Source: a virus | Length of the DNA stretch: 38,778 bases | Strand: one strand, 5' to 3' | Virus record (IMG/VR): IMGVR_UViG_3300042521_001573 | Span: 1 to 38,778 of that record | Part shown: piece by piece, positions 1-38,778 of the stretch | Layout: each line of letters opens with the position of its first letter | Numbering within the stretch: the stretch's first letter is position 1 | The notes under the pieces: generated by a model | Database searches by the model: none | What the model was told of the DNA's origin: nothing | Seen by the model: the letters and a program-made list of their open reading frames with translations, nothing else | Position numbers and translations under genes: made by a program

Positions 1-1
1 A

Positions 2-676
2 ACCAACAAGGTTGATACTAATAGTTTAGAATGGAATGATTATGTATTAGGACTATTATCTGATGATGAAAAAATAGATGGTAATCCTACTACTGATGGA
101 TTAAGACGAATTTTTGAAATTGCTCTAAATTGTACGGTGGTTGAATCTTTGAGTCAGGTTGTGCAGAGTCCTGATCCTAATAATGAGAAAAGAGCCACCG
201 TGGTTCATACTATAGCGTATTATTTAAATATCGAGGGGTCAGACAAGGTCAATCTAAATATAAAGAAAATTGTGAGTGGAGCGGCAGATGTTTATTGGGG
301 AAATTGTGACAAAATCTATCGCAATCATCCTGTAGCAGTGGCCGAAACACGAGCAGAAGGACGAGCACTAAGAAGAGGCTTAAAATTAAGAAAAGTGGTT
401 GCTGCTGAAGAATTGGCCCAAAATATTGAGGATGATCCTGATGGTCATAGTGTTAATAAGATTAGTGAACAACAAATTAATTTTATTGATGTTATGGCTA
501 AAAGAAGCAATATTAATATTAAACAATTATTGCTTGATTTATCATTAAATACAGCTAATATAAAAAGTATTAGTCACGATGCCGCTGTTGGCATCATACG
601 AGAACTGTCAAAGTATCAACAAAGTTTAAATGATATTCCATCTAAATTAGTTGGTTATGATAATGAATGGAGATAA
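2..676 (+). CDS. 5'-truncated protein, possible single-strand annealing (Rad52/Erf-like) recombinase
   Basis: The reading frame is open from base 2 with no start before the window edge, so the gene begins upstream; a GTG at 137 lies inside it and is not a convincing start. About 224 residues are visible. A central segment ending in AETRAEGRALRR, followed by LKLRKVVAAEE, resembles the AETRAxGRAL signature of phage single-strand annealing proteins of the Rad52/Erf type, which pair complementary single strands during recombination and replication. The C-terminal third is Asn/Ile-rich and shows no motif. It overlaps or abuts the zinc-ribbon gene that follows, so the two are probably co-translated. 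The family assignment rests on one short motif and remembered similarity, so it is tentative; the coding call itself is firm. Confidence 0.75.
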   Translation, partial: TNKVDTNSLEWNDYVLGLLSDDEKIDGNPTTDGLRRIFEIALNCTVVESLSQVVQSPDPNNEKRATVVHTIAYYLNIEGSDKVNLNIKKIVSGAADVYWGNCDKIYRNHPVAVAETRAEGRALRRGLKLRKVVAAEELAQNIEDDPDGHSVNKISEQQINFIDVMAKRSNINIKQLLLDLSLNTANIKSISHDAAVGIIRELSKYQQSLNDIPSKLVGYDNEWR

Positions 677-678
677 TT

Positions 679-999
679 ATGAAAGTAAAGTATAAGGTTG
701 GAGATAAATTAGAGTTTGAATTAGAGGGATCTGGACAAAAAGAAATTTTTAAAGAATTGGCACTAATTCAAGAAATCTTTGCCGAAGAAAAATGCGGATT
801 GTGTGGTAGTACCAATCTTAGATTTGTTGTTCGTAATGTGGAAGGTAATGATTATTACGAATTAAGATGTTCTGATTGTGGAGCGATTTTAGCATTTGGT
901 CAACATAAAAAGGGTGGAACGCTATTTCCAAAGCGTAAAGATGATGATGGTAATTATTTACCGAATAAGGGCTGGCACAAGTGGACTAAAGAAAAATAA
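679..999 (+). CDS. Zinc-ribbon protein downstream of the putative annealing protein
   Basis: This 106-residue protein has two CxxC pairs (CGLCGS and, about 28 residues on, CSDCGA), which is a zinc-ribbon pattern. The segment after the second pair (AFGQHKKGGTLFPKRKDDDG, then a GW) resembles conserved small phage proteins usually found near recombination or single-strand-binding genes. I chose the ATG at 679 over the in-frame ATG at 667 because GGAGAT at 669-674 then sits at a normal Shine-Dalgarno distance. Its stop overlaps the next start (TAATG at 997-1001). The role is not known. By position it may bind DNA or partner the upstream protein (inference). Confidence 0.75.
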   Translation: MKVKYKVGDKLEFELEGSGQKEIFKELALIQEIFAEEKCGLCGSTNLRFVVRNVEGNDYYELRCSDCGAILAFGQHKKGGTLFPKRKDDDGNYLPNKGWHKWTKEK

Positions 1000-1514
1000 T
1001 GGTTAATGTTACTATTCAAAATGGTAAAGTTTTGATGAGAGATGACTTGGTTGGTACCGATACCAACTGTTGTTGTCATGTATGTTATGAAAAAGTTTTT
1101 TCGTTTTATAATGCCGCTTGGACAAATAGTGGGTGGTGGGAGCCATATCAGGCAGATGTTGTTCCTGGAGATCAGCCAGATGGAACATACGAGGTTATTG
1201 GAGACGAAGGAGTGATTTTTGGGTGTGTTGGAGAAAATGTAATACAAGATAGTATAAAAGTCGCAGGATCTGTGTGTTTCAACTCGTCAGAACCAGATAG
1301 AATATCGGGAGCAGCAATAGCTCAACAACAATGGTATTGGCGTTTTCGTATTGTAAATGACTGTTCTGAATGTGTAAGCACCGACGTTGTAACGGGTCCT
1401 GGAACATGCCAAACAGGAACTCAAGCACTAGCGTGTTATCTATTTACTGGTGTCATATGTAATGATCCTAAAGCTAATGAATGCTTAAATGCAGCAGGAA
1501 TTAATTTGTGCTAG
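999..1514 (+). CDS. Cys-rich probable virion protein
   Basis: This 171-residue protein starts with a short leader of the form IQNGKVLMRDDLVGTDTN, followed by CCCHVC. It has 16 cysteines in all and ends in Cys. The rest is rich in Gly, Trp, Asn and Ser, like an extracellular beta protein. The Cys density matches the tail-tip and fibre proteins on the opposite strand rather than its own DNA-metabolism neighbours. The start overlaps the previous stop by one base, so translation is coupled. It converges on the 1281-residue tail gene with only two bases between the stop codons and no visible terminator. A minor tail or decoration role is inference; no family name can be given. Confidence 0.7.
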   Translation: MVNVTIQNGKVLMRDDLVGTDTNCCCHVCYEKVFSFYNAAWTNSGWWEPYQADVVPGDQPDGTYEVIGDEGVIFGCVGENVIQDSIKVAGSVCFNSSEPDRISGAAIAQQQWYWRFRIVNDCSECVSTDVVTGPGTCQTGTQALACYLFTGVICNDPKANECLNAAGINLC

Positions 1515-1516
1515 TA

Positions 1517-4500
1517 TTAAGTTGCTCCGCATTCTGTAGTTTCAAACCATTGTAAGCAACCATCTTTTGCTCCAAGTATTAATGTTCCATCAGTTTTATA
1601 GCCTGGTAAAGATTGTAAACATTCAAGACCACACCAATCGCACGGCGGTGGTGGCGGTGTAGTTTCTGTTGGTGTTTCTGTGGTCTCTGTTGGTACTGTT
1701 GTTGTTGTTGTTGGCGTGGTGGTTGTGGTTGTTGTAGTTGTACATACGATTTCAGTACAAATATCATTAGGATCTTTGTATGCTCTATCGCTCTCTAATA
1801 CAATATATCTATTATCATCATAATAAGCATATACAATATCACATTGACATAAATCTATACCTAAGAAATCATATACAGTAATTTCTGTATTTTCCATATG
1901 TAATTTTACATTTTCACCATTTGGTCCACTAATACTATAGTTTTCATAAAATCTAATAGGTTGTCCGGTATTAGCGCCAGCTTCTGGATTAATCAATTCG
2001 GCCTTAGCACTACCATTAGGAATTAGTTTTTCTTTTAATCTTGCTACAACAATTTTATTAGGAGAAGGACATGTCCAGACTCCTCGTTCTCTATCGAATC
2101 TTAAATCTATTGGTCCCACCGGCCATGTTTTAGGATTCTGTAACCAGTTTTGCATAAATTTATCAGTTAAATTTTCTTTTCTAAATTCTCCCTGTTGAGC
2201 ATGGCCCCAACCATCAGCTTTATTAGGAATAGGCTTGCCAGATGTATCGTATCCCCATCCTTGTAAAACTAACGGACCTCTTAAGGCCGGAAATCTGAAG
2301 TTCTTAAACTGTTGACGTATAAATTCATCAGTATCTTTACTTTCTATATCATCAGACGCATCCTCAGGATTGGTATGAGTAATTTGATAATCAATATGAT
2401 CTTGACCAAATATGATACTTGATATTACAAATCCTTTATCACTATTATTTATTCTATCATCCCAACCTTGTATTTTATCATCAGCATCACCAATAAGATT
2501 CTTAACAGATAACATAGGATTAAGATATCTTTGATTAATTTGTAATGAATAACAATATTTATCCTCTAACCCATTTTCTCCATCTATATGATTTAATTTA
2601 AAAGGTGGTATTTCGTCACGAGTTTTAGACGATATAGGTTGTCCATTACCATTTGATATATCACGATTTAGACCATCAGGATAATCATCAGATAAAGCAT
2701 CCCATTCTACAAATTCTCCATTATGTTCACATCGTTTAGCAAACCGTGGTAGTCTGGCGGAATTTGTCCAATCGGCATTAGGTATTAATTTATCTCCACT
2801 AATTTCAAATTGATTGGGTGTGCTTTCATGATTGTCTGGATATTTATTATACTCTTTAACACGAGCATCCTTATTTACTCCTCTTAAAGATACTGGTAAA
2901 TAAAATCCATCAAGACTCATGCCGCTCAACTGATGATATGTATTCTGCATATACTCTGTTGTATATGCTTTATCGGTTTCTGCGAATGAATATAGTCTAG
3001 ACGGCGTAGTAAATTCGGCAGGATCCCAGGTTATTGGAGTGGGGGTTGTACAAATATATTTTCCGCATTCCGACATTTCCGGATAAGAAGTTGGTATAGT
3101 ATTATATTCTTCTTGTTCTTTATAGTCATCCATGTCCAAACTAGGAGTTGGAGACGGATCAAAATAATAACCACTAAACATAACACTATTTGGAGTAGAC
3201 TTGCGTAATATGTTTGGTCCAAAATATAAATTTTGGCCAGGAAATAATGTATTACCACCACGCTCACCATTAATCAGTCGTAATTTATAACTTTGATTAG
3301 TTTGATCAACTTGTTTTTCTAATGATTTTAGGTACTTGTTTAAGTACTGAGTATCTTTAATTGATGTTTTCCAAGCTTCTGTCAGATACTTTTCTGGTTT
3401 ACCGAATCTTGGAGTATATGTGGCAAAATTATATGTTGTATTATATCCGCCAGAACCAAATTCAACATTGATATCTGTTAATAATGTTGGGCCTAGCTCA
3501 TTAGCTTCATCATAGCACTCTTTATTATCCACCCAATGACCTAAACAATAACATGGTAATCCCGCTACAGTAATACGTCCCTTTTCTAATTTTTGTAAAT
3601 CTCTTGGAGATGATGATGCTGTTGCTTTACCTATGTTCTCCATTTCGGTATAAGCATATCCTGCTGGTAAAGAATCTTGACCAGCTTGAATAAAATTCCA
3701 CGGAGCTATATCTTCATCAAAAACAACATCAACACCACCAGCGTTAGCATCACCATAATAAAATGGTCCATATTTATACAAATTACTTTTAAATGGTATA
3801 GCAGCAGCTTCTGGTATTAAACAAAAACTATTAGTACCAGCAATATTTAATATGTTAGAGTCAGGTCTAGCCCCATGATAATTAGTATTATAACCAGTTA
3901 ACTTGAAAAAGTATTGTAAAATTCCAACTCCGGCAACATTGAATGGCTGATTTAATAGTGATAAATAAATCTGACTAATATCTGTTTTAAAATTAGCAAC
4001 AGCATTCAATAAGAGATCCATCATAACAAAACCTTGAGCACTAGAGTACCCCTTTAAAATCATTGGTACTTTATCTGCTAGTGTAATATGCGCCCAAGTT
4101 CCATTTTCATCCACATATAAAAGCTCAGATACTGAGCACGACATATATAAATATTGTATAGAAGGAAAGGCTTCGCTCTCGGCGGTAGCACCAATAGAAA
4201 AACTATCAGGATTTAATTTAGAAATATCAATTATGTAATTTTCACAATCGTCTTCCGTTTCTCCTCTGCTTCTTGAAAATTTTGGATATTTAATTTGTTC
4301 AAATAATCCTGAACATGGAGCGGTGGCTTCTACAGGCTTAGAATACGGTCCTATTCTAACAAATGATCCAACTTTACCATTTTCTGTTTGTATCCAATCT
4401 AAATTTTCTAATCCTATAATATTATCATCATATTTATCTGGAAAGCCTCCACTATTATCAATAATATCACTTAAAAAATATCCTTGTGCAGATCCGTCGC

Positions 4501-5362
4501 TATCTACAAAATATGGATATTCAAAATTTGGATAATCACCATCTTCATCTTTGATACAAATAGTATCTAATGGATAATTTGCTGTTCCTTCTGATTTTGG
4601 TACAGAATCACCTATTCTAACCAAAAACTGTCTTCCATAGTATGTATCATGAATATTTTTTAACCATTCATAACATAATACTAATTTTTCAACATCTTCT
4701 GCTCGTCTTAGAAATTTACAATCAAAACGATCTATAATACTAGTAATATAATACTCAATTCTCTTTTGCCAACCGGCGGTATTTGGGGCATTGCTGGTAT
4801 TTTTTTGAGAAGCAGAATAAAACCCATGAGTATCACCATCCTTAAGACTCTGAAACATCTTAAAGCCATCGATTCTCATTTGTATTAAATCAATATTAGC
4901 ACTCTTTAAACAATAAAATCCAAAACTTCTACCATTATTACTGCTATTATCATCTAGCTTATCTAATGGAATAGCTAATAATTCTCCTGTAAGCCATGTT
5001 ATCCAAGACTCCCAAGATGCTGCCGCTAGTAACTCTACTTCTGTTAAATCAAATGTATTTGTTGGATTGTCTTCAGAATCAAATTTACCAAAATTATTTT
5101 TTAATACTCCAGCATCAACAAGAGTTTGTGCTGAATAGTCTGGTATTCTAAATCCAAGCTTAATATGATCTTCATTAATTTCTGAAGTATAGTATAATTT
5201 ATTTAATTGTCCGGGTTTAGTTTTGCTTCCAAGTTGAGAATCAGGAGGAGGAGCAGATTCTCCAAAAAACATGCGTATACGAGCACACCCAGTAGGAGGA
5301 GTAAAAGGCACACATGGTGTTGTTTCTGTAGAACTCGTACTATCGCATTTACAATCGCTCAT
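1517..5362 (-). CDS. Large Cys- and Thr-rich tail-tip/baseplate protein
   Basis: This 1281-residue protein is the last gene of the late block and follows the tail hub. Its N-terminus is Cys/Thr/Pro-rich (CKC, TETTPC, FTPPTGC). Around residues 625-665 a segment EFGSGGYNTTYNFATYTPRF is followed by a charged stretch; similar GG-x-T-x-Y-x-F-x-T-x-TPRFG segments occur in large tail-tip proteins of uncultured phages (remembered, not searched). Residues about 1206-1240 form an almost pure Thr/Pro tract, mucin-like, ending in a Pro run. A small Cys-rich tail (CDWCGLEC ... CGAT) closes it. The ATG at 5362 is six bases after the upstream stop. A role in the tail tip or as a fibre base is inferred from size, position and composition; no enzymatic motif was found. 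Confidence 0.75.
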   Translation of the reverse strand: MSDCKCDSTSSTETTPCVPFTPPTGCARIRMFFGESAPPPDSQLGSKTKPGQLNKLYYTSEINEDHIKLGFRIPDYSAQTLVDAGVLKNNFGKFDSEDNPTNTFDLTEVELLAAASWESWITWLTGELLAIPLDKLDDNSSNNGRSFGFYCLKSANIDLIQMRIDGFKMFQSLKDGDTHGFYSASQKNTSNAPNTAGWQKRIEYYITSIIDRFDCKFLRRAEDVEKLVLCYEWLKNIHDTYYGRQFLVRIGDSVPKSEGTANYPLDTICIKDEDGDYPNFEYPYFVDSDGSAQGYFLSDIIDNSGGFPDKYDDNIIGLENLDWIQTENGKVGSFVRIGPYSKPVEATAPCSGLFEQIKYPKFSRSRGETEDDCENYIIDISKLNPDSFSIGATAESEAFPSIQYLYMSCSVSELLYVDENGTWAHITLADKVPMILKGYSSAQGFVMMDLLLNAVANFKTDISQIYLSLLNQPFNVAGVGILQYFFKLTGYNTNYHGARPDSNILNIAGTNSFCLIPEAAAIPFKSNLYKYGPFYYGDANAGGVDVVFDEDIAPWNFIQAGQDSLPAGYAYTEMENIGKATASSSPRDLQKLEKGRITVAGLPCYCLGHWVDNKECYDEANELGPTLLTDINVEFGSGGYNTTYNFATYTPRFGKPEKYLTEAWKTSIKDTQYLNKYLKSLEKQVDQTNQSYKLRLINGERGGNTLFPGQNLYFGPNILRKSTPNSVMFSGYYFDPSPTPSLDMDDYKEQEEYNTIPTSYPEMSECGKYICTTPTPITWDPAEFTTPSRLYSFAETDKAYTTEYMQNTYHQLSGMSLDGFYLPVSLRGVNKDARVKEYNKYPDNHESTPNQFEISGDKLIPNADWTNSARLPRFAKRCEHNGEFVEWDALSDDYPDGLNRDISNGNGQPISSKTRDEIPPFKLNHIDGENGLEDKYCYSLQINQRYLNPMLSVKNLIGDADDKIQGWDDRINNSDKGFVISSIIFGQDHIDYQITHTNPEDASDDIESKDTDEFIRQQFKNFRFPALRGPLVLQGWGYDTSGKPIPNKADGWGHAQQGEFRKENLTDKFMQNWLQNPKTWPVGPIDLRFDRERGVWTCPSPNKIVVARLKEKLIPNGSAKAELINPEAGANTGQPIRFYENYSISGPNGENVKLHMENTEITVYDFLGIDLCQCDIVYAYYDDNRYIVLESDRAYKDPNDICTEIVCTTTTTTTTTPTTTTTVPTETTETPTETTPPPPPCDWCGLECLQSLPGYKTDGTLILGAKDGCLQWFETTECGAT
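1655..1745 (-). repeat. Low-complexity Thr/Pro codon tract
   Basis: A run of ACA/ACC/ACT and CCA codons encodes the mucin-like Thr/Pro stretch near the end of the 1281-residue tail protein. Mixed codons argue that the protein sequence is maintained and is not a simple replication-slippage product. Confidence 0.8.
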
Positions 5363-5368
5363 AATTTC

Positions 5369-6856
5369 CTAACATTCTGGATTTGTAATTGGGGTTGGTG
5401 TTATATAAAATGTTTCATATGCGCCAATACTAGCAGGATTATTCTTAATGGTACACATTGGTTGTAGTGAACATAACGCATCATAATCAATCAAAGATTC
5501 ATCATATACATAATGAGGATACCATATGCCTAAAACATCTTCACACTGTTCTGCATTTGTGGCTTCGTCCTCTACGCTACCAAAAGCACAGCATACTCCA
5601 GATTCGATAAATTCTGTAGATTCTAACTCACACTTTAATTGATATTGATAATCTCTAACCGTAGTTAAATATGATAAATTATCACCAAATACTATTCTTT
5701 TGCTTTTACTTGATGATCCGGCCATTTCCTCACCATAATCTTTGCTAATAACAATATCTTTAGCTGTTAAATCTTCTATAAAATTAAATAATGATTTTTC
5801 TGTAGCTGGTCGTTTTTGATTAACAGGCAAAACTTCAAATTCATTATTATTATTAATATTTATGATAAAATCATAGCCAGATTCTTCTGTAGCCAGTGTT
5901 ATAAGTTCTAAAACTGTTGATTCTGCTGTGGTGGTACGTAAATCGTCTGAAATTATATTAATTAATTTAGTAACATTAATTTTTAATCCAGCATTTGATA
6001 TTGGTATAGAAATACAGTGATTATTAATAGCTTCTAGCGCTGCTTTTAATTTAACTCCTCTGGTACTATTAGATCCTGTCATCATGAAATCTTTGCATTG
6101 TCCACCATCTCCACACGTATTTTCTGCCACACTATCTTCTGAAGCTCCTACACTAATGGCATTATTTTTAAATTGTTTTGGAAGTTTAGCGTATGTACCA
6201 TTCAATAAAACTGCTGTATTAGATAAAATTGTTCTACCATCAGTTAGTGTAACACGATATTTATATCCACTATTATCTTCAGTATATGTATGATTACTTA
6301 ATATTCCTTTAAAACAAAAAGCACCCATATTAAATGTATATATATATCCTAATTTTCCTTCATATTTAGAGTTCTCATTACATTCTGGACAACTACAAGG
6401 ATTATCGTCGCATGTTTGATCGCCATACCATACACCTCCAGCATTTTCGCAATCTTCTTCTCCTTCATATCCGGCACTACAACTTTGATCAGGCAAACAA
6501 CATACTCCAACCGGCCCTTGGATAGTAGCTGGTGGACATTTATATTTTGGTAATACTATATCAACATTTAAAGATGATTCAGAAGGGCCGAAACCTATTT
6601 TACTACTAAATCCTGATACAAATCCACCTAAAAATTTAATATCTAAATTCTCAAATACTGTTTCGCAATCCAAACATTCTACAGAACCGCTCAAACACGG
6701 GGTCGGAGTTGATGAACAGCTATCAAAAGCCCCACTAGGATATCCGCATATAAAACAATCATCAATAGATGGTGTTGGGTTGCAATCCGGACACGGAGTA
6801 GGATCGCACAGCGGAGGATCGGCAGTTACTTGAAATGGATCTTGAAATTCTGACAT
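5369..6856 (-). CDS. Tail hub-like protein with two inserted GVCC cysteine modules
   Basis: This 495-residue protein follows the tape measure, distal-tail-like and Ig-like genes, where the tail hub (Tal/gp27 type) normally lies. Residues about 170-225 (FNMGAFCFKGIL ... YRVTLTDGRTILSNTAVLLNG) look like the hub pattern of an FxFxGxL strand followed by V-x-L-x-DGRxIL. The first 65 residues are Cys/Thr/Pro-rich linker. Two related cysteine modules interrupt the chain: residues 117-154 (GVCC, later C-x4-GGVWYG) and residues 420-446 (GVCC, later CEDVLGIWY). The protein ends in Cys. The start ATG at 6856 lies three bases past the upstream stop. The hub assignment is moderate; the modules are seen directly. 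Confidence 0.7.
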   Translation of the reverse strand: MSEFQDPFQVTADPPLCDPTPCPDCNPTPSIDDCFICGYPSGAFDSCSSTPTPCLSGSVECLDCETVFENLDIKFLGGFVSGFSSKIGFGPSESSLNVDIVLPKYKCPPATIQGPVGVCCLPDQSCSAGYEGEEDCENAGGVWYGDQTCDDNPCSCPECNENSKYEGKLGYIYTFNMGAFCFKGILSNHTYTEDNSGYKYRVTLTDGRTILSNTAVLLNGTYAKLPKQFKNNAISVGASEDSVAENTCGDGGQCKDFMMTGSNSTRGVKLKAALEAINNHCISIPISNAGLKINVTKLINIISDDLRTTTAESTVLELITLATEESGYDFIININNNNEFEVLPVNQKRPATEKSLFNFIEDLTAKDIVISKDYGEEMAGSSSKSKRIVFGDNLSYLTTVRDYQYQLKCELESTEFIESGVCCAFGSVEDEATNAEQCEDVLGIWYPHYVYDESLIDYDALCSLQPMCTIKNNPASIGAYETFYITPTPITNPEC

Positions 6857-6859
6857 AGT

Positions 6860-7942
6860 TTATAAATTTGAAAAATAGTTGTTATCGTTTTTAATTACTA
6901 ATATAGTTTTAGTGATATTTTTATATTTAATATTATATTCACCAGGTATAATATTATGCAGTTGCTGAAAACCTTTCTTAAATGATCTATAAAAATTATT
7001 TGGTCCAAATAACTCAAAAGACGTATTGTGAGGGGTTAAATTAATAGTTAAATTACTATACTCGGGCGATGGCTTATCCAAAATATCTTTGCTTAATAAA
7101 GATGTTTGTGTTTGATTAGATAATAGTCTCCTATCTATCTTAATATGAAATGAGTCCTGATCTATAATATTACCATTAACACTAGTTATAGTAATTGGAT
7201 TATCTTTATCATCCAAGAATGCTACTTTATATTGTCCTGCTGGTAAATAGCCAATATTAATTGTATCTTTAAATATAGATATATTATTTCCAAATAGTAT
7301 ACGACAATTATCTACACCTTCAATAGAAATATTACACGATCCTAAGGAATAGTTTCTATTAAAAAGTGGCCTAATATACAAATCTTGTAAACCATTACCA
7401 ATAGTTGATAAAAGATTAATATTCTTAGTATCTAAAACATGTAAGATGGTATTATTAGTATTAGGCATATAATAACTATATTTATTTTCTTGTTTTAAAA
7501 TATGTGTAAATATATTACGGTTATTATACATAGTTATAGCTAATGATGTATGATTAAAAGCATAATTAAAATTATTAGGTAAAATAAATAAACCATTTAT
7601 AATTTTAGCAGTATATACTGGATCTAAATAATTTTTTAATTTAATTAGTTTATCGTCTATGAATATTTCATATGAAGCATTATACTCAATAGGAAATCCT
7701 GGTATCAAATAAAAATAATAGTATGGCTTATTATATAAATCAATAAGACCGCTATCTAGTCCCACCTTTTGTTTAATAGTCTTATTCTTATATAAAAATG
7801 ATACTGTATCTGATGGTTTGATAAGATATTGTATTTGATATTTAGGAATCAATACAGTATTATATGTCTGATTAACTTTTACAAATTTAGGTGGATTTAA
7901 ATTTGAATAATCTAGAGTAGTAGTATATTTTACATTAATCAT
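6860..7942 (-). CDS. Unrecognised tail protein with two prealbumin/Ig-like repeats
   Basis: This 360-residue, Asn/Ile/Tyr-rich protein sits between the distal-tail-like gene and the hub-like gene. The ATG at 7942 overlaps the upstream stop as TAATG; a TTG nine bases earlier is in frame but less likely. The C-terminal half holds two similar units. Each has a short strand containing LFG(N/P)N, then a segment ending LPAGQYKVAFLD in one and IIPGEYNIKYKN in the other. The PxGxYxVxF form is typical of carboxypeptidase-regulatory/Ig-like beta sandwiches, which phages often use as tail-surface decoration. No cell-wall hydrolase motif is visible. Function unknown beyond probable tail-tip structure. 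Confidence 0.65.
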   Translation of the reverse strand: MINVKYTTTLDYSNLNPPKFVKVNQTYNTVLIPKYQIQYLIKPSDTVSFLYKNKTIKQKVGLDSGLIDLYNKPYYYFYLIPGFPIEYNASYEIFIDDKLIKLKNYLDPVYTAKIINGLFILPNNFNYAFNHTSLAITMYNNRNIFTHILKQENKYSYYMPNTNNTILHVLDTKNINLLSTIGNGLQDLYIRPLFNRNYSLGSCNISIEGVDNCRILFGNNISIFKDTINIGYLPAGQYKVAFLDDKDNPITITSVNGNIIDQDSFHIKIDRRLLSNQTQTSLLSKDILDKPSPEYSNLTINLTPHNTSFELFGPNNFYRSFKKGFQQLHNIIPGEYNIKYKNITKTILVIKNDNNYFSNL

Positions 7943-9699
7943 TATGGACAAGAAGGTTTTACATAGGTCCTAGATAATTTATATGAAGTATTTCCTATTG
8001 TCTCAATATCATTAGTTTTAAACCAACAAGATATATCAATGTCTTGATCAGTAACAAGGTCTTGTAATTTTTTATCCGCACATTTTCTAAGTTGGTCGAT
8101 AACTCCTTTTTTAATATCAAAACTGCAACTTTTACGATTCAATGTTGCGTCTATGCTAAGGTCATATTTTTCAGCAGAGTTGCAGCATAAATTTTGAATG
8201 AGTGGGCCTTTGCTGCCTCTACCTGGAATTATAATTTCAACAATATTATCATGTGGTTTATCATGTGTGATATTAACATCTAATCGTGTTGTTCCTAGTA
8301 CTTCACAACTGGGAGAATTAGATAGAGTAAAAGAAAAATTAATTTCTCCATTAGAAATATTACGACCAATTTGAGAATTAATAATTCTCATATCACATAA
8401 TTCCACCGGTGGTTCAGTTGGGCTGGTAGGAGTAACCTCACAAACGCCACTACCGCTACTAAAAGGACACTCATCTTCTATATATCCTTTTGGATATGGT
8501 TCTTTTTTAGCATAACAATTTGCTATATTGATTAATTCTTCTGGAACATTGATTTTGTTTAAAAAACTTTCTGCATTATTTATACGAGTACTAAACTCAC
8601 AATCTGTAAAATCATTAGGATTTAATTGAATAATTTCATCAAAATTATTATCTACTAATCCTATTATATTACCACTAATGGTAATAGTTTCTTCATCTAC
8701 TGTTATATTATGTTCAACATTAAGAGTAGTAAATACTTCAGGATTTAAACATCCGCTAGGTCTATATATAATTTCTCCACTAATATTAATACTATTATCA
8801 ATAGGATTAATTTCTATATTTCTAAAATCTAAAAAAGAATCTCCACCAATATATTCATTAAAAGCACCAAGAATTTCATCGTCTGGTGGATCGTTAAAAT
8901 TTTCAATATCGAATAACGATTTTGCGCCTGGAGGATTACTTGTTAGATCTGTTAATCTGGTTTGCAAATATTTTTCGGCAGCTGCCAAGCCGTATAGTTT
9001 ATCGGATGTTTCCGTCGGCGATTCGCCGCTACATGGACAATCAACAATTCCCTCGACTCCTGCTGCACTAATGTTAAAATTAACTTTTATATGTCTATTA
9101 CCAAAACCATCAATTTCGGGAGGATTAACTCCAGAGCATGGACTACCCCAATTAAATGTTTCATCATTAATACTCCAGGATAATGATTCTGATATATTTT
9201 TTAAAACATAATTATAATCTGTATCGCCATCTTCTGTATCAGGAATAACAATTCTATTATCACCACCATCAAATATATCATTATCTATTAATTCAATTTC
9301 TATAGTATATGGGGCAATATTAACCCATGTTGGCTGATTACCTTCGTTGACAGAAACAGAGACTATGCGACCATGACCATTAATTAATGTTGAAGAGCAT
9401 TTGATTTCTACGCAAACACAACCCTTAGACTGTGCCAATTCTAATATTTGTTTTATGCCAGTGCCTGATCCAACACCATCTACAACACCATTAAAACTAT
9501 TACCAACAATTGTACCATTAAGAGTTAATTTTAAAATGCCACCAATAACCTTTTCACCCACCCTATATTTTTCCACTGTTAAATTAACAAATGGAGATGG
9601 TATTAGTTGTATTCCTGCCACTGTAACAGATGCTCCCACATCTGGTGGTCCATTTTCAAAAATTGTGAATGTATCACATGTTGAATTAATAGTTGGCAT
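7942..9699 (-). CDS. Tail protein in the distal-tail (Dit-like) position
   Basis: This 585-residue gene is the first after the tape measure in the direction of transcription, where distal tail proteins normally lie. The N-terminal 150 residues (VEKYRVGEKVIGGILKLTLN, then a Gly-rich turn, a Cys-containing strand and WVNIAPYTIEIEL) look like a beta-rich virion domain. The remainder contains Cys pairs and a linker CEVTPTSPTEPPVELC around residues 425-440, the same Thr/Pro-between-Cys style seen in other virion genes here. The start is preceded by AAGGA. I know no exact family name; the structural role is inferred from order and composition. Confidence 0.7.
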   Translation of the reverse strand: MPTINSTCDTFTIFENGPPDVGASVTVAGIQLIPSPFVNLTVEKYRVGEKVIGGILKLTLNGTIVGNSFNGVVDGVGSGTGIKQILELAQSKGCVCVEIKCSSTLINGHGRIVSVSVNEGNQPTWVNIAPYTIEIELIDNDIFDGGDNRIVIPDTEDGDTDYNYVLKNISESLSWSINDETFNWGSPCSGVNPPEIDGFGNRHIKVNFNISAAGVEGIVDCPCSGESPTETSDKLYGLAAAEKYLQTRLTDLTSNPPGAKSLFDIENFNDPPDDEILGAFNEYIGGDSFLDFRNIEINPIDNSINISGEIIYRPSGCLNPEVFTTLNVEHNITVDEETITISGNIIGLVDNNFDEIIQLNPNDFTDCEFSTRINNAESFLNKINVPEELINIANCYAKKEPYPKGYIEDECPFSSGSGVCEVTPTSPTEPPVELCDMRIINSQIGRNISNGEINFSFTLSNSPSCEVLGTTRLDVNITHDKPHDNIVEIIIPGRGSKGPLIQNLCCNSAEKYDLSIDATLNRKSCSFDIKKGVIDQLRKCADKKLQDLVTDQDIDISCWFKTNDIETIGNTSYKLSRTYVKPSCP

Positions 9700-9712
9700 A
9701 ATATAATCCTTA

Positions 9713-12700
9713 TTATGAATATTGTCTTATAAATGATCTTAATTGTTCACTAATAGTATCTTGAGCGATACGGCCAACCTGTTCTAAAAATCTATTATCA
9801 GAATTAGCGTCTCGTTCGATTGGTAAGCTATTATTAAAGTTTACATCAACTTGTCCCTTGGTTTCTTGAGAAATTTGAATCTTTCCGTCTTTAAATAGTG
9901 CTGATAATTGATTAACAGCATTCTTAAGATCATTAGTAGCTGGTGTTAAACTATTAACAGCAGTGGATAGTTGAGTAATGTTAGTATTATCTCCTGTAAG
10001 AGCAGATGCTAGTTGTGTGGCTGATGTGGAAAATCTTTCTGTAGCACGAGGATCTAGTGCTGCTGCTGGTATTGGTTGAGTGCGAGGATTAAATGCTGGA
10101 GCTGGTTGTGTTTGTTGAGCTTTATTAGATTCTTGAATAAGTCTTGAAATACGAGTAACAAGTTCAGTTAATTGTGGATTTAAAACTTGAAATTCTGGAG
10201 ATAATTGTTTTTGTACTAAAAATCTTTGAAGCTCAACACCAATACCGTCTTTTCCTCCAAAGCCTCTACCTTCATTTTGTAGTCTGGTAAGCCTTTCATT
10301 TAAATTATTTATTTCCGTAGTATCAAATAAATTTTCTCTAACTATATTAAAATCATCAGCAGCTTGCAAAACAGATAAGTTTGCAATATCATTTACTATA
10401 CTAGACATCGTCTTAATATCTTGAGCGCTAGTAACTTTAGGGGTGGGACGACCCTGTACTGTAGACTGTGTTAATTGTGTAAGCTCACCGACTAATTGTG
10501 CTGATGTTTTTAATGCTTTGATCCAATCATCTATAGTTTTAATACTTTCTTGTATTCTATTATCTCTGGCTTTTTCTAATTCATTAGTTTGTATATTAGT
10601 AGCAGCTCTTTGTTGAGATCTAGCCCCGAATAGTGATGCTAATAAGTCAGGAGACAATCCTTGAAGAGCAAATTGCGACAATACTCTATTAACAGATGTC
10701 TTTTCGTCAGGCGTAGCAAACTGCTTGGCCTGTATACCCAAACCACTTATGATTCTATCAACCATAGTATTTTGTTGTTCGGTTGAAAACATTCTCATTA
10801 AAGAACTATCTAATGCTCTAAAAGCTTGAGCCTCACTAAATCTTCCACCTCCAGCTACTGCCATAACAGCTTCAAATTCTGCTCTTAATTGCAATTGTTG
10901 TGCTGGATCTCGTGATTTTTTTAATATATCAATTAGTACTTCGCGTTGTGTTTTAAATTGATCTCTTTGTTTAGCAATAGCTTCAAATACCAGATTAACT
11001 TGTTCTCCGCCATCTGCTATTTTTTCTATTACATTAGTTAATGTTTGTAATTCACTAATATTTTTTCTAAGCTCTTCACTTTGTTTACCAGTTAATTTAT
11101 TGGTTTGATCTTGTTGTTGTAAATCTTGTATTCTGGCGCCTATTCTTTGTCTTTCGGCATTAATATCTAATAGATTAGTTGTTCCTCCGGCTGGCAACTG
11201 ACCAATACCGGCAGTCTGTTGTCTAATTCCAGCATTAAAAACATCAAGTCTATCAGCTAATGGGACCTCTATATCAAATATTTCTCTAAATTGTATACTA
11301 GCTTTTTTATCGCTTTCAATACGCTGTAATGTTTTTTGTCTAATTTGATTTTCTAGTTCAATAGTTTGTTTTTGTTGTTCAGATAAAGACTTAAGGCCTT
11401 TAGCATAAATATCTAAAGCATCAATCACAAATTTTATACTTCGTTGGCCACTTTGAAATGTAGCGTCTAATACTTTATTAGTACTTGCTAATTCTTTTAG
11501 TGTTTTTGGAGCATTTGATTGAGCTAATGAGTTATTTAGATTCGCCCCAACTTCTGTTAAGATAGTATCAATAGTTTTTCTAGCCTCCGGTCCTGTCCCA
11601 ATAGATGCTTCTAGTGCTTTGCCTAAAGTATCTTTTAATAGAACATCTAAATTACCAGCAACACCAGACTCTGCTAATTTATTTAGTACTATTCCCATCT
11701 GCTTTTCTAGTGTTTGAGCCGCCTCTACTTGTTTTGTTAATTGTCCACCAAGATCTCCTGGTAAATTAGCATTTTGAGTAAACTTACGCATCACATCAAC
11801 TACTTCTTGATTACTAGAACCCATTAAATTTTGTAGTGTTTGAATATCTCTGGATGGTCCTCTGCTCATATCTATATTCGGTTGTCCAAGTAACAAATTT
11901 GTTCTACTATCAAGATCTTCAAAACTATTGGTAAGAGTAGTTAATGATTTTTCATATAATGCTGATGTTCTTGTAAAAATATTATCTAAATTAACTAAAC
12001 TAACTTGAACTCTATTAGCTGCGTCGGCAACTAATCTGGACATTAAAATTTCTTTATTTTTACTAGCATTATATGTAGAAGCTAGTCTTCTTAATTCATT
12101 TTGATCATTTTTAACTAATTCATTTACCTTCTTTTCTGCTTGTTCTCTTTCCATCCCCCCTTTTTCAATTAAATATGATACGGCATCAGATTTGGTTGCT
12201 ACATCTTGAAGCTCTTTAACAATCTTCTGGAATGCAGTCTCTAATCCTGTACCCATTAATTTATTTTCTATATCAGCAACAGTTTCGTTTGGAGATATAC
12301 CGATACCAATTTCTTGTGCTCTTGGTATTAATCTTTGTCTAAATCTTAAGTCTAGTGCGCTAGTACTTGGTAATCTAGATAATTCATTTTGAATAGTCTC
12401 TTGTGGATTAGCGCTACTTCTGGCCCTATCCACAATACCTTGAAACTGTGGTAAAATATTTTCAACAAAATTTTTATTGCCAAGATTATAAGCATTACTA
12501 TTTTTTACAGTTTCATCTAGAGCTTTATTAAGACGTTCGAATTGTTCATTGCTGCTCTTAAGTTTAGTATTAAAAAATCCCCATAGTTCTATACCAGTAC
12601 TAATAATTCCTATAAGACCTCCGATAACTGGAATAGCTTTACCAAATGTTCCTAATAATTTAGTACCTACACTCAATGGGGCCATTACACCAACCGTTTT

Positions 12701-15700
12701 TTGACTTAATGAGACGGCTAAAGCAGCTTTGGAAGATGCGGCATTTAAAGCTGTCATTGCTGTAACAGTAGTTAGAGCTATCATATTGACACTTTGCATA
12801 GTGTCACCAAAATTTTTCAAATTTTCTAATTTATCAATATTATCTTTGCTATTTCTAACACTAATATCTAATTCAGTAAATGCCTTTTCTAGTCTTTTTG
12901 ATGCTTCTAGTCTTAATTCTTCAGTTGGAGCATTAGCAATATCTTGTAAATTAGTTTCAAATTTATTAATCGCTGATGTATTTGCTAATAATGCTTTTTC
13001 TAGTGCTTTAGCTGATGAATCTGTTATACCTCCAGCTATAGCTGATGTTAAACCTCCTCCTATTTGAGCAGCTCGCACTGTGCCTTGTGATGCACCAACG
13101 GCTTGTAGAGCAATTGTAGAACTTAAAATTGTGCTACTGGCTTCTCTAATAGCTCCACCTAATGCTGTACCAAATTGGCCAGCTGTTCCTTCTAATTTAC
13201 TAAAAGTATCTGCTAGTCTTTGTACTTGTGGTAATAATACACTAGCGAGCGCCGCTCCTATAACAGCAGGATCTGTAGCTACGGCACCGCCAGCAGCATA
13301 TCCAACAATGCCACCTTTATTAAAACCTTGAACTTTATCGGCTTTATTTAGTCTATTAAGATTTCCATATCCTATTCTTTGTGCTGATTTTTTATTAAAT
13401 ACGAATTCACCAGGAGTTAATAATGCTGGGATCGTATCTTCAACAGATCCTCCTTTCGCAAACCCCTCACGTTCTAATACTGATATGGCAGATGGTGCCT
13501 TTTTTAAGTTTTCTGTTAATTTATCAGCTTTTGTTCTTTTATTAATATTAAATCCAAAAGGAACTAAAATATCATTAATTGTACTTTGATCACCAATATT
13601 ATTTTTAATTCTTTTTATTAATCTCTGAGCAAGAGAGGATGCACTCATAGCTTGTGGTGTTGGTAGAGGTTCTAATGCTTCTGTAAATTTATTACCAGCA
13701 ATTGCTTGTACAAATCTATTAATTTGTCCAACAAAGTCTGAAATACCCTTACCGCTACCAGCAATAGTACGAGTAGCATCTGTTGGTATATTATCTGGAA
13801 ATGATCCAAATAATTTAGAAGCACTTCCGAGACCAAAAGGAAAATCCATAGATTTAATAGATTCTATCTTATCAATATATGGAGCACCAACCATTTGTAA
13901 TGCGGATTCGAACACGCTACCAACAGCACTACTTAGTACGGCCCCTCCTAATATTTGTTGCTGTAATGTCTTATTGGTTGTGCTACCGCCAATTTGTGAT
14001 GAAAACGCACCAGCTGTTTTTACAATGGTTTTTTTAAGATTATTTTCTATATCAGATCCTATCTGTTGTTCAAAACCTGCTTTTCCTTGTAAGAACCCGA
14101 CATGAATCCTAGCTGTTGATCCATTACTAAGTTTACGCAATTCTGTTCTATTAGCAGAAGATTTTGTACCAGACCTCAGACCAACCATACCAAAATTATA
14201 AATTTTACTCTTTGGATTCATACCAAAAGGATCTAACATATTTTGTGTCAAAAAGTTTTCATAACTATTAGAATCTATAATTTTTTTCTGTAATTTTTTG
14301 CTTATTCCTCCCTGGGCAAATCTTTGAACGGCTCCACCGCGATTCATTTGAGCAAGATTTTCTGCACCAATAGATTCTACAGCTTTTTTACGAATCACAA
14401 ATTCGCCAGGAGTAAGATTGGCTCTGAAAGTATCACTATTACCACGACCAGGAACAAGACCACCACTAGCAAATCCACGAGCTGGTCTATTTAATAGTAA
14501 ACTATTAGTATTTACAATATTTTGATTTAAAGATAGAACGCTAGTATTAAGAGTTGCTAATGTCTGATTTATAGCATTAGTTGCTGCTGTATTTAATGAT
14601 AGCGCTGATGTTAGTGGTTGATTGCCTCCGGGGCCACCTCCTGAACCGCCACCTCCGCCTCCGATTGGTCCACCACCAGCACCTCCGCCACCTCTATTAA
14701 ACGCAAGACCAAAACCTCCTAGAAATTGATTTATACCACCTCCAACTTTAATGGCACCAAATGTTAATAGAAGTGGTAATAATGGTTTGAGCGCTCTTCC
14801 AAGATCAATTAATGCGTTAGTTAAAAATAGCGTAGAGTTTACAATTGCTTTAAATGACTGACTATCGCCTATTTCTCTAACTAAGGCTAGAAAATTTTCT
14901 CTAGTTTTTGCAAACTGTACAGCCAAACTTTGTTGAGCGGTTTGTACGTCTCTACTTAGTGATCCTGAACCTTTTTGTGCGACATTGAGTGCATCTTGTG
15001 CAACGGCGAATTGTTGAATAAGTGGAATTACTTTACCAATTTGTCTAAAACCACCCAACTCTTCTGAGATTCTGGCAAAGTCGGCACTTCGTGGATCAAT
15101 TCTGCTTAGTCCATCGCTAAGTCTTCTTACAGCTTCATAAGGACCAACGAACTTGCCCTCAAGATCTCTAAGTTCCACACCATACTGTTTTAATAGCTCT
15201 ATTGTTGAGCTTCTTTGAATTCTAGTAAAAATAGTTCTTAAACCAGTAGCAATAGTTTCTGCACTTTCACGAGTTGTTTGACGAATACTAGTAAAAATAG
15301 CAACGAACTCATTAAGGGCGTCGGTGCCTTCGCTAACTCCTCTACTAGCACTTGCAAACACGCCACCAGTACGCTGAATAGCAGAAATAATATCTCCAGC
15401 TTCTACGGCGAATGATGCTGCCACAGCATTAATACTACCTAGAGCAGACTCTAATTCAGAAGCTTGCAATCCAAACTGTCGAATAGCAGCAATGGCCCCT
15501 TCTGTAGTATCAGAGATATTTTCAAAAGATGGGGCTAATGATGATTTGGCTAGGGCTTCAAGAGCAACTCTAGTATCTTCAGCACTCAAACCAGCCTGAG
15601 CTAAAGTTGATGCAACAGTGATCAAATCGCTAGATGCCACACCTATTGTTGTAGACAGTCTAGTTATTTCGTTGCTAATGCCTTTTAAATCAGACACTGA

Positions 15701-16219
15701 CTTATCAGTAACTTGTGATAATCTAACAATTTCTTTATTGAAAACCAAAAATTCTTTATACGCATTAGTAATAGCATTAGTAATGCCGAAAATAACACCA
15801 GTAACACTACTAAAAGCAGCAAATCTTTTTATAGCTAATCCTGACTGCTTACCAAATTCTTCAATAGCAGTTCGGGCTTGATTGGCAGACTTTGCCGCAT
15901 TTGATGTTGCTTTGCTTACATTAGCAGCGGCGTTAGAAGCATTTTTACTGGCGGTAGCAGCATTATTAAAAGATGATGCTAAACTTAATAATTGAGTATT
16001 TAAACTACCAACACTTTTTTGAGCGCTTTTAGTAGCAGAATCTAATTTTTTGATTTCTGCTGTAATTTTTTTAACGTTACTGGCTGCTGCTGGATCCAAC
16101 TTGAATTTAAGTTCTGGCTTAATAGCTCCAATATCTTTTTTAATTTTAGATACAATGGGTCTTAAGTTATAAGGCCCCTGCATATTAATTCTTGCTGTTA
16201 GATTAAAAGCTTGAGCCAT
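9713..16219 (-). CDS. Tape measure protein
   Basis: At 2168 residues this is the longest gene in the window. The first 500 residues match the TP901-type tape-measure core: long helices, SGLAIKRFAAFSSVTGVIFG, TLAQAGLSAEDTRVALEALA, and ISEELGGFRQIGKVIPLIQQ. A Gly-rich linker follows near residues 505-535. Two copies of the tape-measure motif GG ... L-TPGEFV-x-x-K-x-A occur near residues 575-640 and 910-960. The rest is mostly predicted coiled coil with a hydrophobic stretch near residue 1190. I found no cysteine at all and no peptidase or transglycosylase motif. Tape length sets tail length at roughly 0.15 nm per residue, so a tail of up to about 325 nm is expected (inference). The start has GGAG upstream, and a terminator hairpin lies just before it. 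Confidence 0.95.
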   Translation of the reverse strand: MAQAFNLTARINMQGPYNLRPIVSKIKKDIGAIKPELKFKLDPAAASNVKKITAEIKKLDSATKSAQKSVGSLNTQLLSLASSFNNAATASKNASNAAANVSKATSNAAKSANQARTAIEEFGKQSGLAIKRFAAFSSVTGVIFGITNAITNAYKEFLVFNKEIVRLSQVTDKSVSDLKGISNEITRLSTTIGVASSDLITVASTLAQAGLSAEDTRVALEALAKSSLAPSFENISDTTEGAIAAIRQFGLQASELESALGSINAVAASFAVEAGDIISAIQRTGGVFASASRGVSEGTDALNEFVAIFTSIRQTTRESAETIATGLRTIFTRIQRSSTIELLKQYGVELRDLEGKFVGPYEAVRRLSDGLSRIDPRSADFARISEELGGFRQIGKVIPLIQQFAVAQDALNVAQKGSGSLSRDVQTAQQSLAVQFAKTRENFLALVREIGDSQSFKAIVNSTLFLTNALIDLGRALKPLLPLLLTFGAIKVGGGINQFLGGFGLAFNRGGGGAGGGPIGGGGGGSGGGPGGNQPLTSALSLNTAATNAINQTLATLNTSVLSLNQNIVNTNSLLLNRPARGFASGGLVPGRGNSDTFRANLTPGEFVIRKKAVESIGAENLAQMNRGGAVQRFAQGGISKKLQKKIIDSNSYENFLTQNMLDPFGMNPKSKIYNFGMVGLRSGTKSSANRTELRKLSNGSTARIHVGFLQGKAGFEQQIGSDIENNLKKTIVKTAGAFSSQIGGSTTNKTLQQQILGGAVLSSAVGSVFESALQMVGAPYIDKIESIKSMDFPFGLGSASKLFGSFPDNIPTDATRTIAGSGKGISDFVGQINRFVQAIAGNKFTEALEPLPTPQAMSASSLAQRLIKRIKNNIGDQSTINDILVPFGFNINKRTKADKLTENLKKAPSAISVLEREGFAKGGSVEDTIPALLTPGEFVFNKKSAQRIGYGNLNRLNKADKVQGFNKGGIVGYAAGGAVATDPAVIGAALASVLLPQVQRLADTFSKLEGTAGQFGTALGGAIREASSTILSSTIALQAVGASQGTVRAAQIGGGLTSAIAGGITDSSAKALEKALLANTSAINKFETNLQDIANAPTEELRLEASKRLEKAFTELDISVRNSKDNIDKLENLKNFGDTMQSVNMIALTTVTAMTALNAASSKAALAVSLSQKTVGVMAPLSVGTKLLGTFGKAIPVIGGLIGIISTGIELWGFFNTKLKSSNEQFERLNKALDETVKNSNAYNLGNKNFVENILPQFQGIVDRARSSANPQETIQNELSRLPSTSALDLRFRQRLIPRAQEIGIGISPNETVADIENKLMGTGLETAFQKIVKELQDVATKSDAVSYLIEKGGMEREQAEKKVNELVKNDQNELRRLASTYNASKNKEILMSRLVADAANRVQVSLVNLDNIFTRTSALYEKSLTTLTNSFEDLDSRTNLLLGQPNIDMSRGPSRDIQTLQNLMGSSNQEVVDVMRKFTQNANLPGDLGGQLTKQVEAAQTLEKQMGIVLNKLAESGVAGNLDVLLKDTLGKALEASIGTGPEARKTIDTILTEVGANLNNSLAQSNAPKTLKELASTNKVLDATFQSGQRSIKFVIDALDIYAKGLKSLSEQQKQTIELENQIRQKTLQRIESDKKASIQFREIFDIEVPLADRLDVFNAGIRQQTAGIGQLPAGGTTNLLDINAERQRIGARIQDLQQQDQTNKLTGKQSEELRKNISELQTLTNVIEKIADGGEQVNLVFEAIAKQRDQFKTQREVLIDILKKSRDPAQQLQLRAEFEAVMAVAGGGRFSEAQAFRALDSSLMRMFSTEQQNTMVDRIISGLGIQAKQFATPDEKTSVNRVLSQFALQGLSPDLLASLFGARSQQRAATNIQTNELEKARDNRIQESIKTIDDWIKALKTSAQLVGELTQLTQSTVQGRPTPKVTSAQDIKTMSSIVNDIANLSVLQAADDFNIVRENLFDTTEINNLNERLTRLQNEGRGFGGKDGIGVELQRFLVQKQLSPEFQVLNPQLTELVTRISRLIQESNKAQQTQPAPAFNPRTQPIPAAALDPRATERFSTSATQLASALTGDNTNITQLSTAVNSLTPATNDLKNAVNQLSALFKDGKIQISQETKGQVDVNFNNSLPIERDANSDNRFLEQVGRIAQDTISEQLRSFIRQYS

Positions 16220-16243
16220 TATTTAGTCTCCATATACACAAAA

Positions 16244-16270
16244 ATCCCCAATGAGTTTATCATAGGGGAT
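16244..16270 (-). terminator. Terminator between the chaperone-position gene and the tape measure
   Basis: An outer stem ATCCCC/GGGGAT (16244-16249 with 16265-16270), one A-A mismatch, and an inner stem ATGA/TCAT around a five-base loop form a hairpin. On the minus strand it is followed by five T. It lies in the longest gap of the tail region, just before the tape measure, so it probably tunes tape-measure expression. Confidence 0.6.
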
Positions 16271-16297
16271 AATTGTATATTATTATTAAGCAAGAAA

Positions 16298-17113
16298 TTA
16301 TGCGGGTTTGTCTTCGGTAGAGTTATCATTAATTGGATTTCCATTGTCATCTAAAAATGGTTGAAATTCTACTAGAAAATCTCCACTTTCGTCTACTAAA
16401 TTACCATCTTTGTCAATAAACTTTCCTTCTTCATTAATAAATCTACCATTTTGATCAATAAGTCTTCCGCTTGCATCTATTAATCTACCCTTATTATCTA
16501 CTAATTCTAAATTATCATTAACAAATTTATATTTGAGCAAAAATTTATTTTCTGGTAATTTCTTTTCAAAATCACTATCCAATCCATACATTATAGATGC
16601 TAGTTTTTGTGCAGCTATAAATGATACCGGATCAGAAGCCCTATTTAAATAGTCTTCATAATTTTTAAAATACTTATTACCATTATTTTTATACACCACA
16701 CAAGCTGATACTAGATAATTAAAGCGAGCATTATCAGCCTGTCCTTCTGCCGTATGAGAATCCAAATTAGTTTTGACCGCAATTAAATCTCTCAATTCAT
16801 TTCTAAGCTGTTGAATAGAGATGGCCAAATTTTTTGCATCCTTTAATGAAATACCACCCTTGGCTAGCTTTTTCTCATTGTCAAAGATTTCTTTTTGCAA
16901 GGTCTTGAATTGGTTTTCTTTCTTGTCATCCCACAACCCTTGATCTTTTAATAAATCATCTAATTTAGCTCTAACTATCGAACCAGATTTTACAGCATCT
17001 GAGAATGATTGGTTATAGATTTTTTGTGATTCTCTTTGATCTGCTAAAGTAGCGGCCTTGATATCTAATTCAACTTCCTTATTGTCAACTGTAATTTTGA
17101 ATGATGTTTCCAT
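16298..17113 (-). CDS. Tail-chaperone-position protein with a C-terminal seven-residue repeat
   Basis: This 271-residue protein lies directly upstream of the tape measure, where tail assembly chaperones sit. The N-terminal 190 residues are helical and include TAEGQADNARFNYLVSACVV and LPENKFLLKYKFV, phrases I associate with a family conserved in marine and freshwater tailed phages. Residues 203-244 are six consecutive seven-residue units of the form [RKN]-[LF]-[IV]-[DN]-x-x-G, followed by an acidic tail. AGGAG precedes the ATG with good spacing. No slippery heptamer linking it to a neighbouring frame was seen. The chaperone role is inferred from position only. Confidence 0.75.
   Translation of the reverse strand: METSFKITVDNKEVELDIKAATLADQRESQKIYNQSFSDAVKSGSIVRAKLDDLLKDQGLWDDKKENQFKTLQKEIFDNEKKLAKGGISLKDAKNLAISIQQLRNELRDLIAVKTNLDSHTAEGQADNARFNYLVSACVVYKNNGNKYFKNYEDYLNRASDPVSFIAAQKLASIMYGLDSDFEKKLPENKFLLKYKFVNDNLELVDNKGRLIDASGRLIDQNGRFINEEGKFIDKDGNLVDESGDFLVEFQPFLDDNGNPINDNSTEDKPA
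16382..16507 (-). repeat. Six degenerate 21-bp units encoding a seven-residue repeat
   Basis: Codons 203-244 of the chaperone-position gene form six in-frame 21-base units encoding [RKN][LF][IV][DN]xxG. The DNA copies have diverged, so the protein repeat is being kept by selection or is old. Confidence 0.8.
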
Positions 17114-17115
17114 TA

Positions 17116-17415
17116 TTAGCTCCTGTCTTTATTTTTAATAGTAAAATGATAGTTATATGTATATTTATCTTGTTGATGAAAAAAATATCTTAAATCGTCC
17201 GCAGCTAATCTAATTTGATTATTTCCATGATTTAATAATTCTAATCGTAAATTTTCCCATTTGTCTGCAAATAATTTTTGTGTTTCATTATCTGGATCGT
17301 CTCCATGATTCCATAGATAGCCTAACGAATCTTCGATACGAGATAATGCGCCTATCATTATAGTACGCATTCTGGTCTCAATATCCTTAATAGCTTTGTC
17401 TTGATATTTATTCAT
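17116..17415 (-). CDS. Small conserved phage protein upstream of the tape measure
   Basis: This 99-residue, mostly helical protein contains MIGALSRIEDSLGYLWNHG, followed by KWENLRLELLNHGNNQIR. This pattern (ALxxxExxxGxLWxHG, then a helix ending NxGNxQ) is familiar from small conserved proteins between the tail tube and tape measure of many phages, but I know of no assigned function. It is packed between its neighbours with gaps of two to three bases. A structural or tail-assembly role is inferred from context. Confidence 0.7.
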   Translation of the reverse strand: MNKYQDKAIKDIETRMRTIMIGALSRIEDSLGYLWNHGDDPDNETQKLFADKWENLRLELLNHGNNQIRLAADDLRYFFHQQDKYTYNYHFTIKNKDRS

Positions 17416-17418
17416 AAT

Positions 17419-18456
17419 TTATTTTGTCCTTGCGGCCATTAGTTGTTGTTTAATTTCTCTTTTAACATGTGGCAAATCTGTCCAATTAACTTTTCCTTCT
17501 TTTTGAGTAATTTCTATCATTTCTTTAATATCTTTATTTGTTTGGGTATCATTTAATCCATAAATTTCTTGTCGCTCATCAGAATTATTAGTTAATAAGA
17601 ATACTTCTCCTGCTCTTTTTTTATCTAAACTGAACTTATCACTGATTTGTTGTTTCTTTTTTTCTGTTTCATTTTTATGATTTTGATATAAGATCCAGCC
17701 ATCTAAAGCATCATCATCCATCATAATCTCATCCGATGGAGCTTCCATATGTTCTCTTATAGAATCCAATACTTTACTAAAATTTACTAATGATCGTTGC
17801 TCGTCTGTCCAATCTTTAACAGTTCCTGGAAAAATACTTTCTTTGCTAACATTCCAATAAGATTTCCATAATTCGCTTCTAACTATTTGTTTAATAGTTG
17901 ATGTATCCAAGACATGTTTATGAATTTCATATAGTATTTTTTCTAAAAATATATAATTAATATTTTCAAAACTATCGTCTTTAAATACTCTATGACCATC
18001 AATATCATATACCATATTAGTAATTAGATATTGATTCTTTATATTCTGAGCATAATACTCTAATGTCAAGTAATCAAAATAATATTTTTTATTATGTAAG
18101 TCGCTGATATGATTATTAATATTAGAAATTAATTGTTTAATAGATGCTCTAACTTCGCTATTATAAAAATTTTTATATAACTCTATCTTAGTTTTTTCTA
18201 AATCTTTAACTATACTATTTAACTTATTCTCTAGATCCTTATTCCAAATACCATATATGTGTAATAGGTGCTGTATTTGGTTATCAGATATCCATGAATT
18301 AATATCGTACTTATGCTCATCAATAGTATTCAAATACATATTGTGAGCTTGCTGTTTAATATTAATATCTGGAGATATAATTTTATATTTAATATTATCA
18401 ATAGATATATAATAATATCCATTAATAATTCTATATAATAAATTTTCTAAATCCAC
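17419..18456 (-). CDS. Conserved phage protein between tail tube and tape measure
   Basis: This 345-residue helical protein is very rich in Ile, Asn, Lys and Tyr. Its middle carries SELWKSYWNVSKESIF, then WTDEQRSLVNFSKVLDSI and DEIMMDDDALDGWILYQ. The DDDxLDGW motif is familiar from a phage family located next to the tail genes and may mark an assembly factor. The start is a GTG at 18456: AGGA lies nine bases before it, an earlier ATG is out of frame, and a stop closes the frame shortly upstream. Function not known; a tail-assembly role is inference. Confidence 0.7.
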   Translation of the reverse strand: MDLENLLYRIINGYYYISIDNIKYKIISPDINIKQQAHNMYLNTIDEHKYDINSWISDNQIQHLLHIYGIWNKDLENKLNSIVKDLEKTKIELYKNFYNSEVRASIKQLISNINNHISDLHNKKYYFDYLTLEYYAQNIKNQYLITNMVYDIDGHRVFKDDSFENINYIFLEKILYEIHKHVLDTSTIKQIVRSELWKSYWNVSKESIFPGTVKDWTDEQRSLVNFSKVLDSIREHMEAPSDEIMMDDDALDGWILYQNHKNETEKKKQQISDKFSLDKKRAGEVFLLTNNSDERQEIYGLNDTQTNKDIKEMIEITQKEGKVNWTDLPHVKREIKQQLMAARTK

Positions 18457-18482
18457 TATCCATTGTCCTAATAATTATTTAC

Positions 18483-19475
18483 TTACGGAATATAAGTAAT
18501 ACCGAATGTATTGAATGCCAGATATGTATAAGTTTCTGTTACAAGGCCACCACCGGTGTCACCACCGCCGTAACTAACGCTCTGTAAACTGCAACCGCTC
18601 CCAAGATCAAATTGATAAACTTCTTCACTACTCTCTTGATCATCAGGATCATTTAGTCTGCAAATTTGTAAGAAAATTGGTTCTTTATCAATAACAGGAT
18701 GTCCACATTCTGGAACAATTGACTCATTGAAATCTGGACCAACTAATGAATCTGCGGCATCTCCGTCTGGAGTGGTATCAAATGCCACAGTAATTTCTAA
18801 TGGGAAATTAACATAGCGATGATATGGCTGATATTGTCCAAGACAAAACATTTTTTCTCTACCAAGATCAGCACTGATAGTAATATTAGTAATGCATTTA
18901 CCTTGTACTCCACTAGGAATTGTTGATCCAGCAATATTGAAATTTTGACGGCGTAATATTTTAGTGTCAGGGTCTGCATTTGGAGGAGCGTCTAGACCAT
19001 CAGCATCTGTAGTTTTATTACTTGATAAAAATGTTAGTTCTTCGGTAAAATTACCATCTACTGGAAAAGTATAATTTAGCGAACTTAAATAACAGCCAGT
19101 CATTTTAATTGCTGCTGTTGGAACAGCATCAATAGCAGCCTGTGTTTCCTCATCAACATGAAGAACAATGTCTGGTCTATGGTTGGCTTTTTCTACTAAT
19201 GTACCAGCATTGGCACCTATTGTTCTATTCCAAATTAATGGGCGACCATCAAGAGCTTTATTGATTGTAATTTCTACTTCGGGATCTGTTGAATAGTTAT
19301 CATAAATGTCCAAGCGGCCTAACTGGAAAATCTGTTCTAGATTATAATTAGTATTAAGAGATACGCTTTGAGCGCCATCAATAGTATAAGTATTGGCATC
19401 TACAACAGCATTATCGCCATCTACAACGTTAGTTACGCCCACAGCTTGACTAGCATAAAAAATTCTCTTGGACAT
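18483..19475 (-). CDS. Probable major tail tube protein
   Basis: This 330-residue beta-rich protein follows the neck genes. The N-terminal part (GAQSVSLNTNYNLEQIFQLG, then RLDIYDNYSTDPEVEITINK) has the look of phage tail-tube subunits, in which a sequence of this kind forms the inner ring. Later strands are separated by acidic loops, and the final 40 residues contain a Gly-rich turn. It has its own GGAG ribosome site and a GGTGTA element 38 nt upstream of the start, which would fit high expression. There is only one tube-like gene and no sheath nearby, which argues for a siphovirus. The assignment rests on position and general pattern. Confidence 0.65.
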   Translation of the reverse strand: MSKRIFYASQAVGVTNVVDGDNAVVDANTYTIDGAQSVSLNTNYNLEQIFQLGRLDIYDNYSTDPEVEITINKALDGRPLIWNRTIGANAGTLVEKANHRPDIVLHVDEETQAAIDAVPTAAIKMTGCYLSSLNYTFPVDGNFTEELTFLSSNKTTDADGLDAPPNADPDTKILRRQNFNIAGSTIPSGVQGKCITNITISADLGREKMFCLGQYQPYHRYVNFPLEITVAFDTTPDGDAADSLVGPDFNESIVPECGHPVIDKEPIFLQICRLNDPDDQESSEEVYQFDLGSGCSLQSVSYGGGDTGGGLVTETYTYLAFNTFGITYIP

Positions 19476-19513
19476 ATTAATTCTCCAGTAAAATATGGTT
19501 GGTTATAAACTAA

Positions 19514-19519
19514 TACACC
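19514..19519 (-). promoter_or_regulatory. GGTGTA late-promoter candidate (tail tube)
   Basis: GGTGTATTAGTTTATAAC follows the upstream stop and lies 38 bases ahead of the tail-tube start. Confidence 0.55.
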
Positions 19520-19521
19520 AT

Positions 19522-20589
19522 TTAATTCTGAATATCAAAAATTATCTCTACTGTTAGCTTTACGCTAGATTCTGCAAAAAATGGACTAAATGACTGAACA
19601 TCACTAGCAAAAATATCTATTAATCTAGCACTATTCCAATAATAAACCTTACACTCTAATAATTTATCATATTTTAATGCGTTTGGATTTAGTGTTCCGT
19701 CTATTAAAAACGGCTGAACTCCGTATTTAATAACCAGATTAGTATCATACATCCTTATTACTTTATCTTGTTGTAATCTTAAAATATCTATAATTTTATT
19801 ACGATCAGCCATAGTTTCTGATACTATATGAAGCAGCAATTCTTGTTTCATAACAAGAGATTTATCTCCCAACTGCCAAGGCTTGGATAGTCCTCTTGAA
19901 ACTGTTTCAATAATAATTGCTGGTAATTGTACTCTATTATTACTTAATATACTAAAATCGCCCTTATTTAATTGCTTGAAGTGTTCACTGTTCGCATCGG
20001 TTTGATATTGTAATTGTCTCCACCATTGAGCATTATCATAATTATAAATTTGTAACCACCGATAGCTATATTCCATTTCCACTTTGCTATTTAGTGGTAT
20101 AGCAGTATTGAATACTATTCTGCTATTAATATAGTCAACTTTATATGCGTAGGTTCCAACAGTATTTAAAGGATAAAAAGTATTATTAATGTAAATACCA
20201 GTAATAAGATTTGGAGATATTGATTGAATATACTCTTCTGGACAAGGAGTTGCTTCTAAAATTGAAACAGGGCAGGGTGTCGATGGAGTTATAACAATAT
20301 CTGGTTCTATACATTTACTATAAGAAATATCATCTTCCCATATCCAATCTTTTCTCATAGTTTGCCAAACTTGACCATTATTAAAATTAGGATCATTCGT
20401 TGGTTTTAGTAATGAAAGAGGATTTCCGTATATATTTTGATCGGGTTTTGCAACATTAATAAATCCTCCAATATTTAAGAATCCCCAATCTAGAAAACTT
20501 TTAATATTATTTTCAATCTGTGACATTAATAAATGTTGTCCAATATTATCAACGCCACTAAATTTTTCATTTCCTAAATTATAACTCAT
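19522..20589 (-). CDS. Neck/tail-completion protein with a TPCP linker
   Basis: This 355-residue virion protein starts with an ATG that overlaps the upstream stop (ATGA). The C-terminal two thirds contains EMEYSYRWLQIYN, WWRQLQYQTD, NRVQLPAIIIETVSRGL and a helix DRNKIIDILRLQQD. This motif set matches a phage protein family I recall next to connector genes; a tail-terminator or stopper role is likely by position. Residues 93-117 hold an inserted-looking Cys/Thr/Pro segment (ITPSTPCP, EATPCPEE), in the same style as the fibre proteins further along. Function is inferred from order. Confidence 0.65.
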   Translation of the reverse strand: MSYNLGNEKFSGVDNIGQHLLMSQIENNIKSFLDWGFLNIGGFINVAKPDQNIYGNPLSLLKPTNDPNFNNGQVWQTMRKDWIWEDDISYSKCIEPDIVITPSTPCPVSILEATPCPEEYIQSISPNLITGIYINNTFYPLNTVGTYAYKVDYINSRIVFNTAIPLNSKVEMEYSYRWLQIYNYDNAQWWRQLQYQTDANSEHFKQLNKGDFSILSNNRVQLPAIIIETVSRGLSKPWQLGDKSLVMKQELLLHIVSETMADRNKIIDILRLQQDKVIRMYDTNLVIKYGVQPFLIDGTLNPNALKYDKLLECKVYYWNSARLIDIFASDVQSFSPFFAESSVKLTVEIIFDIQN

Positions 20590-21227
20590 TTCATCGCCTC
20601 TTTTAAAATATTATTAATTTCACTATCAACAGAGTCTATGGCTCGTGTTATCCAATTGTTATTTTGTGTGCCAGCAAATTCTGGAGGAACACTCCACTTG
20701 CCTTTTTGTACTCCTCTCATGATAGCTCGTCCGGTACGAGATCTTGGATTAACCCCAAATTCTACAACATAGTCTTTAATAATAGTTTGATTGCCAAATA
20801 ATAATAACCATTCCAACCAATTTAAATCTACTCCTTTTTCTGTTGTTAATACGGCAGCAGACGAATTAATAACATCGGAATAATCCCCACTAATCATATT
20901 AATACTAAAACCACCAGATATTTTATTATTATTAATTGATACGCTTTTATAGTCTGTATTAATTTTTTTCCAAAAGTTTATAATAGATGATAGTCTACTA
21001 TCGCTATCTGGTAAACCAAATTCATATTTTAAATCACCAGATAATAACGAATTATACTCAGGACTATTTTTAATAGCATCAATTATAGTATTAATAATTT
21101 TAGGTTTAACTCGATTAAAAATATTTTGTAAATACTTATTTAGTTCTGGTTTTAATGCTCTTAGTATTTTACCTTCAATTTCATTAGTATTTTCAACAAT
21201 AAATACTCTGCTATTAAGATTACTCAT
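20586..21227 (-). CDS. Head-tail connector (neck) protein
   Basis: This 213-residue protein is assigned the ATG at 21227 because that codon overlaps the upstream stop as TAATG; an in-frame ATG at 21245 lies inside the preceding gene. The C-terminal half carries LNWLEWLLLFGNQTIIKDYV, then SRTGRAIM and WSVPPEFAGTQNNNWITRAI. These are strong phage neck-family signatures (WLEWLL...PEFAGTxNNNWITRAI), remembered rather than searched. The protein probably joins the portal vertex to the tail. The N-terminal half is helical and Asn-rich. Confidence 0.75.
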   Translation of the reverse strand: MSNLNSRVFIVENTNEIEGKILRALKPELNKYLQNIFNRVKPKIINTIIDAIKNSPEYNSLLSGDLKYEFGLPDSDSRLSSIINFWKKINTDYKSVSINNNKISGGFSINMISGDYSDVINSSAAVLTTEKGVDLNWLEWLLLFGNQTIIKDYVVEFGVNPRSRTGRAIMRGVQKGKWSVPPEFAGTQNNNWITRAIDSVDSEINNILKEAMK

Positions 21228-21757
21228 TACTGTACACTTTGCCAAGTAGTAACTATAAAACTATTATCTCCAAAACCCATTGGTATAGGATCTCTGTATC
21301 TAATATATTTATTTAAACTTAAATCTGTAATATTAGTATCTATAATAATATATGATGCATTTTTAATATTGGCATAATGTGATATATTGCATAGAGATTG
21401 TATTTTACCATCTACGAAATTTACGCTTTCTAATTCTAGAGGAGCCATACCAAAAAATGCGGGTTTGATAATACCAAGATATAGCTCTTTTTCATTAGAA
21501 AAGCTAAGACTTCCAACACCGGCGCAATAGGGACAAATTTGTCCATCTATAAAAGGTATAGGTCCACCGGGTTCGTATCTGTTGGTGGATCTTCTGCTAA
21601 TTGAATCATAAATACAATTTGGACAATCTTGTAGTTTGGTATTTTCAAATACTAATTTACAAGGTACTGTTAATGCAGTATCTTCTAATAAGGCATTTAT
21701 CATGTCCTTAAATGTTTGTTTATGGGCCGATGTAATAATACCAGTAAATATACTCAT
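21227..21757 (-). CDS. Zinc-binding neck protein
   Basis: This 176-residue protein has two CxxC pairs, C45-P-N-C48 and C75-P-Y-C78, separated by a YEPGGPIPF loop. It therefore probably carries a structural zinc site. The arrangement CPNCxYD ... GGPxPFxxGxxCPxCxG is one I recognise from phage neck-region proteins lying between capsid and tail genes. No Shine-Dalgarno is obvious before the ATG. The stop overlaps the next gene's start, so the neck genes are translationally coupled. A head-closure role is inferred from position. Confidence 0.7.
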   Translation of the reverse strand: MSIFTGIITSAHKQTFKDMINALLEDTALTVPCKLVFENTKLQDCPNCIYDSISRRSTNRYEPGGPIPFIDGQICPYCAGVGSLSFSNEKELYLGIIKPAFFGMAPLELESVNFVDGKIQSLCNISHYANIKNASYIIIDTNITDLSLNKYIRYRDPIPMGFGDNSFIVTTWQSVQ

Positions 21758-21769
21758 ATTTTTATTTGA

Positions 21770-22303
21770 TTAATAAAATTGATTATTTTTAAATCTACTA
21801 TGATTAGAATCTGAATTATTAAGATTCTGAGGATCAAAATTATTTCCAACAAAAGGACTAAATATTGCTCTAATAGCTGTAGCATTACCAATATTATGAT
21901 CTAGTACTAATTGTTCGTATAGCTTGCACGGACCCATATTTAAAATATCTCTATACCCAGCAAGTGTACCATTAACACTTAAACTAGCAGGCCCTAAAGC
22001 TGCTCTAAGGCCTTCTCCGGCCGCCTTGGTTCTAAATGTACTTTGATCTAATAGACAGGCCGCTTTAAGAGATACCAGACCAATAAAGTCTATATCTCTA
22101 ACTTCTGGATCGCTAGGATCTGGACTTATGGTGGTTGCTACAACATTAGTTGTATAAGTATTATCAAAATTAACTTCCATAATAACATACTGAGCAGCAA
22201 TTACAGTTAATTGTATTAATCTATCATCGCTATAGGTTGGAGATGTAGATAAGTCATTAATTAAATTTCTAATAATTAATGGTATTTCGGTTTCCCAGTA
22301 CAT
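21770..22303 (-). CDS. Head-tail adaptor candidate
   Basis: This 177-residue protein is the first gene after the capsid-gene terminator. I use the ATG at 22303 (MYWETEIP) because AGAAAGG precedes it by six bases; the longer in-frame form from 22363 would run through the terminator hairpin. The chain is helical in its first 75 residues, with LINDLSTSPTYSDDRLIQLT, the usual opening of a gp6/gp15-type adaptor, and then VRDIDFIGLVSLKAACLL. The adaptor role (contacting the portal ring) is inferred from this pattern and from position. Confidence 0.65.
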   Translation of the reverse strand: MYWETEIPLIIRNLINDLSTSPTYSDDRLIQLTVIAAQYVIMEVNFDNTYTTNVVATTISPDPSDPEVRDIDFIGLVSLKAACLLDQSTFRTKAAGEGLRAALGPASLSVNGTLAGYRDILNMGPCKLYEQLVLDHNIGNATAIRAIFSPFVGNNFDPQNLNNSDSNHSRFKNNQFY

Positions 22304-22336
22304 AATGAACCTTTCTAAAAAGAGCCATAAGTATAT

Positions 22337-22342
22337 TACACC
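22337..22342 (-). promoter_or_regulatory. GGTGTA late-promoter candidate (neck genes)
   Basis: GGTGTAATATAC directly follows the T tract of the capsid terminator and lies 33 bases ahead of the adaptor gene. A promoter right after a terminator is a sensible way to restart transcription for the neck and tail genes. Confidence 0.6.
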
Positions 22343-22348
22343 TAAAAA

Positions 22349-22376
22349 AAAAGGCCAGCCCAAAGGCCAGCCTTTT
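22349..22376. terminator. Bidirectional intrinsic terminator after the major capsid gene
   Basis: A hairpin has a seven-pair outer stem (AAAAGGC at 22349-22355 with GCCTTTT at 22370-22376), a small CA/CA internal loop, an inner GCC/GGC stem and a CAAA loop. It is flanked by a run of nine A on the left (22344-22352), which is a T tract for minus-strand transcripts. It should stop most transcription leaving the capsid gene and lower expression of the neck genes. Confidence 0.85.
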
Positions 22377-22402
22377 CTTTTTCAGTTAATCAAAACTTGA
22401 TA

Positions 22403-23413
22403 TTAGAGAGAGCCAAGTAGTACTCTGCGGTTGTCGAGAACAGCAAAGCCTTGTTCAGCCCAGCCGTAGAAGCCTGCTCTCTTCTGACGATGTAGTGTAT
22501 CGTCTTCGAAGATTTGAACTTGCTCACGAACTGGCATTATGAAACTATCTCTCTTGCGTAGATCAAGACCAACTACTAGTTCAACGTCGCCTTCTGGAAG
22601 AGTGGCTGATAGAACGTTGTCATAGAATAGTTGATATTCTTGACCTTCACCAAGTTCGTCACGATCATGGAGGTTGACGCCGAATACTCTGTTTAGAGTA
22701 CCATCAGCAGCAACATAGATCTCACGACGAGTGATTTCGTCTACTTGATCAACGCCCCAGTTGCGAATGTCTTCCATAGCTTCTGGTGAAACGTAAAGAT
22801 CTGTAAGTAGACCACGATTATTACTAGCACTATTACCGCCACCATTGCGACGCATAACAGTCTTCATTAGACTAACTAGACGCTTGGTGAATTGACCGCT
22901 ATCGGCATCGCTGTCGAATACTACGATATTGCGATCAACGCCAGCAGCTAGTAGTGTGTGCCAGCCGTCATCATTCATCTTCTTAACAAATTGAGCTTCC
23001 ATAACTTCCATAGCACGACCAACAACGTCCCAGCGGGCGTCACGGGCATACTTTAGGAGGTAGTCAATTGAGGCGCCAATGTCATAGGTTGGAACCATGA
23101 CGTAATCGCCTTCAACATGACGCTCTGGAATGTAACCATGATTAGGAATTGTGTAGGCCACAAAGTCCTTCTCGGTACCAGGAGCAAGGAAATCTAATGG
23201 AAATTCAGGAGTAGCACTTTGAGCCAATACGATTGGTTCGAAAATGTTATCAAGAATATCGCCATTTAGAATACCTTGACGAAGTGGTAATTCTAGGGCT
23301 TTTGCAAATTCTGCATTTGCGGCTAAAGCCTCTTCTTTATTCAGTGAACCTGAACGAACAAGAAGATCTGTAAGTTCTGGTGTTGGTTTAAAGGTCTGAT
23401 TATTAGATGACAT
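22403..23413 (-). CDS. Major capsid protein (HK97-like)
   Basis: This 336-residue protein follows the protease/scaffold and decoration genes, has a strong ribosome site (GGAG seven bases before ATG) and is followed by a clear terminator, all expected for the most abundant virion protein. An acidic N-terminal arm of about 60 residues comes first. The E-loop/P-domain style follows: FPLDFLAPGTEKDFVAYTIP, MVPTYDIGASIDYLLKYARD, then a long helix AMEVMEAQFVKKMNDDGW. A late segment RKRDSFIMPVREQVQIFEDD and FAVLDNRRVLLG closes the fold. It contains no cysteine. Codon use includes more C-ending codons than neighbouring genes, as often seen in highly expressed genes. Confidence 0.88.
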   Translation of the reverse strand: MSSNNQTFKPTPELTDLLVRSGSLNKEEALAANAEFAKALELPLRQGILNGDILDNIFEPIVLAQSATPEFPLDFLAPGTEKDFVAYTIPNHGYIPERHVEGDYVMVPTYDIGASIDYLLKYARDARWDVVGRAMEVMEAQFVKKMNDDGWHTLLAAGVDRNIVVFDSDADSGQFTKRLVSLMKTVMRRNGGGNSASNNRGLLTDLYVSPEAMEDIRNWGVDQVDEITRREIYVAADGTLNRVFGVNLHDRDELGEGQEYQLFYDNVLSATLPEGDVELVVGLDLRKRDSFIMPVREQVQIFEDDTLHRQKRAGFYGWAEQGFAVLDNRRVLLGSL

Positions 23414-23435
23414 TTTTTTTCTCCATTAAATTTGA

Positions 23436-23885
23436 TTACTGAATGTTAACTGAGACTTTAGCGAAACCATCAGCATCCTTACCACTAAGGAATGTGCCGA
23501 TTTTGACAGCGTTTGTTGATGTTGTTGATACTGTGCCACTTGGGCCAACATAAGCAGAATCACCAGCAGATGGACTACCATCAACTAGGTCAGTTGTAAC
23601 TTGGCCAACTCTTAGAAGAGTAACCTTGCCACCAACTTGAACTTCGTCTTTGTGCCAGTTGATATGCTGTCTTGTTAGATCAAGATTTACAACATCATTT
23701 AGTAGTACGCCTGCTGGAACGTTGCCAGAAGCAGCTGCTGCATAAGCAACTACAGCATCAGCATCGTCCATTGATACGCCTACACCACCTGTTACGAAAG
23801 AAACTACGCCGCCTCTTTCAGCTGTTGTATTCATGAAAAAAGAGATATCTGTTAAATGTTCAATACGATCTGGTTTAAGAGCCAT
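23436..23885 (-). CDS. Head decoration/capsid-stabilising protein candidate
   Basis: This 149-residue protein is Ala/Val/Gly-rich and lies between the scaffold and the major capsid gene, the usual place of decoration proteins. The sequence reads as a small beta barrel: GGVVSFVTGGVGVSM, VPAGVLLNDVV, a charged turn, KVTLLRVGQVTTDLVDG, and a final IGTFLSGKDADGFAKVSVNI. This resembles DUF2190-type or lambda-gpD-position proteins. GGGAG sits at good distance before the ATG. No cysteine is present. The role is inferred from position and fold impression. Confidence 0.7.
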   Translation of the reverse strand: MALKPDRIEHLTDISFFMNTTAERGGVVSFVTGGVGVSMDDADAVVAYAAAASGNVPAGVLLNDVVNLDLTRQHINWHKDEVQVGGKVTLLRVGQVTTDLVDGSPSAGDSAYVGPSGTVSTTSTNAVKIGTFLSGKDADGFAKVSVNIQ

Positions 23886-23887
23886 TG

Positions 23888-24514
23888 TTATTCTCCCTTA
23901 TTAAGTTTTTTACCGAGTCTGTTGCAAACAAAGTCTACGAGAGCTGCACGAGTTGAATCAACTTCTGGAACTTCTTCGCCGCCAACAACGGGAACAATTT
24001 CTTCAGTTGTTTCTACATTTTCAAGAGCCTCGGTAATGTCATTGGTTTCTTCAACTTCATCAGCCTTGGCCATCTTATCTTCTTTTTTCTTTTTGGTCTT
24101 GAGCATGTCTGTCATTGCAGCAAATGTTTCATCGTCAACATTTTCAAACTTCTCAAGTACGTTATCAAGATTATCATCTTCATAACCGTTCTCAATGAGA
24201 GCAGCTTTGCGCATCATTTTCTTTTCTTTCTTCATATAGCCTGCAACTGCTTCATTAGCTTGATTAAGCTTTGTTTCTAGTTCGACTATTGAAGCTTCCA
24301 TCTTTTTCATTTTTTCTTCATAGTCTTTCATCTTTTTAGCAGCTTCTTCCTTTTCGGTTACAAGCTGATCTTTTTCGCTAGTTAGACTATTCAATGTTTC
24401 TGCATGAGCATTCTTCATAGTTTCGATTTCGGTCTTGAGTTCTGTTACTGCTAATTCAGCAGCCTTTGTGGCTTCTGAGCAGTCAGCAACAGTATTTTCA
24501 GCTTGTTCACTCAT
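23888..24514 (-). CDS. Nested scaffold product (internal start in the protease/scaffold gene)
   Basis: An in-frame ATG at 24514 (residue 271, MSEQAENTVADC) is preceded by GGAGA at 24527-24523 with eight bases between. It lies exactly at the junction between the protease part and the coiled coil. Translation from here would give a free 208-residue scaffold, as in lambda C/Nu3. The site and spacing are seen directly; use of the start is inference. Confidence 0.65.
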   Translation of the reverse strand: MSEQAENTVADCSEATKAAELAVTELKTEIETMKNAHAETLNSLTSEKDQLVTEKEEAAKKMKDYEEKMKKMEASIVELETKLNQANEAVAGYMKKEKKMMRKAALIENGYEDDNLDNVLEKFENVDDETFAAMTDMLKTKKKKEDKMAKADEVEETNDITEALENVETTEEIVPVVGGEEVPEVDSTRAALVDFVCNRLGKKLNKGE

Positions 24515-25324
24515 TGTATTATTCTCCGTTTGTTCGGTTGACTGAAAAATAGTTACACCTGATTTTGTAAAATCGTCATTTTTTTCTAAAAATTTAAATT
24601 CGTCTTTACTAAATATTATACTATCTGGATTTGCTGGTCTGTCTACATAGCCCTTACCACTAAATGTAATATTTCGTAAAACTCTACCAATTTTATAGTT
24701 TTCGTGCTCTCCCATACCACCATATGCTCTAAGATATTTAGTTAAATATGCTGTATTATTATCACGAGATAAAACTTTATATTCTCCAGTATCTTTATTA
24801 ATTAATCCATAATCAAAACCCTTGAAAAAGCATTCCATGCTCACGTATTTCAAGCCATTCTCAATCTCTGCTATGAGCTTGTTGGTTCTTTCTTGGAGTT
24901 CAGGTTTGGTATAAGATTTATAGATTACGGCTCCGGTCAAAATATGATACTTTTCTGGTAAATTCTCTATTGGTGTATTTTCGTCAATTAAAATGCCATC
25001 TTGTGTAACAGGATAGTTTGATACTATATGGCCAATAATTAAACCTTCATCATGTTCTAGATTTGTAGGTTTGTGTTCTGGACTATGGCGAGCGGCCCAT
25101 ACTTCATTTTTATCGAAAATATCGTCATTTTTATTCCAATTGCTACTTACTAAAATAGACTGAGTGTAATATAAATCACTGTCGTTGACAGAAGCTAAAG
25201 CCTTAAAAGTTTTAGATTTTAGCTCTTTACTGCATGGTTCTATTGCAGATGCGTATGATATGCTGGCGGATGTCTGAATTTTTTCAGCTATACCATCATC
25301 GTATTCTTGTTGAAATATTTGCAT
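23888..25324 (-). CDS. Prohead protease fused to scaffold
   Basis: This 478-residue protein has two parts. Residues 1-260 look like a phage prohead serine protease: candidate catalytic His91 or His99 (NLEHDEGLIIGHIV), candidate Ser162 (KYVSMECFF), and the family's closing phrase FSGKGYVDRPANPDSIIF at 221-238. Residues 271-478 are highly charged coiled coil (KEEAAKKMKDYEEKMKKMEA) and end in a short basic segment, as expected for a scaffold. An internal ATG with its own ribosome site begins at residue 271. The protease matures the prohead and digests the scaffold; the catalytic residues are proposed from pattern, not proven. Confidence 0.82.
   Translation of the reverse strand: MQIFQQEYDDGIAEKIQTSASISYASAIEPCSKELKSKTFKALASVNDSDLYYTQSILVSSNWNKNDDIFDKNEVWAARHSPEHKPTNLEHDEGLIIGHIVSNYPVTQDGILIDENTPIENLPEKYHILTGAVIYKSYTKPELQERTNKLIAEIENGLKYVSMECFFKGFDYGLINKDTGEYKVLSRDNNTAYLTKYLRAYGGMGEHENYKIGRVLRNITFSGKGYVDRPANPDSIIFSKDEFKFLEKNDDFTKSGVTIFQSTEQTENNTMSEQAENTVADCSEATKAAELAVTELKTEIETMKNAHAETLNSLTSEKDQLVTEKEEAAKKMKDYEEKMKKMEASIVELETKLNQANEAVAGYMKKEKKMMRKAALIENGYEDDNLDNVLEKFENVDDETFAAMTDMLKTKKKKEDKMAKADEVEETNDITEALENVETTEEIVPVVGGEEVPEVDSTRAALVDFVCNRLGKKLNKGE
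24523..24527 (-). promoter_or_regulatory. Internal ribosome binding site for the nested scaffold
   Basis: GGAGA sits eight bases before an in-frame ATG inside the protease/scaffold gene, at the exact domain boundary. It decides the start of the free scaffold product. Confidence 0.65.
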
Positions 25325-25344
25325 TTTATAACTCCAGTATAATA

Positions 25345-27525
25345 CTAACTATACACCGCTGAATAAAATGATGACTTAATTAATTTATTTTCTTCACTAG
25401 TAATTGTGCGATTTAATTCGTTACTAATTTGTTTGATCCAGTAATTTAAACTATTAAATTTGGAGATAATATCTGTATGATTAATTTGACTTATAGCCTT
25501 ATTTATATTAATCTCATTAATAGAACTATTAATTTCTAGTCCTAATAAAATTTTAGTTTTAAAATCATCTAGTTCTTTACTTTCTTTAGCAGATAGTTTT
25601 CTAAGGTTATCTTTATTATAAAATTCTAATAACATAGGATTGACAATTTCGCTGATCTTGTCTTGAGCTTCATTTGCCCATATGGCTAAAGACGCTCCTG
25701 TTCTTGGGGCGAAATCTCTTTCTTTTCTTTGTTGTGAATCTTTACTATTTTTTGGGCGACCTTCTCCGGATATTCCAATGGGAGAACTAGATCCAGGATT
25801 TCCACCAATTTTTGGAGCCGTCGGAAACTTAGCTTTCATTTCTAGTCCAGTAATTTCTCCTCGTTTTTTAGGATCTAATTCTAATCCTACTTGACTTGGT
25901 GTTACGATTCCAAGCTGTAAAGCAATCTTCTTAAGATTATTTTCAAAATTAGCATCATAATAAGGACCAGCTTTAGGTACCATACGTTCAGCATCTCTAT
26001 CTCTATTTTCTCTATTAAGGCGATATTTTTCCATATTCGGATCAATGCCGAATTTCATTTGGATCAGTTCATCGCTAATTAAGTTTCTATCTGCAAGTTG
26101 TACTAGGAGTGCTTTTTCAGCATCTTCATTGCTAAGATCCATTCTGTCGAATTCAATTTTTGCTGGATATTTAAATCCCATAGCCTTTTGTACCAACTCT
26201 AATTCTTTTTCCCAAAAATTAACTAGTACATCACGCCCATATTGCAGTCGTTGAGTGAGTGTTTTTAGACTTATAAAGTTATTGGTTGTTCCGGATGCTC
26301 CGAACGTTCCTGTTAATGTTGGTGGAATTCCAAGTCCAGCATATACGCTATTAAGATGAGGAGTATATTTTCCTTCACCTAAAAAGTTATGAACATTAGT
26401 ATTGCTTTCAATAAGTTCGATATCTGGACCCCAAACGAGATCCATAGTTCCGCCTCCAACGTTATTGCCCAAAATTGCTGACAGTTTGGCTGCTGCTGCT
26501 TTGGTTGGGGCGATCTTGTGCTCAAGACTACCCAATTTGAAAATTCTGATATTAGAAACAGCTCCATCAAGAGCACACATATCAGCTAATTTTAGTTTTT
26601 CTAAGATTGTTATATCATCCATGATAGCGTATATCATCGGGTATGCCCATACTTGCCAATCATCTTTTTTATAATGAAAAACTAAAACCTTGTCGGGATT
26701 TAATACGTATGGCTTTTTTGTTTTCGCTGCTTCCAAAATATCTTGAGGTAACTGATTTACAATATTTTTTTCCGCATCATTCTTAGGAGCGTTAATAGTA
26801 CGTCTAAGCGAAGACGGTAATGTAACTCCATATATTTTTTTCTGAGCAAATGATGATAAAGATCCACCAAGAACATCGACATATACAGGATCTATAAATG
26901 TATACTTCCAAGGAATTTCTTTTTTATCAATATCAACATCATCATATTCTGGATTGATAATATCTGCCGTAGCCGTAGCTCTATACATTCTATCAATAGT
27001 TTTTGTACTAATTTTAGCTGTTTGTTTACTAACTACTATATTTGCTGTACGATATAAATTATTTAGAAATCTTTCACTGCGATCTCTACCATTAACTTTC
27101 TTAAACCATGCCTTATAAAAACGTTCTATTCTTTTATTTGGGTGAACAACTCTGATGCCCTGAGAAGCAAAATCACCCATCAAGTCAATAACATTCTTTA
27201 CTAGTCCTACTCTTTGATAAATTTCATCTGCTCTACGAATAATATTTTTAACTTTGTTAGGAACAGCTTCTTCTGGACGGAATGAATAGTAGTCAGACTT
27301 TGTGAGTCCTGGTCTACCATCAACATTAGAATCAAGACCAGAAAAGTCTAATCTGGTTCGACGAGCTGTAGATTTACCAATACCATTATATTCGGCTAAT
27401 GATTGTGATGATACTTGTAGGGCGTCTTTTTTGCTTTGTAAATCTTCACCCCAAGTAACATAGGCTTCTTCGTTTGATAGTAACTCGTTTTCGATAGCTT
27501 CACTTTTTGGATAATTTTTAGCCAT
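25345..27525 (-). CDS. Portal protein
   Basis: This 726-residue gene lies between the large terminase and the protease/scaffold. The N-terminal region contains VGLVKNVIDLMGDFASQGIR, a stem/wing entry typical of portals. The core has WAYPMIYAIMDDITILEKLK, then LADMCALDGAVSNIRIFKLG and the signature region IPPTLTGTFGASGTTNNFIS, followed by a long helix QRLQYGRDVLVNFWEKELEL. The C-terminal 150 residues are charged, with a Pro/Gly linker. The protein forms the dodecameric DNA gate of the capsid. Its last codons overlap a GGTGTA element that precedes the next gene. Confidence 0.88.
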   Translation of the reverse strand: MAKNYPKSEAIENELLSNEEAYVTWGEDLQSKKDALQVSSQSLAEYNGIGKSTARRTRLDFSGLDSNVDGRPGLTKSDYYSFRPEEAVPNKVKNIIRRADEIYQRVGLVKNVIDLMGDFASQGIRVVHPNKRIERFYKAWFKKVNGRDRSERFLNNLYRTANIVVSKQTAKISTKTIDRMYRATATADIINPEYDDVDIDKKEIPWKYTFIDPVYVDVLGGSLSSFAQKKIYGVTLPSSLRRTINAPKNDAEKNIVNQLPQDILEAAKTKKPYVLNPDKVLVFHYKKDDWQVWAYPMIYAIMDDITILEKLKLADMCALDGAVSNIRIFKLGSLEHKIAPTKAAAAKLSAILGNNVGGGTMDLVWGPDIELIESNTNVHNFLGEGKYTPHLNSVYAGLGIPPTLTGTFGASGTTNNFISLKTLTQRLQYGRDVLVNFWEKELELVQKAMGFKYPAKIEFDRMDLSNEDAEKALLVQLADRNLISDELIQMKFGIDPNMEKYRLNRENRDRDAERMVPKAGPYYDANFENNLKKIALQLGIVTPSQVGLELDPKKRGEITGLEMKAKFPTAPKIGGNPGSSSPIGISGEGRPKNSKDSQQRKERDFAPRTGASLAIWANEAQDKISEIVNPMLLEFYNKDNLRKLSAKESKELDDFKTKILLGLEINSSINEININKAISQINHTDIISKFNSLNYWIKQISNELNRTITSEENKLIKSSFYSAVYS
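25352..25357 (-). promoter_or_regulatory. GGTGTA late-promoter candidate (protease/scaffold)
   Basis: GGTGTATAGTTAG overlaps the last codons of the portal gene and lies 27 bases ahead of the protease/scaffold start. Confidence 0.5.
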
Positions 27526-27564
27526 AATAACTCTATTTATATTGTAATTGTATTGTAATTATAT

Positions 27565-27570
27565 TACACC
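27565..27570 (-). promoter_or_regulatory. GGTGTA late-promoter candidate (portal)
   Basis: GGTGTAATATAATT lies 39 bases ahead of the portal start, immediately after the large terminase stop. Confidence 0.55.
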
Positions 27571-27571
27571 A

Positions 27572-29617
27572 TTAATTCCTATAAATGCCACCATATATGT
27601 CAGCATTGGCTGAAGATGTAAACCATTCTGGACCTTTGTACATCTCGTTATCTTTTTTATTGGATGTTGGCATCTGTTTGAGATTGCCACCAATAATATT
27701 GTAGTCTGGAGAGGCTAATGTGCGATTGATTTGTCTTGCTAACATATTTGCAATTATTAAAGCACTATAACGGTCTTTTCTTAATCGGCCCTTTTTACCA
27801 CTAGCACTTTTAACTTCTGGAGTATCCCATCTGTCTCGTCCTCCAAATCCGCTACTAGTATGACGCATTACTATAGTTGTAAGTTCATTTTTAAGTTCTT
27901 CTATTTCTAATATGCATTCGCTCAAAGTATCATATATTGGATTTAGATCAGCATCTATAATTTTTCTACCTTCTTCTTCTATGGCCAAGCCTAAAGTTAA
28001 ATTATCGAATCTTGGAAATAATATAGCCTTGTCTTCTAGATCTTTTCTTAATCCATGATTGGCTTGTGCTGTCCAATCTGCTTTGGCAAATTGCACCAAC
28101 TCTAGTATGTGCAATCCTGGTTGAGCGTCTGTATCTTTAGCTTTATCATAATTTATGATAGGCCAAATTAATTTCTCTCCAGATTTTAATTTATCTGGAT
28201 CATGTAATGCTTCTTCAATAGCCACACCTCCACCCTGAGCATCCATACCTATTTTTAGAGGAGTAAATGTTTCCATTAAACTACGAATTTTTCTAGCACA
28301 AAAACCATAAAAATCATGATCTTCTACTAGTCCTGTCTTTTGTCTTTCTTTAAAATTACTTCTATTAGTAGTCCAACAATATACAATTCTATTATGATCT
28401 GGATGTAATTCTAAAATAACTATACTAAAATTATCTTGTTCGCTAGCAGGATCGATACCGTAAATATATTGTTTGGATGGATCACCCTTGATTCGAGTAT
28501 CAAAAACTACCTTATTACTGTTTGGTAGTATAATTTCTTTATTGTCTCCTGTAACACAACTTTCTATCAAGCTTCTTTTAAAGAACCCATCACTATCTGC
28601 TGTAAAACATGCGGCATATTCCATGTTATATATACCGCTATGGATAGTAGCTTTAGCACGAGCCACCTGTTTATCATCCATAAAACCAACAGGAATTAAT
28701 TCGTATGGAATTCTAATAATACTATAGTCTTTCCAATTAAAATTATCAGGAACTTCCCCATTAAATATTTCTTCTAATTTCCTCTGATCTCCTTGGCTTT
28801 CAATAATAGATTTATATCTTCTCCAATAACTAGCAAAATGTTTGAAAGCATAATCAGCTGTTCCGCTAATAATTGCTTGATTACCCATTTTAGTTTCTAG
28901 GCTTTCAAGTTCTTCATTCCATATGCCAGCTTCTTTCATGGCTTTTTTCTTAGCTTGTTCTTTAACGTTTTGAATTGGACTAGCGCTAACTGCTGCGAAC
29001 CCTGATACTACTGTTTCGTAAATATCAGGACTAATAGATGCAAATTCGTCAGCAATAATAATATGGGCGCGCAAACCTCTGATTTTGCTACCATCACCCA
29101 TAGGAATAGCCACCGCCCAACTTTCACCTAATCTAATGGTACATCTGTCTACATCTCGTCTTGGACCATCATCATTACCATTAAAAATACTTCTTAAAAT
29201 TGAACTATTACGCCAAATAGTTTCCATATATTCAAAGATAATTTTACTTTGTCTAAAAGCCGCACCTACGATAACAATTTTAGTTCCTGGATTAAATATG
29301 CATCTTAATACAGCATATAACGCTAGAAGAAACGACTTACCCCAGCCACGACTAGCAATATACATTGGAAACGGACGTATCCAAAACTCTTGCAATATAG
29401 CAATTTGAATAGGATGAAGTTCTATATCAAATAATAATTTACAAGTCATACCGAAATATTTAGGATCGCGCATCAACTTAATTAAATGTAAATCAGGATT
29501 TTCTATATCAATTTTTTGTCTACGAATCATGTGATTATCTGAGATCTCTATTTTTGATAGATCTCCAAGATTCAACCACGCATCTTCGAACATATGTTTA
29601 TTCTTGATTTGGGACAT
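27572..29617 (-). CDS. terL: Terminase large subunit
   Basis: This 681-residue packaging motor has an ATPase domain with Walker A SRGWGKS at residues 89-95 and Walker B HIIIADE at 185-191, whose last acid is the catalytic Glu. An RNase H-like nuclease domain follows, with a first acid in YIYGIDPASEQDNFSIVIL near residue 385, a second in IGMDAQGGG, and later acidic residues. The length is usual for T4/cyanophage-type large terminases. It overlaps the end of the ERCC4-type nuclease gene by 20 bases, so translation is likely coupled. A GGTGTA element follows the stop and precedes the portal gene. Confidence 0.95.
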   Translation of the reverse strand: MSQIKNKHMFEDAWLNLGDLSKIEISDNHMIRRQKIDIENPDLHLIKLMRDPKYFGMTCKLLFDIELHPIQIAILQEFWIRPFPMYIASRGWGKSFLLALYAVLRCIFNPGTKIVIVGAAFRQSKIIFEYMETIWRNSSILRSIFNGNDDGPRRDVDRCTIRLGESWAVAIPMGDGSKIRGLRAHIIIADEFASISPDIYETVVSGFAAVSASPIQNVKEQAKKKAMKEAGIWNEELESLETKMGNQAIISGTADYAFKHFASYWRRYKSIIESQGDQRKLEEIFNGEVPDNFNWKDYSIIRIPYELIPVGFMDDKQVARAKATIHSGIYNMEYAACFTADSDGFFKRSLIESCVTGDNKEIILPNSNKVVFDTRIKGDPSKQYIYGIDPASEQDNFSIVILELHPDHNRIVYCWTTNRSNFKERQKTGLVEDHDFYGFCARKIRSLMETFTPLKIGMDAQGGGVAIEEALHDPDKLKSGEKLIWPIINYDKAKDTDAQPGLHILELVQFAKADWTAQANHGLRKDLEDKAILFPRFDNLTLGLAIEEEGRKIIDADLNPIYDTLSECILEIEELKNELTTIVMRHTSSGFGGRDRWDTPEVKSASGKKGRLRKDRYSALIIANMLARQINRTLASPDYNIIGGNLKQMPTSNKKDNEMYKGPEWFTSSANADIYGGIYRN

Positions 29618-30065
29618 ACTTATCGTAAACTCTTTTCATAATGGATAGTGCTGTTTTTTCTGCCCAATGAGGAGATCCGCAAAATATGACATGTATATTA
29701 TGATATATCGATAATTCTGTAACAAATTTCATAATAAATGCTGGAGAGATTTTGATATGTTTCCATAGTTTCTGTGGAATATCCGAACCAACAGGATAGT
29801 TCATCATCTGATCATAATTGCATTCGATAAGAATATATGCGTGTTTATATTTGCTCATACGTTCTATAACGTCCTTAAATCTTTTTTCTGTCATATTATT
29901 AGCAAGTTCTGCTATTCCATTTTTTCTCTCTATGCAAAGTAGATCCTCTAGTCCTTCTATACTATAATCTCCAGTATCTAATTTTTTATTAGCTTTAGCA
30001 TGATAGGGAAATTCCCACGGATGCTGTTCTCTGGTGTCAACTATAATAGTAAAATTATCACTCAT
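29598..30065 (-). CDS. ERCC4/XPF-family nuclease
   Basis: This 155-residue protein carries the ERCC4 nuclease signature: IIVDTREQHPW at residues 7-17, then GDY at 32-34 and IERK at 45-48. These acidic and basic residues form the metal site in XPF/Mus81-type nucleases, which cut branched DNA. The acid that usually follows ERK at four residues is replaced by Ala, with Glu at the next position; I recall this AEF/AEL variant from phage members. There is no helix-hairpin-helix, so the protein is a lone nuclease domain. It is embedded between an HNH nuclease and the large terminase (overlaps of 4 and 20 bases), so a role in clearing branched concatemers before packaging is plausible (inference). 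Confidence 0.85.
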   Translation of the reverse strand: MSDNFTIIVDTREQHPWEFPYHAKANKKLDTGDYSIEGLEDLLCIERKNGIAELANNMTEKRFKDVIERMSKYKHAYILIECNYDQMMNYPVGSDIPQKLWKHIKISPAFIMKFVTELSIYHNIHVIFCGSPHWAEKTALSIMKRVYDKYVPNQE

Positions 30066-30325
30066 TTTTTACTCGCTACAATTCTCATAAAAGTGGGAGC
30101 AAATACTTCTTCTTGACCCTTAATCGCATCATGATGATATCTACACAATGTTACGCCATTATCTACTACAAATCGTAGTCCTGGAAAATCAGCCCAATTT
30201 TTTATATGGTGAGCATTTAGTTTATATTTTAGATTACAGTTTGGCCATTGGCACTTAAAATGATCTCTTTCATAAACACTAGTTCTCCATTGTATATATT
30301 TTGGATCTTTAAAATTACGTTTCAT
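30062..30325 (-). CDS. HNH endonuclease
   Basis: With the ATG at 30325 the protein has 87 residues; a GTG nine bases earlier is in frame but is less likely. The HNH pattern is complete: a CxxxxC pair (C25, C30), tandem His H39-H40 in NAHHIKNW, Asn56 in DNGVTLC, and His64-His65 preceded by C61 as the metal ligand pair. Small HNH proteins beside terminases are known to assist packaging cleavage in several phages (established for HK97 gp74-type proteins). It overlaps the small terminase gene by 11 bases and the ERCC4-type gene by four (ATGA). A homing nuclease is the alternative, but its tight operon fit argues against it. Confidence 0.85.
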   Translation of the reverse strand: MKRNFKDPKYIQWRTSVYERDHFKCQWPNCNLKYKLNAHHIKNWADFPGLRFVVDNGVTLCRYHHDAIKGQEEVFAPTFMRIVASKK

Positions 30326-31127
30326 CAGATACACTTTCAGGAGTTAAAAATGGTTTATCTAGTGTCTTATCAGCATACGAATGATATTGTTGAAGATCTT
30401 TAATGGCTTTTTGAGTAGCCATACTGATAATTTCCATCTCTCGTCCTTCTCTCTCTCTTATTTCTTCATCTTCAAGCATACGTATAAGGCCTAACCAACT
30501 GCTTTTGCCATCTTCGATTCTTTTAATACGTTGCTCTCTGGTAGCTTTGAGATCTTTACTAATTTTTTGTTGTTCACCTAATAATTTGGTATATTCATTT
30601 GTATAATTAGCAATACTATTACGAGCAAAACTAAGCTGTGTTTCTAAATTAGCCAATTTGGGAATATCTCTTTGATCTTCTGGTTTTTCATATTCGGCAT
30701 CTACTAGACGCTGTAATTTTTCTGTTTCTGCAATATGACGCTTGCGTTCTTTCATAGAACGATTAATTAAAATATCTATTGTAATAAATTGTTTAATTTG
30801 TAGTTCTTCTGCTGGTAAAACATCTTCTCTAAACTGTCTTAGTAGATTAATCCAAATGTTTTCAAAGTATTCTAATTCGCCACTATCATTATCAAACTGT
30901 TTAACTATTTCACTCCAGAAAGTTTTACTATGTAATTTATTCTTTAAATATTCTTCATCGTTAACAATGGTATCGTCTTCTAATAATCTATTCTCGATGA
31001 TATATCTTTTAATGGGGGCGGTATTACGATTTAGTTGATCGGCAATAGTATCTATAGTTAATGATTTAACATTATCTCGTATAAATTTTTCTTCATCTAA
31101 ACTTAATTGTCCACGTTTTTTACTCAT
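30315..31127 (-). CDS. Probable terminase small subunit
   Basis: This 270-residue protein opens with an HTH-like segment (LSLDEEKFIRDNVKSLTIDT, then IADQLNRNTAPIKRYIIE, residues 9-45) of the kind small terminases use to bind the packaging site. A long charged coiled coil occupies roughly residues 120-215, suitable for ring assembly. It lies upstream of the HNH, ERCC4 and large terminase genes, in the expected order. It overlaps the sigma gene by eight bases. I cannot name a family, and a generic DNA-binding regulator remains possible. Confidence 0.65.
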   Translation of the reverse strand: MSKKRGQLSLDEEKFIRDNVKSLTIDTIADQLNRNTAPIKRYIIENRLLEDDTIVNDEEYLKNKLHSKTFWSEIVKQFDNDSGELEYFENIWINLLRQFREDVLPAEELQIKQFITIDILINRSMKERKRHIAETEKLQRLVDAEYEKPEDQRDIPKLANLETQLSFARNSIANYTNEYTKLLGEQQKISKDLKATREQRIKRIEDGKSSWLGLIRMLEDEEIREREGREMEIISMATQKAIKDLQQYHSYADKTLDKPFLTPESVSDET

Positions 31128-31746
31128 AATTATGATCTTTTAAAATTGATTGGATATGTTTTTGCAGTTGAACCAACTCGTTTTTAGTTACTTTTATGCC
31201 GCCCTTAACCTTTAAATAAGTTTCTCTATATTTTGTATGAATATTATCCTCAATAATTTTTAATATTTCGTTATTAGATATATTGTCTAATAAATTATTT
31301 TCTGATTGATGTTCTGAGGTTTCTATATCAACAGGCTTCATTAGATTTTTTTTGGTGTTGTTTCGTTCTATCCATTGGGAATAAATGGAGCAATTGTCCT
31401 TATTGGTATATTTAGCACACTGATTGGAACTTTTTTTATAATCAGGATCAAAAAATGGACAACCTACACAAACATTATCAGGGCGATAGTAGTTGTCTCT
31501 TTTAAAATTAAATAAACGATTTCTTACGTGGGTCCACAAAAAGTTTTCTAGTGGGCGTTTGTGATCATAATTTTCTAATCCTTCAAGAGCAAACATGGCG
31601 GCTTGCTGTTTCATATCATCAATTTCATGATATCCAAATTTAAATTTATAGATTAGTTTTTTACTTATATTATCAACGGCCTCTAAAAAATCTTTTTCTG
31701 TAATTTTTTTTCTGGTAAAAATATCATTCTTTTTTGGTTTTGTCAT
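31120..31746 (-). CDS. Phage RNA polymerase sigma factor (late-type)
   Basis: This 208-residue protein has a sigma-70 region-2-like block at about residues 35-90: FGYHEIDDMKQQAAMFALEG, ENYDHKRPLENFLWTHVRN, RLFNFKRDNYYR. That is the core-binding and -10-recognition helix pattern of small phage sigma factors such as T4 gp55. A four-Cys cluster follows (C93, C96, C110, C119), probably a zinc site, unusual for bacterial sigmas but familiar in phage ones. It sits at the head of the late operon, so it probably redirects host RNA polymerase to late promoters; the GGTGTA elements are candidates. It overlaps the small protein upstream by 23 bases. Confidence 0.8.
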   Translation of the reverse strand: MTKPKKNDIFTRKKITEKDFLEAVDNISKKLIYKFKFGYHEIDDMKQQAAMFALEGLENYDHKRPLENFLWTHVRNRLFNFKRDNYYRPDNVCVGCPFFDPDYKKSSNQCAKYTNKDNCSIYSQWIERNNTKKNLMKPVDIETSEHQSENNLLDNISNNEILKIIEDNIHTKYRETYLKVKGGIKVTKNELVQLQKHIQSILKDHNYE

Positions 31747-31876
31747 TATCGTCTTCTAATAATTCCTCTATGGTTTTATTATCAACATTCTGAGCAGCTA
31801 GATCCTTTTCTATATTTAGATCTTCTGAAGCTGTGACTTTTAGTGTGGAATCTACAAAATGATCAATTTTATTCAT
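31724..31876 (-). CDS. Small acidic protein opening the late operon
   Basis: A 50-residue frame begins at ATG 31876, with AAGGTG a few bases upstream, and ends with TGA inside the start of the sigma gene. The protein begins MNKIDHFVDSTLKV and has an acidic C-terminal half (TIEELLEDDNDKTKK). The ribosome site, the overlap coupling with the sigma gene and its place right after a divergent promoter region make it a likely real gene. Function unknown; an effect on the sigma factor is possible but unsupported. Confidence 0.6.
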   Translation of the reverse strand: MNKIDHFVDSTLKVTASEDLNIEKDLAAQNVDNKTIEELLEDDNDKTKKE

Positions 31877-31889
31877 ATTTCACCTTGCA

Positions 31890-31943
31890 TTGATATTAAT
31901 CTGGTCTAATATACATTATAGTTCTTTTTTACACTAAGTAAAG
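31890..31943. promoter_or_regulatory. Overlapping divergent promoters, late operon versus HTH/thioredoxin island
   Basis: On the minus strand, a perfect TATAAT (31915-31920) with a weak CTTTAC 17 bases upstream would drive the 50-residue protein and sigma gene. On the plus strand, TTGATA (31890-31895) and TACATT (31912-31917), 16 bases apart, would drive the HTH/AT-hook gene. The two -10 boxes overlap, so the promoters should exclude each other. A one-mismatch GGTGTA (AGTGTA, 31930-31935) is also present on the minus strand. Confidence 0.45.
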
Positions 31944-31958
31944 GAAAAGGGTGATTAT

Positions 31959-32159
31959 ATGAGTCGTAATTATAAAAAGTGGACCCAAACAGACATTCAG
32001 TTTATATTAGACAATCAAAATATGCTGGATAAGGATGTTGCTGTGAAACTCAGTGAAATAACTGGTCAAAGTATATCAGCAAGCATGGTTAGACGTCAAA
32101 GACGCAAGAGTGGTATTGCCAAAAGAAGAGGGCGTCCAAAGAAGGTTGCATCAGTATGA
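31959..32159 (+). CDS. Small HTH protein with an AT-hook
   Basis: This 66-residue basic protein has a homeodomain/HTH-like helix set (WTQTDIQFILDNQ, DKDVAVKLSEITG, SASMVRRQRRKSG) and then the AT-hook core R57-G-R-P60 in KRRGRPKK. AT-hooks bind the minor groove of AT-rich DNA, which fits this genome. AAGGGTGA precedes the ATG. It is divergent from the late operon, with only 82 bases between, so it could act on that promoter region. It is the first gene of a two-gene island facing the opposite way from both flanking blocks; its stop overlaps the next start. Confidence 0.75.
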   Translation: MSRNYKKWTQTDIQFILDNQNMLDKDVAVKLSEITGQSISASMVRRQRRKSGIAKRRGRPKKVASV

Positions 32160-32575
32160 TTACGGAACAGGAATATTTAAAGTCATTAACTAAACTACAG
32201 GAAAGGGAAAAATTATCATTATTAGCTAGTGAGAATGGTAAAAAATTTTTAGAAGAATATAAGAAGGCACTAGAAACTGCCAAAAAAGATAATAAACAAA
32301 TTTTCTTATTATTTTATATGGTTGGTTGTGATGGATGTAATGTTATTAAATATTTACTAGATAACAATGATAGTATTAAAAATATATTATCTAATTATAT
32401 AGTGCTATATTATAATGCTACTCAAACCAGAAGCTCTTTGGTACAAAAATATAATATATATTCTTATCCGGCCTGTTTGATTATTAATGATTCTGAAAAA
32501 GTAATTAAGCAGAAGTTGGGGATTAAAGTGTTTGATGATCCGTCTGTGGATTTTTTAGCTTGGTTAAATAGTTAA
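32156..32575 (+). CDS. Thioredoxin-like protein
   Basis: This 139-residue protein has a helical N-terminal extension of about 45 residues, then a thioredoxin fold: QIFLLFYMVGCDGCNVIKYL with redox pair C58-D-G-C61, a mixed strand YIVLYYNA, and the cis-proline strand SYPACLII with P105. A third Cys follows the cis-proline. There is no signal peptide, so it should act in the cytoplasm. It starts within the stop of the HTH/AT-hook gene (ATGA). It converges on the Cys-rich fibre gene, with about ten bases between the stops. A role in redox handling of Cys-rich virion proteins is a hypothesis; ribonucleotide reductase or another partner is possible. Confidence 0.85.
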   Translation: MITEQEYLKSLTKLQEREKLSLLASENGKKFLEEYKKALETAKKDNKQIFLLFYMVGCDGCNVIKYLLDNNDSIKNILSNYIVLYYNATQTRSSLVQKYNIYSYPACLIINDSEKVIKQKLGIKVFDDPSVDFLAWLNS

Positions 32576-32585
32576 TTTTTAATTA

Positions 32586-34106
32586 TTATGGTATTGGATT
32601 CAATATCATATTAAATTCACAATCTGGCTCAACCAATTCTTCATTTTCATCATAGTATGGATTAAAAGCATTAGCAAACCATCCTGCAAATACTGTAGCC
32701 ACATCAGTAACAATATCGTACGGATTAAGTGGAGGGTTAGGAATATTTACTCCAGCACTAAAAATTGTAGTTGTTCCATTGATAACATTAGCACTACTAA
32801 ATGTTAGAGTCATACTTGTGGATGAAATACTTCTATTAACCTGTAATTCATAAAAAACTTCCCCATATCCTGCTATAATTTGACTTCCTGTTGCTTGATT
32901 ATTAAAATTACCATTAATATCAAAAGCTGCTGTAATAATTAGTGTTGAATTTAAAATACTATTAATATAGTTAGCTAGTGCTAAAGCGTCCGGATTATTA
33001 ACAGCTGGTCCAGATGTTGGAAATTGACATCCCTCTATTTTAAATTTTAGTTCGTCACAGTTTAATACTGGTTCAGGGGTGCTGGTTGGAACACAGTCTG
33101 CTGGATCAACTTCTGAATCTACTATGGATCCTAAAGGAACAGGATCTGTGCATCCTACAGCAACACAGCTGGCAAATATTAAATATGACTCATCAGTATC
33201 TGCATCTTCTGCTACTAAAAATATCATGGTAACACCATTATGACATCCTTCTTCGCTATTGCAGTTTAATAAAAATAGAGCATCATTAATTTCGTCATTA
33301 ATATTAGGAATATTTATAGTAAAAGATGCTGATCTTTCTCCTGCTGTGTATGGTACGAAGCCGTCAACAGGAGTACTCTGACTAGTACAATTATTATAAT
33401 TGTTCATATCAAATTCTTCACCAACATACATTCCTTCTGGAGTAATAATTTTAGGAATAAAATTTGTGCGACAGCATCTGTGTCCACCGGCGCATGATAC
33501 TTGTCTCAAACCTATATCTGGAACATTAACTTCTCTAATAGTATCAAGATAAAATGCATATCCTTTAATGGTTGTTTTAAGATTTGGTGGAATAGTAATA
33601 ATTACTGGTTCTACAGGAATGCATTTTGGAGGAGATACACATAAGCCAGTGATATGGTCAACTACTGCACAAGATCCACATTCATTACTAGATAATTTTA
33701 AATCTTTAACTAGGCCGAATGTATTATTTTTAGGATAAGATAATAATTCATTAAAAAATGATGTATATGAACTATTACCATAATTTATAATGGAAGATAG
33801 TCTTTGATTACATAATGGATAATTCGCGCTTTCTGGATATCCACTATCAAACTGCCCATTAGAAAAATCATATTTATTACTACGTAAAGCTTGCGGAGTT
33901 AATGTTAATCGTACATTTCTAGATGTATTATATGTTATTCCAAATGGAATATTAATATTATCATAAAGATCAGATAGTATTTTTTTAGAATAAGTATAAC
34001 GAGACGATGCTAAAATAGTTTCTTTATCATAATTTGTATTAAAAAGCGGCTTAATAGTATGATCTATATGATTAGCTTGTTTATTAGAATCAGGAGTAAA
34101 TAACAT
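32586..34106 (-). CDS. Cys-rich tail fibre/adhesin, short paralogue
   Basis: This 506-residue protein shares its first 340 or so residues with the 923-residue neighbour: MLFTPD, IDHT(I/V)KPL, SSRYTYSKKILSD, the LTLTPQA(L/I)RSNKYDF block, then GYAFYL, GGH-x-C and CHNGVTM(I/V)FLV. The shared part also carries a Cys-rich spacer. From a linker CVPTSTPEPVLNC onward it differs and is a beta-rich domain of about 160 residues with no cysteine until near the end. The pattern of common base and private tip fits a receptor-binding fibre. Transcription comes from the right; a GGTGTA element lies 30 bases before the start. Confidence 0.75.
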   Translation of the reverse strand: MLFTPDSNKQANHIDHTIKPLFNTNYDKETILASSRYTYSKKILSDLYDNINIPFGITYNTSRNVRLTLTPQALRSNKYDFSNGQFDSGYPESANYPLCNQRLSSIINYGNSSYTSFFNELLSYPKNNTFGLVKDLKLSSNECGSCAVVDHITGLCVSPPKCIPVEPVIITIPPNLKTTIKGYAFYLDTIREVNVPDIGLRQVSCAGGHRCCRTNFIPKIITPEGMYVGEEFDMNNYNNCTSQSTPVDGFVPYTAGERSASFTINIPNINDEINDALFLLNCNSEEGCHNGVTMIFLVAEDADTDESYLIFASCVAVGCTDPVPLGSIVDSEVDPADCVPTSTPEPVLNCDELKFKIEGCQFPTSGPAVNNPDALALANYINSILNSTLIITAAFDINGNFNNQATGSQIIAGYGEVFYELQVNRSISSTSMTLTFSSANVINGTTTIFSAGVNIPNPPLNPYDIVTDVATVFAGWFANAFNPYYDENEELVEPDCEFNMILNPIP

Positions 34107-34136
34107 AATTTGACCTTAAAAAATTTAATAAATAGA

Positions 34137-34142
34137 TACACC
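34137..34142 (-). promoter_or_regulatory. GGTGTA late-promoter candidate (506-residue fibre)
   Basis: GGTGTATCTATT lies 30 bases ahead of the short fibre start, after the stop of the large fibre gene. Confidence 0.5.
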
Positions 34143-34159
34143 ACTAAAATACAATTAGA

Positions 34160-36931
34160 TTAGCACGACGGTGGTGGGTTGGGAACGAATGTTCCAGCAG
34201 TACCTCCGTCATTACAGGCGCTATCGGTAAAGGTTGCTGTACCACCAACATTGCCTCTATTTTTAGAAGTATCTGAGAATGTTGCGTCAGTAGCAACCGA
34301 TCCTGTTGTTTCATTAATACTTGAATCAGTAAATAGGGCATGTTCCATATATCCATAATTTTTACTACTATCATGGAATGTTACTGTACTATGAGAGAAA
34401 TACATTGTACTAGATTGTCTTGTTGATGTATTATAAAAATCTCCACTTCCATTAAATATAAAATTAGAACCCATGCTTGAAGTATCATAAAATATTACAT
34501 TTCCGGTAACAGTACCTTCTGTTGCTGATGAATTATCATAAAATTCTGCATTTCCAGTTATAGTGGATCTATCAACATTTGAGCCTGTTCTGAACTTAAC
34601 TGGAGAAGCTGATATTGTGATATCCGCATCTTGTAAAAAGCCTCCATTAATAAATTCACAAGTTTCTGATGCTTGTATCTGAATGGGGCTAGAGCAACTG
34701 TCGCCAGCAAATACATGTCCACCGTCACATAATAAATTAGCGCATGATAATGATACTCCTAAAGTACCACTAGTATTGATTGTTACATTATTCAATACGA
34801 TACTATTAGAAGAAAAATAATCGTTTGGTATTTTACTGACATTGCCAGCAATTAGCACATTGTCACCATTCGCCGGTAAGGCGGATGCGGGACTTAATCC
34901 TGATGAATCTTCCCAATTATTTAAATTTGTCCATTCGGTATCAGTAGTACCAACAAATTTATAAGCTCCACTGGGTTGAGGATCTCGCCAAGCTTGACCA
35001 TCACCATTAGAACCTGTCATTAGATTTAAACATGGTTGAGGCTCACAAACAGCATCTCCATTTTCATTAACTCGTACGGCACACTCTCCTTGAGGAACCC
35101 AACCATAACCTGAATTAAAGGGGTGAGCTGGATATCTATCGTTAACTCCAGAACATAATACTATAGTACCGTCCCATTCGTCAATAGTATCCCATGTTTC
35201 TCCATCACATAATACTTGAAGATCAAAATTTTTGGATCCCACAGTACCATAGAATAGTGGAGTGAATGGGTTGGGTAAATCATTTAAATATCCAAAAGTA
35301 TTATCATAACTTATAATTCCACTACCATAAATATAATTATCTTGATCAGTAATTCTCCAAACATTATAATTTGGACAATTACCAATATTATCACATTCTT
35401 CACAAGTTCCACATTCATATGGTCCACCAACTTGCTCCCAACCTTCTCCTGGGTCTGTTTCGGAGCATGTTCTGGTTACGCAATCACCTCCTTGTTCAAA
35501 ACAATATACTGGCGCCGGAGGATCGCATGGATCATCAGAGCAAGAACTTTCACATTCTCCAATGGTAGCATATGGCCCACTATCTTGAGTCCATCCATCG
35601 CCAGATGGAGTAGATGTAGCACATTGTCTAACCACACAATCTTGATCTGGACAGTTGGGTTGATCAATTTTTGAAAAGCAATAATACGGAGGATCGCAAG
35701 GATCGTCGGCACAATCTGGACATGATCCTATGTATGGACCTCCAACCTGAGTCCAACCAGTTTCTCCAATAGGAGATTGTGCTGCACAGGTACGTATTAT
35801 ACAATCTTTAAAACCATCATACATTGATATTGTCTTTTCAAAACAATATACTGACGATGGTGGAGGAGGCGGTTCACAAGGTACTGCGGAAGATTCTGTA
35901 TCACAGTCTATAGTTCCTATTGGCTTTTTACCAAAAGATCCTGGAACTACACAACTAGAAAATAATAATACTTTTTCATTGGTTGTTGTTTCGCCAACCA
36001 AGAAAACCATTGTTACTCCATTATGACATCTGCTAAGTGTACAATCTAAATAAAATGATAATGATGTTAATACTGATGGATCATTCAATACAAATTGAAA
36101 AGTATCTGATCTATCATAAGGACTAACTCTTGTAAATCCTGGAGCTGGTATTTGTCCACTACTGCCTCCATAAAAATAAATATTATTCATACTAATATTT
36201 CTATTAGCAACTATAATATTGTTATTATCATCAACTAATATTGGTTTAAATATTGTTGAATTGCATGTATGACCACCCCAACAGGTAGGATTTCGGTCTC
36301 CTATTCCTGGTATATTTATAGGTCTACTATTATGTAAATAAAATGCATAACCTTCAATTACTGGTTTAAAATCTTGATATAATGGTTCTGGAGTACAATC
36401 TATTTGAGGAATACATTCTTCAGGAGGAGAGCAGAGACAAGACGATGGATCTAGTACTGATCCTGATGGACAAACTATAGAACATACTGGCGGATTTGTA
36501 GTGTCACACAAATCGCTACTATTATTTCCATCCACTATATATAGTGATGTGTCTTGAGGATATAATAAGTTGTCTTCTGTTTTGCGACTCCAATGCAAAC
36601 TGCCATATTTATATATTGATGTTAAATTTTGATCACAAAAATAATAAACATCATTAAATGGATATCCACGATCAAATTGCCCACGATTAAAATCGTATTT
36701 ATTACTTCTAATAGCCTGTGGGGTCAGAGTTAGTCTTATATTTTTAGCTATATTATATGTTATATTAACTGGTATACTAAAATATTCATACGAATCAGAT
36801 AATATTTTTTTAGAATAGGTATAGCGTGATGAGGATAATACTGTTTGAGTACTATTATTCTTATTTGATAGTGGTTTTACTGTATGATCTATGTGATTAA
36901 TATTTTTAGATGGATCGGGAGTAAATAGCAT
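34160..36931 (-). CDS. Large Cys-rich fibre/adhesin with beta-solenoid tip
   Basis: This 923-residue protein has four parts. Residues 1-345 match the short paralogue next to it. Residues 350-515 contain three tandem Cys-rich units (YCFE or YCFS, then DC(I/V)xRxC, GW-x-Q, GGPY or SGPY, ending in a Cys pair and DPCDPP). A domain near residues 650-700 has WTNLNNWEDSSG and GDNVLIAG, a motif often found at the cap of beta-helical adhesins. Residues 785-915 are seven or so repeats of 16-18 residues built on F-x-D-(T/S)-S, which looks like a beta solenoid. It ends in PPPSC. A receptor-binding role is inferred from architecture; it contains no signal peptide. Confidence 0.78.
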   Translation of the reverse strand: MLFTPDPSKNINHIDHTVKPLSNKNNSTQTVLSSSRYTYSKKILSDSYEYFSIPVNITYNIAKNIRLTLTPQAIRSNKYDFNRGQFDRGYPFNDVYYFCDQNLTSIYKYGSLHWSRKTEDNLLYPQDTSLYIVDGNNSSDLCDTTNPPVCSIVCPSGSVLDPSSCLCSPPEECIPQIDCTPEPLYQDFKPVIEGYAFYLHNSRPINIPGIGDRNPTCWGGHTCNSTIFKPILVDDNNNIIVANRNISMNNIYFYGGSSGQIPAPGFTRVSPYDRSDTFQFVLNDPSVLTSLSFYLDCTLSRCHNGVTMVFLVGETTTNEKVLLFSSCVVPGSFGKKPIGTIDCDTESSAVPCEPPPPPSSVYCFEKTISMYDGFKDCIIRTCAAQSPIGETGWTQVGGPYIGSCPDCADDPCDPPYYCFSKIDQPNCPDQDCVVRQCATSTPSGDGWTQDSGPYATIGECESSCSDDPCDPPAPVYCFEQGGDCVTRTCSETDPGEGWEQVGGPYECGTCEECDNIGNCPNYNVWRITDQDNYIYGSGIISYDNTFGYLNDLPNPFTPLFYGTVGSKNFDLQVLCDGETWDTIDEWDGTIVLCSGVNDRYPAHPFNSGYGWVPQGECAVRVNENGDAVCEPQPCLNLMTGSNGDGQAWRDPQPSGAYKFVGTTDTEWTNLNNWEDSSGLSPASALPANGDNVLIAGNVSKIPNDYFSSNSIVLNNVTINTSGTLGVSLSCANLLCDGGHVFAGDSCSSPIQIQASETCEFINGGFLQDADITISASPVKFRTGSNVDRSTITGNAEFYDNSSATEGTVTGNVIFYDTSSMGSNFIFNGSGDFYNTSTRQSSTMYFSHSTVTFHDSSKNYGYMEHALFTDSSINETTGSVATDATFSDTSKNRGNVGGTATFTDSACNDGGTAGTFVPNPPPSC

Positions 36932-36964
36932 AATAAGTTCTCGTATAGATTTTATATAACTAAA

Positions 36965-37258
36965 TTACACCACAAGGATCAATATTAGTATCTGATAGGC
37001 ATTCTGAGTATCCGGAACATAAATTTTCAGTAAATCGTATAGTCCGAAAAAGGAATAATTATTTTGCAGAGTTGGTGTGTTGTTGTAATTATTAATGTGG
37101 GCCATATAGGAGATGAAGCTTTTAATAACGTTGGGGGGCAACAGATTGTTGCTGATCCAACTATTAGATAGTGGATATGATTGATTAAATGAGGGTGAAA
37201 AGAGTTGAGGGCTGTTACTATTAACTTCTTTAGATTCGTTAATAACAAAATTACTCAT
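36965..37258 (-). CDS. Small protein, possibly frameshifted near its end
   Basis: The frame gives 97 residues, starting MSNFVINESKEVNSNSPQLF and ending in a hydrophobic ILILILVV that does not look like the rest. In the -1 frame, the last part of the same DNA instead reads ENLCSGYSECLSDTNIDPCG and stops with TAG at 36960, which looks like the Cys-rich ends of neighbouring virion proteins. This -1 frame is open only from about 37055 on, so the switch would lie between about 37025 and 37055, where there is a T5 run (37049-37053 on the plus strand as A5). It heads the fibre operon and has a GGTGTA element 37 bases upstream. Function unknown. Confidence 0.6.
   Translation of the reverse strand: MSNFVINESKEVNSNSPQLFSPSFNQSYPLSNSWISNNLLPPNVIKSFISYMAHINNYNNTPTLQNNYSFFGLYDLLKIYVPDTQNAYQILILILVV
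36966..36971 (-). promoter_or_regulatory. GGTGTA late-promoter candidate (923-residue fibre)
   Basis: GGTGTAATTTAG lies 34 bases ahead of the large fibre gene and overlaps the 3' end of the small gene before it. Confidence 0.5.
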
Positions 37259-37295
37259 AAAATATTTCTAGTTATAATGTGTTTCGTATATTCTT

Positions 37296-37301
37296 TACAC
37301 C
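37296..37301 (-). promoter_or_regulatory. GGTGTA late-promoter candidate (fibre operon)
   Basis: GGTGTA followed by A/T, 37 bases ahead of the 97-residue gene at the head of the fibre block. It is one of seven such sites before late starts on this strand. Confidence 0.5.
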
Positions 37302-37457
37302 GTGTTTCAATATATAATTTTTTTTAAAAAGAGATATAAGAAAACGGCCAATTGTTGTGGGGTGTGCTTATTTTTTTTATACCCCCGCCGGTTTTTGGGG
37401 GTTCTATCCCCCATTGGTGGGAAACGAAAAAACCCCCCTATTCGTGGGGGAACGCGT

Positions 37458-37475
37458 AGCAAATATCATGCCAAA
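37458..37475 (-). promoter_or_regulatory. Sigma-54-like box on the minus strand
   Basis: Read on the minus strand this is TTTGGCATGATATTTGCT, one substitution from the consensus -24 element with a perfect GG-to-GC spacing. It points left, towards the hairpin cluster and the phage block. It differs by one base from the box at 38378. Confidence 0.5.
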
Positions 37476-37518
37476 CGGAAAATAATCCGAAAGACTCTAC
37501 CCCTTTTGGGGGGGTGTT

Positions 37519-37587
37519 GCAAAATGCCGAGCAAAATGCAAAAAGTGTAGCAAAATGCAACAGCCAAAATGGCAACGCCAGAATGGC
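37519..37587. repeat. Array of five short palindromes GC(N)AAAAT(N)GC
   Basis: GCAAAATGC occurs at 37519, 37531 and 37550, GCCAAAATGGC at 37563 and GCCAGAATGGC at 37577. All have dyad symmetry. The array lies roughly 60-130 bases upstream of the sigma-54 promoter, where enhancer-binding activators normally sit. Confidence 0.7.
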
Positions 37588-37644
37588 ATATGTTGTAAAC
37601 CTAGTATTTTCAAGGGTTTGCGACTACCAAAATATTTTTCTGGT

Positions 37645-37661
37645 TTGGCACGACGATTGCA
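37645..37661 (+). promoter_or_regulatory. Sigma-54 (-24/-12) promoter
   Basis: TTGGCACGACGATTGCA matches the sigma-54 consensus YTGGCACGNNNNTTGCW at every defined position, with GG at 37647 and GC at 37659, ten bases between. Transcription would start near 37672, ahead of the 68-residue gene with its ribosome site at 37682. Confidence 0.75.
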
Positions 37662-37695
37662 GATATATTCTGGCACAAGAAAAGGATGGTGAAGA

Positions 37696-37902
37696 ATGAC
37701 GATTGTTAAGGGAATGATGTTCGTGGCAGTTCGGAATGATGGCCGACAGTTTTCCGGTGAGGTTGAGAACGTTCGGGAAACGTCCAAGGGTACGATGGTA
37801 ATCGTGTTCAGTCTCAACCCGGACTATTCCCGCAAGTATGCGACGATCTACTTGTCGGACTGCAAGACTTGGATGGTTCGGGATTGTGCGATTCAAGGCT
37901 AG
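37696..37902 (+). CDS. Small protein in the GC-richer right block
   Basis: This 68-residue protein (MTIVKGMMFVAVRNDGRQFS ...) is beta-strand-rich, with no motif I recognise. It has AAGGA nine bases before the ATG and lies 35 bases downstream of a perfect sigma-54-type -24/-12 box, so it is the likely target of that promoter. A C-run/G-run hairpin follows its stop within two bases. Codon use (CGG, AAG, GTG, GCG, TCG) differs sharply from the AT-rich phage genes to the left. Function unknown. Confidence 0.65.
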   Translation: MTIVKGMMFVAVRNDGRQFSGEVENVRETSKGTMVIVFSLNPDYSRKYATIYLSDCKTWMVRDCAIQG

Positions 37903-37904
37903 TC

Positions 37905-37919
37905 CCCCCATAATGGGGG
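37905..37919 (+). terminator. Hairpin after the 68-residue gene
   Basis: CCCCCA pairs with TGGGGG around a three-base TAA loop, two bases after the stop codon. No T tract follows, so it may terminate weakly or act as an RNA-stability element; it also belongs to the C/G hairpin family of this block. Confidence 0.4.
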
Positions 37920-37972
37920 TAGTGTTCAGTGTTTAGTCCGGTTAGAATCCATCATCAAAGGGAGAAAGAAAA

Positions 37973-38296
37973 ATGACAAAGTATAAGATTATTCGAGACG
38001 CGGAGAGGGTTGCTCGGTCATGCTTCCTAGGGATTGCTATCCCTTGCGACAAGTCCACCGCGGATGGCGGTACGATCCGTTCGGAAAAGATTCTCAAGTT
38101 CAATCGCAAGGCTTTGCGGAATATCGGCAAGGCTAAGGCCGATAAGGTTGACCCCCGCATGTTGGGGGGTGAGGACACCATGATCGTCAAGGTTGGCCAG
38201 CCCGGTAGTCGTGAACGGGTTGAGGCTTTCCGGTTGCAGTATGAAGCCATTGAGGCTAGTGGTGAGGAACTATCCCCCTTTGGGTGGGAGGGGTGA
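37973..38296 (+). CDS. Basic small protein in the right block
   Basis: This 107-residue protein is rich in Lys and Arg in its first half (KYKIIRDAERVARSC, KILKFNRKALRNIGKAKA) and acidic-to-mixed at the end. No domain is recognised. GGAG lies eight bases before the ATG, in the leader AAAGGGAGAAAGAAAA that recurs at the next gene. Two of the C-run/G-run hairpins fall inside its coding sequence, one encoding DPRMLGGE and one ending at the stop codon (SPFGWEG). It follows the 68-residue gene by 70 bases and may share its transcript. Confidence 0.6.
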   Translation: MTKYKIIRDAERVARSCFLGIAIPCDKSTADGGTIRSEKILKFNRKALRNIGKAKADKVDPRMLGGEDTMIVKVGQPGSRERVEAFRLQYEAIEASGEELSPFGWEG

Positions 38297-38327
38297 ACAG
38301 CGGTACAGCACCCCCACTACGGTAGGG

Positions 38328-38374
38328 GAACTGCCAAAATGGCAGGCCGCGCCGCCGAACTGCCAAAATGGCAG
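38328..38374. repeat. Two exact copies of an 18-bp palindromic repeat
   Basis: GAACTGCCAAAATGGCAG occurs at 38328-38345 and 38357-38374, 29 bases apart. Its 15-bp core is a near-perfect palindrome. It lies just upstream of the back-to-back sigma-54 boxes and has the same core as the array at 37563. Confidence 0.8.
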
Positions 38375-38377
38375 ATC

Positions 38378-38395
38378 AGCAAATATCGTGCCAAA
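38378..38395 (-). promoter_or_regulatory. Sigma-54 box on the minus strand, left arm of an inverted repeat
   Basis: On the minus strand it reads TTTGGCACGATATTTGCT, a full match to the sigma-54 consensus. It is the left arm of an inverted repeat whose right arm is the next box; four bases separate the arms. Confidence 0.6.
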
Positions 38396-38399
38396 AAAG

Positions 38400-38417
38400 T
38401 TTGGCACACGGTTTGCT
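38400..38417 (+). promoter_or_regulatory. Sigma-54 box on the plus strand, right arm of an inverted repeat
   Basis: TTTGGCACACGGTTTGCT keeps GG and GC with ten bases between; only one base of the -24 element differs from consensus. It points right, towards the 11-bp repeats and the 49-residue gene. Confidence 0.6.
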
Positions 38418-38425
38418 ATGAATAT

Positions 38426-38469
38426 CCTAACATAATCCTAACATAATCCTAATGAAATCCTAACTTGAA
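38426..38469 (+). repeat. Four 11-bp-phased CCTAACAT repeats, Pho-box-like
   Basis: CCTAACAT, CCTAACAT, CCTAATGA and CCTAACTT follow one another with three-base AT-rich spacers, so the period is 11 bases, one helical turn. The last copy overlaps the -35 region of the sigma-70 promoter. Response regulators of the PhoB/OmpR family bind 11-base direct repeats in this position. The identity of the binder is inference. Confidence 0.65.
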
Positions 38470-38492
38470 ATCTAAAGATTGCAGGGTATAAT
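38465..38492 (+). promoter_or_regulatory. Sigma-70 promoter of the 49-residue gene
   Basis: TTGAAA (38465-38470) and a perfect TATAAT (38487-38492) are 16 bases apart. Transcription would begin about 20 bases before the shared ribosome-site leader of the gene. Confidence 0.75.
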
Positions 38493-38521
38493 GCCGATAT
38501 AGAAAGAAAGGGAGAAAGAAA

Positions 38522-38671
38522 ATGGAAAACATGAAAATGAAAATCATGCGTGAAATTATTAGCCTACGTTATGATCTTGATAACTATCGTGAAATGAGGA
38601 TGTTTGGGAAGGTTGCGGAAATTAGGCTGGAAATTGCAAGGTTGGAAGCCCTGCTTTCCGAAACCTACTAA
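38522..38671 (+). CDS. 49-residue helical protein
   Basis: The frame MENMKMKIMREIISLRYDLD ... ends in a heptad-like helix (AEIRLEIARLEALLSE), so a short coiled coil is likely. It has a strong ribosome site (GGAG with seven bases before ATG, same leader as the 107-residue gene) and a sigma-70 promoter with TTGAAA and TATAAT just upstream, itself preceded by tandem 11-bp repeats. This combination makes it a real small gene. Function unknown. Confidence 0.65.
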   Translation: MENMKMKIMREIISLRYDLDNYREMRMFGKVAEIRLEIARLEALLSETY

Positions 38672-38680
38672 TTTTTTTAC

Positions 38681-38708
38681 TTGCAATTACCGATACCTAA
38701 TGTATAAT
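38681..38708 (+). promoter_or_regulatory. Sigma-70 promoter of the last, truncated gene
   Basis: TTGCAA (38681-38686) and TATAAT (38703-38708) lie 16 bases apart and about 40 bases before the ATG at 38748. Confidence 0.65.
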
Positions 38709-38747
38709 CGTGGAATGATAATCGAAACCAAAATGGAGAGAATGAAA

Positions 38748-38778
38748 ATGGAAACGACGATTCGACCGGTCAAGGGTA
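38748..38778 (+). CDS. 3'-truncated gene at the window end
   Basis: An ATG at 38748 (METTIRPVKG) with GGAGAG seven bases upstream starts a frame that runs off the window; an ATG at 38742 is in frame but too close to the ribosome site. A sigma-70 promoter (TTGCAA, TATAAT) lies about 40 bases before it. Only ten residues are visible, so nothing can be said about function. Confidence 0.5.
   Translation, partial: METTIRPVKG

Follow-up and report, generated by a model that had tools for sequence, protein, structure and literature searches.

Sigma-54-type boxes recur as modules within the small-gene block of one phage family

The right end of a virus record of 38,778 bases, analysed here as a whole and called the window, carries four sigma-54-type boxes, and boxes of the same family recur in related viral contigs. 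Judged from their sequence and surroundings, these boxes are probably docking sites for the sigma-54 RNA polymerase of the host, which would serve as candidate promoters in one class (class C) and as modulators in another (class R).

Results

A consensus scan found all four boxes of the original prediction in the right block of the window, at coordinates off by one or two bases: TGGCACGACGATTGC at 37646-37660 (+; 17.4 bits), TGGCACGATATTTGC at 38379-38393 (-; 17.9 bits), TGGCACACGGTTTGC at 38402-38416 (+; 19.6 bits) and TGGCATGATATTTGC at 37459-37473 (-; 16.9 bits). The scores come from an independent matrix built from the 29 intergenic ChIP-chip sigma-54 sites of Salmonella given in Table 3 of PMC3844500. 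The matrix scan of both compositional parts returned exactly four matches of at least 10 bits in the window, at 16.9-19.6 bits, and all four lie within the range of the 29 training sites (15.8-23.6 bits). All are located to the right of 37258, within the last 1.5 kb, while the left 37,258 bases, terminase included, contain no match of at least 10 bits.

Equal density in shuffled sequence had been named as an outcome that would speak against these boxes. In 1000 dinucleotide shuffles of the right block, the mean number of matches was 0.12 at 12 bits and 0.04 at 14 bits, the maximum was two, and no shuffle reached four. Shuffles of the whole window (n = 50) gave a mean of 1.82 matches and a maximum of five at 12 bits, and a mean of 0.64 and a maximum of two at 14 bits, and a loose scan of the whole window allowing up to two mismatches to the consensus was not significant (six matches against 3.87 expected; 19 of 100 shuffles reached six). 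The strength and crowding of the four boxes thus exceed chance, whereas their bare number at 12 bits does not.

Related viral contigs, which reach 230 kb in length, contain boxes of the same family (TTTGGCAYRN4TTGCW), mostly crowded into one small-gene block. In 1.80 Mb of related loci plus the window, the pattern TGGCA-N6-TTGC had 298 matches against one for the reversed pattern, some copies being counted more than once because the loci overlap; the matches represent 231 unique contexts, whereas other spacings from 2 to 12 gave 5-24 each in the related loci. The pattern was present in 19 of the 20 records searched whole (101 matches against three for the control), with four boxes in the window and 0-12 in each of the other 19. 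Several large records show clustering: eight of the nine boxes of the 224-kb contig G028 lie inside 39.0-42.8 kb and nine of the 12 of the 200-kb contig G023 inside 57.8-62.3 kb; elsewhere, for example in G017 and G022, boxes are few and more scattered, and L012 holds up to 14 in 9.7 kb. The exact form TTTGGCAYGATATTTGCT was found in 97 stretches in viral contigs, and among the 80 loci listed 68 are akin to the block and 12 are without kinship to it. Box 38379(-) and its flank are identical in L001 and L002. Many members share descent, so box counts are not independent. Neighbouring boxes, whether tandem, convergent or divergent, often stand 19-28 bp from each other, a spacing too close for polymerase to occupy every box simultaneously. 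Over 1362 pairwise comparisons, mismatches amounted to 14% in the core against 26% in the flanks, a count that mixes orthologous and non-orthologous boxes and is used for direction only.

The likeness of the boxes to the Salmonella sites extends to the positions that the search pattern left free, which were compared using frequencies with pseudocounts. At position 5, C and T had frequencies of 0.60 and 0.35 in the phage boxes against 0.56 and 0.37 in Salmonella, and position 6 was A or G in 222 of 231 phage boxes against 29 of 29 Salmonella sites. Positions 7, 10, 15 and 17 agreed in direction, and positions 8, 9 and 16 of the phage boxes departed from the Salmonella frequencies. The mean free-position score was 0.59 bits for the phage boxes, 2.55 for left-out Salmonella sites and -4.84 for random letters; with the first 60 of the 232 boxes, 2% of column-and-letter permutations scored at least as high. 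The free-position test by itself is moderate support. Taken with the spacing, the comparison shows that the box agrees at the sequence level with sigma-54 -24/-12 sites, both in spacing and at most degenerate positions.

The small-gene block includes a conserved 107-aa gene (37973-38296, +) with 50 related loci in viral contigs; its protein had no Pfam match, and its structure model was poor (pLDDT 70.6, pTM 0.34) and was set aside. A 68-aa gene (37696-37902, +) lies downstream of box 37646 and belongs to a family found in 31 of 51 sequences (the 50 loci plus the window), a relative of its protein giving a weak, below-cut-off TOBE match. On the far side of the 107-aa gene, the reading-frame list contains a 49-aa frame (38522-38671, +) after a pair of boxes and a sigma-70-type promoter, and a related frame is readable by eye in L025 and L017. 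Because most genes of the block escaped a codon-based gene caller, the orientation of the block rests on reading frames, promoters and the 107-aa gene. The terminase (27572-29617) has relatives in many viral contigs, and contigs with relatives of the terminase or the 107-aa gene are between a few kb and more than 200 kb long; four contigs occur in both lists of relatives, which places the two genes in one kind of phage. Records of known phages gave no DNA match to the block or to a class C region and no match to the 107-aa protein or to the sigma-like protein described below, and matched the terminase only (41 records, below 60% identity).

Class C comprises forward boxes that have TATATA or a similar sequence no more than a few bases downstream, and after it a Shine-Dalgarno-like sequence and a small gene whose start codon lies 41-74 bases from the box. 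From 45 candidates, 35 with a reading frame were retained, and 33 were left after near-copy removal. The 33 precede many different small genes; TATATA trails the box at a nearly fixed distance, and the base after the GC, which was free in the search, is A or T in every one of them. A strict forward sigma-70 pattern was found in none of the 33 from -125 to +35 of the box. Class C also occurs in loci with at most one TTGC-form box (L037, L042, L045, L047 and L049).

An upstream palindromic element (TGTAGCAAAATGCTAC and variants) was found in 21 of the 33 class C promoters, and the search pattern found none in the other 12. The distance from element start to box (n = 21), given unmerged since merged centres blur it, was 79-81 bases in two promoters, 88-89 in 13, 99-102 in four and 122 in two. 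These distances step by about one DNA turn, although the stepping may partly reflect which copy matched, because half-sites repeat about 11 bases apart in the element. When loci were selected on the element alone, a matrix match of at least 14 bits lay downstream on the same strand in 18 of 21; no such match occurred downstream on the opposite strand or upstream on the same strand (0 of 21 each), and 12 of 21 had one upstream on the opposite strand, which makes the boxes divergent. In this test four elements enter in both readings, and two of the three misses are elements read in reverse, with their box on the far side. One exact form of the element had a same-strand box at +87 to +89 in all 14 of its copies in viral contigs and no box on the other strand at any of them, about nine of these copies being distinct and five coming from records already in the analysed set. 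Over 42 element positions, a box lay within 150 bases on one side in 24, on both sides in 12 and on neither in six. The last two counts include some of the loci listed by the broad class C pattern scan.

In the window, the class C candidate promoter is box 37646 (37646-37660, +), with TATATT at 37664-37669 and a predicted +1 at 37672. Its DNA recurs in L143, where it is one of the 33 non-redundant class C promoters. A UAS-like palindromic element with a degenerate right arm, TGTAGCAAAATGCAAC, lies at 37546-37561; its centre at 37554 is separated by 92 bases from box 37646 and by 80 from box 37459(-), and precedes the predicted start of box 37646 by 118 bases. Two further degenerate palindromes, GCCAAAATGGC and GCCAGAATGGC, were seen by eye at 37563-37573 and 37577-37587. 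Box 37646 combines three attributes expected of a sigma-54 promoter, namely GG-N10-GC, a UAS-like element at roughly 80-150 bases upstream and no match to the strict sigma-70 pattern. In their sequence, class C forward boxes look like sigma-54-dependent promoters in anatomy, and the element at 37546-37561 is UAS-like and may be regarded as a candidate activator site.

The single element is common to boxes 37646(+) and 37459(-), which form a divergent pair around it. Box 37459 (37459-37473, -) faces leftward genes, with a leftward reading frame 189 bases on. Its predicted +1 at 37447 falls inside a terminator-like hairpin with a T tract found by sequence scan at 37433-37451 (-).

The remaining pair of boxes belongs to a different setting, in which boxes accompany sigma-70-type promoters. 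Among 158 unique boxes from the 50 loci around the 107-aa gene and the window, 110 oppose the gene direction and 48, class C included, run along it. A forward sigma-70-type promoter lies within 120 bases of 73 of the 110 reversed boxes and 27 of the 48 forward boxes, 58 of the 158 boxes having no sigma-70-type promoter within that distance; none of the 158 has an opposite-direction sigma-70-type promoter on its other side. After reduction for redundancy to 75 promoters, the nearest reversed box was 31-33, 42-45, 52-56 or 63-64 bases upstream of the -35 in 44 of 51 cases, and forward boxes were 25-27, 36-39, 48-50 or 58-60 bases upstream of it in 18 of 24. The resultant length R was 0.69 at 11 bp for reversed boxes (n = 51) and 0.65-0.68 at 11-11.5 bp for forward boxes (n = 24), figures for which twelve periods were tried and which shared descent inflates.

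Class R boxes keep the full TTTGC -12 element, mostly without the TATA sequence and upstream element seen in class C, and many come after a pair of palindromes (PAL, CTGCCAAAATGGCAG) with a GC-rich spacer. A start-to-start spacing of 29 is the commonest for the pair in related loci (54 pairs, 50 unique). A PAL lies from -15 to +25 of the predicted start in 41 of 258 boxes and is absent from that interval in 217; in 40 of those 41 the dyad falls no more than 3 nt from the predicted +1. TGGCA is common to box and PAL, and PAL overlaps a box in at least three places; both properties would suit one regulator reading both. In the window, PAL1 (CTGCCAAAATGGCAG) lies at 38331-38345 and PAL2 at 38360-38374, the dyad of PAL2 at 38367 coinciding exactly with the predicted +1 of the class R box 38379 (38379-38393, -). 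The forward box 38402 (38402-38416, +; distance class f48/r71) stands 48 bases before the -35 of a sigma-70-type promoter, TTGAAA-N16-TATAAT, at 38465-38492 (+; 11/12 matches), which would belong to the next small gene and comes from a scan with six found against 4.4 expected overall.

Several observations on these regions were made in passing. In other subgroups, TAAGTC..ACTTA palindromes replace PAL, by eye, at the same place and with a similar GC-rich spacer, and boxes remain in several of these subgroups. CGAT occurs in 216 of 330 strict-pattern plus-strand sigma-70-type promoters of L001-L050 (in the spacer in 131 and just after the -10 in 88); this count was made without a control, and CGAT may mark a further operator or promoter class. 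A variant, TTTGGCATGRAAYTATATTT, which is the -24 half with TATA replacing the -12 element, was seen by eye upstream of sigma-70-type promoters in L003, L025, L027 and L049.

The original prediction thus fared unevenly. The evidence for sigma-54-type recognition is good for the box family as a whole and strongest for box 37646. The four do not, however, rank equally as promoters of nearby small genes: box 38379 opposes the genes, the start predicted for box 37459 falls in a hairpin, and box 38402 faces a 49-aa frame with a sigma-70-type promoter of its own. Since three of the four are of class R or of mixed type, the four-promoter picture is only partly right.

The search for an AAA+ activator gene that the prediction had called for found none on the contig or in 29 related records. 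The activator ATPase domain PF00158 and the RpoN DNA-binding domain PF04552 were each found in 0 of 30 records (the window and the 29 related ones, some of them fragments), which speaks against a phage-encoded sigma-54 or activator; sigma-54 and its activator would therefore be supplied by the host. The WhiB marker of an actinobacterial host was found in none of 20 records, which argues against such a host; actinobacteria are expected to be without sigma-54. Two bacterial assemblies, both metagenome-assembled, carry a related terminase, one with a sigma-54 domain and the other without. The AraC-type domain HTH_18 was likewise found in 0 of 20 records searched, and an AraC-type regulator of the phage was rejected on this ground.

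The phage does carry a sigma-70 region-2-like protein of 208 aa (31120-31746, -), distinct from sigma-54, whose family is present in 48 of the 51 sequences. It gave a Pfam Sigma70_r2 match below the cut-off and a profile match to a sigma factor at E 0.0013, and a Foldseek search with its model gave nothing at E 0.001 or better, leaving a resemblance to region 2 only. The protein has a Cys-rich stretch. Beside its gene lies that of a small basic protein (31959-32159), whose family has weak HTH-like or SAM-like Pfam matches, and at 32156-32575 (+) is a thioredoxin-like protein with a Pfam Thioredoxin_7 match above the cut-off.

Discussion

Considering the anatomy of the two classes, we propose the following course of events. 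Host sigma-54 polymerase would bind the boxes. In class C, where an element about 105-120 bases before the predicted start is followed in order by box, AT-rich start, Shine-Dalgarno sequence and small gene, a host activator ATPase on the upstream element would switch the promoter on, so that the genes at 37696-38296 would be expressed while the host signal is active. Box 37459 may use the same element leftward, making a divergent pair with box 37646. The tie to a host stress or nutrient signal that was originally suggested follows only if a host activator is used. In class R, of which 38379 and 38402 are examples, boxes stand between a palindrome pair and a sigma-70-type promoter, in helical phase with its -35, and a stable, inactive sigma-54 polymerase would most likely tune or insulate that promoter instead of initiating a productive transcript. 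Palindrome dyads at some predicted starts suggest repression at class R. Sigma-54 polymerase can sit on promoter DNA in a transcriptionally inactive state (PMC4591121), and occupancy of a box without transcription is plausible on that basis. Counting against docking are the departures at positions 8, 9 and 16, the crowding of boxes, the 12 class C promoters without an element and the six element positions without a box, the 58 boxes with no sigma-70-type promoter and the 217 with no PAL nearby, the assembly without a sigma-54 domain and the 12 loci that carry the exact box form but are not akin to the block. The fuller version, a hybrid array in which host-gated sigma-54 polymerase fires class C and, docked at class R, sets sigma-70 output, is put forward tentatively, as a possibility for which the odds are somewhat unfavourable.

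The main rival is that the boxes are operators of a phage or host factor, for example of AraC type, acting on sigma-70 promoters, their sigma-54 likeness being coincidental; we regard this as unlikely, while giving it appreciable weight. Helical phasing to sigma-70 promoters would also be expected of an ordinary activator site, and the phase to -35 elements in both box orientations, the tandem, convergent and divergent boxes 19-28 bp apart and the half-site TGGCA common to boxes and palindromes all fit an operator. However, class C boxes sit where the promoter must be, with a strict sigma-70-type promoter in 0 of 33, and are as free at the position before TGC as the sites of the Salmonella list. 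The lack of HTH_18 in 20 of 20 records also counts against the operator explanation, as far as a phage-encoded AraC-type factor is concerned. It is on account of class C that sigma-54 is preferred to a regulator with a similar site.

An array of high-affinity decoys, by which the replicating genome would titrate host sigma-54 polymerase and silence host sigma-54 genes, is improbable. Under that explanation class R boxes need not regulate phage genes, and it draws on their retention of the TTTGC -12, with the TATA sequence and upstream element that mark class C mostly missing, and on loci as dense as L012, with up to 14 boxes in 9.7 kb. Decoys, however, need neither a fixed helical phase nor a PAL dyad at the predicted start, and box numbers are modest, with four in the window and 0-12 in each of the 19 further records searched whole.

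It is highly improbable that class C promoters are instead recognised by the sigma-70 region-2-like factor that the phage encodes (31120-31746), the box being their -35 region and TATATA their -10. The presence of the factor's family in 48 of 51 sequences and the nearly fixed distance of TATATA after the box could be read in this way, but strict spacing of GG-N10-GC and an A or T following the GC are sigma-54 traits, the structure model of the factor gives a region-2-like match only, and other words, such as GTGTATA and ATTACAAT, are enriched upstream of long genes. Over all loci, GTGTAT[AT] was not enriched (292 against 316 for the reversed control). Near long genes in L054, L061, L073, L079 and L087, T tracts after hairpin-like repeats are followed by GTGTAT, an arrangement that is a possible late-promoter motif.

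Chance or composition, for which the non-significant two-mismatch scan of the whole window and the whole-window shuffles reaching five at 12 bits might speak, has a practically negligible probability and is refuted by recurrence across loci, along with the 0 of 1000 block shuffles, the 298 matches against one reversed, the fixed spacing and the linkage to the upstream element.

The preferred reading, docking of host sigma-54 polymerase at boxes of two classes, has partial precedents. The stoperators of mycobacteriophage L5 and the promoter-stem-loop cassettes of T4 type are modular short conserved elements between small phage genes. The present boxes are likewise short, modular and often in one orientation, but differ in sequence and combine a sigma-54-type box with a palindrome pair. 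In the dmp system, Po and Pr are reportedly a divergent sigma-54/sigma-70 pair in which sigma-54 polymerase affects the sigma-70 promoter. The phage loci have the same back-to-back arrangement of a sigma-54-type site and a sigma-70-type promoter; unlike Po/Pr, theirs is repeated, helically phased and sometimes has palindromes at the sigma-54 start.

Compared with bacterial RpoN promoters with a UAS (PMC3844500, PMC4591121), the class C promoters are alike in -24/-12 sequence, in spacing and at most degenerate positions, in a predicted start 12 nt after the C of the -12 and in having a palindromic element some 105-120 bases upstream of the start. Unlike those promoters, the phage boxes are reused modules before many unrelated small genes, and their upstream element stands at stepped distances and is sharable by divergent boxes. 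Phage phi-1422, reported in PMC3391216 to have a sigma-54-type regulator gene, is likewise a phage linked to sigma-54 control; what that account describes is a regulator gene, not promoters, whereas the present family is without the activator domain in all 30 records. No description of sigma-54 promoter arrays in a phage family was found in the titles and abstracts of the open-licence literature. The parts are known; their repeated modular use in a phage family, together with the phasing to sigma-70 promoters, was not found in that literature.

A sigma-54 promoter does not fire until its polymerase has been remodelled by a signal-driven ATPase. Reuse of such promoters as modules would couple a phage family to host signalling, and if the hybrid array is true, the infection programme of the family would read the physiological state of the host through sigma-54. 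Such a family would also offer a natural test bed for the effect of a docked sigma-54 polymerase on an adjacent sigma-70 promoter.
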